Source: a virus
Direction: 5' to 3' (one strand)
IMG/VR virus record: IMGVR_UViG_3300027852_000077
Coordinates: 1 to 42,238 of that record
DNA length: 42,238 nucleotides
Shown: in pieces, positions 1 to 42,238 of the stretch
Numbering within the stretch: position 1 is the first letter of the stretch
Layout of the letters: each line of letters begins with the position of its first letter
Position numbers and translations under genes: made by a program
Notes under the pieces: generated by a model
Seen by the model: only the letters and a program-made list of their open reading frames with translations
Databases searched by the model: none
Told to the model about the DNA's origin: nothing

Positions 1-1009
1 TATCTTCATGTTGTTTTTCTGATATTACGACACACCCAATTCTATCTATAACCTCTATATATTTTCCAAAAATAGTGGTTTCATAGGCAACGTGGTTAAT
101 TGTTTCTAGTTCAGGAGCATCAAAGCTAGCTACTTCTCTCACATACACGGAGCCGGATACTTCCGTAAGGGCGGGAGCATCAAAGCTAGATCCTTCTCTC
201 ACATACACGGAGCCGGATACTTCCGTAAGGGCGGGAGCATCAAAGCTAGATCCTTCTTCCACAGACACGGAGCCTGATACTTCCGTAAGGGCAGGAGCAT
301 CAAAGCTAGATCCTTCTTCTACAGACACGGAGCCGGATACTTCCGTAAGGGCAGGAGCATCAAAGCTAGCTCCTTCTCCCACAGACACGGAGCCTGATAC
401 TTCCGTAAGGGCAGGAGCATCAAAGCTAGCTCCTTCTCTCACAGACACGTAGCCTGATACTTCCGTAAGGGCGGGAGCATCAAAGCTAGATCCTTCTTCC
501 ACAGACACGGAGCCTGATACTTCCGTAAGGGCAGGAGCATCAAAGCTAGCTCCTTCTCTCACCTCCACGTAGCCTGATACTTCCGTAAGGGCGGGAGCAT
601 CAAAGCTAGATCCTTCTTCCACAGACACGGAGCCTGATACTTCCGTAAGGGCAGGAGCATCAAAGCTAGCTCCTTCTCTCACCTCCACGTAGCCTGATAC
701 TTCCGTAAGGGCGGGAGCATCAAAGCTAGCTCCTTCTCTCACATACACGGAGCCTGATACTTCCGTAAGGGCAGGAGCATCAAAGCTAGCTCCTTCTCTC
801 ACAGACACGTAGCCGGATACTTCCGTAAGGGCGGGAGCATCAAAGCTAGCTCCTTCTCTCACATACACGTAGCCTGAGACTTCCGTAACCCTGTTAAAGG
901 TTACTTTTTCTTCTTTATTAATTATGATTGCTTCATTGATAACAATCAAATCATCCTCGGTTACAGTGTAATCAATGTTGTTTGATTTTAAATATTCGAT
1001 GGTGTTCAT
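1..1009 (-). CDS. Repeat protein with thirteen 20-residue repeats, N-terminal part, runs off the window edge
   Basis: The frame starts at ATG 1009, preceded by an AGAGG-type ribosome binding site, and stays open to base 1. After about 48 unique residues (beginning MNTIEYLKSNNIDY) come thirteen 20-residue repeats of the pattern LTEVSG-[YS]-V-[YSE]-V-[REG]-EGASFDAPA, then a unique stretch ending SEKQHED at the edge. The regular alternation of small and beta-branched residues suggests a solenoid or beta-helix; that is inference. The rest of the gene is probably 41664-42044, because an 11-nt overlap of the window ends joins the two in frame to about 462 residues. It sits at the end of the early operon, not in the tail module, so a receptor-binding role is not assumed. 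Similar repeats occur in other phage and bacterial proteins of unknown function. Confidence 0.85.
   Translation of the reverse strand, partial: MNTIEYLKSNNIDYTVTEDDLIVINEAIIINKEEKVTFNRVTEVSGYVYVREGASFDAPALTEVSGYVSVREGASFDAPALTEVSGSVYVREGASFDAPALTEVSGYVEVREGASFDAPALTEVSGSVSVEEGSSFDAPALTEVSGYVEVREGASFDAPALTEVSGSVSVEEGSSFDAPALTEVSGYVSVREGASFDAPALTEVSGSVSVGEGASFDAPALTEVSGSVSVEEGSSFDAPALTEVSGSVSVEEGSSFDAPALTEVSGSVYVREGSSFDAPALTEVSGSVYVREVASFDAPELETINHVAYETTIFGKYIEVIDRIGCVVISEKQHED
112..888. repeat. 60-bp tandem repeat array, about 13 units
   Basis: Thirteen head-to-tail 60-bp units lie without spacers. Each begins near caaagctag and contains a constant gatacttccgtaaggg core. They differ at only a few positions, mainly the bases encoding the Y/S, Y/S/E and R/E/G residues. 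Units at 241, 481 and 601 are identical, and the 120 bp at 481-600 are repeated exactly at 601-720, which shows recent duplication of a two-unit block. The array is entirely coding (minus strand), and 60 bp is a multiple of three, so copy-number change keeps the frame. Confidence 0.97.
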
Positions 1010-1060
1010 TTTTCTTTATCCTCTTACTCTTTTAAAATTATTAATCAGAACCGTTGTTAT

Positions 1061-1177
1061 CTAACGCACCAAAGAAAACCCATTGATATAAATCTTTTTA
1101 GTGCCAGCTTTTGGGCTTCTAATACATTTATCTGCTTTCGGACACTCTAAAGTTGTGCACATTGCAATATCACTCAT
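1061..1177 (-). CDS. Small cysteine-containing protein, 38 aa
   Basis: ATG at 1177 directly follows the TAA of the upstream gene, with GGAGAG as ribosome binding site; the frame ends in TAG. The protein starts MSDIAMCTTLECPKADKC. Its cysteines at residues 7, 12 and 18 resemble a family of very small phage proteins with a Cys, Cys-Pro, Cys pattern that may bind a metal. The function is unknown. The tight coupling to the neighbour and the cysteine pattern argue that it is real despite its length. Confidence 0.6.
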   Translation of the reverse strand: MSDIAMCTTLECPKADKCIRSPKAGTKKIYINGFSLVR

Positions 1178-1444
1178 TTAATTACTCTCCTGTGGTTTTC
1201 CTAACAAACCTTGAGATGCGAACGATAGTAGTATTTCAGCGTTCTTGTATATTTGTTCTGCATGTTGCCGCATATAATAAACCGCCCAATTATAAAGCTC
1301 TGCGTCACTGCATGTATCAGCTTTTTCGCACCATACAGAGGTATAATTCATAAGAATTTCTAAACTCTCAACGTCTACAGCAATCTCATTCAATGCGTCT
1401 TTAGTTTTTTTAATGTCTTCGCAACAGATAGAAACGCCTTTCAC
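1178..1444 (-). CDS. Hypothetical protein, 88 aa (possibly the downstream part of a gene broken by an amber codon)
   Basis: No family is recognised. The product is mostly helical and has Cys at residues 7, 8, 39 and 45. A GTG start at 1444 has GGAAGG almost touching it, which is poor spacing. The same frame continues upstream to an ATG at 1513 that follows the previous stop codon by one base, interrupted only by TAG at 1481-1483. The gene may therefore have started at 1513 and acquired a nonsense codon, or a short leader peptide may precede an internally started gene. Confidence 0.5.
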   Translation of the reverse strand: MKGVSICCEDIKKTKDALNEIAVDVESLEILMNYTSVWCEKADTCSDAELYNWAVYYMRQHAEQIYKNAEILLSFASQGLLGKPQESN

Positions 1445-1480
1445 CCTTCCTTTAATCTCGGAAAGTTTAAAGTAATCATC

Positions 1481-1513
1481 CTATCCAATTATAAAACAAG
1501 GCTTCTTTGGCAT
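1481..1513 (-). other. 10-codon ORF ending in TAG, in frame with the gene at 1178-1444
   Basis: ATG 1513 encodes MPKKPCFIIG and then TAG; the frame continues as DDYFKLSEIKGRVKG into the downstream gene. The start lies one base after the stop of the upstream gene and has GAGAG upstream. This is either the severed N-terminus of the downstream gene or a leader peptide. TAG is an ordinary terminator elsewhere in this genome (for example at 1061, 7526 and 31838), so recoding is not implied. Confidence 0.45.
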
Positions 1514-1514
1514 T

Positions 1515-1736
1515 TTATTTATTCTCTCTCAGTTTGGGTTCGTACCATCCTGTTTCTACTTCGTTTTTGGTCAATGGTCTTGGTTTATCGTGCTCCCCTA
1601 TTTCAACAGCGTCGCAAGTTTCGCAATGATGGGGTGAAACTTGAACCATTCCACCACCAACATCGACATATTCGGCTTGGCAACTAGTACCACAATAAGG
1701 GCAATCGGTAAGAGGTGTTTCATATGCTTTTCTCAT
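1515..1736 (-). CDS. Zinc-ribbon-like small protein, 73 aa
   Basis: I chose ATG 1736, which has an AAAGGA ribosome binding site, over an in-frame ATG at 1787 that lacks one. The product begins MRKAYETPLTDCPYCG and carries two CxxC pairs (CPYC near residue 12, CETC near residue 39), as expected for a zinc ribbon. The surrounding segment, with its Gly-rich VDVGGGMVQV stretch, resembles small phage zinc-ribbon proteins of unknown function. It is the middle gene of the leftward early operon. Confidence 0.7.
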   Translation of the reverse strand: MRKAYETPLTDCPYCGTSCQAEYVDVGGGMVQVSPHHCETCDAVEIGEHDKPRPLTKNEVETGWYEPKLRENK

Positions 1737-1839
1737 GGTCGTTAATCCTTTAATTTTCTTCTTAGTTATCTGGTGGGGTGGGAACATTGCGCGCGTCCCT
1801 TATAGATAGCTTACTATACGTTATTTCAGTCTAGCTACA

Positions 1840-1857
1840 TGTTATGCTCTCATAACA
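1840..1857. promoter_or_regulatory. Perfect inverted repeat TGTTATG-N4-CATAACA
   Basis: Two 7-bp arms separated by CTCT lie in the gap between the 36-aa gene (stop at 1879) and the zinc-ribbon gene. It could be a small operator or an RNA stem-loop in the leftward transcript. No T-run follows, so it is not a typical terminator. Confidence 0.4.
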
Positions 1858-1878
1858 CACCCCATAAATTAACTATCA

Positions 1879-1989
1879 TTATATACCTCTTTTATTCTGT
1901 TGTGGGCTTGCTGGTAGGGGCATCCAGTGCGTTGGTTTCCAATCGCCGTTCCAAAACTGCCAAGGCATTCTTAACATTGTCTCACTCAT
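1879..1989 (-). CDS. DUF551-like micro-protein, 36 aa
   Basis: ATG 1989 overlaps the TGA of the upstream gene (ATGA), with AAAGGAAAG as ribosome binding site; the stop is TAA. The end contains W..THWMPLPASP, which strongly resembles the C-terminal motif of DUF551 proteins of phages and enterobacteria (THWMPLPEPP). It keeps only that motif with a short Trp-rich N-terminus, so it looks like a minimal or truncated family member. The function of DUF551 is unknown. Confidence 0.6.
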   Translation of the reverse strand: MSETMLRMPWQFWNGDWKPTHWMPLPASPQQNKRGI

Positions 1990-2534
1990 TTTCTTTCCTT
2001 TGGGGTTTGCTTATTTAGATACGCTTGAAATTTGTCAGCATCACCAAAAATTAAAACCTCGTCCTGTGCAATTTGTATAACTATATTTTTACATATAATA
2101 GTTTTATGCTTTTCATCATTGTGAGTAGCGTATATTTCTTCTCTAACATCCACCATATTGCTTGTTGCTAGCAAGCCTTGTCCTGCGAGGTAGTTTATAG
2201 TCGATAAAATAAGTCTTACTTGCTCGTTTCCATTTTTTGTTAGATCGTCAGGACGTTCTTTTTTAACCCTTTTATCAAAATCAAGTTTATCCTCAAAATG
2301 GAGCAAAGCCTTACGTTTAACAACTTCTAAATCTACCTTGATCGTTGCTAGGTCTTTACGCTCCGCTTGTGCTTCAATTTTTCTATGTGTGCTTGCATAA
2401 AAATCACCAGCCTCCTTGCGATTATAAAATACACAACTTTCACAAGGCTTATTTCTGTCTATTCCTTCTGGCGATATATTATCTTGTGCTAAGCTTATTT
2501 CACGCGGCAAGGATGCTGTATTTTTATTTGTCAT
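1986..2534 (-). CDS. Hypothetical protein, 182 aa
   Basis: The ATG has TAAGGA upstream. A CESC pair near residues 31-34 is followed by a charged, helical central region (about residues 55-110) and a C-terminal part with alternating hydrophobic residues (ICKNIVIQIAQDEVLIFG). No family is recognised. It overlaps the genes on both sides by a few bases, as is usual in this operon. Confidence 0.65.
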   Translation of the reverse strand: MTNKNTASLPREISLAQDNISPEGIDRNKPCESCVFYNRKEAGDFYASTHRKIEAQAERKDLATIKVDLEVVKRKALLHFEDKLDFDKRVKKERPDDLTKNGNEQVRLILSTINYLAGQGLLATSNMVDVREEIYATHNDEKHKTIICKNIVIQIAQDEVLIFGDADKFQAYLNKQTPKERK

Positions 2535-2727
2535 TGTCTTTTTTCCTTAATGTTAGAATGTATACTACTATAGAGGATAAGATAGCCGCCGCAATATATA
2601 GTCCCAGAGCAGCAAAAAATCCGTATTCCTGCGAGACTATATCAGCAAGCATAGCAAGCCCTATAAGTGGTAGTGCGCAATAGCACCACCCTATAATTTC
2701 AATCGATGTTTTCTGTCCATGGCGCAT
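2524..2727 (-). CDS. Small membrane protein, 67 aa
   Basis: Two hydrophobic helices are visible, about residues 10-30 and 36-60, followed by a basic tail (TLRKKDNDK) that should stay in the cytoplasm. GAGGGGG precedes the ATG at good spacing. Its place in the early operon makes a role in host takeover or superinfection exclusion possible, but nothing in the sequence shows it. Confidence 0.65.
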   Translation of the reverse strand: MRHGQKTSIEIIGWCYCALPLIGLAMLADIVSQEYGFFAALGLYIAAAILSSIVVYILTLRKKDNDK

Positions 2728-2803
2728 AGATTACCCCCTCGTCGGTTTCGTTTGCTAAGTCCTGATTTTTAATAAACCAGAGAATAAGTGACTGGTCGTC
2801 CAT
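2699..2803 (-). CDS. Micro-ORF, 34 aa
   Basis: The frame begins MDDQSLILWFIKNQD and ends ENID. It fills the gap between two genes and overlaps the following membrane-protein gene by 29 nt. Only a weak TAAGAG lies upstream of the ATG. Its acidic, non-repetitive composition and its place in a fully packed operon favour a real gene, but the support is modest. Confidence 0.4.
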   Translation of the reverse strand: MDDQSLILWFIKNQDLANETDEGVIYAPWTENID

Positions 2804-2814
2804 AGTGGTTACTC

Positions 2815-3339
2815 TTACTCATAGTTACGCTCTTGAGACATACCGGCGCTTTCTGCAAACTCTTCCCAGTCACGCGATTTATAGAAAGACATAGAAGCTT
2901 CATTATATTCTAATATTTTCTCGGCCGCCTCATCACCAGCAAGGTTTTTAAAGTCTGCTAGGTGTTCTAAAGCTTTTGCATGATTGGCTATGCGTGTATC
3001 TTCTTTGGCTTTAGCTTCCTCTACCGGCTTCATGATTTCCTTAACCATAGCGTCCAGGGTATCACGCACGCGCTTACGTTCTTTATCTACGGCCTTCGCT
3101 TGTGTCTTCCATGGCTCGACCAGGCCTTTACCTAGATCGTCTATAGCGGTCTTAGAGCGCCTAATTCTATAGCAGAAAGAGCTTATTTCCTCCTGGCCTT
3201 TCTTAGTGCTCGCATCGCCTTCGAAATTATCTGCCTCGTTTTTTATTTCTTTAAGTATATCGTCCACTTTTTTAGGGTAGAATACCTCTAGCGGTGTCAT
3301 GTTGTTAATGGTTTTGATTACTGCAAGTTCTTTAGACAT
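2815..3339 (-). CDS. Coiled-coil protein, 174 aa
   Basis: The protein is highly charged and helical. Long heptad-like stretches run over residues 20-60 and 75-125, with many Lys/Glu pairs and no membrane segment. AAAGGAAG precedes the ATG. Proteins of this type often sit near ERF/exonuclease recombination genes in phages, and on a circular map this gene belongs to the same operon as those genes. No specific family is claimed. Confidence 0.6.
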   Translation of the reverse strand: MSKELAVIKTINNMTPLEVFYPKKVDDILKEIKNEADNFEGDASTKKGQEEISSFCYRIRRSKTAIDDLGKGLVEPWKTQAKAVDKERKRVRDTLDAMVKEIMKPVEEAKAKEDTRIANHAKALEHLADFKNLAGDEAAEKILEYNEASMSFYKSRDWEEFAESAGMSQERNYE

Positions 3340-3359
3340 AGTTTTTTCTTCCTTTAAGT

Positions 3360-3755
3360 TTAGTGTTTAGTGTCGTTCCATACAAAGTAAGGTATTTCTC
3401 CTGGGAGAGTGGCCCATAATTCCCTAGCGCAACCCCATTCGCCTATACCGGCCGCGATAGCCATTGCGAAAAGTATATTAATATGGGTGTGATCTCCCCA
3501 TTGCCGGCCGTTCTTATCTTCCGAGGCATTAAGAAATGTCCAGCCGCCACCCCCTGATTTACTAAACTGCGGGGGGAGTTGTTCAAGCATGGCCCGTATT
3601 TCTACGGCCGCATCTTTAATGCGCATAGGATGAAAGCCAAATGAACAACGCACGGCATTTACTACCACTGCGTCTTTAAGCGGCTCGCTTTCCTGGAATA
3701 AGACTTTTTGAAAAAGGCTTTCTACTGCCTCGGCTGTTAATGGTTGGTCGGTCAT
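3360..3755 (-). CDS. Conserved phage protein, 131 aa, unknown function
   Basis: The start at ATG 3755 (MTDQPLTAEAVESLFQKVLF) is chosen because it follows the upstream stop by one base and has AAAAGGA; a longer frame to 3842 would overlap the upstream gene. The GFHP motif, the Gly-rich GGGGWTFLNA segment, and the conserved-looking ending GEIPYFVWND recall a small protein family seen in several unrelated phages. The role is unknown. Confidence 0.65.
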   Translation of the reverse strand: MTDQPLTAEAVESLFQKVLFQESEPLKDAVVVNAVRCSFGFHPMRIKDAAVEIRAMLEQLPPQFSKSGGGGWTFLNASEDKNGRQWGDHTHINILFAMAIAAGIGEWGCARELWATLPGEIPYFVWNDTKH

Positions 3756-3756
3756 G

Positions 3757-4080
3757 TTAACTTTTTCCTTTTCTTCTGAGGTGAAACCATTCTGATAATA
3801 AGTAAGCAGAGGCCGCGATTTTATGCTTAGGGTCAATTTCAAGGTTAGACATTATCGTTTGTATAGCGGCCTGCGCGTCTCTGGATATTACCTCATCTTT
3901 TGGATAAAGACCCATACTTGATAGGCTATAGATACCAGAGTAAAACCACTGCTTCGCAATTACACGGTATGCGTTACGCCCTCTAAAAAACTCTATAGGT
4001 ATGTCTTTTATCTCTGGGAGGTGCCCTATGTTCCTATGGTAAGTGTCGTCCGGGTTGTGTTTAGGTACGATGTATTTCAT
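3757..4080 (-). CDS. Conserved phage protein, 107 aa, unknown function
   Basis: It overlaps the upstream gene by 4 nt (ATGA). The segment IAKQWFYSGI in the middle and HKIAASAYLLSEWF near the C-terminus resemble a small-protein family that recurs next to the 131-aa protein in other phages (my recollection, not searched). The pairing suggests a common role. No motif indicates activity. Confidence 0.6.
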   Translation of the reverse strand: MKYIVPKHNPDDTYHRNIGHLPEIKDIPIEFFRGRNAYRVIAKQWFYSGIYSLSSMGLYPKDEVISRDAQAAIQTIMSNLEIDPKHKIAASAYLLSEWFHLRRKGKS

Positions 4081-4334
4081 ACGTTTTTAGCCTTCCTTGC
4101 CATAGCTATTAAATTAGCCAGGTTAAATGTCTCTCTCTTACCGTTCCTGGAAAGGACAACAATATACTCTTGAAAACCATGCTCTATAGTCACATGTTCG
4201 CCGCAAGCGTTATCCAAATGGTCGCCATATACTTTTGCGGAAAGGCCTTGCTCGTCTGGTTCGTGCATATCCGGGCGGCATCCGTGGGTAATTTGTTTAA
4301 GCCTGGCTCTGTCACTTTGTAGTATTTTAGTCAT
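4077..4334 (-). CDS. Hypothetical protein, 85 aa
   Basis: It begins one base after the stop of the gene upstream. The C-terminal half (HVTIEHGFQEYIVVLSRNGK) looks like a small beta sheet followed by a helix (LANLIAMARKAKNV). Two Cys and several His are present without a clear metal motif. The ribosome binding site is weak (AGAAAGAAG), so it is probably translated by coupling. Confidence 0.6.
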   Translation of the reverse strand: MTKILQSDRARLKQITHGCRPDMHEPDEQGLSAKVYGDHLDNACGEHVTIEHGFQEYIVVLSRNGKRETFNLANLIAMARKAKNV

Positions 4335-4335
4335 G

Positions 4336-4614
4336 TCAATCTTCTTTCTGTAGTTTCTCTACTACCTGTAATGCGATTGCGTGGAGCTCATCACTTTTGC
4401 AAACAATGACGCCGCGCTTATATGTATGGCCTTTGCTGTTTTCGTACATAAGCCCTATCATGGGGTTATCTTTTTTATCACGGCCTCTTTTGTTTACCCT
4501 ATTCCACTCCCTACCCTCTAGCCACTTTATGAGCTTTGGTACGTTTCCCTCTTTGTTAAAGCCAATGATATTGCTTTGTGCTTTTTTCTTATTATCTAAC
4601 GTTAAGGTAGCCAT
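4336..4614 (-). CDS. Hypothetical basic protein, 92 aa
   Basis: A Lys/Arg-rich protein with a central NKRGRDKKDNP turn and a hydrophobic C-terminal helix (HAIALQVVEKLQKED). AGAGGTG lies about 10 nt before the ATG. It overlaps the 3' end of the upstream winged-helix gene by 13 nt. Nucleic-acid binding is possible from its charge only. Confidence 0.6.
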   Translation of the reverse strand: MATLTLDNKKKAQSNIIGFNKEGNVPKLIKWLEGREWNRVNKRGRDKKDNPMIGLMYENSKGHTYKRGVIVCKSDELHAIALQVVEKLQKED

Positions 4615-5078
4615 GGTATATTCACCTCTCTAGCTAGCTGTTTAAGTGTTTGCACCTCTATAGGTGTTAGAGTTACGTCTGCAAAACCGTCTTCTCTTTG
4701 TCCACGCCTAGCTATTTGCACAAACCATTGCGCAATAGCTCTAGTGTCTTTAGGTGGGAGGGTTTTTATAACGTCGCACGCACCGGCAAAACGAGGGAGA
4801 AGATATACGTTTGCTTGTCTACCGGCGCGCGTCTTACGTTCTATTGTAGTTTTTACGATCTTCCCTCTACGCTCAAGCTCGATAAGTCGTGGAGAAAAGT
4901 AGCTACCTGTTTTATCAAAGGCTGCGCTTATCTCATCATTAGTAGCGCCATAACTACCGGCGTCTCTAATCATGCTTAGTATTTTGATACGATAAGTTTT
5001 AGCGTTCACAGTTATAGAGGCCGCGTGGCTTGTTTCGCTGTGACTTTGAAAACTTGGTTTTTTGTAATGGTGGGTCAT
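4602..5078 (-). CDS. Winged-helix DNA-binding protein, first gene of the leftward operon, 158 aa
   Basis: ATG 5078 has CAGGG at close spacing; a TTG at 5090 is the alternative. Residues of about 30-95 fit a winged helix: RIKILSMIRDAGSYGATNDE, a recognition-like helix (SPRLIELERRGKIVKT), and a wing with Arg residues. The C-terminal 60 residues are helical. As promoter-proximal early gene it could be a regulator or a replication/partition factor; DNA binding is the only part I would defend. Confidence 0.65.
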   Translation of the reverse strand: MTHHYKKPSFQSHSETSHAASITVNAKTYRIKILSMIRDAGSYGATNDEISAAFDKTGSYFSPRLIELERRGKIVKTTIERKTRAGRQANVYLLPRFAGACDVIKTLPPKDTRAIAQWFVQIARRGQREDGFADVTLTPIEVQTLKQLAREVNIPWLP

Positions 5079-5111
5079 ATTACCCTGCAAATTTAAGTTT
5101 AATCTGCAGCC

Positions 5112-5140
5112 ACGTTATTGCCCTTTTTCCATTAAGTCAA
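5112..5140 (-). promoter_or_regulatory. Leftward early promoter
   Basis: On the minus strand TTGACT is followed after 17 bp by TAACGT. The -35 is good and the -10 weak. It lies just downstream of the AT-rich motif at 5144-5167 and about 35 nt before the first leftward gene. Confidence 0.5.
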
Positions 5141-5143
5141 TAA

Positions 5144-5167
5144 TTTTTTATAAATAAAATAACAAAA
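5144..5167 (-). promoter_or_regulatory. Shared upstream promoter motif, copy 1
   Basis: The minus-strand pattern is TTTTGTTATTYTAYTTATAA followed by A residues. It lies 3 nt upstream of the -35 of the leftward early promoter. Near-identical copies lie at 9622-9645 and 41543-41564, also before leftward genes. It may be an UP-like element or a regulator site. Confidence 0.5.
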
Positions 5168-5168
5168 A

Positions 5169-5201
5169 AGTTGATTTTAATATTAGATAACTGTATCAAC
5201 T
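5169..5201. promoter_or_regulatory. Inverted repeat AGTTGAT-N19-ATCAACT, possible operator
   Basis: Two 7-bp arms flank 19 bp immediately before the regulator gene at 5206. The left arm overlaps a rightward -35-like TTGATT (5171-5176) and the right arm a -10-like TATCAA (5194-5199), 17 bp apart. That is a plausible site for autoregulation by the adjacent regulator. Confidence 0.45.
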
Positions 5202-5205
5202 ACGC

Positions 5206-5445
5206 ATGGAAAAAATAGATAAACCAGCAAAAATTGATATACTGGCACGGTTGGCAGAAATTGAAACGTGGGCCAGTAAAGAAAAACGCTTGAAAGAGCA
5301 AACCGGAATGAGCATAACTGCGTTTTGTGGTAAGTATGATCTTAATCGCGCGACGTATAGCCGCAACCGAAACTTAAAGACATGGCCACCTAAAAGGATT
5401 GTAGAAAAGGTGCGTATATGTTTCGAAAAAGAGGGCATTGTATAA
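5206..5445 (+). CDS. Small HTH-type regulator, 79 aa, probably leaderless
   Basis: The product is basic and helical. Its segment MSITAFCGKYDLNRATYSRN looks like a helix-turn-helix in which the turn is followed by a recognition helix. It is divergent from the early operon and preceded by an inverted repeat. No ribosome binding site lies upstream of the ATG, and the candidate promoter places transcription start at about the ATG, which suggests a leaderless mRNA as for lambda cI. It could be a Cro- or repressor-like switch protein. No second, classical CI-type repressor with a protease domain is present. Confidence 0.6.
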   Translation: MEKIDKPAKIDILARLAEIETWASKEKRLKEQTGMSITAFCGKYDLNRATYSRNRNLKTWPPKRIVEKVRICFEKEGIV

Positions 5446-5783
5446 CTTGTGTATAACCGTATGGAAAACCGTGTTTATTAAATTGTGAGTAAATACCCTG
5501 TTAGTAAGTGGTCTCTTTATACTTGTGTTTCCACAGGTTATACCTTTTTATTAACAGGGTTGTATGTATTTACCAGCAATGGATACAATTAATAAAATCG
5601 GTAGTTATGCACATTACTACTATTTACTACAACCTCCTTTAATCTTTATTTATATAATAGTAATTAGATATGAGGAAAATTATAAACCAGCATGATTGCC
5701 TAAATATTTTAGATGCTTGACAGAAATAAAATAACGCATTACCGTTTTACAAACTTATCAACTTCTCAAAAAAGGAAAACACT
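5446..5783 (+). other. 338-nt control region with DnaA-box-like sites and an interrupted inverted repeat
   Basis: No convincing gene is seen. TGTGTATAA at 5448-5456 (reverse of TTATACACA) and TTATGCACA at 5605-5613 both match TTATNCACA, the relaxed DnaA box. An inverted repeat pairs 5489-5503 (GTAAATACCCTGTTA) with 5552-5559 plus 5567-5573, the second copy being split by 7 nt. The region is strongly AT-rich, especially 5610-5700. It could be a replication origin or a regulatory region. Confidence 0.4.
5717..5745 (+). promoter_or_regulatory. Candidate rightward promoter
   Basis: A perfect TTGACA at 5717-5722 is followed after 17 bp by TACCGT, which keeps only the key T, A and final T of the -10. 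It would start a transcript about 30 nt before the gene at 5784. Confidence 0.4.
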
Positions 5784-6179
5784 ATGGCTAAAGAAAAAAA
5801 AGCCTCAGACGCCAAGAAAAAAGGCGCGCTGCATGTCGTGGACAATGAACCAAAAGGCGGTATCCAGGATAAAGATGTTAAGAAATTCGCTGCAGATATT
5901 ATCTCTGAAAAGTCAAAGATGGATAAACACCGCGGCGAAATCGGCCAGCACTTCAAGCAATTTGAAGATAAGGGAGGCCATAAGAAAGCTTTCAAAGCAG
6001 CACTAGCACTTGACAACATGGAAACAAGCGAGGCACAAGATTTCTTACGTAGCTTTAACCGTTACATGAGCGTGCTAGGTATTACTGAGCGCTTAAAAGC
6101 AGCAATTGATATGTTCGACGGCGAAATAGAAATGCCAGAGCAGCCAACCGCTCCAAAAATACCAGCGAAAGCAAGCTAA
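5784..6179 (+). CDS. Hypothetical helical protein, 131 aa
   Basis: AAAAAAGGA precedes the ATG. After a Lys-rich N-terminus, residues 30-110 are helical (VKKFAADIISEKSKMDKHRG and later AQDFLRSFNRYMSVLGI), followed by an acidic and Pro-rich tail. The layout resembles small helical DNA-associated phage proteins near recombination genes. A relation to GapR-type (UPF0335) proteins was considered but the key pattern is not clear. It is the first gene of the rightward early unit with RusA. Confidence 0.6.
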   Translation: MAKEKKASDAKKKGALHVVDNEPKGGIQDKDVKKFAADIISEKSKMDKHRGEIGQHFKQFEDKGGHKKAFKAALALDNMETSEAQDFLRSFNRYMSVLGITERLKAAIDMFDGEIEMPEQPTAPKIPAKAS

Positions 6180-6201
6180 TCCTAATACGAGGATAAACAC
6201 T

Positions 6202-6642
6202 ATGGCTATGTTAACCGCTACATTTCCATTACCACCAACATTAAATAATGCCTGGGCCGCTAATCGTTTTGGTGGCCTTCGCCGTTCTCCTAAATACAAT
6301 GCCTGGACAGAGGTAGCTAATAGATATTGGAGGAGCCAATACCCAGAGCCGGTCACTATGCTTACGGGTCGTTTAAGAGCTCAGTACATCGTTAAGCTTA
6401 AGGACTTACGCCCGCATGACATAGGAAACTATGAGAAGATTATAGCGGATTTCTTAGAGGGTAAATTTTACGAAAACGATAGCCAGATAGACGAGGTGCA
6501 CATTATACGCCGTGTCGATAGGCAGATAGATAAGAATTTTATACACGCTTACGTATCGGAAGTCCCGGACGTGCGTTTTATGGATTTGCTAAGCCCGGAT
6601 GCGGGTAAGCAATGTACGAAGCCGGGGCGCAGTCCTGGTTAA
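6202..6642 (+). CDS. rusA: RusA-like Holliday junction resolvase, 146 aa
   Basis: RusA is a dimeric, metal-dependent endonuclease that cuts Holliday junctions made during phage recombination and replication. The N-terminus has the family start FPLPPTLNNAW. The catalytic region contains RPHDIGNYEKIIADFLEG and YENDSQIDEVH, giving Asp at about 73, 83 and 93 in the spacing expected for the RusA active site. GAGGA lies upstream of the ATG. The length is slightly above the E. coli enzyme (120 residues) because of a C-terminal extension of about 20 residues. It probably acts with the ERF/exonuclease pair. Confidence 0.92.
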   Translation: MAMLTATFPLPPTLNNAWAANRFGGLRRSPKYNAWTEVANRYWRSQYPEPVTMLTGRLRAQYIVKLKDLRPHDIGNYEKIIADFLEGKFYENDSQIDEVHIIRRVDRQIDKNFIHAYVSEVPDVRFMDLLSPDAGKQCTKPGRSPG

Positions 6643-6669
6643 TTTAAACTCAAACCTATAGAGGTAAAA

Positions 6670-6930
6670 ATGACTATTACAGTAAAAGTAAAAAATGACG
6701 GAGGCTCAGATTATGCCGGTGTTCAAACTTATGATTTGGCAGATGGTGGCGTAGAGACTGCAGACGGCCCTCGTATTGATCTTGCACAGGGAGAAGAGAC
6801 AGAGGTTACGCTAACAAGTAGCCGTATCTTGAAGGTGGAAGATATTGGACAGCCAGAAGCGGCCGAAACCACAGAAGCCACAGCGGAAGCCGAGGAAGCA
6901 GTGGAAGAGCCACAGGCCGAAGCGGCTTAA
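6670..6930 (+). CDS. Acidic hypothetical protein, 86 aa
   Basis: GAGGTAAAA precedes the ATG. The first 55 residues look like a small beta domain (MTITVKVKNDGG and EVTLTSSRILKVEDIG). The last 30 are almost only Ala, Glu, Pro and Thr, a flexible acidic tail. The function is unknown. Confidence 0.65.
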   Translation: MTITVKVKNDGGSDYAGVQTYDLADGGVETADGPRIDLAQGEETEVTLTSSRILKVEDIGQPEAAETTEATAEAEEAVEEPQAEAA

Positions 6931-6946
6931 CTAACCTGATTACGGG

Positions 6947-6968
6947 GGTGGCCTAATACTGGGCCGCC
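6947..6968 (+). other. RNA hairpin between genes
   Basis: GGTGGCC pairs with GGCCGCC around an 8-nt loop, one pair being G-U. There is no T-run, so termination is doubtful; it may be a processing or stability element in the rightward early transcript. Confidence 0.35.
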
Positions 6969-6998
6969 TCTTATCAGCACTAAAAGGAGGATTAAACT

Positions 6999-7310
6999 AT
7001 GTCACTTATGAGAGCCCCTGGAATGATGGCGGCAATATCTGCATTAATAGGGCCAATGGATGAAAGCGCAATAGGTGTTGATAAAGGTCTTGAAAAAATG
7101 GTTTTAACCAGGCCTATGCGTAGAAGTAAATTTAATAAGCCTAGCCGTTTATGGAGGGGTGAGCACTCGCGTAAATACCCTGGGCATAAACTACGCGCTA
7201 TGCGCCAGAAGCAGGCAAAGAAAAGCCTGTATCATCACAATAAATATTGTAAGAAAAATGGGCAGCGACATTTAATGATACCAGAGGCGCGCTGCGTCGA
7301 TCTTTGGTAA
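6999..7310 (+). CDS. Hypothetical very basic protein, 103 aa
   Basis: A strong AAAAGGAGG lies before the ATG. The protein is rich in Lys, Arg and His (for example KFNKPSRLWRGEHSRKYPGH) with a hydrophobic N-terminus. The charge suggests nucleic-acid binding. No family is recognised. Confidence 0.6.
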   Translation: MSLMRAPGMMAAISALIGPMDESAIGVDKGLEKMVLTRPMRRSKFNKPSRLWRGEHSRKYPGHKLRAMRQKQAKKSLYHHNKYCKKNGQRHLMIPEARCVDLW

Positions 7311-7324
7311 GAAAGGAAACCACT

Positions 7325-7528
7325 ATGAGCACCAAGAAACCACACTACTTAATGCAGTTCTTTGCTTTTGCACACTTGCCAGAGCACTTACAAGATGTAA
7401 GCAGCCCATTCTATGACCTTGCGGAAGACCTGGACGAAAGCCTACCGGATAATCCAGAGAAAACCAAAGCTTTGGAAAAACTTTTAGAAGTAAAGGATTG
7501 CGCTGTGCGTGCAGTTCTGTTTAAATAG
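7325..7528 (+). CDS. Conserved small phage protein, 67 aa
   Basis: ATG 7325 with GAAAGGA is preferred over an upstream in-frame TTG at 7304 that lies inside the preceding gene. The sequence YLMQFFAFAHLPEHLQDVS, then LPDNPEKTKALEKLLEVKDC, matches the pattern of a small family common in phages (hydrophobic FFxxxHLPxxLQ, then a kLLxxKDxAVRA helix). The role is unknown. Confidence 0.7.
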   Translation: MSTKKPHYLMQFFAFAHLPEHLQDVSSPFYDLAEDLDESLPDNPEKTKALEKLLEVKDCAVRAVLFK

Positions 7529-7558
7529 CTGTAGTAAAAGTTAATAAGGACAAGACTA

Positions 7559-7771
7559 ATGAGCGATACAATACAAGGTAAAGTTAAATGGTATGACGCT
7601 AAAAAGGGATATGGTTTTATTGTTCCTGACGGAGGCAGTAATGATGTTTTTGTGCACAAGAGCGCCCTCACTAGCGCCGGCTTTAACTCTCTTGAGGAAG
7701 GCCAAAAGATTGGATTTTCTGTAAGCGATAAGAGAGGCAAAAAGGCTGCAGTAGATTTGCACTCAATCTAA
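7559..7771 (+). CDS. cspA: Cold-shock-domain protein, 70 aa
   Basis: A single-strand nucleic-acid-binding OB-fold protein. RNP1 (KGYGFIVPDGG) and RNP2 (DVFVHKSAL) are intact, the N-terminus has the usual GKVKWYDAKKG start, and the length is normal for CspA. It is the last gene before a terminator. Phage copies are thought to act as RNA chaperones or antiterminators during infection; that role is inferred, the family assignment is firm. Confidence 0.95.
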   Translation: MSDTIQGKVKWYDAKKGYGFIVPDGGSNDVFVHKSALTSAGFNSLEEGQKIGFSVSDKRGKKAAVDLHSI

Positions 7772-7802
7772 TTATTCCCTCTGGACAAACCCAGAAGACT
7801 AA

Positions 7803-7835
7803 GAGCCGCTCTTAACAAGCGGCTCCTTTTTTTTT
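7803..7835 (+). terminator. Rho-independent terminator after the cold-shock gene
   Basis: GAGCCGCT and AGCGGCTC form a perfect 8-bp stem with a 7-nt loop, followed by a run of nine T. It closes the rightward early transcript and separates it from the convergent minus-strand operon. Confidence 0.93.
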
Positions 7836-7853
7836 GTGAGTATTGTATGTATG

Positions 7854-8027
7854 TTATGTTGTGTGATGCTGGCTGCTCATGTATGACATTTTAAACGAAG
7901 TCTCTAAGAGGTCTACAGCATGTATAAGGAGCTCCTCTATGACTAATATGCGGTTTTCCATTTCATCCATCCTATTGCTTACGTCTTTTTCCGTATAATC
8001 GAAAAACTCTTTTTCTTGATTGTGCAT
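7854..8027 (-). CDS. Hypothetical helical protein, 57 aa
   Basis: ATG 8027 is chosen because longer versions (to 8084 or 8153) run into the preceding gene. The protein is acidic and coiled-coil-like (VSNRMDEMENRILVIEELLI) and ends in SSQHHTT. It is the last gene of the short leftward operon 9542-7854. The start is uncertain because only a weak AAAGAA precedes it. Confidence 0.5.
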   Translation of the reverse strand: MHNQEKEFFDYTEKDVSNRMDEMENRILVIEELLIHAVDLLETSFKMSYMSSQHHTT

Positions 8028-8049
8028 TGTTAGTTCTTTATAGCTTGAT

Positions 8050-8265
8050 TTACTCACAATATCCCTCCATAGCTTTAGGTACATTCTCTCCCCATGTAGC
8101 GCAACGCTCGGCCTTAACGTTTTCGTTAAACGAGGCCTCTTTATCGATTGCAATAAACACTAGATAGGTGAGAACGGTAAAAATTATTATCATTAACACA
8201 GATACAATAAAGCCATTTACAAGCTTGCATAATAATTTCCGGCGTTTTGATTGTTCGTGGCACAT
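8050..8265 (-). CDS. Single-pass membrane protein, 71 aa
   Basis: A basic N-terminus (KRRKLLCKL) is followed by one long hydrophobic helix at about residues 16-40 (FIVSVLMIIIFTVLTYLVFI) and a soluble acidic tail with two Cys. This fits N-in, C-out topology in the inner membrane. AAAGGAG lies before the ATG, which overlaps the previous stop (TAATG). Confidence 0.65.
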   Translation of the reverse strand: MCHEQSKRRKLLCKLVNGFIVSVLMIIIFTVLTYLVFIAIDKEASFNENVKAERCATWGENVPKAMEGYCE

Positions 8266-8396
8266 TACTTAGCTCCTTTATTATCGTTTGCTGGGGTGTG
8301 ATAACCGTAACTATGGGCATAGCTCCATAACAACCATCTATTAATAGGGGCTTTCCAGGTAATGCCGTTTTTCTTAATCTGATATGAGTTATTCAT
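8265..8396 (-). CDS. Small protein, 43 aa
   Basis: The frame starts MNNSYQIKKNGITWKAPINR at ATG 8396 and ends at TAA, which overlaps the next ATG. It fills an otherwise empty gap and is rich in Trp and Tyr (RWLLWSYAHSYGYHTP). No family is recognised. Translational coupling on both sides supports it. Confidence 0.55.
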   Translation of the reverse strand: MNNSYQIKKNGITWKAPINRWLLWSYAHSYGYHTPANDNKGAK

Positions 8397-8800
8397 CGTG
8401 GCACCCCCAGTAAAACTATCTTAGGCATATCCTTACCCATTGCTCTACGACGGCATAGGGCTGCATCTGCTAGTATTCGTGCGCATGATTGAGGTGATAG
8501 CTCTATACCAATGTGCGCGAAATTCCATCGTCTCACACGGCGCAATCTTAATAGGTGATCGGCCGCTTTTGCTTTGTACCAATTTTCTTTAGTGGCTTTT
8601 TCAATAATCTTAAAGCCGCCGACCATGCCCTTAAGGATTTTAATTGGTGGGTTATGCTTGTATGATATAGCACGTAGTCGAGTATCTATAAGATCGTTAG
8701 CGCTTATGCGGTGTATCTGCTCATTAAGCCGGCGCTCCTCTTCCTGGCGCTCGCGTGCCTCGGTAGCAAAGTCATTAATAATTTTGTCTGTAGCGTTCAT
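8393..8800 (-). CDS. Hypothetical protein, 135 aa
   Basis: ATG 8800 has GGGAG at fair spacing; an earlier ATG at 8821 would overlap the preceding gene. The first 45 residues are strongly charged and helical (EARERQEEERRLNEQIHRIS), the rest basic with RLRRVRRW. Cys residues at the end (CARILADAALCRRR) have no clear metal spacing. The function is unknown. Confidence 0.6.
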   Translation of the reverse strand: MNATDKIINDFATEARERQEEERRLNEQIHRISANDLIDTRLRAISYKHNPPIKILKGMVGGFKIIEKATKENWYKAKAADHLLRLRRVRRWNFAHIGIELSPQSCARILADAALCRRRAMGKDMPKIVLLGVPR

Positions 8801-8804
8801 TATA

Positions 8805-9185
8805 TTATTTCTCCCACTCATAAAGCTCTTCTACATCTTTGCTGTGTTCCTCTGAGGCCTTAAAGTCTTCTAAAGAAAATTCACTAATATTATCGCAGCT
8901 TCCATCTAAAAATGCTGGGCATGAAAACCCGCAACCTCCATTTAAACCGACAATGTAACATGTAGACATTCCCCTAGGGTAATGACCGTCAATCTCTGAC
9001 ATATGATTGCCCATATTATTAACGTCTTCCATTGTTTTGATTGGCTTTAGTGGATTGGTGGAGAAACCACCATTAACTTTATGTGAGGCTTCAATAAGCT
9101 GTTTTTTATTGTATCCATCTGGGTGTTTTTTCTCTGCGATTTTAGCCGCAGCTTTTGTAAGGGCTCTTTTGCTACTCCAAGTCAT
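8805..9185 (-). CDS. Cys-rich hypothetical protein, 126 aa
   Basis: ATG 9185 (MTWSSKRALTKAAAKIAEKK) has AGGAG at ideal spacing; the frame extends further up but without a ribosome binding site. Four Cys in the second half (TCYIVGLNGGCGFSCPAFLD, then SCDN) could bind a metal ion. A structured leader precedes it (9215-9278). The function is unknown. Confidence 0.65.
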   Translation of the reverse strand: MTWSSKRALTKAAAKIAEKKHPDGYNKKQLIEASHKVNGGFSTNPLKPIKTMEDVNNMGNHMSEIDGHYPRGMSTCYIVGLNGGCGFSCPAFLDGSCDNISEFSLEDFKASEEHSKDVEELYEWEK

Positions 9186-9214
9186 AATCTTTCTCCTGTA
9201 TGTGTTGTTAGTGC

Positions 9215-9278
9215 GCGCCCCGGTCAAGTGTATGCTTTTTGGAGAGACCAGGGCGCTACCGTCGTGTGTGGGGACGGT
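9215..9278 (-). other. Two consecutive RNA hairpins in the leader of the gene at 9185
   Basis: Read on the minus strand, ACCGTC/GACGGT (9258-9263 with 9273-9278) is followed by an 11-bp stem pairing 9246-9256 with 9215-9225. The single irregular position (9221/9250) is a G-U pair on the minus-strand RNA but a C-A mismatch on the plus strand, so the structure fits leftward transcription. The loop is 20 nt. No T-run follows. Confidence 0.55.
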
Positions 9279-9281
9279 GTT

Positions 9282-9542
9282 CTATTTGCCTATTGCGATG
9301 TACTCAAATGAGTTTGCCTCATTGCCCATATGATCGGTTATCTTGTTTTGAGTAAGTAGAACCATACCTAGCTCCTCACATTGTTTCGCCATTTTCATTA
9401 AGGCGCGATCTAATGCGGTAGAATAGTGGTTCATAGTCTCGCCTACTCTATAAATAAAACGCTCATCTTTTTTTAATGAAGTTATATTCTTTTTAATATC
9501 CGTAAGTAAAACGGCTTCATCGGCCGTAAGTTCATGTGACAT
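9282..9542 (-). CDS. Hypothetical protein, 86 aa, first gene of the short leftward operon
   Basis: ATG 9542 has AGGAG upstream; the frame stays open to 9719, but that part lies across the promoter. The product begins MSHELTADEAVLLTDIKKNI and is helical and charged. No family is recognised. Confidence 0.65.
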   Translation of the reverse strand: MSHELTADEAVLLTDIKKNITSLKKDERFIYRVGETMNHYSTALDRALMKMAKQCEELGMVLLTQNKITDHMGNEANSFEYIAIGK

Positions 9543-9587
9543 TTTGAAAGCTCCTGCAATGTGTAAGTTTTTATCTATCTGAAAACG

Positions 9588-9616
9588 AGTATAGTGCCGA
9601 GTTTTTATTAATGCAA
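9588..9616 (-). promoter_or_regulatory. Sigma-70-type promoter for the 9542-7854 operon
   Basis: On the minus strand TTGCAT is separated by 17 bp from TATACT, with transcription expected to start near 9580. The shared AT-rich motif (9622-9645) lies 5 nt upstream of the -35. Confidence 0.75.
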
Positions 9617-9621
9617 GCACT

Positions 9622-9645
9622 TTTTTTATAAGTAGAATAACAAAA
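9622..9645 (-). promoter_or_regulatory. Shared upstream promoter motif, copy 2
   Basis: It matches copy 1 (5144-5167) at 22 of 24 positions; the differences are two transitions in the middle. As in copy 1 it abuts a leftward -35 element. Confidence 0.55.
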
Positions 9646-9793
9646 TTAAATAAAGGTTTACTAGCGCTGGTGTATTGCTTTATGATTATCTTGCACTGCC
9701 CGTCCTGGGCAAACCGCAATTGATAAGTTTAATCTATCTCGGAGCCCTCGGCGCAGCTTTATAAGCGGTCGGGGGTTCTACTTTGGGCGCTCT
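9646..9793. other. GC-richer non-coding stretch upstream of the terminase promoter
   Basis: No gene is seen. It holds a small perfect hairpin TGCCC-GTCCT-GGGCA near 9697-9711 and a GC-rich island at about 9737-9790 in an otherwise AT-rich spacer. Position next to the small terminase gene makes it a candidate for the packaging site (cos or pac), but no known site sequence is recognised. Confidence 0.25.
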
Positions 9794-9822
9794 TTGCCAA
9801 AATCATAATCCATTGCTATAAT
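9794..9822 (+). promoter_or_regulatory. Late-region promoter upstream of the small terminase gene
   Basis: TTGCCA at 9794-9799 is followed after exactly 17 bp by the perfect -10 TATAAT at 9817-9822. The transcript would begin about 22 nt before the ATG at 9852. Confidence 0.8.
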
Positions 9823-9851
9823 GAGCGTATCGAAACTATAACGAGGACTTA

Positions 9852-10298
9852 ATGGCTAAGAAGAAAGCAAAAAAAAATAAGGGCGGTAGACCTACCGTAT
9901 TAACCGCCGCAACTGTCAAAAAACTAGAGGCCGCTTACCTTAATGATGCGAGTGATGCGCAGGCCTGCCTACAAGCGGGTATTAGCCGGCAAACGTTGTA
10001 TAACTATGAAAAGAAAAACCCTAAGTTTATTGACAGAAAAAAGGCTTTGAGGGATAGCCCTAAATATCTTGCTAAGAAAAATATTGTTACTGGCCTTAAG
10101 AGTAAAAACCTTCAAGTGCGTATGAGTATGACTAAATGGTATGCCGAAACGAAAATGAAGGATGAATATAGCAAGAAACAAGAGGTTGCGGTTTACGGTG
10201 ATGCTGAAAAAGCGCCCGTGCAGACACAAGAAAAGCCCATGACCTTGGAAGAGAGCGCGCGCCTTTACCATCAAATGTGCGACGAGTGCGGCGGATAA
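9852..10298 (+). CDS. terS: Terminase small subunit, 148 aa
   Basis: The small subunit binds the packaging site and recruits the large subunit. The N-terminus is basic with GGRPTVLTAATVKKLEAAYL, followed by a helix-turn-helix-like segment SDAQACLQAGISRQTLYNYE, both typical of TerS. The central part (KWYAETKMKDEYSKKQ) corresponds to the oligomerisation region with the family pattern WyxExKxKxxYsk. AACGAGGACTT precedes the ATG. Unusually, the large subunit lies about 5 kb downstream rather than next to it. Confidence 0.82.
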   Translation: MAKKKAKKNKGGRPTVLTAATVKKLEAAYLNDASDAQACLQAGISRQTLYNYEKKNPKFIDRKKALRDSPKYLAKKNIVTGLKSKNLQVRMSMTKWYAETKMKDEYSKKQEVAVYGDAEKAPVQTQEKPMTLEESARLYHQMCDECGG

Positions 10299-10330
10299 TT
10301 CCCCTTTACATTCTGTATTTTCTACATTAA

Positions 10331-10351
10331 TACTGTAATCAGTAACATTAC
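10331..10351. promoter_or_regulatory. Overlapping short inverted repeats, possible operator
   Basis: TACTG-TAAT-CAGTA (10331-10344) overlaps GTAA-CA-TTAC (10342-10351), directly before the Cro-like gene at 10366. It could be the binding site for autoregulation. Confidence 0.35.
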
Positions 10352-10365
10352 TATGTAGGAAAAAT

Positions 10366-10542
10366 ATGACATTTCAATATTTATTAAACAGGGTAGGACT
10401 TAAGAAAAAGGACTTAGCCCGTAATCTAGGAATGAACCCAAATAGCGTAACCAACTGGAAGGATAAGCCCCCGCAATATGCAGTGGCTTACCTAAAGCTG
10501 CTCGCTAAATATAATGACTTAAAGGAGCAAACCAATGACTAA
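10366..10542 (+). CDS. Cro-like HTH protein, 58 aa
   Basis: ATG 10366 follows TAGGAAAAAT; the stop overlaps the next start. MTFQYLLNRVGLKKKDLARN followed by LGMNPNSVTNWKD is a clear helix-turn-helix of the lambda Cro/DNA-binding type (KKDLARNLGMNPNSVTNWK), and the length is that of a Cro monomer. Small inverted repeats lie just upstream. Its location between terminase genes suggests a late-operon regulator rather than the lytic/lysogenic switch. Confidence 0.75.
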   Translation: MTFQYLLNRVGLKKKDLARNLGMNPNSVTNWKDKPPQYAVAYLKLLAKYNDLKEQTND

Positions 10543-10999
10543 CGAAGAAATCAAAGACGCACAAGATGTACTAGCCCGCTTTAAGGCAGAAAAGAACAAT
10601 TACGACCCGCTAGACCAGGATGTTGCGCGCGTAATACCAACGTTAGAAAAAGCCCTGGCCGCACTCAAAACACCTAAACGAATAATGATTGATGAGATTA
10701 AGCATAGGCGGTGGATAGCATCTTTACCTTGCTTGATTACCGATAGGGACGATGTGCAATGCGCGCATATACGTAGAGGCTTAGCCGGTGGTATAGGGTT
10801 TAAGCCTAGTGATGTGCGCTGCGTCCCCCTCTCTTGTGCCCAGCACACGCTACAAGGTGAGATCGGGGAAGTTAAGTTTTGGTATCCCTATGGAGGATGG
10901 GAGCGCGCGGTAGTATTAGCAAAAGCTTTGTATGATATAAGCGGAAACACTGAGAAAGCGATTATTTTAATAAACGAATGGAGAGCAGAATATGAGTAA
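10535..10999 (+). CDS. DUF968/HNH-like putative nuclease, 154 aa
   Basis: Residues 58-120 follow the pattern of DUF968 and related phage nucleases: RRWIASLPCLITDR, QCAHIRRG, GIGFKPSDVRCVPLSC, then QHTLQGE with a late acidic residue. The second Cys of the usual Cys pair after LPC is missing, so metal binding may differ. The N-terminal 50 residues are a separate helical, acidic region. AAAGGAG precedes the ATG. A role in recombination or packaging is possible; the activity is inferred. Confidence 0.65.
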   Translation: MTNEEIKDAQDVLARFKAEKNNYDPLDQDVARVIPTLEKALAALKTPKRIMIDEIKHRRWIASLPCLITDRDDVQCAHIRRGLAGGIGFKPSDVRCVPLSCAQHTLQGEIGEVKFWYPYGGWERAVVLAKALYDISGNTEKAIILINEWRAEYE

Positions 11000-11327
11000 A
11001 CGACTAATTAGAATATCTGAGGAATGCTGTGAAGTTGGAAAAGTAATTTGCAAAATACAACGCTTTGGCAGGGATTACACAAATCCGAAAACAGGAAGAA
11101 CAAACTATGAAGAGCTATACGATGAGTGCGCCGATCTTGTGGAAGTTATAAGCCAACTTTTTGATATTGAAGACCAATTTTTTAAAGCAAAGCGTGGTGT
11201 TAAAGCAGCAAAAATATTAAAATGGATACCACGTGAGCGACCGACAAGGACTGACAAAGAAATAGGTCAAGATGCTTATATAGAAACCTTAAAGGCTGAA
11301 ATAAGAAAATTAAAAGGAGAAATTTAA
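10992..11327 (+). CDS. MazG-like protein, 111 aa
   Basis: The first half has the EExxE...ExxD arrangement of all-alpha NTP pyrophosphatases: ISEECCEVGKVICKIQRFG, then LYDECADLVEVISQL. The similarity to short phage MazG-like proteins is good in this region, but the C-terminal 40 residues are Lys/Arg-rich and unlike the family. Such enzymes hydrolyse nucleotides such as dCTP or (p)ppGpp; the substrate here is unknown. It overlaps its neighbours on both sides. Confidence 0.65.
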   Translation: MSKRLIRISEECCEVGKVICKIQRFGRDYTNPKTGRTNYEELYDECADLVEVISQLFDIEDQFFKAKRGVKAAKILKWIPRERPTRTDKEIGQDAYIETLKAEIRKLKGEI

Positions 11328-12238
11328 TGACGACACTATACGCACATAACGATCGTAGCCACTGGGGGGAGCAATTTGTTATGGCCTGCGGCCGCGCTAA
11401 TGTACCCTTTAAGCTGTTTAAGAAAGCAAAGGAAGTACCGGCCGGGGCTCATGCCTTTGTACGGTTAAGCCAGCAAGCAGAGCAAAGGGGGCAGAGCAAA
11501 AATATGGTTCAAGCACTCCATGAGAAAGGCGTTAATACTTTCCCTAGCCCATTAGATGCGCTGCTTTATGATGATAAGGTAGCCCAGTATGAATACCTGA
11601 AAGATTACCTACCTAAGACAACTATTATCCGAGACCAGGACGCAGCCCTTGATTTAGCGAATGATCTTGAGTACCCGATAATCAGTAAGGGTAGTGAGGG
11701 CGCGGGCTCTAGTTGCGTTCGTCTATTGCGTAACCGTAAGGCGGCCAGGCGTGAGGCAGTGGCAGCTTTTGGCGATGGATTGCCTAGCAGCTACGATAAG
11801 AAACAGAAAGGCTTCTTATACTGGCAAGAGTTCATTAAGGACAATACCTGCGACTATCGCATAATCATTTGCGGTAAGTACATTTTCGGGATAGTGCGCC
11901 AGGTGCGCAACAATGAGAATAAGCCGTTTGCTAGTGGCTCTGGTGTTAACGCTCCTATCATGAGCTTTGAGGGCAACACTAAGGAAGCCGCGGCCGCTCG
12001 TAAAGCAATAGAGATTGCTGCAGAGATTGGTAGCGAGTGGGTAGCTTTTGATTTCGTCTTTAAGAAGAAAGAGATTTACTGCCTTGAAATGAGTTGCTCA
12101 TGGACGACATTTGTATATGCACCGTGCCCAGTATTTGAGTTTACGCCTAACGGTGGTAAGTTTCTTGAAACAGGCAAGTACGGCGGTGGTATGTTTGATA
12201 TGGCCGTAGAGATTATGAGGAAGCAGGCTAATGCTTAA
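11327..12238 (+). CDS. ATP-grasp ligase, RimK-like, 303 aa
   Basis: ATP-grasp enzymes join a carboxylate to an amine or thiol through an acyl phosphate. The three regions are visible: an N-terminal domain with YAHNDRSHWGEQF, an ATP-binding part with YPIISKGSEGAGSSCVRLLR (the Lys and Gly-rich loop), and the catalytic end with CDYRIIICGKYIFG, WVAFDFVF and YCLEMSCSW (metal-binding Asp and Glu; the expected last Asn is replaced). The TAATG overlap ties it to the MazG-like gene. Phage members have been proposed to modify virion proteins or small metabolites; the substrate is unknown. Confidence 0.82.
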   Translation: MTTLYAHNDRSHWGEQFVMACGRANVPFKLFKKAKEVPAGAHAFVRLSQQAEQRGQSKNMVQALHEKGVNTFPSPLDALLYDDKVAQYEYLKDYLPKTTIIRDQDAALDLANDLEYPIISKGSEGAGSSCVRLLRNRKAARREAVAAFGDGLPSSYDKKQKGFLYWQEFIKDNTCDYRIIICGKYIFGIVRQVRNNENKPFASGSGVNAPIMSFEGNTKEAAAARKAIEIAAEIGSEWVAFDFVFKKKEIYCLEMSCSWTTFVYAPCPVFEFTPNGGKFLETGKYGGGMFDMAVEIMRKQANA

Positions 12239-12419
12239 CGCTAAAGCTAAGAAAGAAATTATGGACGAGGTGGAAGCGCTTCGCTTAACGATGGGGGTAA
12301 AGGAGCCGGCTATGGCAGGTATTCTTTTATCCCTTTCTGCTTCTTATGCTATGGCTAGTGGTATACAAGATTTTCAATTTGTAAATCTCAGTAGAGAGAC
12401 TTACAACAAACAACGATAG
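12231..12419 (+). CDS. Small hypothetical protein, 62 aa
   Basis: The ATG overlaps the end of the ATP-grasp gene and has AGGAAGCAGG upstream. A charged N-terminal helix (KAKKEIMDEVEALRLTMGV) is followed by a moderately hydrophobic stretch (AGILLSLSASYAMASG). The function is unknown; the tight coupling to the ligase suggests a partner. Confidence 0.55.
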   Translation: MLNAKAKKEIMDEVEALRLTMGVKEPAMAGILLSLSASYAMASGIQDFQFVNLSRETYNKQR

Positions 12420-12430
12420 GAGTAAAAGTA

Positions 12431-12862
12431 ATGGGTAAAGAAGTTATAGAAAAAAACCAGTCATTCGATGATTTTAAAGAAAAATTAACTGAAAGGATTA
12501 GGGAGGATATTGGATCTCTTTTGCCAGATGAGGCCGTACAAAGCCTTATAGAAAAAGCCGTGCAGGAAAGCTTTTTTGAACCTAGACTAGTAGAAGAAAA
12601 TCCCGGATCATGGAATAGTAAGACGGTTAAAAAGCCCGCATGGTTTGTAGAGGAAGTAGCTAAAGCTTGTAAGCCAATGATTAAAAAAAGAGTAAGTGCG
12701 TTTATAGCTAACAACAAAGAGGAAATACAAAAAACTGTAGATGAGTTTCTTGATAATCAAAACCTTATGTTGATAGCTTCTACAGCAATAGCAGAGCGCG
12801 TTAACTCTGGTATGTGGAGCAGGCTTGAAGAGATTTACCAACGTATTCAACAACCAAGATAA
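12431..12862 (+). CDS. Hypothetical helical protein, 143 aa
   Basis: ATAGGAG precedes the ATG. The product is almost entirely helical and charged, with a Trp-rich turn in the middle (ENPGSWNSKTVKKPAWF). No catalytic motif is seen. It lies inside the enzyme cassette between the ligase and the methyltransferase. Confidence 0.6.
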   Translation: MGKEVIEKNQSFDDFKEKLTERIREDIGSLLPDEAVQSLIEKAVQESFFEPRLVEENPGSWNSKTVKKPAWFVEEVAKACKPMIKKRVSAFIANNKEEIQKTVDEFLDNQNLMLIASTAIAERVNSGMWSRLEEIYQRIQQPR

Positions 12863-12874
12863 GGAGTAAAACTA

Positions 12875-13480
12875 ATGGAACATTTTTATAAGAAGGTACA
12901 AGGCTGGTTTAGGTTTAGAGACTTTTACAGGAAAGCCGTACAGGAAGCGCCAAAGAGAGGCGCTCGTTTTGTTGAGGTCGGTAGCTGGAAGGGCAAGAGC
13001 TCTACATTCATGGCGGTAGAAATTCTTAACAGCGGCAAGCAGATACACTTTGATTGTGTTGATACCTGGGAAGGTAGCGACGAGCCGGCGCACCATAGCG
13101 ACCCGGACGTACAAAAAGGTTTCTTGTATGAGCGCTTCCTTTTGAACACTGACAAGGTTAGCCATATTATCAATCCTATGCGCATGTTGAGCGTGGAAGC
13201 TGCGGCCGCTTATGAAGATGAAAGCCTGGACTTTGTTTGTATCGATGCATCGCATGATTACGAAAACGTCATAGAAGACCTTAAAGCCTGGTGGCCTAAG
13301 ATTAAGCCGGGTTGTGTAATGTCAGGCGACGACTATCGCTGGAGTGGTGTTAATAAGGCCGTTCTAGAGTTTTTCGGTGTGACCTCGGCCCCTCAAATTG
13401 AAGGCATAGAGTTTGATTACGTGAATAACAAAGAAGGCGACCCGGTTTGCTGGAGCGTTAGAAAGCCTAAGGTGGTGTAA
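12875..13480 (+). CDS. SAM-dependent methyltransferase, class I (methyltransferase_24 type), 201 aa
   Basis: Motif I is RFVEVGSWKGKSSTFMAVE (SAM-binding Gly loop). The acidic residue of motif II follows in FDCVDTWEG, and the late motif LDFVCIDASHDYENVIEDL, with WWPKIKPGCVMSGDDY, is typical of the methyltransferase_24 family found in sugar-biosynthesis and glycosylation clusters. AAGGAG precedes the ATG. Together with two glycosyltransferases downstream it suggests modification of a glycan or glycosylated protein. Confidence 0.82.
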   Translation: MEHFYKKVQGWFRFRDFYRKAVQEAPKRGARFVEVGSWKGKSSTFMAVEILNSGKQIHFDCVDTWEGSDEPAHHSDPDVQKGFLYERFLLNTDKVSHIINPMRMLSVEAAAAYEDESLDFVCIDASHDYENVIEDLKAWWPKIKPGCVMSGDDYRWSGVNKAVLEFFGVTSAPQIEGIEFDYVNNKEGDPVCWSVRKPKVV

Positions 13481-13797
13481 TGAGTAAGAAAACAAAAGCC
13501 CCGCCAGAGATATGGTTACTAGAAGACCCAGACACAACGGAAGATGAAGAACACCGAATTTTCTGGTCTCCTGATAGTGATTGCAGAGAGCTGTTTTATA
13601 CATGCCAAGTAATCGGGCATTATTTGCTTAAGTCTAATAAACCGGAAATATCAAGCCTTACAAAAGCTGATTTAAAAGCTTTCTTTAATCTTATAACTCT
13701 TGACACTGAGCTATCACGGCAAGAGCGTTACGATGCTTTAGCCGCGGTCGAGAATGAGGCAAGACGCCTTAGAAAAGATATGGAGGAGGCTTACTAA
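13480..13797 (+). CDS. Hypothetical acidic protein, 105 aa
   Basis: The start overlaps the methyltransferase stop (TAATG). The N-terminal part is acidic with LEDPDTTEDEEHRIFW, and the C-terminal 50 residues form charged helices (RQERYDALAAVENEARRLRK). No family is recognised. Confidence 0.55.
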   Translation: MSKKTKAPPEIWLLEDPDTTEDEEHRIFWSPDSDCRELFYTCQVIGHYLLKSNKPEISSLTKADLKAFFNLITLDTELSRQERYDALAAVENEARRLRKDMEEAY

Positions 13798-13865
13798 TGC
13801 TAGAGTTTTACAACCGATATAGGATTAAGCAAGGCGCACCACAAAAATATGTGAGGATACCATGA
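13797..13865 (+). CDS. Micro-ORF, 22 aa
   Basis: ATG 13797 overlaps the previous stop (TAATG), follows GGAGGAGG, and ends in a TGA overlapping the next ATG. The product begins MLEFYNRYRIKQGAPQK. Coupling on both sides and the strong ribosome binding site argue that it is translated, if only to couple the two larger genes. Confidence 0.4.
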   Translation: MLEFYNRYRIKQGAPQKYVRIP

Positions 13866-14596
13866 ATAAAATTACCCAGGTAATACCGTATTACCGCAAC
13901 CCTAAAATGCTTAAAGAGGTTCATATTCCCCAGTGGAACGAATACCCGGACGATGTGCTAGAGCATTTGACAATTTACATTATCGACGACTGCAGCCCAG
14001 AGCCGGCGCTTTCAATATTAGAGAGTGCGCCCGCGCGCGTAAAAGAGCGTATAAGGGCGTATCGTATTGATACCGATATACCTTGGAACCAACACGGCGC
14101 GCGTAACCTTGGTGCATCCTTGGCCGCTAAAGGCTGGCTCTTAATGACAGATATTGACCGGGTGATACTTACCCATGATATGCAGCGCATCATGAAAATG
14201 GACTTAGACGGATACCACCATTACAAGCCTTTCGGTATTAAAATGGGTGAGCGCCTTGAGAGTGACGATAAGATACCGGTTAATCAGTTCTTATGCACAC
14301 GCGAGGACTACTGGGTTATCGGTGGATATGACGAGGATTACTGCGGATGCTATGGCGGCGACGGCCCTTTTCTAAAAGCCCTGGCTAAACGATCTCCCTT
14401 GCGTATGATGGAAGATGTAAGGATGATACGTTACCATACGGACATGGAGAACATGGACGCAACGACCACAGACCTTGATCGTAGAAAAGGCAAGGTTAGT
14501 GAATACCAAACGCTCCAGAAGGCTAAAAAGCGCGCCGGTAAAACGAAACCCGAAAACCCTATGAGGTTCGAATGGCACGAGACCCGATTACGATAA
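13862..14596 (+). CDS. Glycosyltransferase family 2/7-like, 244 aa
   Basis: The GT-A fold signs are an N-terminal strand then IYIIDDCSPEPALS (nucleotide-sugar binding Asp), NQHGARNLGASLAAKGWLLM, the metal-binding TDIDR at about 97-101, and the acceptor motif VIGGYDEDYCGCYGGDGPF, which matches the C-terminal domain of galactosyl/N-acetylgalactosaminyl-transferase-like GT2/GT7 enzymes. GAGGAT precedes the ATG. The sugar and the acceptor are unknown. Confidence 0.85.
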   Translation: MNKITQVIPYYRNPKMLKEVHIPQWNEYPDDVLEHLTIYIIDDCSPEPALSILESAPARVKERIRAYRIDTDIPWNQHGARNLGASLAAKGWLLMTDIDRVILTHDMQRIMKMDLDGYHHYKPFGIKMGERLESDDKIPVNQFLCTREDYWVIGGYDEDYCGCYGGDGPFLKALAKRSPLRMMEDVRMIRYHTDMENMDATTTDLDRRKGKVSEYQTLQKAKKRAGKTKPENPMRFEWHETRLR

Positions 14597-15324
14597 TTAC
14601 CTGGCTTTGGAAGCCTACCGGTACATGGAGACAGGGATACACCGCAGAGCATGTAAATACACTTTGCCAGGCGTTTAAGGAAAACCTAAAGATACCTCAT
14701 CGCTTCGTATGTGTTACTGACATGCCTAAGGGTATAAAATGCGAAACCATAAAGCTTTGGAATAATCCCAAGGTGGAGGGTGTATTACGAAACAAGCCGA
14801 ATTGTTATAAGCGCCTGAGGTTATTTGCCCCGGATGCTGAAAAGCTTATAGGTGCTAAGCGTTTCGCAAGTGTAGACCTGGACTGCGTGATTACGAAGAA
14901 TGTAGACAAAATCTTTGACTGCGACGACGACTTTAAAATTATGTACGGCTATGCAGCTCCTTATAATGGGAGCTTGTTTATTATGGACGCCGGCGCGCGC
15001 ACGAAGCTTTGGGAAGAGTTCGACCCTAAGAGGACGCCGCGGTTAGCAAATAAGGTAAAACGCCCTAACGGTAAAAAGTATTATGGCAGCGACCAGGCCG
15101 TGATAAGTTACCTCTTACCATTTGAGAAAACCTTTAGCCAGGAAGACGGCCTGTATCAATTTACTAGCCATGTAAAAAGAAAAGAGTTACCAGAAAACGC
15201 GCGTATGGTATTCTTTGCTGGTACGATTAAACCGTGGTTTCCTGAAATGAGTAACTTAAACAGGGGTCTATATGCCAAGTACAAAGCGCAGCAAAAAAGA
15301 AGTATCGCCCCAGTTAGAAGATAA
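14572..15324 (+). CDS. Glycosyltransferase, GT8-like GT-A fold, 250 aa
   Basis: The N-terminus (ITIITWLWKPTGTWRQGYTA) and RFVCVTDMP are followed by the DxD-containing FASVDLDCVITKNVDKIF, then PYNGSLFIMDAGARTKLWEE and KYYGSDQAVISYLL, in the order seen in nucleotide-diphospho-sugar transferases of GT8 or related families. It overlaps the previous glycosyltransferase by 25 nt and the large terminase by 53 nt, so it is fully built into the late operon. Confidence 0.8.
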   Translation: MARDPITIITWLWKPTGTWRQGYTAEHVNTLCQAFKENLKIPHRFVCVTDMPKGIKCETIKLWNNPKVEGVLRNKPNCYKRLRLFAPDAEKLIGAKRFASVDLDCVITKNVDKIFDCDDDFKIMYGYAAPYNGSLFIMDAGARTKLWEEFDPKRTPRLANKVKRPNGKKYYGSDQAVISYLLPFEKTFSQEDGLYQFTSHVKRKELPENARMVFFAGTIKPWFPEMSNLNRGLYAKYKAQQKRSIAPVRR

Positions 15325-16960
15325 TCCTAACTGCGAGCCTCCTTTTGCTTGGCCGCCTAATTATGAGGCAGAATACGAACGCCGCCGCAAGCATATCGAA
15401 TGGATTAATGAAGATTTTGTAACAAGGACGGTAGCCCTTAAGCTCTTCTATGCCGTTGAACCTGTAAAGTTTATCGAGGATTGGTGCACAACCTACGACC
15501 CTCGTAACAAAGCTCCCCTCCCTAGAAACATGCCATTCCTATTATTCCCTAGGCAAAAGCAGATGGTGGAATGGGTAGTGGAATGCATAAACAATGGTGA
15601 AAGCGGTTTGTGCGAGAAAAGCCGTGACGCCGGCGCGACCTGGCTATGCGCGGCTATTAGTTTATGGCTCTATCTCTTTCATCCTGGCTCAGCTATAGGA
15701 TGGGGAAGCCGTAAGCAAGACCTGGTGGATAGGCTGGGCGACCCAGGATCAATCTTTGAAAAGATAAGAATACTCTTATTTAGAATGCCTAAATTTCTTA
15801 TGCCTGAGGGATTTAACCGCAATATACATTGTACCTTCATGAAAGTTATCAACCCAGAAAACGGCTCCTCTATAGTAGGGGAGAGTGGTAAGGCTATCGG
15901 CCGTGGTGGTCGTACAACGGTTTTCTTCAAAGATGAGAGCGCGCACTATGAGCAGGCAGAGAGTATCGAGGCGGCCCTTTCTGAGAATACCGATGTGCAG
16001 ATAGACATATCTAGTGTGAATGGCCCGGCTAATGTTTTCTATCGTAAGCGTAAAGCCGGTGAAGTCTGGGAGCCTGGTAAGGAAATCGAGAGCGGTATAA
16101 CGCGCGTCTTTATTATGGACTGGAAGCACCACCCCGGAAAAGACCAGTCCTGGTATGATAAGAAACGCGCTAAGGCAGAGCGTGAGGGGTTGTATCATCT
16201 ATTCGCCCAGGAGGTAGATAGAGATTACACCGCTAGCGTAGATAGACTTCTTATCCCTCTTAAGCATGTTAAGGCCGCTATTGATGCTCATAAGGTGCTT
16301 AAGTTTAAGCCAGAGGGAGAGAGAATAGCCGGGCTTGATGTTGCAGACGAGGGAGGCGATAAGAACGCATTAGCCGGCCGTCATGGTGTCGTGCTGCAAT
16401 TTACTAAAGAATGGGCCGAGGGTGATACCGGGGAAACCGCTAATATTGCGTCCGATGTATGTAAGGTAAGAAAATACAAAAACCTGCAATACGACTGCAT
16501 AGGCGTAGGGGCTGGCGTGAAGGCAGAAGCAAACCGGCTGCACAAAGAAAACCTACTGCACCACGTTAAATTCCATCCCTGGAATGCATCTAACCCGCCG
16601 CAACAACCTAACGGCCGTATTATAGAGGGTGATAACGAGACACCACGTAATAGCGAGTATTTTATTAGCCTTAAAGCGCAAAGTTATTGGAGACTGGCCC
16701 AACGCTTCGAAAAAACATACAAAGCGGTCGTCCAGGGTAAAAGTTATCCACCGGAAGAATTGATTAGTATCGATAGCGATATTGACAACCTAGACCAAAT
16801 AGAAATGGAGCTTTGTCAGATACGCATCTTAATACAAGAGGGCACTGGTAAAATGAAAATTGACAAACAGCCAGACGGTGCAAGTAGTCCTAATGTAGCA
16901 GACAGTATTAATATATGTTATAACCCTGTAAGGGCAAACGTAAGAGCAGGAGTATGGTAA
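15272..16960 (+). CDS. terL: Terminase large subunit, 562 aa
   Basis: The packaging motor and headful/cos nuclease. The ATPase part shows a Walker-A-like KSRDAGAT (about 117-123, the variant phage form), an adenine-binding PRQKQM before it, and Walker B TTVFFKDES with Asp221 and catalytic Glu222. The nuclease domain begins with AGLDVADEGGDKNA (metal-binding Asp356) and a later D near VADSINICY. CAGGGG precedes the ATG, which lies inside the preceding glycosyltransferase gene. Confidence 0.93.
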   Translation: MPSTKRSKKEVSPQLEDNPNCEPPFAWPPNYEAEYERRRKHIEWINEDFVTRTVALKLFYAVEPVKFIEDWCTTYDPRNKAPLPRNMPFLLFPRQKQMVEWVVECINNGESGLCEKSRDAGATWLCAAISLWLYLFHPGSAIGWGSRKQDLVDRLGDPGSIFEKIRILLFRMPKFLMPEGFNRNIHCTFMKVINPENGSSIVGESGKAIGRGGRTTVFFKDESAHYEQAESIEAALSENTDVQIDISSVNGPANVFYRKRKAGEVWEPGKEIESGITRVFIMDWKHHPGKDQSWYDKKRAKAEREGLYHLFAQEVDRDYTASVDRLLIPLKHVKAAIDAHKVLKFKPEGERIAGLDVADEGGDKNALAGRHGVVLQFTKEWAEGDTGETANIASDVCKVRKYKNLQYDCIGVGAGVKAEANRLHKENLLHHVKFHPWNASNPPQQPNGRIIEGDNETPRNSEYFISLKAQSYWRLAQRFEKTYKAVVQGKSYPPEELISIDSDIDNLDQIEMELCQIRILIQEGTGKMKIDKQPDGASSPNVADSINICYNPVRANVRAGVW

Positions 16961-18357
16961 TGGCTAATAAATCAAAGAAGACAGTGAAGGCGAAGGTTAA
17001 TAAGGCTAAAGAGATAGTAGCAAATTATATGACCTCAGAGCGTACTAGGTTCTCTAACATGCTTGGTTTTAATAGAGAACGCAGCATGACTGAGGTATTA
17101 GGTTATCCTGCGTCAATTGACCCGCAAGCATTTATAGATATGTATCGGCGCGGTGATATTGCAAACCGGATTATACGGGCTTATCCGCAAGCAACATGGA
17201 AAGACCTTCCAGCAATTAAGGATGGCGATGAGACCGACGACGACGAAAAGAGTAATTTTACTACTGCCTGGGAAGAGTTTGTAAAAGCAAAAGACGTTAT
17301 GCATTATATGGAACGTGCAGACCGTCTTAATGGTTTAGGCCAGTTCTCCTTATTGGTTATGGGTTTTCAAGACGGTAAGGAGCTTAGAGAGCCTTTAGAA
17401 AAGCCTGCTAAGGATAGCAAGTACCCATTAATTTACTTAGCCCCTTATGGCGAAGCAAACACAACAATTTCACAGTGGGATAATGACGAGAAGAGCCCCC
17501 GTTTTGGATTGCCTGTTATGTATACCTGCCAACGTGGAAACTACAGTGATAAGAAAAGCCCTACCAAGTCCATAACTGTACACTTTAGCCGCGTAATCCA
17601 TATAGCTGAATTTCTTGACGACGACGAGACTTACGGCCAGCCACGCCTAGAGGCTATCTATAATAGGTTGCTTGATGTGCAAAAGGTAGCTGGTGGAGCA
17701 TCCGAGGCATTCTGGTTAATGGCTAACCGTGGCCTAGCTCTTTCGACGAAAGAAGGGGCAGACCTTACCGACCCAGATAAAAAAGCTATGGAAGCACAAG
17801 CGGAAGAATACCAACACCAATTACGCAGGATACTTACACTGCAAGGCGTAGACGCCCAGGTACTTGGAAGTGATACCCCGCAGCCAGAGGAAACCGGAAA
17901 CTTTATCCTCAAGCTTATTGCAGGCGCGGCCGGTATTCCTATGCGCGTCTTAACTGGAAGCGAGCAAGGCTCATTAGCTAGTGAGCAAGACGAGGCAAAC
18001 TGGGCGGCTCGAATTGATGAGCGTCGCGAGAATTTTGCTGCACCTCGTATGCTGCGCCCATTCGTCGAAAGAATGATATTTACTGGTAACATATCCGAGC
18101 CAGACGGCGACTGGGAGCTAGGCTGGGAGCCTGGTAGCACAATGAGCGAAGATAAGAAAGCAGATGTTGCATTGAAGAAGGCACAAGCTGTATCTCAATA
18201 TCTATTAACTCCTGGCGCAGAGCTTGTTTATAAAATTCCTGAATTTAGGGCAGACCTTAACCTAGATGCTAACGAAGAAATCGAATTAGACGAGTTTAAG
18301 GATTTACCAGAGGGCGAGGAAGATTTACCAAATGGCAAAGACGAAAAAGAAGACTAA
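16960..18357 (+). CDS. Portal protein, DUF1073-like, 465 aa
   Basis: The portal forms the dodecameric DNA gate at one capsid vertex. ERTRFSNMLGF, MTEVLGYP and FIDMYRRGDIANRIIRAYPQ followed by TW and P match the start of the DUF1073 family. AEFLDDDETYGQPRLEAIYN and LMANRG lie in the middle, and the clip/crown region ends in acidic residues. AGGAG favours ATG 16960 over 16954. It stands between TerL and the MuF-like gene, the usual order. Confidence 0.88.
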   Translation: MANKSKKTVKAKVNKAKEIVANYMTSERTRFSNMLGFNRERSMTEVLGYPASIDPQAFIDMYRRGDIANRIIRAYPQATWKDLPAIKDGDETDDDEKSNFTTAWEEFVKAKDVMHYMERADRLNGLGQFSLLVMGFQDGKELREPLEKPAKDSKYPLIYLAPYGEANTTISQWDNDEKSPRFGLPVMYTCQRGNYSDKKSPTKSITVHFSRVIHIAEFLDDDETYGQPRLEAIYNRLLDVQKVAGGASEAFWLMANRGLALSTKEGADLTDPDKKAMEAQAEEYQHQLRRILTLQGVDAQVLGSDTPQPEETGNFILKLIAGAAGIPMRVLTGSEQGSLASEQDEANWAARIDERRENFAAPRMLRPFVERMIFTGNISEPDGDWELGWEPGSTMSEDKKADVALKKAQAVSQYLLTPGAELVYKIPEFRADLNLDANEEIELDEFKDLPEGEEDLPNGKDEKED

Positions 18358-19906
18358 ATGTACTTGCTGCTCAGAGGCTTTAGCTACAAGTAGAAGGGTA
18401 GACCCTACGCAAACCATTACATTGCGCAGAGCTTTCGAGGCACAATTTTATAAGCGCTTCCGTATCCTTAAAGGTCTCATCACTGAGGCTATAGTAAAGC
18501 AGGATGGTTTTGGCCTTAAGAAGAATATTAAATCCAATAGAAAATTTGATTTCCCTAGAAGCTCAGATAAGATTACCGCTTTCATGACATGGATAAAGCA
18601 AATGGAGAGCCAGCACGTCTTAAGTGTTAGTGAAGGGTTATCTTTATCTGCAGCAAGCGAGCAAGCATGGACACGCCTTTATATCGATAGCGCATATAAG
18701 CGGGGTTTGGCTAGTTCTGCTCAAAGAATGCGGGGACAAGGTGTGCAAGTTAGCGACGCTTTCTTAGAAAATGCTTTCTTTAGGCCCATACATGCAGACC
18801 GTATCGGGCTTTTATATACAAGGGCATTTAGCGATTTGAAGGGTATCACCGAGGTAATGGATACCCAGATAAGTAGAGAGATTGCCCAGGGACTTGCTGA
18901 GGGTCGCGGCCCATTCGATATAGCTCGTAGCATAAACAAGCGTATCGATAAGATAGGTATCACCCGCGCGCGTATGCTAGCGCGCACAGAGATAGTAAGG
19001 AGCCATGCAGAGGCTACGCTTAATGCTTATGCTGAGGCCGGCGCAGAGGGTGTAAATTTAGAGGCAGAATTTTTAACGGCAGGAGATGCTAAAGTATGTC
19101 CAGTATGCAGGGCATTAGAAAAACGTAACCCGTACAAACTTAGCCAGGCGCGAGGTCTTATTCCTGCGCACCCTAACGCCGTTTTTGAAGGATCAACTTT
19201 TATTCCTTATGGCGAATGCAAGGAGATCGTTAGGGCTTGGTATAGCGGCCCATCGGTTATACTTTCCTGCGGGGGAGGGAGATACGGGACGACAATCGGA
19301 CCTAATCACCCAATGCTCACCGATAGAGGAATGGTTAAGGCGGCAGAGATTAGAGAAGGTGATAAGATACTCTATGATCTCAGGCACGATAATTTTAGTT
19401 TCTCTAAAGATTTTAATCTCAAAAAGGTTCCAAGATGCGAGGACGTGTTTAAGTCTTTCCTCGGACTTAGCGAAAACGTTTTTATTTCCTCCTCCGCTTC
19501 TGATCTCCACGGCGATAGGAAATTTTGTCAGGGTGAAGTCGAGGCAATAAGGCCCGCACGGAGTTTGTTGCCTAAACTTAATATCAGCATCTTGAAGGAA
19601 TTTAGCAAAAATATCCTCATGAGGTCCGATCCCGATCCCTCTCTTATATCTAGTTTTGCTCCTGGCGATCTTTGTAGCCATGGTGTCTATCTGCCCTCTT
19701 CTTGCAGAATTGGCAGCTCTGACACGGGGATTGTTAGAGATTTTGTGTGGGTTACTGTTCATAATGTAAAACACTCTACTTTTGAAGGTTATGCTTATGA
19801 CTATACTACAGAAAAAGGTTTATATTGCAATAATGGCTTTGTGGTAAAAAATTGCCGCTGTACCTTCTCTCCAATACTAAAAGACCCAAAGAAAGTGCGT
19901 TTATGA
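18332..19906 (+). CDS. MuF-like head morphogenesis protein interrupted by an intein, 524-aa precursor
   Basis: The extein (299 residues after splicing) follows the MuF/gp7 pattern: a helical N-terminal half, RARMLARTEIVRSHAEATLNA, then AKVCPVCRALEKR and the metal-site motif HPNCRC. The intein (residues 283-507) is inserted exactly inside that motif, between HPN and CRC. Such minor head proteins bind the portal and help initiate capsid assembly or are injected. The start has GAGGAAG about 10 nt upstream and overlaps the portal gene by 26 nt. A nuclease-like frame lies antisense inside the intein. Confidence 0.9.
   Translation: MAKTKKKTKCTCCSEALATSRRVDPTQTITLRRAFEAQFYKRFRILKGLITEAIVKQDGFGLKKNIKSNRKFDFPRSSDKITAFMTWIKQMESQHVLSVSEGLSLSAASEQAWTRLYIDSAYKRGLASSAQRMRGQGVQVSDAFLENAFFRPIHADRIGLLYTRAFSDLKGITEVMDTQISREIAQGLAEGRGPFDIARSINKRIDKIGITRARMLARTEIVRSHAEATLNAYAEAGAEGVNLEAEFLTAGDAKVCPVCRALEKRNPYKLSQARGLIPAHPNAVFEGSTFIPYGECKEIVRAWYSGPSVILSCGGGRYGTTIGPNHPMLTDRGMVKAAEIREGDKILYDLRHDNFSFSKDFNLKKVPRCEDVFKSFLGLSENVFISSSASDLHGDRKFCQGEVEAIRPARSLLPKLNISILKEFSKNILMRSDPDPSLISSFAPGDLCSHGVYLPSSCRIGSSDTGIVRDFVWVTVHNVKHSTFEGYAYDYTTEKGLYCNNGFVVKNCRCTFSPILKDPKKVRL
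19178..19852 (+). mobile_element. Intein (Hint domain), 225 residues, N-terminal Ala, with C+1 Cys
   Basis: The left junction is HPN/AVFEGSTFIPYGE and the right junction FVVKN/CRC. Block A is AVFEGSTFIPYGECKEIVRA, block B IGPNHPMLTDRGMVKAAEIREGD, and blocks F/G YAYDYTTEKGLYCNNGFVVKN. The first residue is Ala, so splicing would need direct attack by the C+1 Cys, as in Ala1 (KlbA-type) inteins. The penultimate residue is Lys instead of the usual His, and the block B Thr is replaced by Gly. The roughly 110 residues between B and F show no LAGLIDADG or HNH motif in the sense frame. Confidence 0.85.
19193..19774 (-). CDS. Antisense Vsr/DUF559-like putative homing endonuclease nested inside the intein
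   Basis: The frame lies wholly inside the intein coding sequence on the other strand and stops 15 nt before the intein start. In the 193-residue version, PHEDIFAKFLQDADIKFRQQ (Glu53), CGPYCLDFTL (Asp79), FPIAVEIRSGGGN (Glu90) and EERLKHVLASWNLFEIKIF (Arg107, Trp115) follow the order of Vsr-like/DUF559 nucleases, of which one group (EDxHD) is known as intein homing endonucleases. The usual His after the Glu strand is Asn here. The N-terminus is basic. The start is unsure: GTG 19774, ATG 19762 or ATG 19681, none with a strong ribosome binding site. Antisense and sense codons are in exact register. Confidence 0.75.
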   Translation of the reverse strand: MFYIMNSNPHKISNNPRVRAANSARRGQIDTMATKIARSKTRYKRGIGIGPHEDIFAKFLQDADIKFRQQTPCGPYCLDFTLTKFPIAVEIRSGGGNKNVFAKSEERLKHVLASWNLFEIKIFRETKIIVPEIIEYLITFSNLCRLNHSSIGEHWVIRSDCRPVSPSPAGKYNRWAAIPSPNDLLAFAIRNKS

Positions 19907-20079
19907 GCAGACTAAGTGACCTAAGCCAGCAAGAGCAATTAGCCTGGATAGCAAGTATCGTAAATAGAGAAATGAATAATAAGACACATGGTAGCGTAAC
20001 TATCCGTATGGAGGAAGGGCGCGCAGTACAGGTGAAGTATGAGCGTAGCGAAATGCCTCCTAAAAAACGCGGTGCTTGA
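19903..20079 (+). CDS. DUF2292-like small protein, 58 aa
   Basis: ATG 19903 overlaps the MuF stop (ATGA). After a helix (QQEQLAWIASIVNREMNNK), the HGSVTIRMEEGRAVQVKYER segment matches the short beta hairpin of DUF2292-type proteins (GxVxIxxxxGRVxQV). The stop overlaps a candidate promoter. The function is unknown. Confidence 0.65.
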   Translation: MSRLSDLSQQEQLAWIASIVNREMNNKTHGSVTIRMEEGRAVQVKYERSEMPPKKRGA

Positions 20080-20104
20080 CATTATTTTAAAAAACCATCA
20101 TTAT
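20076..20104 (+). promoter_or_regulatory. Candidate promoter of element A
   Basis: A perfect TTGACA (20076-20081, overlapping the preceding stop codon) is followed after 17 bp by CATTAT. It would start a transcript about 10 nt before the conserved GGTATTGGAATTAACC sequence and its terminator hairpin. Confidence 0.45.
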
Positions 20105-20112
20105 ATCGGCAA

Positions 20113-20160
20113 GGTATTGGAATTAACCAAGCTGGCGCAGAAATGCAGCCGGCTTTTTTT
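20113..20160 (+). terminator. Terminator hairpin of element A (first copy of a repeated element)
   Basis: GGTATTGGAATTAACC is followed by the stem AAGCTGGC/GCCGGCTT (one G-U pair) and a run of T at 20154-20160. A second copy with the same order lies at 36931-36981. It sits between the MuF block and the capsid block of the late operon. Confidence 0.75.
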
Positions 20161-20173
20161 ATGAGGTATGACC

Positions 20174-21382
20174 ATGAGCTTAAAGAAAAACAAAAATCTA
20201 AATAGCGATGCTAATATAGGTATGCACAAAGTTAGCGTAAACGTATCAGCTAAACATATCCGCAATGACAATATGAACGGCCAGGACTATATCGTAGTCC
20301 CTCTTGTTATGGCTATAGACGGCGTGGTTATGAATGAGGCACTCGTACCGCAAGAGGAATTTTGCCCCGAGGCCTGGAACGGCCGCCCTGTTACTATCGG
20401 ACACCCCCAGGTAAACGGTATGGACGTAAGCGCCAATGACCCGGACATATTGCAGAAATACAGTGTAGGCCAGTTATTCAATTGCAAAATTGAAGACGGA
20501 AAACTTAAGGCAGAGGCATGGGTAGACCCCAAACGATGCGAGGCTATTAGTCAAGCCGGCGTTGTAGCTATGCTTAGAGATAAGACCGGTTGCCTAGACG
20601 TAAGCACCGGCTACTTTTGTGAAGAGCAAAAAATCAAAGGTAGCAGTAAAGGAAAAGAATATTTCGAAATTCACCGTGATTTAAAACCCGACCATCTAGC
20701 GTTACTACCAAATGAAGAAGGCGCTTGCAACTGGGCGGACGGGTGCGGTGTACGGGCTAATAAAAAAAGCCTTATGACGCAAGCGCAAGATGCAATCAAG
20801 GTGATTGCGAACGCCTTAAATTTAAACAACCATTTGGAGGATAATAGTATGGAAGAAGACGAAAAGGCAAAACTTGTCGATGGACTGATAGGGAATGAGG
20901 AAAACCCTTTTGGTGACGGCGACAAAGAAGCTCTTATGGGAATGAGTGACGACACGCTTACTAAGCTTGCTGCCACCCCTAAGGGTAATGAAGAAGACGA
21001 ACCTAAAGACAACGAAGAAGGCGAAGACAAAAAGCCTGCTGGTAATTCTAAGGATAAAGATGAAAGCGGAGACAAAGACGTTAAAGCTAATCTATCCAAA
21101 GAAGATAAGGACGCTTTGGCTTTTGCCAGCAACCTTTACAAAGACCATCGCGACGAGCTCGTTAAGAAAATCACTGGCAATAGCGCCATGAAAGAAGACG
21201 ACCTAAAGAGCATGGCCACTTGTGACCTTGAAGTTGTTGCAAACGGAATTTTACCAGAAGCCAATTATGGCGGACGTGCGATTTCGGGTAATGGACGCTC
21301 TAGTAATGCGGATGAAATGGCTAAGTCTATGACAACGCAGAGCACAACCGAGATTTTGAAATCTCAAAAAGAGGAGGCATAA
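20174..21382 (+). CDS. DUF2213 head protein (probable protease/scaffold), 402 aa
   Basis: ATG 20174 has GAGG 7 nt upstream; ATG 20168 lies within the T-rich terminator end. The N-terminal 190 residues match DUF2213: MHKVSVNVSAKHIRNDNMNG, VPLVMAIDGVVMNEALVP, WNGRPVTIGHP and KPDHLALLPNEEGACNWADG (the conserved D-H-A-L-L). Family members act as head maturation protease. The second half (about 240-340) is extremely acidic and Lys/Glu/Asp-rich, as in scaffolds. The placement before the capsid genes agrees. Confidence 0.85.
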   Translation: MSLKKNKNLNSDANIGMHKVSVNVSAKHIRNDNMNGQDYIVVPLVMAIDGVVMNEALVPQEEFCPEAWNGRPVTIGHPQVNGMDVSANDPDILQKYSVGQLFNCKIEDGKLKAEAWVDPKRCEAISQAGVVAMLRDKTGCLDVSTGYFCEEQKIKGSSKGKEYFEIHRDLKPDHLALLPNEEGACNWADGCGVRANKKSLMTQAQDAIKVIANALNLNNHLEDNSMEEDEKAKLVDGLIGNEENPFGDGDKEALMGMSDDTLTKLAATPKGNEEDEPKDNEEGEDKKPAGNSKDKDESGDKDVKANLSKEDKDALAFASNLYKDHRDELVKKITGNSAMKEDDLKSMATCDLEVVANGILPEANYGGRAISGNGRSSNADEMAKSMTTQSTTEILKSQKEEA

Positions 21383-21385
21383 ATT

Positions 21386-21826
21386 ATGACTAGTGCAACT
21401 GACCCTAAAACAATTCTGCTCAAAGGCCAGCCTATTGCTAAAGAAGCACCGCTGGACGTTGGAGTAGATATTACCCCAGGCATGTTACTTGATCGGACAA
21501 GCCTTGGGGAAGTAAAGCCTCATGCTAGTGCTGCAGGCTATGCGCAACCATTATTTGCTCGTGAAAACGAAGTTATCGGGAACGGTATCGACGTGGATTA
21601 CGACAATGACGGCGATAATGTGTTGTTTTACTACTGCCGCCAAGGTGATGAGGTCTACACATTTATTGATGCGGCTGAAAATATCACTAAAGGCGATTAT
21701 CTGGAAAGCTCCGGTGACGGTAGCTTGAAAGTTTACGGCTCTGGTGTTCGTATTGCGCGGGCTCTGGAAAGTGTCAACAATAGCGCTGGGGTAGTCCATG
21801 CGCGTATTAAAGCGGAGGTGCTATAA
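21386..21826 (+). CDS. Head decoration-like protein, 146 aa
   Basis: GAGGAGG precedes the ATG. The protein is beta-rich with Gly turns and ends in ARALESVNNSAGVVHARIKAEVL, a pattern seen in DUF2190-type or related capsid decoration/fibre proteins, which also contain a segment like ITKGDYLESSGDGSL. It lies directly before the major capsid protein. The assignment rests on pattern and position. Confidence 0.65.
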   Translation: MTSATDPKTILLKGQPIAKEAPLDVGVDITPGMLLDRTSLGEVKPHASAAGYAQPLFARENEVIGNGIDVDYDNDGDNVLFYYCRQGDEVYTFIDAAENITKGDYLESSGDGSLKVYGSGVRIARALESVNNSAGVVHARIKAEVL

Positions 21827-22896
21827 TGAAACATTTAAGCGCAAATATACATGGGGCTAGCAATTTTCTAGGCAGCTCAATGCTAGGGGGAGGTGGAATG
21901 TTAGACGTTAACACCTACCGCCCATTTACCGATGGTCAAGGCAATAGTTATATTATGAATGCCGCTACAGGTAAGCCAGTTCGCACGAATGATGGGGCTC
22001 TGCTTCGTTATGACGAGTGGAAAGACATTGACCAGTCAGTAGTTAAGGCTGCTGTTGATCGTCTTGTTGGTATTGCAGACCTACAAACTGGTGGACTTAC
22101 TCATAACCTAGGATCGATTGGCGTTACTATTTCCCAGTGGGAAGAAGAAAGCGACATGACCGATGCTAATATGAGTATGTCTGGTATTACAGAAGGTGAT
22201 GAGGATACTCCTGCATATAACTTGCGTAGTGTTCCTGTGCCGATTATTCATAAGGATTTTCGTTTGAATATTCGCCGTCTGGAAGCTAGCCGCCGTATGG
22301 GTGAAAGCCTAGACGTTACGGCTTCCGCTATTGCAGGTCGTAAGGTTGCTGAGAAATCAGAAGATATGTTATTTTCTGAAACAGCCTTAGCAGTAGATGG
22401 TAACAATATTTATGGTTACTTGACATTGCCAGAGCGTAACGAGGTGCAAATGGATACTGCTTGGACTTCCCTTGCAAGTACCGCTTATGCCAGCATCATT
22501 AGCGACGTTCAAGACATGCTACAGGCAGCGCGTAACGATAATTACTATGGGCCATTTATGCTATATGTCCCTGGTGCTTACGAAACGTTGCTTGATAGCG
22601 ATTACAACGTTAATTATCCAAACGTTACAATTCGTGACCGCATTAAAAAGCTTCACGGTATTAAGGACGTAAGGGTAGTGGATCGTTTGATAGGCGATAA
22701 TATCGCTCTTGTTCAAATGACACGCGACGTTGTGGACTTGGCTATTGCTAACGACGTATCCACTATGCAATGGGAGACTAAAGGCGGTTGGCAACAACAC
22801 TTTAAATCTTTCGCTGTATGGGTGCCTCGTTTGAAGAGCGACTATGACGGCAAATGTGGAATTGTCCACTTACGAACCGAGGCTGAAACTGCCTAA
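21826..22896 (+). CDS. Major capsid protein, encapsulin-like HK97 fold, 356 aa
   Basis: The start overlaps the previous stop (TAATG) and has GAGGTG upstream. LRSVPVPIIHKDFRLNIRRL, ARKVAEKSEDMLFSE-like helix signals, YGPFMLYVPGAYETLLDSDY and the ending DGKCGIVHLRTE fit the encapsulin-type capsid proteins (linocin M18-like) used by many siphophages. Length and position between decoration and connector genes agree. It forms the icosahedral shell. Confidence 0.9.
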   Translation: MKHLSANIHGASNFLGSSMLGGGGMLDVNTYRPFTDGQGNSYIMNAATGKPVRTNDGALLRYDEWKDIDQSVVKAAVDRLVGIADLQTGGLTHNLGSIGVTISQWEEESDMTDANMSMSGITEGDEDTPAYNLRSVPVPIIHKDFRLNIRRLEASRRMGESLDVTASAIAGRKVAEKSEDMLFSETALAVDGNNIYGYLTLPERNEVQMDTAWTSLASTAYASIISDVQDMLQAARNDNYYGPFMLYVPGAYETLLDSDYNVNYPNVTIRDRIKKLHGIKDVRVVDRLIGDNIALVQMTRDVVDLAIANDVSTMQWETKGGWQQHFKSFAVWVPRLKSDYDGKCGIVHLRTEAETA

Positions 22897-22913
22897 TACG
22901 AGGAGGTCTTATT

Positions 22914-23297
22914 ATGGCTACGAATACTTACAAAATCACTAGAGGTAAATTCTACCGACGCGACGAGGATAATAACCTTATATGTTCTCGCCAAGGTGAT
23001 GAATTGGAGCTAAGCGATAAGGCAGCACGCCGTTTTGGTTATAACCGTTTAGAGCTTGTCGAGGGTGTAAGCCCAGGCAAAAAGCGTAAACTGGTTACAC
23101 AGCCTAAACGTGGTAAAGGTAAAGAAGGGGAGGGCAACGCGCCCGCCCCTACTCCTACCGGTGCTAGTCCAGCCGCTATCGAATTTGCAAAGGAAAATAG
23201 CGTAGATATTACCGCTATAACCCCTGCTCGCAAGGACGGTAAGCTTACTAAAACAGACGTTAAAAATCATTTAAAGGCAATGACAAATGGCGACTAG
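22914..23297 (+). CDS. Head-region protein with an E3-binding-like C-terminal motif, 127 aa
   Basis: GAGGAGG precedes the ATG. The N-terminal half is a small beta domain (YKITRGKFYRRDEDNNLICS). A Lys/Pro linker leads to residues 88-122, AAIEFAKENSVDITAITPAR followed by KLTKTDVKNHLKA, which has the pattern of peripheral-subunit/E3-binding or SAP-like motifs (A..fA.e..vDi..I..tG..G.lTk.DV). Such motifs are common in proteins between capsid and connector genes. The precise role is unknown. Confidence 0.65.
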   Translation: MATNTYKITRGKFYRRDEDNNLICSRQGDELELSDKAARRFGYNRLELVEGVSPGKKRKLVTQPKRGKGKEGEGNAPAPTPTGASPAAIEFAKENSVDITAITPARKDGKLTKTDVKNHLKAMTNGD

Positions 23298-23646
23298 AAT
23301 AGATGGCGACGCAGTAAAGGGTATTATCGATACGGAGCTTACAGCTACGCAATGTGAGCCCTTTATAGAAAGTGCACATGCTTTGATAGAACAACATTTA
23401 AGCTCTGATAGCATAAGTGATGGGCTTTTGAAGCAAATAGAGCTTTGGCTCTCTGCGCACTTCGTCGCAATCCGTGACCCTGCGCGTTCCGCTGAGAAAC
23501 TCGGTGACGCGCAGGACACGTTCTCAATGGGTGAGTTAGGAAAAGGCTTGGAATTTACTCAATGGGGACAACAAGCATTATCACTAGACCCTACAGGCAA
23601 GCTAGTAAATGTAGGGAAAAGCAGGGGTTATATGGAGGTTTTATGA
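23287..23646 (+). CDS. Head-tail connector (adaptor) protein, gp6-like, 119 aa
   Basis: The start lies within the preceding gene. The helical protein, with ECPFIESAHALIEQHLSS-like N-terminal helices and WLSAHFVAIRDPARSAEKLG (the conserved AHFxxxRDP segment), resembles the DUF4054/HK97 gp6 family of adaptors that attach below the portal. The Gly-rich C-terminal part includes FTQWGQQALSLDPTG. Position after the capsid genes supports this. Confidence 0.75.
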   Translation: MATRIDGDAVKGIIDTELTATQCEPFIESAHALIEQHLSSDSISDGLLKQIELWLSAHFVAIRDPARSAEKLGDAQDTFSMGELGKGLEFTQWGQQALSLDPTGKLVNVGKSRGYMEVL

Positions 23647-23975
23647 GTGCTCGCACAAGAAGCATGAACCAGGCCGCAACTTACTGGGCCCCAGGTAGTA
23701 ACGATGGATACGGCGACGTATCTTTTTCCGCTCCAATAGCAATCTTATGTAGATGGGAAAATAAGAAGACATTATTTATTGATGAGGCTGGCCAGGAGAA
23801 GACAAGCGAGGCCGTTATATATCCTAACCAGGAGCTAGCGCTTGGTGGGTTTTTATACAAAGGGACAAGTACAGAAGCTAGCCCTAGTGATGTTAGCGGA
23901 AGTAGAGAAATTAGAGGCGATGGGCAAAGCCCAAACCTGAGAGCAACCAAGGAATTGAATAAGGTTTTCTTATGA
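23643..23975 (+). CDS. Head closure (stopper) protein, 110 aa
   Basis: ATG 23643 overlaps the adaptor stop (ATGA); the frame is open further upstream within the adaptor gene. YWAPGSNDGYGDVSFS and ILCRWENKKTLFIDEAGQEK, then AVIYPNQELALGGFLYKG, match the beta barrel of siphophage stopper proteins (SPP1 gp16/HK97 gp7-like). The product would close the capsid after packaging. Confidence 0.75.
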   Translation: MSARTRSMNQAATYWAPGSNDGYGDVSFSAPIAILCRWENKKTLFIDEAGQEKTSEAVIYPNQELALGGFLYKGTSTEASPSDVSGSREIRGDGQSPNLRATKELNKVFL

Positions 23976-24373
23976 GCAAGAGCATAGAAGGATTAGAGAA
24001 TGTAATTAGCAACCTTAATCATGAGATTAACGGTGTTGTTACACGTACATATTCCGGTCTATTAGCAGCCGGCGCTTTAGTTGAGGGTGAGGCAAAGAAA
24101 AACGCCCCTCTGGTCACTGGAAACCTTAGAGGCAGTGGATACCATAGAGGGATAGATAGAGAGCCCCCAGCGGTTGAGGTTGGTTTTGGAGCAGCCTATG
24201 CAGTTTTTACACACGAGAACATAGAGCAGAAACTTAAAGGATTACCCCGCCCTGCATCTGCAGGTGGTGGTAAATACTGGGATAAAGGCGGTCCTAAGTT
24301 CCTAGAAAACGCAGTTATAGAGCTTAGCGATAAGATTGTAGAAACTGTTAAGCGATACGCGGGGTTTAGATAA
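23972..24373 (+). CDS. Tail completion protein, HK97 gp10-like, 133 aa
   Basis: The start overlaps the stopper gene (ATGA). AGALVEGEAKKNAPLVTGNL followed by RGSGYHRG and VEVGFGAAYAVFTHENIEQ is the hallmark of the HK97 gp10/minor head-to-tail family. A late PKFLENAV helix closes the domain. It joins head and tail during assembly. Confidence 0.85.
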   Translation: MSKSIEGLENVISNLNHEINGVVTRTYSGLLAAGALVEGEAKKNAPLVTGNLRGSGYHRGIDREPPAVEVGFGAAYAVFTHENIEQKLKGLPRPASAGGGKYWDKGGPKFLENAVIELSDKIVETVKRYAGFR

Positions 24374-24792
24374 TGAGAAGCCCGTCCCTTGACATAGCAG
24401 AATACCTCGAAGAGCAGGGAGTAGGTACGTTTCCTAACGATACGAAGTGGTCTATTAATGTAGGCCAGGAGCCTAAAACCCCAGACGATTGTATTACTAT
24501 TTACGATACGGGCGGTGGCGAATCTTTCCCCGAGGATGAGCTTTACGAGCCTCATATACAAGTGAGGGTGAGGAGTAAGAGCTATAACGAAGGTTATCTA
24601 AAGCAACGTGAGATAATGGATATACTCATATTGCCTACTGCGCGTGATCTCGGCGAAGACGACGATACGCACTATATCGGAATATGGGCAACAAATGATG
24701 TTTTACCCATTGGACGCGATGATAATAAGCGTTCTATTTTAACTTCAAACTATCGAATTAACCGACAACCTAACGAGGAGGCAACGACATGA
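24373..24792 (+). CDS. Tail terminator / minor capsid protein, 139 aa
   Basis: MRSPSLDIAEYLEEQGVGTF followed by DDCITIYDTGG and HIQVRVRSKSYNEGYLKQRE is the pattern of the bacteriophage minor-capsid/tail-terminator family (gp17/Minor_capsid_3). The end contains the beta strand with NDVLPIGRDDNKRS. The product would cap the tail tube and meet the stopper. Confidence 0.75.
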   Translation: MRSPSLDIAEYLEEQGVGTFPNDTKWSINVGQEPKTPDDCITIYDTGGGESFPEDELYEPHIQVRVRSKSYNEGYLKQREIMDILILPTARDLGEDDDTHYIGIWATNDVLPIGRDDNKRSILTSNYRINRQPNEEATT

Positions 24793-25193
24793 CGGGATAT
24801 AATGGAAGAGACCTGTTAATACAGCTAGGAAGCCCGGCTGTTACTATCGCGGCGGTACAAGCAAAGGAAATTACCCGCGCTCGTGAAGCAGTGGATACAA
24901 CAAACGACGACGACGACGGCTGGAGATCAGTACTTGCAGAGCCAGGCGTGCGCAATATCGATATTAATATTACCGGCGTAGCGAATACTACCAACTATGA
25001 GGATTTACTTGAGCGCTGGAATGACGATACAGGCTTGCAAGACGCTACAATTGTGCACCCGGACGGAAGCACAGAAAGCGGCTCTTTCTTCATGAGCAAT
25101 TTAGCACATGGCGGCGAGAGTGGAGGCTTTGTAACATTTACTGCAGACCTTATTAGTTCTGGAGAAATCACATACGACGATGGGAGTAGCTAA
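24789..25193 (+). CDS. Major tail tube protein, 134 aa
   Basis: GAGGAGG precedes the ATG. YNGRDLLIQLGSP, ITRAREAVDTTNDDDDGWRS, a variable strand, then SGSFFMSNLAHGGESGGFVT and a final strand FTADLISSGEITY fit the TP901-1/phage_tail_2 tube fold (two sheets with a late aromatic-Gly segment). It is the gene before the tail chaperones, the normal position. Confidence 0.82.
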   Translation: MTGYNGRDLLIQLGSPAVTIAAVQAKEITRAREAVDTTNDDDDGWRSVLAEPGVRNIDINITGVANTTNYEDLLERWNDDTGLQDATIVHPDGSTESGSFFMSNLAHGGESGGFVTFTADLISSGEITYDDGSS

Positions 25194-25196
25194 GTT

Positions 25197-25556
25197 ATGA
25201 CTGCGATTTATACTGAAACGCCCTTAGAATTTGAGGGTAAACAATACCAAGTTAAAGCAGATTTTCGCTTTATTAACCGTGTAGAGCAACGCGGTATTAA
25301 TTTACTTACCCTACTAACATTAGCAGCCCAAGGCGTTACACCTAAGACAAGTGATTTAGCCTGGGTTGTTTATGCAGCTTTAACCGGTTGCGGCGAGAAT
25401 GTTGATTTTAATGACGTTGGCGATGTTGTTAGAACCAACATGAAATACTATATGCAGTTTGTTAGTGACGTAGCAGAGGCGGCTTACGCTACCCCAGCCG
25501 TTGAGGGTAATAGCAAGGCTGATGATAAAGACGAGGACGCTAAAAAAAAGCCTTAA
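25197..25556 (+). CDS. Tail assembly chaperone G, 119 aa, with a frameshifted G-T product
   Basis: A small protein containing YQVKADFRFINRVEQRGINL and a helical middle, ending in a Lys/Asp-rich linker over a run of eight A. The usual product ends at 25556. The canonical slippery heptamer A AAA AAG (25544-25550) allows a -1 shift into a second frame that runs on to 25747. Such proteins coat the tape measure and recruit tube subunits. Confidence 0.85.
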   Translation: MTAIYTETPLEFEGKQYQVKADFRFINRVEQRGINLLTLLTLAAQGVTPKTSDLAWVVYAALTGCGENVDFNDVGDVVRTNMKYYMQFVSDVAEAAYATPAVEGNSKADDKDEDAKKKP

Positions 25557-25747
25557 CTGACGGCATAGATTGGAGGGAGCATTACAAGATTGCCGTTGTT
25601 AGTTTTGGCATAGCACCAAGTGAGTTTTGGTCAATGTCGTTGGCAGAGTTTTTCTTAATCAGCATAGCCAAAAACCCGCCTGCTAAAGTAGGTTGTTTGC
25701 TCGAAACAGACTTTAACCGATTGGTGGAAAGATTAGAAAATGGCTGA
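25197..25747 (+). CDS. Tail assembly chaperone G-T, produced by -1 programmed frameshift, about 183 aa
   Basis: After the slip at 25544-25550 the -1 frame reads ALTDGIDWREHYKIAVVSFG, IAPSEFWSMSLAEFFLIS and on to ERLENG, ending in TGA 25745-25747, which overlaps the tape measure start at 25740. The segment with PxEFWxMxxxEFF is the T-domain pattern of tail chaperones (and of the gene-transfer-agent gp10 family). The interval 25557-25739 would otherwise be empty. Gene order before the tape measure confirms the assignment. Confidence 0.85.
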
Positions 25748-27791
25748 AAGCACACTAGGAAAACTTAATGTTATAATCGGGGCTAACGTAAAAGGCTTGA
25801 TTGCTGGCACCAAAAAAGCGCAGCGTGAGCTTACTTTAACTGGCTCCTCAGCATTAAAACTCACAAAAGAATTGCGTAACTTAGCAATCCAGGGCATAGC
25901 AACCGGTGGCGTTGTTGTTGCCCTGGCCGCGCATAGCGCACGCATGGCACGTGAATTAAAATCTTTAGCACAAGTAGCAGGCACCACCACCACAGAGCTA
26001 CAGAAGCAAGCCTTTGCCGCTAAGACGGTAGGTATACAGCAACAAAAATTAGCAGACATTTACAAAGACGCGCAGGATAAGGTAGGGGATTTCCTAACTA
26101 CCGGCGGCGGCCCTTTGCTTGATTTCTTTGAGAAGGTGGCCCCTTTAGTTAACACCACAGCTAAGGAGTTTAAAAACCTAACTGGCCCGGAAGTATTGCA
26201 GAAGCTTAAGAACGATATGGACGCAGCCGGCATAAGTATGCAAAAGCAGATATTCCACCTGGAGGCTTTGGCTAGTGATGCGTCTATGTTAATCCCTCTC
26301 TTACAAGACAATGGAACCGAGTTTAAACGCCTGGGACAAATTGCAGAGGATACCGGCCAGGTCTTAAGCGAGCTTGAAGTGGAGCAGCTTAAGATTATGG
26401 GTGACGACCTACAAACCGTAACCGGCATCATGGCAGACTTTAAAGACCGTGTAGCTGTGAAGCTATCCCCTATCATTCATGGTATAGCAAAGAATTTCAT
26501 AATAGCAGCGACCGAAACACAAGGCTTTCAACACAGCGTAGAGCAAGCTTTTACGGTTGGTATAAAATTTGCCGGCGTGTTTGGTGATGCGCTTATGGGC
26601 GTGCGCTTAACTCAGATAGCTATAGCGGGTGGTTTTGTAAAACTCTCTGAGCTCGCAAGTAAGCCTATGGCCGGATTAGAGAAGGTAGCTTTTAATCTCT
26701 CTGCTATGCAAATGAAGCTACTAGATAACCTGGGGTTATTGCCTCAGGTGCAAGCACATTTAGACGCTATGGAGGATTCGCAAAGCCCATTACGCGACTG
26801 GGATCAAAACGCGGAAGACGCGCGACTGGCATTCGAAGCTTTACGCCAGGAGTGGGACGAGCTCGCAAATAGTAAACTGCCAAGTGAGCAGCTAGAGGAA
26901 TGGGTAGCTAGACAAACAGAGCTATATAACCAGGAGACGGCTGCGCTATTGGCAAACCAGCAAGCTAGGTTAGCAGCCCTGGGCGATGGAGAGGGTAATG
27001 GTGAAGACCCTTTTATACAAGCGCAGCGCGAGCAAATGGAAACAAAATTACAGATACTTCGTGAAAGCCTTTTAACAGAAGAGCAAGCAGAGAATGAAAG
27101 TTTTAATCGCCGGCTTGCAGCTCTACAGGAGTTTCGCGATAATGATCTTATATCTCAAAGAGAGCGTGATAATTTAGTAGAGAGTGAGATTTTACGCCAT
27201 GAAAAACGCATTAATGATATTAAAGAACATGCTAATAGGCAAAGAAGAAGTATGGAAGAGAAGACTACTTCTCTTGCTATAGGTCTTTTAAACCAATTCG
27301 CTGGAGAGAGTAAAGCCGCTGCCATTGCTGGTATAGCTCTTACAAAAGCTTTAGAGATAGCAAGGACTATACAAGCAACTGCTACCGCTTCTGTTCTTGC
27401 TTATGCTTCACAACTTATTCCAGGAGACCCGACGAGTATTGCGCGTGCTACTGCAGCAGCAGCTAGTACTAGGGCTTTTGGAGCTGCACAAGTTGCCCTT
27501 ATCGCCGCTACAGGATTAGCGCAAGCTTCAGGAGTTGGTGGTGGCGGTGGCGGCGGTTTTGGTGGTGGCGGTGGCGGCGGTTTTGGCGGTGGCTCTGTAT
27601 CGTCAGGTGGTGGAGGAGTTAGCCCACAAACAGGAGATAACGAAGGTAGCCCTACAAACTTCTTAGACGTAAGTATAAGCGGTATAGGAGCTAGTGATAT
27701 GTTTAGCGGCCAGCAAGTACGAGACCTTATAGGTAAGATTAATGAAGAAGTCGAGGACGGTGCAATTATTAGAAGTGTGAGGGCGAATTAA
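25740..27791 (+). CDS. Tape measure protein, 683 aa
   Basis: The length sets the tail length, about 0.1 micrometre if the usual 0.15 nm per residue applies. The N-terminus (LGKLNVIIGANVKGLIAGTK) and AQVAGTTTTELQKQAFAAKT are typical of siphophage tape measures. A long coiled-coil middle is followed by hydrophobic segments near 525-590 (GIALTKALEIARTIQATATA and FGAAQVALIAATGLAQASG) that may insert in the membrane, and a poly-Gly stretch at about 600-620. No lysozyme or peptidase domain is seen. Confidence 0.9.
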   Translation: MAESTLGKLNVIIGANVKGLIAGTKKAQRELTLTGSSALKLTKELRNLAIQGIATGGVVVALAAHSARMARELKSLAQVAGTTTTELQKQAFAAKTVGIQQQKLADIYKDAQDKVGDFLTTGGGPLLDFFEKVAPLVNTTAKEFKNLTGPEVLQKLKNDMDAAGISMQKQIFHLEALASDASMLIPLLQDNGTEFKRLGQIAEDTGQVLSELEVEQLKIMGDDLQTVTGIMADFKDRVAVKLSPIIHGIAKNFIIAATETQGFQHSVEQAFTVGIKFAGVFGDALMGVRLTQIAIAGGFVKLSELASKPMAGLEKVAFNLSAMQMKLLDNLGLLPQVQAHLDAMEDSQSPLRDWDQNAEDARLAFEALRQEWDELANSKLPSEQLEEWVARQTELYNQETAALLANQQARLAALGDGEGNGEDPFIQAQREQMETKLQILRESLLTEEQAENESFNRRLAALQEFRDNDLISQRERDNLVESEILRHEKRINDIKEHANRQRRSMEEKTTSLAIGLLNQFAGESKAAAIAGIALTKALEIARTIQATATASVLAYASQLIPGDPTSIARATAAAASTRAFGAAQVALIAATGLAQASGVGGGGGGGFGGGGGGGFGGGSVSSGGGGVSPQTGDNEGSPTNFLDVSISGIGASDMFSGQQVRDLIGKINEEVEDGAIIRSVRAN

Positions 27792-28624
27792 TGTTATATG
27801 TGCAAGATGGATATACCCCAGCCTTAGGCGTTAATCATCCCCGTATCGGATATAATAGCGTAATACGTAATGCTCTTGCTGAGGCAAGTACAGAGGTAGA
27901 GGGTAACGAAGCCGATGCAGTATTAAACTCTCTAACCTGGGATAGCTGGGTACCCACTACATTACCCGCAACCCTTGAATTTACTTTAGGCCAAGCAGCG
28001 AGCGTTAATTACTTAGGTATTGCAGCGCATACGCTTTACGAGGATGGGTGTAGCTTTGCCCTGGATTACTGGGATGGTTTAAACTGGATAGAGATACAAG
28101 ATGAAACCGCCGCCGAGGATACAGCGCCTATCATTTTGCTTTTCGATACAGTAACTAGCGATAAGTTCCGTATCACAATTACAGGAACAACACCGCCGGC
28201 AATTAGTGTTGTATATTTGGGAATTGTTCTCGAAGTTGCACAGCGCTTATACCAAGGCCACTCGCCAGTTAACCTAAATGAAAAGACAGTTATACGACCT
28301 CAGAAAAGCGAGGGCGGGCAGTTCTTAGGCCGTAGCGTAATACGTGAGGGAGCGCAGACCACTATCGCCTTTTCGAGACTGACCGCATCGTGGGTAAGAT
28401 CGTTTTATAAACCCTTCCAGGATAGCGCTATTAAGTATCCATTCTTCTTTGCCTGGCGCGGAGAGGATTTCCCAAGTGAGACGGCTTATTGCTGGACGGA
28501 TAGAAATATAGGCGTAACCAATAGCGGGCCACGAGATATTATGAGTTCAAAATTTACGGTTGATGCGCTAATAGGGCAAGAGCCGCAGGTAGTGGATTAC
28601 TATGAATACGAGGCGACAACATGA
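27791..28624 (+). CDS. Tail tip protein with a discoidin-like region, 277 aa
   Basis: The ATG follows the tape measure stop. The middle region (PATLEFTLGQAASVNYLGIA, YWDGLNWIEIQDET, then DKFRITITG) looks like a beta-sandwich of the F5/8 type C (discoidin) kind. The position after the tape measure is that of distal tail or tip proteins. It is probably part of the baseplate ring connecting the tube to the hub. Carbohydrate binding is possible. Confidence 0.65.
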   Translation: MLYVQDGYTPALGVNHPRIGYNSVIRNALAEASTEVEGNEADAVLNSLTWDSWVPTTLPATLEFTLGQAASVNYLGIAAHTLYEDGCSFALDYWDGLNWIEIQDETAAEDTAPIILLFDTVTSDKFRITITGTTPPAISVVYLGIVLEVAQRLYQGHSPVNLNEKTVIRPQKSEGGQFLGRSVIREGAQTTIAFSRLTASWVRSFYKPFQDSAIKYPFFFAWRGEDFPSETAYCWTDRNIGVTNSGPRDIMSSKFTVDALIGQEPQVVDYYEYEATT

Positions 28625-30396
28625 GCGAAGACGTAGATACAGAAGCAGACGCCGGCCGTGAACCTATTACCATTGTGGAAATAGACCAGGACTTTTGCAG
28701 CCTGCGTTATGGCGTGTCGCCTTGTACCGCCGCCGTTGGCGTGACCGGTGGCCGTAAATGCTTTAACACTTTGCCTACATGCCAGGACACAAGTAACTAT
28801 GATAAGGGTAATCTAACGCTTAGGTTTTCAACCCCTACGAGCGCATACCCTCAGAAGTTAACGGCCATTCCAATTATTACCAGCGTAAGCACAAACCCTA
28901 CACAGCTTAACGTCGGTGGTGGTGATTTAAATAATAGTCCTTTAGGCCTGCGCGCTACCGTAAAAGTTCAAATGCGAGACATTCCATATAACGATAGGCT
29001 TGTAGACCCTTACCGTACAGATAGGGGATATAACCCAGAAGATAAAGGCATGTTTTGGAGTAAGTGGCTAGCTCGCAATCTCTATTATCAAAACAGGGCG
29101 ATGCGAATATATGAGGGTTACGTAGGTCAAGATTTGTCCCAGATGCAAACGCGGCATTATTTTATAGATAAAATCACCGGTCCGGATAGTAACGGACGTG
29201 TCGAAATTACGGCTAAGGATGTTCTTAAGTTTGCTGATAATAAAAAAAGCCAATGCCCTAAAGCAAATACCGGCGTGCTCGATGAGGACATAGACGATAT
29301 AGATACTTCCTTTGATATAAGCCCCACAGGTATAGGGGCCGAGGAATATCCAGCAAGCGGCTACGCTATCATAGGTGATGAGCTCGTAGATTATACCAGG
29401 TCAAGCGATACCATAACACTTGTTGAGAGGGGTTTGCGTGGAACCTCTGCGAGTGACCACGACGAAGGCGATAGTTTTCAGGAAGTTAAGGTTTTCGATA
29501 CGGTGAGAGTAGATAGTGTTATCAAAGAGCTGTTAGAGGATTTTGCAGACGTTCCTAGCGAATACATACCCTTTACAGATTGGCAGGCAGAGGCCGCGCG
29601 CTGGTTAGCTGATTATGATTTAACTGCCTGGATAACAGACCCTACAGGAGTAAATAAGCTTTTAGGTGAAATCCTGCAGCAATGTATCTGTAATATTTGG
29701 TGGGATGATATAGACCAGGAGATTAAATTTAAGCCTATGCGCCCTGTAGACCCAAGCATTGACACAACATACATCCTTAACGAAGACGCAAACATAATAG
29801 CGGAAAGCTTAAAAACGGAACGCGATGCAGACCAGCGCATAAGCCAGGTGTGGATTTACTACAATCAATACAACCCGGTAGAAAACCTTGACGAGCCTAG
29901 CAATTTTGGGCGGCTTAGTATTAACGCAGACTTAACTTTAGAGGGTGAGGATAAGTACGGCGAGAGTAGAGTACGTAAAATATTTAGCCGGTGGTTTACT
30001 ACCGATAATTCTGGGCAAGTTATAACTACCAGCGCTAACTTATTATTTCGATACGGCATTAATCCTCTTTACGTTACCCTTAGCCTGGACGCGAAAGACC
30101 GGGCTATTAAAGTTGGTGATGTTGTACGAATTACTCACAGGGCTTTAGTTGATGATACCGGCGAGCCCTTTCCTACAATACTGCAAGTTATAAGACGTTT
30201 AGAGAATGACCCAGGCCATAGGGTAGAGTATCGCTGTCAAATTTTTGGATTTGTAAATCGGTATGGGTATATAATGGCAAACGGTAGCCCAGATTATGAC
30301 GACGCTACAGAAGATGAAAGAGAGGAAGGCATGTGGATTAGTGAAGATGATGAGCCTTACTTTAGTGATGCAACCGACGCATATAGGATTATTTAA
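28621..30396 (+). CDS. Tail hub / central tail protein, 591 aa, Cys-rich N-terminus
   Basis: Starts MSEDVDTEADAGREPITIVE, then FCSLRYGVSPCTAAVGVTGG and RKCFNTLPTCQD. The four Cys (about residues 27, 36, 48 and 55) could bind a metal or iron-sulphur cluster. A beta-rich domain, EGYVGQDLSQMQTRHYFIDK with KITGPDSNGRVEITAKDVLK, resembles hub domains of phage tail proteins. The C-terminal 120 residues hold AIKVGDVVRITH. Position in the tip cluster supports the hub. Confidence 0.75.
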   Translation: MSEDVDTEADAGREPITIVEIDQDFCSLRYGVSPCTAAVGVTGGRKCFNTLPTCQDTSNYDKGNLTLRFSTPTSAYPQKLTAIPIITSVSTNPTQLNVGGGDLNNSPLGLRATVKVQMRDIPYNDRLVDPYRTDRGYNPEDKGMFWSKWLARNLYYQNRAMRIYEGYVGQDLSQMQTRHYFIDKITGPDSNGRVEITAKDVLKFADNKKSQCPKANTGVLDEDIDDIDTSFDISPTGIGAEEYPASGYAIIGDELVDYTRSSDTITLVERGLRGTSASDHDEGDSFQEVKVFDTVRVDSVIKELLEDFADVPSEYIPFTDWQAEAARWLADYDLTAWITDPTGVNKLLGEILQQCICNIWWDDIDQEIKFKPMRPVDPSIDTTYILNEDANIIAESLKTERDADQRISQVWIYYNQYNPVENLDEPSNFGRLSINADLTLEGEDKYGESRVRKIFSRWFTTDNSGQVITTSANLLFRYGINPLYVTLSLDAKDRAIKVGDVVRITHRALVDDTGEPFPTILQVIRRLENDPGHRVEYRCQIFGFVNRYGYIMANGSPDYDDATEDEREEGMWISEDDEPYFSDATDAYRII

Positions 30397-30398
30397 AA

Positions 30399-31064
30399 AT
30401 GGCAAGTTACATTGAAATTACAGACGCAGAGATACAGCCTAACGCCCCATATACAACGGGTTTAGCAGCAAAGATGCGGGATAACCATATAGCAATGGGC
30501 ACAAGACAAAGTGGTGCGCCCTGGCTTAATGGCATTGGTGCTTTAGAAGTTATAACAAGCTCCCAAACATGGATTGTTCCAGACGATGTTTATAGGCTTA
30601 AATATCGTTTATGCGCTGGCGGCGGCGGCGGCACCGGTAGAGCTGGCTCAGGAAGTACAGCCGGTAATAGTGGTGGTTCAACTTCCTTCGGCGTATACGG
30701 GAGCGCAACTGGTGGAGAGGGTGGTAAAACAGTGTTACCATCGGCAACACCTGGCACGGGTACAGGTGGTGATATTAATATTGGTGCCCAAACTAACGGG
30801 TTAAGTAATTTAGGGCCAAGCCCCAAAGGCTTATCATCTACAGGTGATGGTAACGACGCAACCCAGGGATATGGTAACGGAGCCGGCTCCGCTTATGATA
30901 GTGGCGTTGGGCAAAATGGGGCCGGTGGTGGTTATGCCGAGGAGGTTATAGACGTTACGCCAGGCGAAAGTATAATTATTACTATAGGGGCCGGTGGTAG
31001 TGGTGGTAACTCGACATACGATGGTGGCGATGGAAACCCTGGCGTTGTAATTATTGAATATTAA
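30399..31064 (+). CDS. Glycine-rich tail adhesin, 221 aa
   Basis: The first 70 residues include PNAPYTTGLAAKMRDNHIAM and WIVPDDVYRLKYRLCAGGGG. The rest is Gly/Ser/Thr rich with many GG pairs and ends GGDGNPGVVIIEY. This is the pattern of glycine-rich phage tip adhesins (gp38-like, poly-Gly II sandwich type) whose loops bind receptors. The assignment as the main adhesin is inferred from composition, ending and position. Confidence 0.7.
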   Translation: MASYIEITDAEIQPNAPYTTGLAAKMRDNHIAMGTRQSGAPWLNGIGALEVITSSQTWIVPDDVYRLKYRLCAGGGGGTGRAGSGSTAGNSGGSTSFGVYGSATGGEGGKTVLPSATPGTGTGGDINIGAQTNGLSNLGPSPKGLSSTGDGNDATQGYGNGAGSAYDSGVGQNGAGGGYAEEVIDVTPGESIIITIGAGGSGGNSTYDGGDGNPGVVIIEY

Positions 31065-31073
31065 GGAGCTAAA

Positions 31074-31463
31074 ATGAAATATGCACTTGTAAAAAACAAC
31101 GTTGTAGAAAATATCATAGAGTATGACCCGGAAGCTATAGAGGTTTCTAATGCTGAGTATGAGCAAAAGAAAGCTGATTATAAGGCTGGGAAAAAGAAAT
31201 ATGCTACCGACCTTGCTAAGTATAAGAAGGATTACGGACGTGCTTTGAAGCTAGCGCGCGCGGAGGCGATAAGGCTTAAAGCTGAAAAGGGGGCACAGAA
31301 AAGCTATATAGTCCCCATTGAGGAAATAAAGCCCCCTGAGCCGCTTATTAAACCTCGCCGCCCCAGTGGCCTATATCATCCCCCATCCGGCTATGAGCTG
31401 GTCTTATTGGCTAAGGACGACACCGTTAATATTAATGACTTACTAAATAAGGAAACAAACTAA
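31074..31463 (+). CDS. Hypothetical tail-region protein, 129 aa
   Basis: TAAGGAGC precedes the ATG. MKYALVKNNVVENIIEYDPE is a small beta hairpin like the start of several tail-fibre accessory proteins; it is followed by a Lys/Tyr-rich coiled helix and a Pro-rich C-terminal part. It may be a fibre accessory or assembly factor. Confidence 0.55.
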   Translation: MKYALVKNNVVENIIEYDPEAIEVSNAEYEQKKADYKAGKKKYATDLAKYKKDYGRALKLARAEAIRLKAEKGAQKSYIVPIEEIKPPEPLIKPRRPSGLYHPPSGYELVLLAKDDTVNINDLLNKETN

Positions 31464-31840
31464 TGATTAAGCAACAAGCATGGACACCAGACACACATAC
31501 CAATAGGAAATTTATTATTGAGTATGATAGTGATGATTTTGATGGTACCGCAAAATGTGTGAGCCATAACCAGGAAGAGTACGAAGACGCTCTGCGCCTT
31601 AATAAGCATAAAAACCAGGTGATTATACCTGCTATGCTTGAGGTATTACCGGCCGAGGATAAAAAAACAGTTATCGACGATGATGGTAATGAGCATGAAA
31701 CCTTTAAGCAAACACCAAAATTTACCGCTGTAGATGGCAAAATAGTAGCTGATTTAAATCATGTTAAAGATGCTGATATAAAGGCTGCTTTAGAAACTGC
31801 AGTAAGAGATACACCAGAGAAAGTGAAAGCAAAGGCATAG
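31463..31840 (+). CDS. Hypothetical tail-region protein, 125 aa
   Basis: The ATG overlaps the previous stop (TAATG). The sequence (KFIIEYDSDDFDGTAKCVSH, PAMLEVLPAEDKKTVIDDDG) is acidic with no recognised domain. It is coupled to the 129-aa gene before it, so the two may work together. The function is unknown. Confidence 0.5.
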   Translation: MIKQQAWTPDTHTNRKFIIEYDSDDFDGTAKCVSHNQEEYEDALRLNKHKNQVIIPAMLEVLPAEDKKTVIDDDGNEHETFKQTPKFTAVDGKIVADLNHVKDADIKAALETAVRDTPEKVKAKA

Positions 31841-31841
31841 T

Positions 31842-33107
31842 ATGGCTAAAATTTCCTCAGAAGCATTTTATAGTTCCATAGGGCGAGCCTATTCTACAGC
31901 TTCCGCCACTGTATATTTTGGTTTCGGCTGTTCATATATTGAATGGTTTTCTGCCGAGGAAAGGGCGCAATTAAAACAGCGTACAGCCGGAACGTGGTCT
32001 AATCTTCGTATTAATATCGTAACAAACGCGCGTACTACAAACACTGTTTTTACTTTTAGAATTAATGGGGCTGATGGTAATCAAAGCGTAACTTTTGGTT
32101 CTGGTGTTACAGGTTTTATAGAAGACACAAGCAATACAGATAGCATAAGTGATGGTGACCTAACATGTGTGGAAATTGCTACGGGCACAGGCACAGAAGC
32201 AATAAATATTCGATCTGCTAACGTTGTTACTTCCGTAACTAGCGGTTCTGCAAAACATGTAACAAGCATTAACCAAACATCCGTAAGTGATGGGGTTACA
32301 GGTTATAGCGAAATTACGGGTTTTAACAACGATAGTACCACGGAAGGCAACCACCAAACACCAATAACCGTAAATACGGTTCTTAGTAATTTGCAGGTAT
32401 TTGTTAATGCAAACACTATAACAAGTTCCACGCCTTTTGTTATTAGAATTAATGGGGGTAATGGTAATCAAAGTCTATCGGTGGGCGCAAGTACAACAGG
32501 ATTTTTTGAAGACACCAGTGCTACAGATAGCGTAAGTGCGGGCGATTTAGTGAATATTAGAACGTCGCCGCCTTTAGGTGGTTTTAGTATTCAATATACT
32601 TTTGTGGGCACAAAACATACTACCGATGGTGATGGATACCCAGCTTATTCTAGCGGTTTTTTAACAAGCGAGAAAACAGCGGATACATATTATCCTTTTG
32701 GTGGTTACTTCACAGCCGAGGCTACAGAAGCAAACACGCAATACAAAGTGCCTTTTGATGTAACGGCCTCCAATCTAACAGTATTTATATTGAGTAGTTC
32801 GGCAGATGCACATACTTTTTCTTTACGAATTAACGGAGTAACTGGAAATCAAAGTATTGCTATAGGGGCTAGTACAACAGGGGTTTTTGAAGACACGAGT
32901 AGTACAGATGATTTAGAAGCTGATGATCTAGTGAATTATGCGGCATTAGGAATTTCTAGCGGTGCTATTAGATATAGGGCGGCGGGTACTTTTTTAACCG
33001 AGGCGGCGGAACCGCCAAGCGGTAGAATAATGAGCAGCTTAGCAGGCCATGGTGGCCTAGCAAGCTTAGGTGGAATAGCAGGGGCAGGAGGGGGGCTAGC
33101 TGGATAA
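31842..33107 (+). CDS. Tail fibre-like protein with three internal repeats, 421 aa
   Basis: Three repeats of about 38-40 residues lie at 71-108, 199-238 and 326-365, each with FxxRINGxxGNQS and later TGxFEDTSxTD and DL. They are separated by about 90 variable residues, so the real unit is about 128 residues, probably a beta-sandwich. The C-terminus is Gly/Ala rich (GHGGLASLGGIAGAGGGLAG). The gene lies between the adhesin and the large fibre, so a structural tail role is likely. Confidence 0.7.
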   Translation: MAKISSEAFYSSIGRAYSTASATVYFGFGCSYIEWFSAEERAQLKQRTAGTWSNLRINIVTNARTTNTVFTFRINGADGNQSVTFGSGVTGFIEDTSNTDSISDGDLTCVEIATGTGTEAINIRSANVVTSVTSGSAKHVTSINQTSVSDGVTGYSEITGFNNDSTTEGNHQTPITVNTVLSNLQVFVNANTITSSTPFVIRINGGNGNQSLSVGASTTGFFEDTSATDSVSAGDLVNIRTSPPLGGFSIQYTFVGTKHTTDGDGYPAYSSGFLTSEKTADTYYPFGGYFTAEATEANTQYKVPFDVTASNLTVFILSSSADAHTFSLRINGVTGNQSIAIGASTTGVFEDTSSTDDLEADDLVNYAALGISSGAIRYRAAGTFLTEAAEPPSGRIMSSLAGHGGLASLGGIAGAGGGLAG

Positions 33108-33499
33108 TGAAAAGATTTTTTGAAAAAATAAACAAAACTGAAAAATGTTGGAATTGGATAGCCGGTAAGGATAAAGACGGTTACGGCAAAATAAAAATTG
33201 ACGGTAAAATGGTGCAGGCTCATAGAGCGTCTTGGGTTATCCATAATGGAGATATACCTAATGGGATGTGTGTTTTACATCGTTGCGATAATCCATCATG
33301 TGTAAATCCAGAGCATTTATTTATTGGTACGCGACTAGATAATGCGCGTGACCGCGACGTTAAAGGTAGAAATGGTTATAGTAAAATAACTCATTGTCCG
33401 AAAGGCCATGAGTATTCACCAGAAAACACGACTATATGGCATGGACAGAGAAAATGTAAATCCTGTAAAAAAGATTATGATATGAGGAGAGCAGCATGA
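33107..33499 (+). CDS. HNH homing endonuclease (HNH_3), 130 aa
   Basis: The HNH_3 signature is clear: CWNWIAGKDKDGYGKIKI (CWxWxG), HRASWVIHNG, then HRCDNPSCVNPEHLFIGT, followed by TRLDNARDRD. A Cys-rich end (CPKGHEYSPENT and KCKSCKKDY) forms a second zinc site. The start overlaps the previous stop (TAATG) and the end overlaps the next ATG (ATGA), so it is built smoothly into the fibre operon. Confidence 0.92.
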   Translation: MKRFFEKINKTEKCWNWIAGKDKDGYGKIKIDGKMVQAHRASWVIHNGDIPNGMCVLHRCDNPSCVNPEHLFIGTRLDNARDRDVKGRNGYSKITHCPKGHEYSPENTTIWHGQRKCKSCKKDYDMRRAA

Positions 33500-36400
33500 C
33501 GGATCGTACATTAGAAGACACATTTTATAAGATGTTCACAACACGGGCTTTTGCCACAGGGATACCAACCGTATTAGCTGGCTCGCCTGTAGTGAGTGCA
33601 TACGAAGATGGAAGCACAACACAAATAACGGCGGGCATAACTCTAGGGGTAAGCCATGACAGCGTAGTAGGTTTGAACCTATTAACGATTGCGGCCACTG
33701 AAGCTAATGGTTACGAGAAAGGAAAAGATTATAACCTGGTAATCACAACCGGCACCGTGGGCGGTGTTTCTGTAGTTGGTGAGGTTGTAGGCTCATTCTC
33801 CTTAGGTTTGAGCGCTGCGGCCGTAGACCTTGCAAATGCCACAGACGGGCTAGGCGCAATTAAAACAGACACAGCCGCTATATTAATTGATACGGACGAT
33901 TTGCATGGCAACCAGGGCGACTGGGCCACAGCAACGGGATTTGCTACTAGCGGAGCATTAGCCACGGTTGATAGTAACGTAGATGCAATTAAAGCTAAGA
34001 CGGATGATATGACATTTACCGTTGCAAATTCTCTTGATTGTACGGTTGTATTTATGGATGCTGATACGGTTACCGCTTCCGCAATGGCTGCAGATGCAGT
34101 GACAGAAATACAAAGCGGGCTTGCTACCTCAAGTGCACTAGCTACAGTGGATGCAAATGTAGATGCTATCCTGGTGGATACCGGTACAACGCTACCGGAT
34201 CAATTAGACAGTATGTCCGGTGCGACATTTAGTAGCGCCACAGATAGCCTAGAAGCTATTAGGGATCGAGGCGACGCAGCCTGGACAACTGGAGCCGGTG
34301 GTAGTGCGCCAACGGTTGAGGAAATCCGTATTGAAATGGATGATAACTCAACTCAATTTCAGGCAATTAGAGCAAAAACAGACGACCTAACTTTTACCGT
34401 TGCAAACCAAGTAGACGCAAACGCCGTGGCTATTTCAGGTGATACGGTTGCGGCCGATAATTTAGAGCTGCAATACGACACCACAGGGCTTACCGGTGAT
34501 ACGTTCCCAGCAACACAATCACAAGTCGGCAATCTTTCAACGGGTACGGCGGCAACTAGCGTCGTTGCGTCAACGGCTGTTATAACCACCGGAACACAAA
34601 CACTTACATACACTGCTACCGCTGCACTTGATGGCGTGACACACGACATTGCTCCTGATGGTGGAAACACTGATTTCTATTATGAATTTGACGTAGGGGC
34701 TAACGGTGTGCCGGTGGGTATACAGTGGCAAGGGTATGCAAATTCAAACGGGGATGAATATATATTTACCGCTTATAATTGGGTAAGTGATGGTTTTGAC
34801 GATCAAGTAGGAAGTAAAGCGGGTACGCCAGGTTCTACGATTGTTACTGAGGAGCTTGATTTAACAACGTCTCATGTTGGGACAGGTGCGAACGCCGGTA
34901 AAGTTAGACTTCAAGTTACAAGCGCCGACGGTACGAAATTCGCCACAGACAGAATTTTATGTAGCTTTGCAACCGTATACCAAAGTGTCAGTTATGACGG
35001 CGGCGCGGTATGGGTTGATACTATAGATGGTGTAGCGGGCACAGCCGATTTTGTAAATGGTGTAGCTGATAACCCAGTATTAACATGGGCAGACGCATTA
35101 ACTATTGCTACAAGTATTGGTTTACACAAATTCCATATTGTGAACGGCTCAACAATTACACTCACGGCCGATACCTCAAACGCTATTATTGAGGGTGAAA
35201 AATGGACATTGAACCTTAACGGGCAAATAATCTCAGGCGCTTATTTTCATGGTGCAGTGGTTAATGGCATAGGAGTAAATGGCGGCGACGGCCCTTTCTT
35301 TAGCTATTGTGATATTGAAACGGTATCATTGCCTGGCTCAAGTTATGATAAGTGTGCGTTATCTGGGCCTATTACTTGCACAGAAGCGGCGATATATTTC
35401 TTTGAGGCTTCTTTTTCTGCGGTAGCAGGTACAACAACTCCAGTATTTGACTTTGGGGCCGCTATTGGTAATTCAGACGTTAACTTTAGGCATTACTCAG
35501 GCGGTATTGAAGTAGAGAATATGAAGGCCGGCGACCTTATGAGCCTGGAAGGTGACGGACAACTTAAGATTAATGCTAATTGTACGGGCGGCACGATTGC
35601 TATACGCGGTAACTTTAAGGTCACTGATAGCGCGGGTGGGGTTGTTACCCTTTCTGACGATGCAAGGATTGATATAGGGCAAATTAATGCACAATGCGAC
35701 CTAGCTTTAGCTGATTATGACCCAGCAACAAGTACAGAATTAGCGGCGGTCGATGCTAAGGTGGATATTATCGATACCAATGTAGACGCAATCTTAGTGG
35801 ACACAGGCACGACATTACCCGATCAAATTAATGCGCTTAACGACTTTAACCCCGCAACCGATACAGTGGCTAACGTAACTCTGGTCGATACGACAACGAC
35901 TAATACGGATATGCGCGGTACAGATGGCGCAAACACAGTGGCACCGGACAACGCAAGCATAACCTTAATTCTTGCTGATACGAATGAGCTACAAACAAAC
36001 CAAAGTAATTGGTTAACCGCTACCGGCTTCGCAACGGAAGGGGCTTTAGCCGTTGTAGACGCTAATGTTGATTTAATTCTTGAGGATACAAGTACAACTA
36101 TCCCAGCCTTAATAAGTGGATTAAACGACATTGCCGCTACTGATATTGTAAGCGCCGGCGCAATTACAACATTAAACGGTGCCGTCGTTAATGTAGACCT
36201 TGTAGATACCACCACTACAAATACAGATATGAGAGGCACAGACAGCGCGAATACTATAGCGCCAGATAACGCTAGTATTGCTGCTATCCTGGTAGACACT
36301 GACGAGCTACAGGGCAACCAGGGCGACTGGGCCACCGCTACAGGGTTTGCAACTGATACGGCCCTTTCGGTGGTAGATGCTAACGTAGACTTAATCCTGG

Positions 36401-36660
36401 AAGACACTAGCACGACGCTACCGGCGCAAATATCAGCGCTTAATAATATTAGTGTAAGTGATGTGTTGGCCGGTGTTATTGAGGGCACCGTAACCCTTAA
36501 GCAATCGTTGCAATTATCTAACGCAGCCTCGGCCGGTAAAGCTTCCGGTATGTCCACGTCAAACGCTATACTTAGGGACTTGGCAGACACTAAGGACAGG
36601 ATAGACGCTACCGTAGATGCGAGCGGAAATAGAACCAGCGTAACAAGGGACTATGATTAA
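33496..36660 (+). CDS. Large tail fibre protein, 1054 aa
   Basis: The second largest structural role in the cluster is suggested by length, repeats and position. Several copies of segments like VDANVDLILEDTSTT, DLVDTTTTNTDMRGTDSANT and ELQGNQGDWATATGFAT recur, with helical heptad-like stretches typical of trimeric fibres. The middle part (residues 380-700) is a beta-rich unique domain. The stop overlaps the next start. It would contact the host; no chaperone domain was seen at the end. Confidence 0.8.
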   Translation: MTDRTLEDTFYKMFTTRAFATGIPTVLAGSPVVSAYEDGSTTQITAGITLGVSHDSVVGLNLLTIAATEANGYEKGKDYNLVITTGTVGGVSVVGEVVGSFSLGLSAAAVDLANATDGLGAIKTDTAAILIDTDDLHGNQGDWATATGFATSGALATVDSNVDAIKAKTDDMTFTVANSLDCTVVFMDADTVTASAMAADAVTEIQSGLATSSALATVDANVDAILVDTGTTLPDQLDSMSGATFSSATDSLEAIRDRGDAAWTTGAGGSAPTVEEIRIEMDDNSTQFQAIRAKTDDLTFTVANQVDANAVAISGDTVAADNLELQYDTTGLTGDTFPATQSQVGNLSTGTAATSVVASTAVITTGTQTLTYTATAALDGVTHDIAPDGGNTDFYYEFDVGANGVPVGIQWQGYANSNGDEYIFTAYNWVSDGFDDQVGSKAGTPGSTIVTEELDLTTSHVGTGANAGKVRLQVTSADGTKFATDRILCSFATVYQSVSYDGGAVWVDTIDGVAGTADFVNGVADNPVLTWADALTIATSIGLHKFHIVNGSTITLTADTSNAIIEGEKWTLNLNGQIISGAYFHGAVVNGIGVNGGDGPFFSYCDIETVSLPGSSYDKCALSGPITCTEAAIYFFEASFSAVAGTTTPVFDFGAAIGNSDVNFRHYSGGIEVENMKAGDLMSLEGDGQLKINANCTGGTIAIRGNFKVTDSAGGVVTLSDDARIDIGQINAQCDLALADYDPATSTELAAVDAKVDIIDTNVDAILVDTGTTLPDQINALNDFNPATDTVANVTLVDTTTTNTDMRGTDGANTVAPDNASITLILADTNELQTNQSNWLTATGFATEGALAVVDANVDLILEDTSTTIPALISGLNDIAATDIVSAGAITTLNGAVVNVDLVDTTTTNTDMRGTDSANTIAPDNASIAAILVDTDELQGNQGDWATATGFATDTALSVVDANVDLILEDTSTTLPAQISALNNISVSDVLAGVIEGTVTLKQSLQLSNAASAGKASGMSTSNAILRDLADTKDRIDATVDASGNRTSVTRDYD

Positions 36661-36860
36661 TGTGGGCTAATAGTTATTTTGGCAGGTTTTGGGGTGATAG
36701 GTACTGGGCTAGTGTTGGCGCAGTGCTTATCGAGATTAAAGAAAGCGTAACTGTAAGTGGTTATGCAACGAATAATGTTGAAGGTAATGCCTATAAAACA
36801 AATGAGGTAGAAGCTAGCGGACATGCGGCCAATACCTTTAAAGGCGCGGGCTACTTGTGA
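36660..36860 (+). CDS. Small repeat-like protein, 66 aa
   Basis: ATG 36660 overlaps the fibre stop (TAATG). The C-terminal half repeats SGYATNNVEGNAYKTNEVEA with a GxA/N rhythm and ends GAGYL. It may be a fragment of, or small partner for, a fibre protein. Confidence 0.5.
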   Translation: MWANSYFGRFWGDRYWASVGAVLIEIKESVTVSGYATNNVEGNAYKTNEVEASGHAANTFKGAGYL

Positions 36861-36884
36861 TTGTGTAACGATAAGCAAAGACGC

Positions 36885-36913
36885 TTCACTTATACAAAAC
36901 AATGAGCTACAAT
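36885..36913 (+). promoter_or_regulatory. Promoter of element B
   Basis: TTCACT is followed after 17 bp by TACAAT. The transcript would start near 36920 and reach the conserved GGTATCGGAATTAACC and the hairpin within about 10-30 nt. Confidence 0.6.
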
Positions 36914-36930
36914 GTTACCGTGATTAAATA

Positions 36931-36981
36931 GGTATCGGAATTAACCGAGCCGCTAGCGTAAGAGCCGGCGGCTATTTTTTT
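36931..36981 (+). terminator. Terminator hairpin of element B (second copy)
   Basis: GGTATCGGAATTAACC precedes a hairpin formed by AGCCGCT and GGCGGCT, then A and seven T (36975-36981). Order and sequence match 20113-20160, although the two copies differ in stem bases by compensating changes. Confidence 0.75.
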
Positions 36982-36999
36982 ATAAGATAGGGGTTTATT

Positions 37000-37386
37000 A
37001 TGAGTTTATTAGTATCGAAACCTTTTGTACAGGGTGACACCCTTACAATCACAATCATACCTTACGATGCATACACACTTGAAATTGTAGATATTAGCAG
37101 CGCTACCGAGCTTAACGTGGATATTGTCCAGACAATCGGGGGCACTCCAGTGCTTACAAAAACACTGGGCGACGGTGTTACTAAGGTTGATGTAGATGTA
37201 GACGGCGAAACGGTTAAGGCTGCTCAGGTTGTTATATCTGCAGCAGAAAGCGCTTTGTTGTTAGGTAATTATTTTTACGAGCTTGAGAGTATCGATACAA
37301 GCTCTAACGTTTCAACTTTCCGCAACAAAAACACAAGCCCTGGGCAGTTCACAGTATGCCAGGATATTGTCGATAACAGCGCTTAA
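37000..37386 (+). CDS. Hypothetical beta-rich structural protein, 128 aa
   Basis: MSLLVSKPFVQGDTLTITII and the later strands (ISSATELNVDIVQTIGGTPV, VVISAAESALLLGNYFYELE) resemble small Ig-like or baseplate BppU-N-like domains of siphophages. It follows the fibre and element B. The function is unknown. Confidence 0.6.
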   Translation: MSLLVSKPFVQGDTLTITIIPYDAYTLEIVDISSATELNVDIVQTIGGTPVLTKTLGDGVTKVDVDVDGETVKAAQVVISAAESALLLGNYFYELESIDTSSNVSTFRNKNTSPGQFTVCQDIVDNSA

Positions 37387-37397
37387 GGAGCATTACT

Positions 37398-37781
37398 ATG
37401 ACTACAACAGCATACACAGTCTCAAACATGCCTTATATTCCAGGGCTACCAGACCCAAGCGTGATCGATCAAGAGGGTTTTTTAAATTTAGGAGAATTTG
37501 GCGGCGTGTTGCTTGCAATGCTTCTAGCTATATTCGTCTTGGTAGGGGCTATCATATATATGCACTGGGCAACTAATCGCACATGGTCTAAGACTGTTAG
37601 CGCTGTAGCCAGAGAGAATAACGCAACAATGCGCGATATTACGAATAGGCACGATGAGAGAGAGAAAGAAAGCAATACTATATTGCGTGGATTTTTTGAG
37701 GTTATGACGGCCGTACAGCTTAAGATCGATAACATAACGTCATACCATGAAGCTAATAGGAGAAAAGGCGATGCTGGTTAG
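37398..37781 (+). CDS. Membrane protein, holin-like, 127 aa
   Basis: TAAGGAGC precedes the ATG. One membrane segment is visible at about residues 35-57 (FGGVLLAMLLAIFVLVGAII), followed by a charged coiled-coil tail. It is the gene before the endolysin and could be the holin, but the single helix and long soluble tail also fit a regulator of lysis. Confidence 0.55.
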   Translation: MTTTAYTVSNMPYIPGLPDPSVIDQEGFLNLGEFGGVLLAMLLAIFVLVGAIIYMHWATNRTWSKTVSAVARENNATMRDITNRHDEREKESNTILRGFFEVMTAVQLKIDNITSYHEANRRKGDAG

Positions 37782-38319
37782 TTTACCAAAAGCTTACAAA
37801 TGGTTAGAGAAAGAGAAGAGCCCCCGTATTCTTATGGAGGCTCTTAAGCTATATGGTACTAAGGAAATACCAGGTAGAAAACATAACCAGACAATTATTG
37901 ACTGGGCTAAAGAGATCGGCCCCCCTATTGATAAATGGTACGACGCAGACGAAAAAGCATGGTGCGCCCTGGCAATGAGCATTTGTGCAAAACGCGCCGG
38001 CTATAAGCCCCCTTTATCCTGGTCAGCTATACGTGCTATGGGCTTCCAATATTTCGGCCGTAACATTGAAAAGGGCGATTATGCAGTAGGTGATTTAGCT
38101 ATATTTAATCGTAAGGGCGGCGGTCATATCGGTTTACTAGTTGGTTATGACCATGAGGCTTATCATATCTTAGGTGGCAACCAAGCTAACTCGTTTAACA
38201 TTACCCGCATAAAGCGCGATAGGTTGTATTTAGTACGGCGTTGCCCATACAAGACGCTTATCCCTAAGCCTTTACCAGCTTTACAGCTTAACGGTGTTCT
38301 TAGTACCGATGAGGCTTAG
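37771..38319 (+). CDS. Endolysin, TIGR02594-type NlpC/P60-like peptidase, 182 aa
   Basis: ATG 37771 has AATAGGAG about 9 nt upstream; the frame also opens at 37747. The catalytic triad pattern is WCALAMSICAKRAGY (Cys65), GGGHIGLLVG (His119) and ILGGNQANSF, with EIPGRKHNQTIIDWAKEIG ahead of it, as in the TIGR02594 family of phage cell-wall hydrolases. It would cut peptidoglycan peptide cross-links. There is no signal peptide, so it needs a holin for export. Confidence 0.88.
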   Translation: MLVSLPKAYKWLEKEKSPRILMEALKLYGTKEIPGRKHNQTIIDWAKEIGPPIDKWYDADEKAWCALAMSICAKRAGYKPPLSWSAIRAMGFQYFGRNIEKGDYAVGDLAIFNRKGGGHIGLLVGYDHEAYHILGGNQANSFNITRIKRDRLYLVRRCPYKTLIPKPLPALQLNGVLSTDEA

Positions 38320-38394
38320 TGTTGTTTTTTAAAAAAAAGTAGGTTATCCTATTTTTAATATTAATATTAACCCTTACTATGAAGGAAATTTACT

Positions 38395-38619
38395 ATGAAG
38401 AAACTATTATCAATTGGTTGTGCTGTATTGCTATCTGGTTGCGCCGTAACACCTGGCGTTGTTGGTATGGCGACCGTTACTGGTCTAGGTACTGCAATCA
38501 ATATCGAAAATTCAGGAAACCCCGTGGACAGTCTTAGCGAAGCAAAAGACCGTGTTGTATCTAGCGTAAAAGAGGGTTACTCACGTGACCATTACGTAGG
38601 CCACGATCTTAACGAGTAG
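38395..38619 (+). CDS. Small lipoprotein, 74 aa
   Basis: GAAGGAAAT precedes the ATG. MKKLLSIGCAVLLSGC is a signal peptide with the lipobox LLSGC, so the mature protein would be lipid-anchored at its Cys, probably in the outer membrane. It lies in the lysis cassette upstream of the spanins. The function is unknown. Confidence 0.7.
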   Translation: MKKLLSIGCAVLLSGCAVTPGVVGMATVTGLGTAINIENSGNPVDSLSEAKDRVVSSVKEGYSRDHYVGHDLNE

Positions 38620-38628
38620 GAGTGAACC

Positions 38629-38808
38629 ATGGAAGTATGGGATAAAGTTAAAGGTAAGGTCGCTGCAGGGACTTTAACATTCTTGTTTGGTATTGGTCTC
38701 GTTATCGGTTACACAGGGCTCCAGACGGCCCCATGTCCTGATACGCTACCATCCGGTAGCATTTGTTTAGTACCAGCCGATACCCCGGCGGTAGAAGCAA
38801 ATGAGTAG
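38629..38808 (+). CDS. Small membrane protein, 59 aa, possible holin or antiholin
   Basis: ATG 38629 follows TAGGAGTGAACC and the frame ends at TAG 38806-38808, overlapping the next ATG. One hydrophobic helix is visible at about residues 11-30 (VAAGTLTFLFGIGLVIGYTG), after a short basic N-terminus, and two Cys lie in the periplasmic-side tail. Size and place suit a holin-type lysis protein. The assignment is by topology only. Confidence 0.6.
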   Translation: MEVWDKVKGKVAAGTLTFLFGIGLVIGYTGLQTAPCPDTLPSGSICLVPADTPAVEANE

Positions 38809-39022
38809 CAAGATAAAAATTATCATATTATTGACTGGAGCCGTGGGCCTATTGGTGTCTCACGGCTTCCTTTATATTAAAGGCCGTAGCGACGGTAGGA
38901 AGCTTACCGAGGCTAAGGTTATAACTAAGGTCGTTACCGTTAGGGAGAAACAAAATGAAATTCTTATTAGCCGCCCCGATGCTGATATTACTGTTAGGCG
39001 GTTAAGGAGTGGAAGTTTTTAG
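38801..39022 (+). CDS. Inner-membrane spanin-like protein (Rz-like), 73 aa
   Basis: An N-terminal signal anchor (IKIIILLTGAVGLLVSHGFLY) is followed by a charged helix and the ending RPDADITVRRLRSGSF, a pattern common at the end of phage Rz-like proteins. The predicted form is N-in with a periplasmic helix. It is coupled to the gene before it. An out-of-frame ORF (38955-39005) encodes MKFLLAAPMLILLLGG and then a stop, in the position of an embedded Rz1 signal. Confidence 0.65.
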   Translation: MSSKIKIIILLTGAVGLLVSHGFLYIKGRSDGRKLTEAKVITKVVTVREKQNEILISRPDADITVRRLRSGSF

Positions 39023-39543
39023 TTTATATGCTTCCATGTTCTGTATTCACAACAACCCCTAATACAACCTACTGAAACGTTATATTTCTCTGATAATCTT
39101 TTCCATGTGGTATTAAGATTTTTTCTCTCTTCCCGTATCTCTATAACGTCTTTTTCTGTTAGTTTTGCGTTGTAATTTTTAGAGCCTCTTATCATAGTCC
39201 CATGTTTATATTTATCTTTTGTATTGTTTTTTGCAGTTTTCCATTTTAGGTTTTCTGCATTATTATTTAATTTATCACCATCTAAATGGGCCGCCTCAGC
39301 ATCTTTAAATGGAGCGCCATTAAAAGCCTCACAAACCAGTCTATTTACCCTAACCGGCGTCCAGCTACCGTCAGTTCTCGTTAACGTAACTGATACATAT
39401 CCTCTTTGAATGTGTGTTTTTAATAGTGGCGAAGCATTCTTAAATTTGTTACTCTTCCTAGGAGTAATTCTTTTTATTCGACCAGTATTACTTACAGCAT
39501 AATCAGGAAAGGACTTTATTGTGCGGAATATTTCTTGTTTCAT
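39019..39543 (-). CDS. NUMOD4/HNH homing endonuclease, 174 aa, inserted antisense in the lysis cassette
   Basis: The N-terminus is a NUMOD4 module (FRTIKSFPDYAVSNTGRIKR), followed by the HNH core with RVNRLVCEAFNG, EAAHLDGDKLNNNAENLKWK and the ending of a NUMOD-type helix-turn-helix (KLTEKDVIEIREERKN and LSEKYNVSVGCIRG). This is the I-HmuI-like type of free-standing homing nuclease. It is on the opposite strand to the surrounding lysis genes and exactly fills the space between the two spanin-like genes. Confidence 0.92.
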   Translation of the reverse strand: MKQEIFRTIKSFPDYAVSNTGRIKRITPRKSNKFKNASPLLKTHIQRGYVSVTLTRTDGSWTPVRVNRLVCEAFNGAPFKDAEAAHLDGDKLNNNAENLKWKTAKNNTKDKYKHGTMIRGSKNYNAKLTEKDVIEIREERKNLNTTWKRLSEKYNVSVGCIRGCCEYRTWKHIN

Positions 39544-39763
39544 ATTTTCTCTAATAGCACTTTCTGGGTGCTCTCACAATGCTTTTGACAAGATAGCCAC
39601 CCCGGACGTTATCCCTTATAGCGCAGACGTGCAGAAAAAGGCAGCTCATGAAATTGAGACATGCACTAACTGCGAGACACTCATATTATTTGTTGTTGAT
39701 TATGGAGTTATGCGCGACCAGGCACGCGCGGCTAGAGGTGAGAAAGTAGATATTACCCGCTGA
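39521..39763 (+). CDS. Outer-membrane lipoprotein, o-spanin-like, 80 aa
   Basis: A GTG start at 39521 with GGAAAGGA 7 nt upstream gives MRNISCFIFSLIALSGC, a signal peptide with the lipobox ALSGC. The mature part (VIPYSADVQKKAAHEIETCT and DYGVMRDQARAARG) resembles lysis lipoproteins that pair with the Rz-like protein. The start codon and ribosome binding site lie within the 5' coding end of the antisense homing endonuclease. Confidence 0.7.
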   Translation: MRNISCFIFSLIALSGCSHNAFDKIATPDVIPYSADVQKKAAHEIETCTNCETLILFVVDYGVMRDQARAARGEKVDITR

Positions 39764-39790
39764 CTTCCATCTATAACAGACAAGAGGAAA

Positions 39791-39822
39791 CCCCCGGCGA
39801 GTACCTTTCCGGGGGCTTCTTT
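39791..39822 (+). terminator. Terminator after the lysis genes
   Basis: CCCCCGG/CCGGGGG form a 7-bp GC stem with an 11-nt loop, followed by CTTCTTT. The poor T-run makes it a moderate terminator. It lies between the end of the late operon and the end of the convergent leftward recombination operon. Confidence 0.65.
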
Positions 39823-39829
39823 ACACAGT

Positions 39830-39846
39830 GTTACGCAGTTACGCAG
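39830..39846. repeat. Short direct repeat GTTACGCA x2
   Basis: GTTACGCA is repeated directly and followed by GTAA, in the 149-nt gap between the convergent operons. No function is evident. Confidence 0.4.
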
Positions 39847-39912
39847 TAATTTGTTTTTAACTTGAGTAAAAAGAGTGAGAAGATAATACGACTAAGCTAT
39901 TTACTTGTCAAG

Positions 39913-40647
39913 CTATCCGGCCATTAATGTGCTCTCTGGTATTTCCCCGCCTATCACGGTTTTATCTACAACCTCTTGCACTGTTTTATTGTAGCCCTCT
40001 ATATCTACGTGCCCTTGCTCGATTAACCAGGTAAGCTTTTTCTCCATATCATCGCGCAGCTCGCCTAGAGCTTCTCTTAATAGCGCTTGATATTGTATAT
40101 CTGGCTCCATACGTATGGTAGCTGGTGGCATATCCGGGTGGTAAGAAAACATGTCTATATAATCAAAACCACCTATAAGCATTTGCCCTTGATATTGCGG
40201 CTTATATTTATCTATAAATTCGGCTATAAATTCTTTCTCGTCTACAGTCCCTAAAAGATACCCTAAATGTACTTGCTCAGATGGGCATTTAATTTCTAAC
40301 CCTGCGTGTTTGGTAAGTATATAGGCGTCCGGGCTGCACCCGCATTGCCCTTTATCGTCGGTAATAAAGCCTCCGTGCTCTACTTCTACATCATGGATAA
40401 ACTCATAAGCATGACGCGCTTTAGCTTCCATAATTGTACCGCGCTCCATCCAGTAAGTAGGCTCGATAGTGCGCAGCGGCCGCATTACCATGATTTCGGC
40501 CAGGAGTTTGTTAGCATACTTAAAACGCTGCTTACTCGGTTGGCTAGTTTTTGCGGTGATGAGTTTATTAAAGTCGCTTGAGGTGGGACGGCCCATGCGT
40601 AATATACCCCATTCCTCGCTACCTTGTGCCACGTCGTACATTATCAT
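39913..40647 (-). CDS. YqaJ-type viral exonuclease (lambda Exo-like), 244 aa
   Basis: The 5'-3' exonuclease of a phage recombination pair. The active-site order is GSEEWGILRMGRPTSSDFNK, YWMERGTIMEAKARHAYEF, then GCSPDAYI (Asp107) and GLEIKCPSEQVHLGY (Glu118, Lys120), followed by YKPQYQGQMLIGG, as in the YqaJ/lambda Exo family. It overlaps the ERF gene by 4 nt. GAGGC precedes the ATG. Confidence 0.92.
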   Translation of the reverse strand: MIMYDVAQGSEEWGILRMGRPTSSDFNKLITAKTSQPSKQRFKYANKLLAEIMVMRPLRTIEPTYWMERGTIMEAKARHAYEFIHDVEVEHGGFITDDKGQCGCSPDAYILTKHAGLEIKCPSEQVHLGYLLGTVDEKEFIAEFIDKYKPQYQGQMLIGGFDYIDMFSYHPDMPPATIRMEPDIQYQALLREALGELRDDMEKKLTWLIEQGHVDIEGYNKTVQEVVDKTVIGGEIPESTLMAG

Positions 40648-41498
40648 TGTGTAGCCTCGCCTTTAGCTTGTTGCTTCTTAGCTTTATCTTTGAGAAGATT
40701 TATAGCCTCAAGGTATTGCTTTTGTGTGATTGCTTTAATGCTGGTGACTTCCAGGTGTGCACAGAATTTAGCAGCGTCGGTCGTGGTTTCTTCTATAAGC
40801 CTTTGCAGCTCATTAAATTGTGCATCGTCTATGCTCTCTATTGCCCAGTCTGTATTACCGTCGTCGTCCTCGCCCTCTGTGACGATGTTAAGCAATGCGG
40901 TTACACAATAGCGCTTACCGTATGAGAACGTAGAGCCCATGCCTTGTATATCATTCTTACCACCGCTATTATCCAGGGCAGCCGCAAACTTGCTTTGTAT
41001 GCTATACCCGTCCTTATGGCGTAGCGTCGCAGTTATAACGGCTCCTCCACCATTCGTTGCGCGCTCCTCACTATCAAATGTGATAACAAAACCCTCGGCC
41101 TGGAGTAAGGGTTTTATTATCTTCATGATGTTTTCAAAACTGGCGTATTTAAAAGCTCCCTTTTTTTCTTTATAATCAACCGAGCCGTCCTTATTGATAA
41201 TAGGCATATTCATTTGGAGACGATTAAGAGCATCGTTAAAGCTCATTTCTGCTTGCTTCGCCATTACCCGCTCCTGAAAGTCAAGTAATCCGTTAAGCTT
41301 ATCAGGGGTTATTTTTTCGTCATGGAGGGCTGTTTGTATAAGCTGGGTAATATCGCCCGCTTGATTAGAAACATTAAGCTCCTGCTTCTTCTCTGCCTTA
41401 ACAACCTCGTTTCTAGGCTCGGCTGTATCTTTAATATCGCTTAGGGAAGTGTCTACCTTTAGCGCTGGGCTAAAGAGCTTTTTATTTTTATCTGTCAT
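40644..41498 (-). CDS. erf: ERF-family single-strand annealing protein, 284 aa
   Basis: ATG 41498 has AAAGGT upstream; the frame opens further but has no better start. The ERF core (about residues 75-220) includes FNDALNRLQMNMPIINKDGS, KYASFENIMKIIKPLLQAEG and NDIQGMGSTFSYGKRYCVTA, followed by an acidic segment (TEGEDDDGNTDW). The annealing protein works with the exonuclease on single-stranded DNA. The C-terminal domain is charged and helical. Confidence 0.92.
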   Translation of the reverse strand: MTDKNKKLFSPALKVDTSLSDIKDTAEPRNEVVKAEKKQELNVSNQAGDITQLIQTALHDEKITPDKLNGLLDFQERVMAKQAEMSFNDALNRLQMNMPIINKDGSVDYKEKKGAFKYASFENIMKIIKPLLQAEGFVITFDSEERATNGGGAVITATLRHKDGYSIQSKFAAALDNSGGKNDIQGMGSTFSYGKRYCVTALLNIVTEGEDDDGNTDWAIESIDDAQFNELQRLIEETTTDAAKFCAHLEVTSIKAITQKQYLEAINLLKDKAKKQQAKGEATQ

Positions 41499-41542
41499 TG
41501 TATTTACCTTTGATAAGTTAATTAATCTTTTTACACAGTAAT

Positions 41543-41564
41543 CTTTTATAAGTAGAAACACAAT
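41543..41564 (-). promoter_or_regulatory. Shared upstream promoter motif, copy 3
   Basis: The core TTTTATAAGTAGAA is shared with copy 2 and the rest is looser. It lies about 45 nt upstream of the ERF gene, and a weak TTACTG-N17-ACTTAT promoter follows it. Confidence 0.4.
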
Positions 41565-41566
41565 AC

Positions 41567-41650
41567 TTATAATTCAGTAATGTCTACGGCTTCCGCATCC
41601 TCCACGTTTTTCCACGTTTGATATTGCACGTTTACTTTATATTTAGACAT
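41567..41650 (-). CDS. Micro-ORF, 27 aa
   Basis: ATG 41650 with AAGGAGAAGG encodes MSKYKVNVQYQTWKNVEDAE and ends in TAA. It fills the gap between the repeat-protein C-terminus and the ERF gene. The ribosome binding site is strong, the product unknown. Confidence 0.5.
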   Translation of the reverse strand: MSKYKVNVQYQTWKNVEDAEAVDITEL

Positions 41651-41663
41651 ATGTTCCTTCTCC

Positions 41664-42053
41664 TTAGTTATCTGGTGGGTTAAGTACAACATCGACAAAA
41701 CGCTCGTGTCCATATGCACCTTTAGTTTCTCTTATAATTTCAGCAAGAGTGTATTCGTCTTTCAACTCCCCTTTATCCTTAATGAACATTCTTGTTCCTG
41801 TGCTACAGGCACCAGTAATAGCTCTATACACGTTCGCCCATTCATACGGTTTCTTCGTTGTGTCAATCGGCATGTCACGAAACTGATCTATATCTCTATC
41901 CATAAATTTAAATAGAAGATCTGATATGGCTTGTTCAATGCTTTCACCGTGAGCGTTTTCACCATCCTTTGAAGCAACAAAAAGTTTTTCACCAACAAGT
42001 TTCTCCTTCTTAAAAGATGCTTTTCGGCAATATTTAATTGTAATATCTTCATG
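41664..42053 (-). CDS. C-terminal domain of the repeat protein (start lies across the window junction)
   Basis: The frame opens right after a TGA at 42054-42056, reads HEDITIKYCRKASFKKEKLV and on through GESIEQAISDLLFKFMDRDI, YRAITGACSTGTRMF and ETKGAYGHERFVDVV to TAA. There is no start codon near the beginning. The first residues repeat the last residues at the left edge (HED), and the 11-nt overlap 1-11 = 42044-42054 joins the frames without a gap, so this is most likely the missing end of the gene at 1-1009. A shorter start at ATG 41903 is possible. Confidence 0.7.
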   Translation of the reverse strand, partial: HEDITIKYCRKASFKKEKLVGEKLFVASKDGENAHGESIEQAISDLLFKFMDRDIDQFRDMPIDTTKKPYEWANVYRAITGACSTGTRMFIKDKGELKDEYTLAEIIRETKGAYGHERFVDVVLNPPDN

Positions 42054-42054
42054 T

Positions 42055-42238
42055 CAAAATGAAAAATTTGAAATAGAGTTTTTATTTTAATTGAGGATAC
42101 ATAAAGACTAATAAATAAAAAGCAAAAATTATTATCAAAATTAATGTTTATAACCAGCCGCTCAAGTCCGACCGCCGATGTCTGTGAGCAAAACTGGTAA
42201 TTCTAAGTTTAGTGTTTTTAAGTATAATTGTAGTAAAA
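42055..42238. other. 184-nt terminal stretch with no gene, outside the inferred circular junction
   Basis: AT-rich with a GC-richer patch near 42157-42200, where CCAG-CC-GCTCA pairs with TGAGC-AAAA-CTGG across a 20-nt loop. No similarity to another part of the window was seen. If the molecule is circular through the 11-nt overlap, this tail is an assembly extension, a strain variant, or flanking DNA. Confidence 0.5.

Follow-up and report, generated by a model that had tools for sequence, protein, structure and literature searches.

A minor head protein gene in the viral record IMGVR_UViG_3300027852_000077 is interrupted by what reads as an intein, and on the minus strand of that insert runs a second long open frame. 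The locus raises the question of whether one stretch of DNA encodes a protein-splicing domain on one strand and a nuclease on the other, with both proteins maintained. Throughout, the window denotes the whole stretch analysed, positions 1 to 42,238 of the record (42,238 nucleotides). The first-pass annotation, made from the letters alone, had proposed a splicing domain and a homing nuclease on opposite strands of the same DNA; profile matches, conservation and codon-position rates support the two-strand arrangement, with homing as the probable role of the nuclease. The features are collected in Table 1.

Table 1. Coordinates of the head gene, the intein and the antisense gene in the window
Feature	Position	Strand	Evidence
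MuF-like minor head protein gene with intein insert, 524-codon sense ORF	18332..19906	+	Phage_Mu_F E 8e-7, phrog_758 E 1e-40; ORF open throughout
Intein, 225 codons, Ala1 to Asn225, Cys+1; flanks HPN and CRC	19178..19852	+	Pfam Intein_splicing E 0.0025 (residues 322-507); junction pattern as in relatives
Hint N-terminal half with block B	19178..19372	+	Block B opposite antisense C-terminal tail, read on both strands
Hint C-terminal half, blocks F and G	19784..19852	+	Sequence and alignment with relatives
Antisense homing-endonuclease-like gene, 189 aa, ATG 19762 to stop 19193	19193..19762	-	DUF559, NF007294, homologues, AlphaFold2, Foldseek, codon-position test
Nuclease core: Glu53, Gln70, Gly74, Tyr76, Asp79, Ala88-Val89-Glu90, Arg107 (ORF-193 numbering)	19453..19621	-	Conservation in 45 non-redundant relatives
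Sense motif D-[FL]-H-G-D (window D-L-H-G-D)	19502..19516	+	Opposite antisense catalytic strand (I/V)-A-V-E-(I/V); z 6-18 over antisense-synonymous redraws

The intein and the protein encoded opposite it

An intein is accepted on an N-terminal nucleophile (Cys or Ser, or Ala in class 2), the Thr and His of block B, a terminal Asn, and Cys, Ser or Thr at the +1 position. In the window we found Ala1 (codon 19178-19180), the block B sequence TTIGPNHPMLT, a last Asn (codon 19850-19852) and Cys+1, the C-terminal block ending in GYAYDYTTEKGLYCNNGFVVKN directly before that Cys. Within block B the T, the P-N-H-P, the T and the G are conserved. The window's Intein_splicing match (E 0.0025) falls under the curated cut-off, while that of the relative L110 (1.6e-11) lies over it; a single-protein viral scan with the sense intein as query returned no match. 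Profile searches of the window's sense frame found no nuclease family, only Phage_Mu_F and Intein_splicing/Hint similarity, which confirms the earlier statement that this frame has no nuclease motif. A search of the record with Pfam Hom_end_hint was uninformative, as the profile gave no match in the control genomes either.

The relatives fall into two intein subtypes, one beginning with Cys1, which comprises most of them, and one beginning with Ala1, which comprises the window, Rhodococcus phage REQ3 and their relatives. The Ala1 inteins of the window (19178-19852) and of L002, L012, L014, L018, L019 and L021 often contain a Cys in the C-terminal block (LYCNNG or LYCSDG) and end in a penultimate residue that is not His. 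To judge from their sequences, Ala1 inteins possibly follow a class 2-like splicing route or represent a further variant. A split intein was rejected, with the sense frame uninterrupted across the insert in all 250 loci collected and no two half-genes present, and a disrupted gene was likewise considered and rejected.

The 193-codon minus-strand ORF that had been reported at 19193-19774 is present and lies wholly inside 19178-19852. We set aside a start at GTG 19774 because the alignment puts the conserved start at ATG 19762, which is probably the true start and gives a product of 189 aa. The anticipated similarity of this product to nuclease profiles was found, though for the window protein alone the E-values are marginal (Pfam DUF559, E 0.005; NCBIfam NF007294, E 5e-4). 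Among the relatives, REase_MTES_1575 was matched in 29 of 46 and DUF559 in 14 of 46 (best 5e-8), with matches to Vsr as well, and a profile search of the PDB returned 3HRL (E 2.5e-8) and 3R3P (E 0.003). Most relatives additionally carry one or two N-terminal helix-turn-helix (HTH) domains (HTH_23, best 1e-13; also HTH_7, HTH_38 and others), in the order HTH then nuclease; the window copy is without them.

Structure prediction agrees with the profiles. AlphaFold2 modelled the window protein with a pLDDT of 84 and a pTM of 0.76, and the relative L062, which has an HTH-HTH-nuclease layout, with a pLDDT of 89 and two HTH domains. For both models the best solved match in Foldseek was the homing-endonuclease domain of I-Bth0305I (3R3P, probability 1.00), at target TM-scores of 0.56 and up to 0.74, and Vsr ranked high as well. 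Foldseek assigned modest E-values (3.6e-3), but fold and family are concordant. Of the residues singled out by the first-pass annotation, Asp79 (45/45), Glu90 (45/45), Arg107 (43/45) and Glu53 (42/45) held up across 45 non-redundant relatives, while Trp115 turned out not to be strictly conserved; Tyr76 is kept in 44 of the same 45. In terms of the EDxHD pattern, the first Glu, the Asp and the following Glu are conserved, and a His comes next in many relatives (GGxWH, STHP), where the window has GGGN. Profiles, models and alignment thus agree on a Vsr-like PD-(D/E)XK fold with conserved acidic residues, and the antisense protein is very probably an I-Bth0305I/Vsr-like nuclease.

Selection and start signals on the two strands

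The antisense codons are exactly antiparallel to the sense codons, with sense position 1 opposite antisense position 3, and because of this register antisense stops can arise only from the sense codons TTA, CTA and TCA. The Leu and Ser usage of the phage predicts 9.3 antisense stops over the window's 174 homologous codons, and none is found (P ~1e-5). The 45 non-redundant relatives also contain none, with 1 to 25 expected in most loci (summed log10 P -160). The reverse test gave the same outcome: 233 sense stops are expected given the antisense protein, and there are 0 (log10 P -118). Stop avoidance in both directions, combined with the codon-position and residue evidence that follows, indicates that both frames are maintained.

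In exact register sense position 1 is the wobble position of the antisense frame, and within a single sense ORF the fastest sense position shifts from position 3 in the extein to position 1 in the overlap. For the pair L005/L031 the changes at sense positions 1, 2 and 3 number 82, 62 and 183 in the extein and 65, 10 and 22 in the overlap; the corresponding figures are 88, 71 and 144 against 26, 3 and 14 for L002/L015, 7, 4 and 86 outside against 58, 13 and 44 within the overlap for the Gordonia phages Vivi2 and Angelicage, and 137, 126 and 187 against 66, 24 and 34 for the window and its nearest relative, L140. Antisense identity exceeds sense identity in the overlap only, and antisense D79 and E90 are invariant over the 45 non-redundant loci while the sense residue opposite alternates between V and I and between F and L. 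Purifying selection acts on the antisense frame in the overlap, and the expectation that this frame and its Glu and Asp residues would be conserved in homologous inteins was borne out in the relatives collected.

Constraint on the sense strand was measured by redrawing the antisense codons synonymously and comparing sense conservation with the resulting expectation. Conservation beyond what the antisense protein needs is found in Hint block B and the stretch following it (window 19243-19369) and, inside the nuclease core, in two further motifs, E/D..F near 19441-19456 and D[FL]HGD at ~19502-19516, the sense [FL]HG being present in 133 of 155 unique cores. The D[FL]HGD stretch is constrained on both strands. 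The rest of the linker is mostly unconstrained on the sense strand apart from staying open, and Hint blocks A/B and F/G are conserved and, outside the overlap, show the substitution pattern of sense coding.

The antisense gene also appears to take its start signals from intein codons. In the Cys1 subtype it begins at the block F His codon (HVY[ND]L), where ATG, GTG or TTG is found in 94 of 106 cases, and upstream lies GGAGGT or GGAGAT, N7 and the ATG, a Shine-Dalgarno sequence at constant spacing; the scored motif lies 12 nt before the start in all 83 relatives in which it was scored. The block F Leu codon that supplies the GAG is CTC in 83 of 95 (24 expected, P 1e-36), and the block F His codon is CAT in 70 of 89 (33 expected, P 2e-15). 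By this codon usage, the ribosome-binding site and start codon of the antisense gene are, in the main subtype, written into the codons of Hint block F. A Shine-Dalgarno sequence is present in the Ala1 relatives L012, L013, L014 and L019; no clear one was found before the ATG at 19762 of the window. The window contains no convincing antisense promoter, its 5 promoter-like sites (2.6 expected) being at chance level. On the plus strand a promoter-like site, TTGACA-17-CATTAT, lies at 20076-20104 in the gap before a gene at 20168.

Spread and mobility of the element

A tblastn search against phages found homologues in Rhodococcus REQ3, Vibrio H2, Pseudomonas, Cronobacter ES2, Gordonia, Klebsiella and Escherichia phages, and in each record fetched the antisense homologue lies opposite an intein-bearing head gene. 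Other family members used as queries returned 121 records each, about half of them from Salmonella phages, and a scan of genome contigs yielded one locus. From scans with full antisense alignments, together with two that used only the nuclease core, we collected 250 loci, among which 155 cores are unique. The antisense gene is in exact register, and the sense frame open across the antisense domain, in 250 of the 250; no free-standing copy of the nuclease occurs among them, the nuclease-core-only scans included. When the sense intein was used for scanning, 80 loci were recovered, every one of which (80/80) has the antisense nuclease. In the Salmonella phage vB_StyS-sam (LC507823.1, 994-1395) part of the antisense gene is annotated as ORF43, a hypothetical protein. 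In one locus, L330, the antisense match contains two stops close to its N-terminal end, which may reflect either an extension of the match upstream or an endonuclease gene in decay.

The genes that host the intein include MuF, Phage_min_cap2, a uracil-DNA glycosylase (L071) and a dCMP deaminase (L135, E 4e-9), as well as a terminase (L073, a weak match) and a DUF2213-like head gene (L056, by sequence only). Since the same antisense-endonuclease intein sits in the genes of L071, L073, L135 and L056, switching between host genes has occurred.

Alleles with and without the intein can be compared directly. The Gordonia phages Vivi2, Fosterous and Angelicage carry a 316-aa intein, and Bibwit lacks it in an extein 98.8% identical to that of Vivi2; the Salmonella phage LSPA1 carries a 272-aa intein, and ER10 lacks it in an extein 93.7% identical. 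The junctions between empty and occupied alleles are seamless, at the exact Asn/Cys boundary. Between LSPA1 and PST-H1 the nucleotide difference is 22% outside the overlap and 1.8% within it, a contrast that carries the signature of horizontal transfer, and the comparison of the window with L140, whose nucleases are 59% identical and whose exteins are 33% identical, points the same way. Empty alleles with 94-99% identical exteins, together with near-identical inteins in genes that diverge by 22%, indicate mobility.

Explanations weighed and comparison with known systems

The antisense gene is real and conserved, and we consider it very likely that the locus combines an intein with an antisense I-Bth0305I/Vsr-like nuclease on the opposite strand, the nuclease most likely spreading the intein by homing. 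The head gene would be translated through the intein on the sense strand, where the Hint halves (A/B and F/G) would assume their fold and carry out splicing of the head protein. The usual place of a sense endonuclease domain would be taken by the reversed nuclease gene, for which reason the complement of that gene must remain stop-free and be read as linker. The nuclease would have a ribosome-binding site and a start codon to itself, both lying in block F codons in the main subtype, and would be translated separately. It would most likely cut intein-less alleles of the head gene, and recombination repair would then copy the intein into the cut allele. Transcription of the antisense strand, cleavage of DNA at the empty site and splicing in the window phage are steps that we infer. 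Homing is the best-supported function, judging from the predicted fold, the DNA-binding domains, the clean empty sites and the signature of horizontal transfer.

Could the antisense frame instead be a mere shadow of a conserved sense linker, its resemblance to DUF559 having arisen by chance? In exact register any motif conserved on the sense strand imposes conservation on the antisense strand too, D[FL]HGD is a sense motif under constraint of its own, and the lone window protein gives marginal profile matches only. However, the pairs L005/L031 and L002/L015 already refute such an origin by the flip in their codon-position rates, and it is at odds also with antisense identity that exceeds sense identity in the overlap alone, with the synonymous avoidance of TTA, CTA and TCA, with the two-domain order of HTH and nuclease and with the conserved ribosome-binding site, so that we find it scarcely credible. 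It is also very improbable that the insert is no working intein and the sense frame incidental to a reversed endonuclease gene in a head gene. Conservation of Hint blocks A/B and F/G, with a sense-coding pattern of substitution outside the overlap, speaks against it, as do a sense frame that stays open in 250 of 250 loci, the exact Asn/Cys junctions, the seamless empty alleles and the Pfam Intein_splicing matches. In its favour, the linker is for the most part free of sense-strand constraint other than openness, and the window intein departs from the usual Cys1 and penultimate His, with Ala1 and Lys in those places, so that splicing of this particular intein is not guaranteed.

A third reading accepts the antisense gene as real and gives it a task other than homing, such as that of a nicking regulator, an anti-defence protein or a superinfection-exclusion protein that travels with the intein; DUF559 and Vsr-type domains do occur in repair and restriction-like proteins too. 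We think this unlikely, given that the top structural match is the catalytic domain of a homing endonuclease, that phage homing endonucleases typically carry HTH modules for DNA binding, that the antisense gene was found only inside inteins (250 loci), and that clean empty alleles exist and the intein has been transferred between genes that differ by 22%.

Intein classes are given in a review as full-length, mini- and split only (PMC7765530), and intein endonucleases are described as intein fusions (PMC3943268). The first-pass annotation knew of no described case like this one, and our searches of an open-access subset of the literature turned up no account of an intein with its endonuclease in antisense, although descriptions outside that subset are possible. 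The passages found in the reports on the coliphage vKMB36 intein (PMC11162368) and on inteins in Salmonella phage head proteins (PMC8425127) mention no antisense gene, and the 'reverse strand' of another paper (PMC8966425) is that of a DNA substrate rather than an antisense gene. Each part is known, and what is new, within the literature searched, is that they use opposite strands of the same codons. With good confidence we propose a fourth intein configuration, in which splicing domain and homing endonuclease occupy opposite strands of the same codons in exact register, the ribosome-binding site and start of the endonuclease lie in block F, the element spreads through phage head, packaging and nucleotide-metabolism genes, and the motifs D[FL]HGD and (I/V)AVE(I/V) are under simultaneous selection on two strands.

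Inteins and their endonucleases have so far been regarded as single-frame fusions. A widespread mobile element with two proteins on opposite strands of one DNA stretch would rank among the strictest gene overlaps, offer hundreds of natural replicates for the study of dual coding and add a new family of HTH-plus-nuclease enzymes. For phage inteins on record as lacking an endonuclease, such as that of coliphage vKMB36, the antisense gene would provide it; antisense genes inside called genes escape annotation pipelines. The arrangement also makes testable the question of why a homing endonuclease should be uncoupled from the expression of late structural genes.

The element shares its Hint blocks, its insertion at conserved protein sites, the placing of the endonuclease between blocks B and F and its mobility with canonical full-length inteins, in which a Hint domain carries an in-frame LAGLIDADG or HNH endonuclease (for example PI-SceI). 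In those inteins the endonuclease is fused in the same frame, whereas here it has the same location on the opposite strand and would be translated separately, unfused. With I-Bth0305I (PDB 3R3P), an EDxHD, Vsr-like enzyme from a group I intron of a Bacillus phage, the antisense proteins share the nuclease fold. Its catalytic core is tethered to DNA-binding modules, as in most relatives. That enzyme, however, belongs to an RNA intron, whereas the antisense nuclease belongs to a translated splicing element that shares its codons, and the identity between them is only 14-19%. Dassa et al. (2009) reportedly described EDxHD-type endonucleases near split inteins in fractured genes, as a separate gene between the gene halves; a Vsr-like homing endonuclease accompanies inteins in both systems, but the present intein is in one piece, and its own codons also encode, on the other strand, the antisense gene. 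Some rDNA group I introns carry antisense homing-endonuclease genes, such as I-DirII of Didymium, in an insert that is non-coding on the sense strand. In both cases the endonuclease runs opposite to the splicing element, but in the intein described here both strands of the same codons would be translated.
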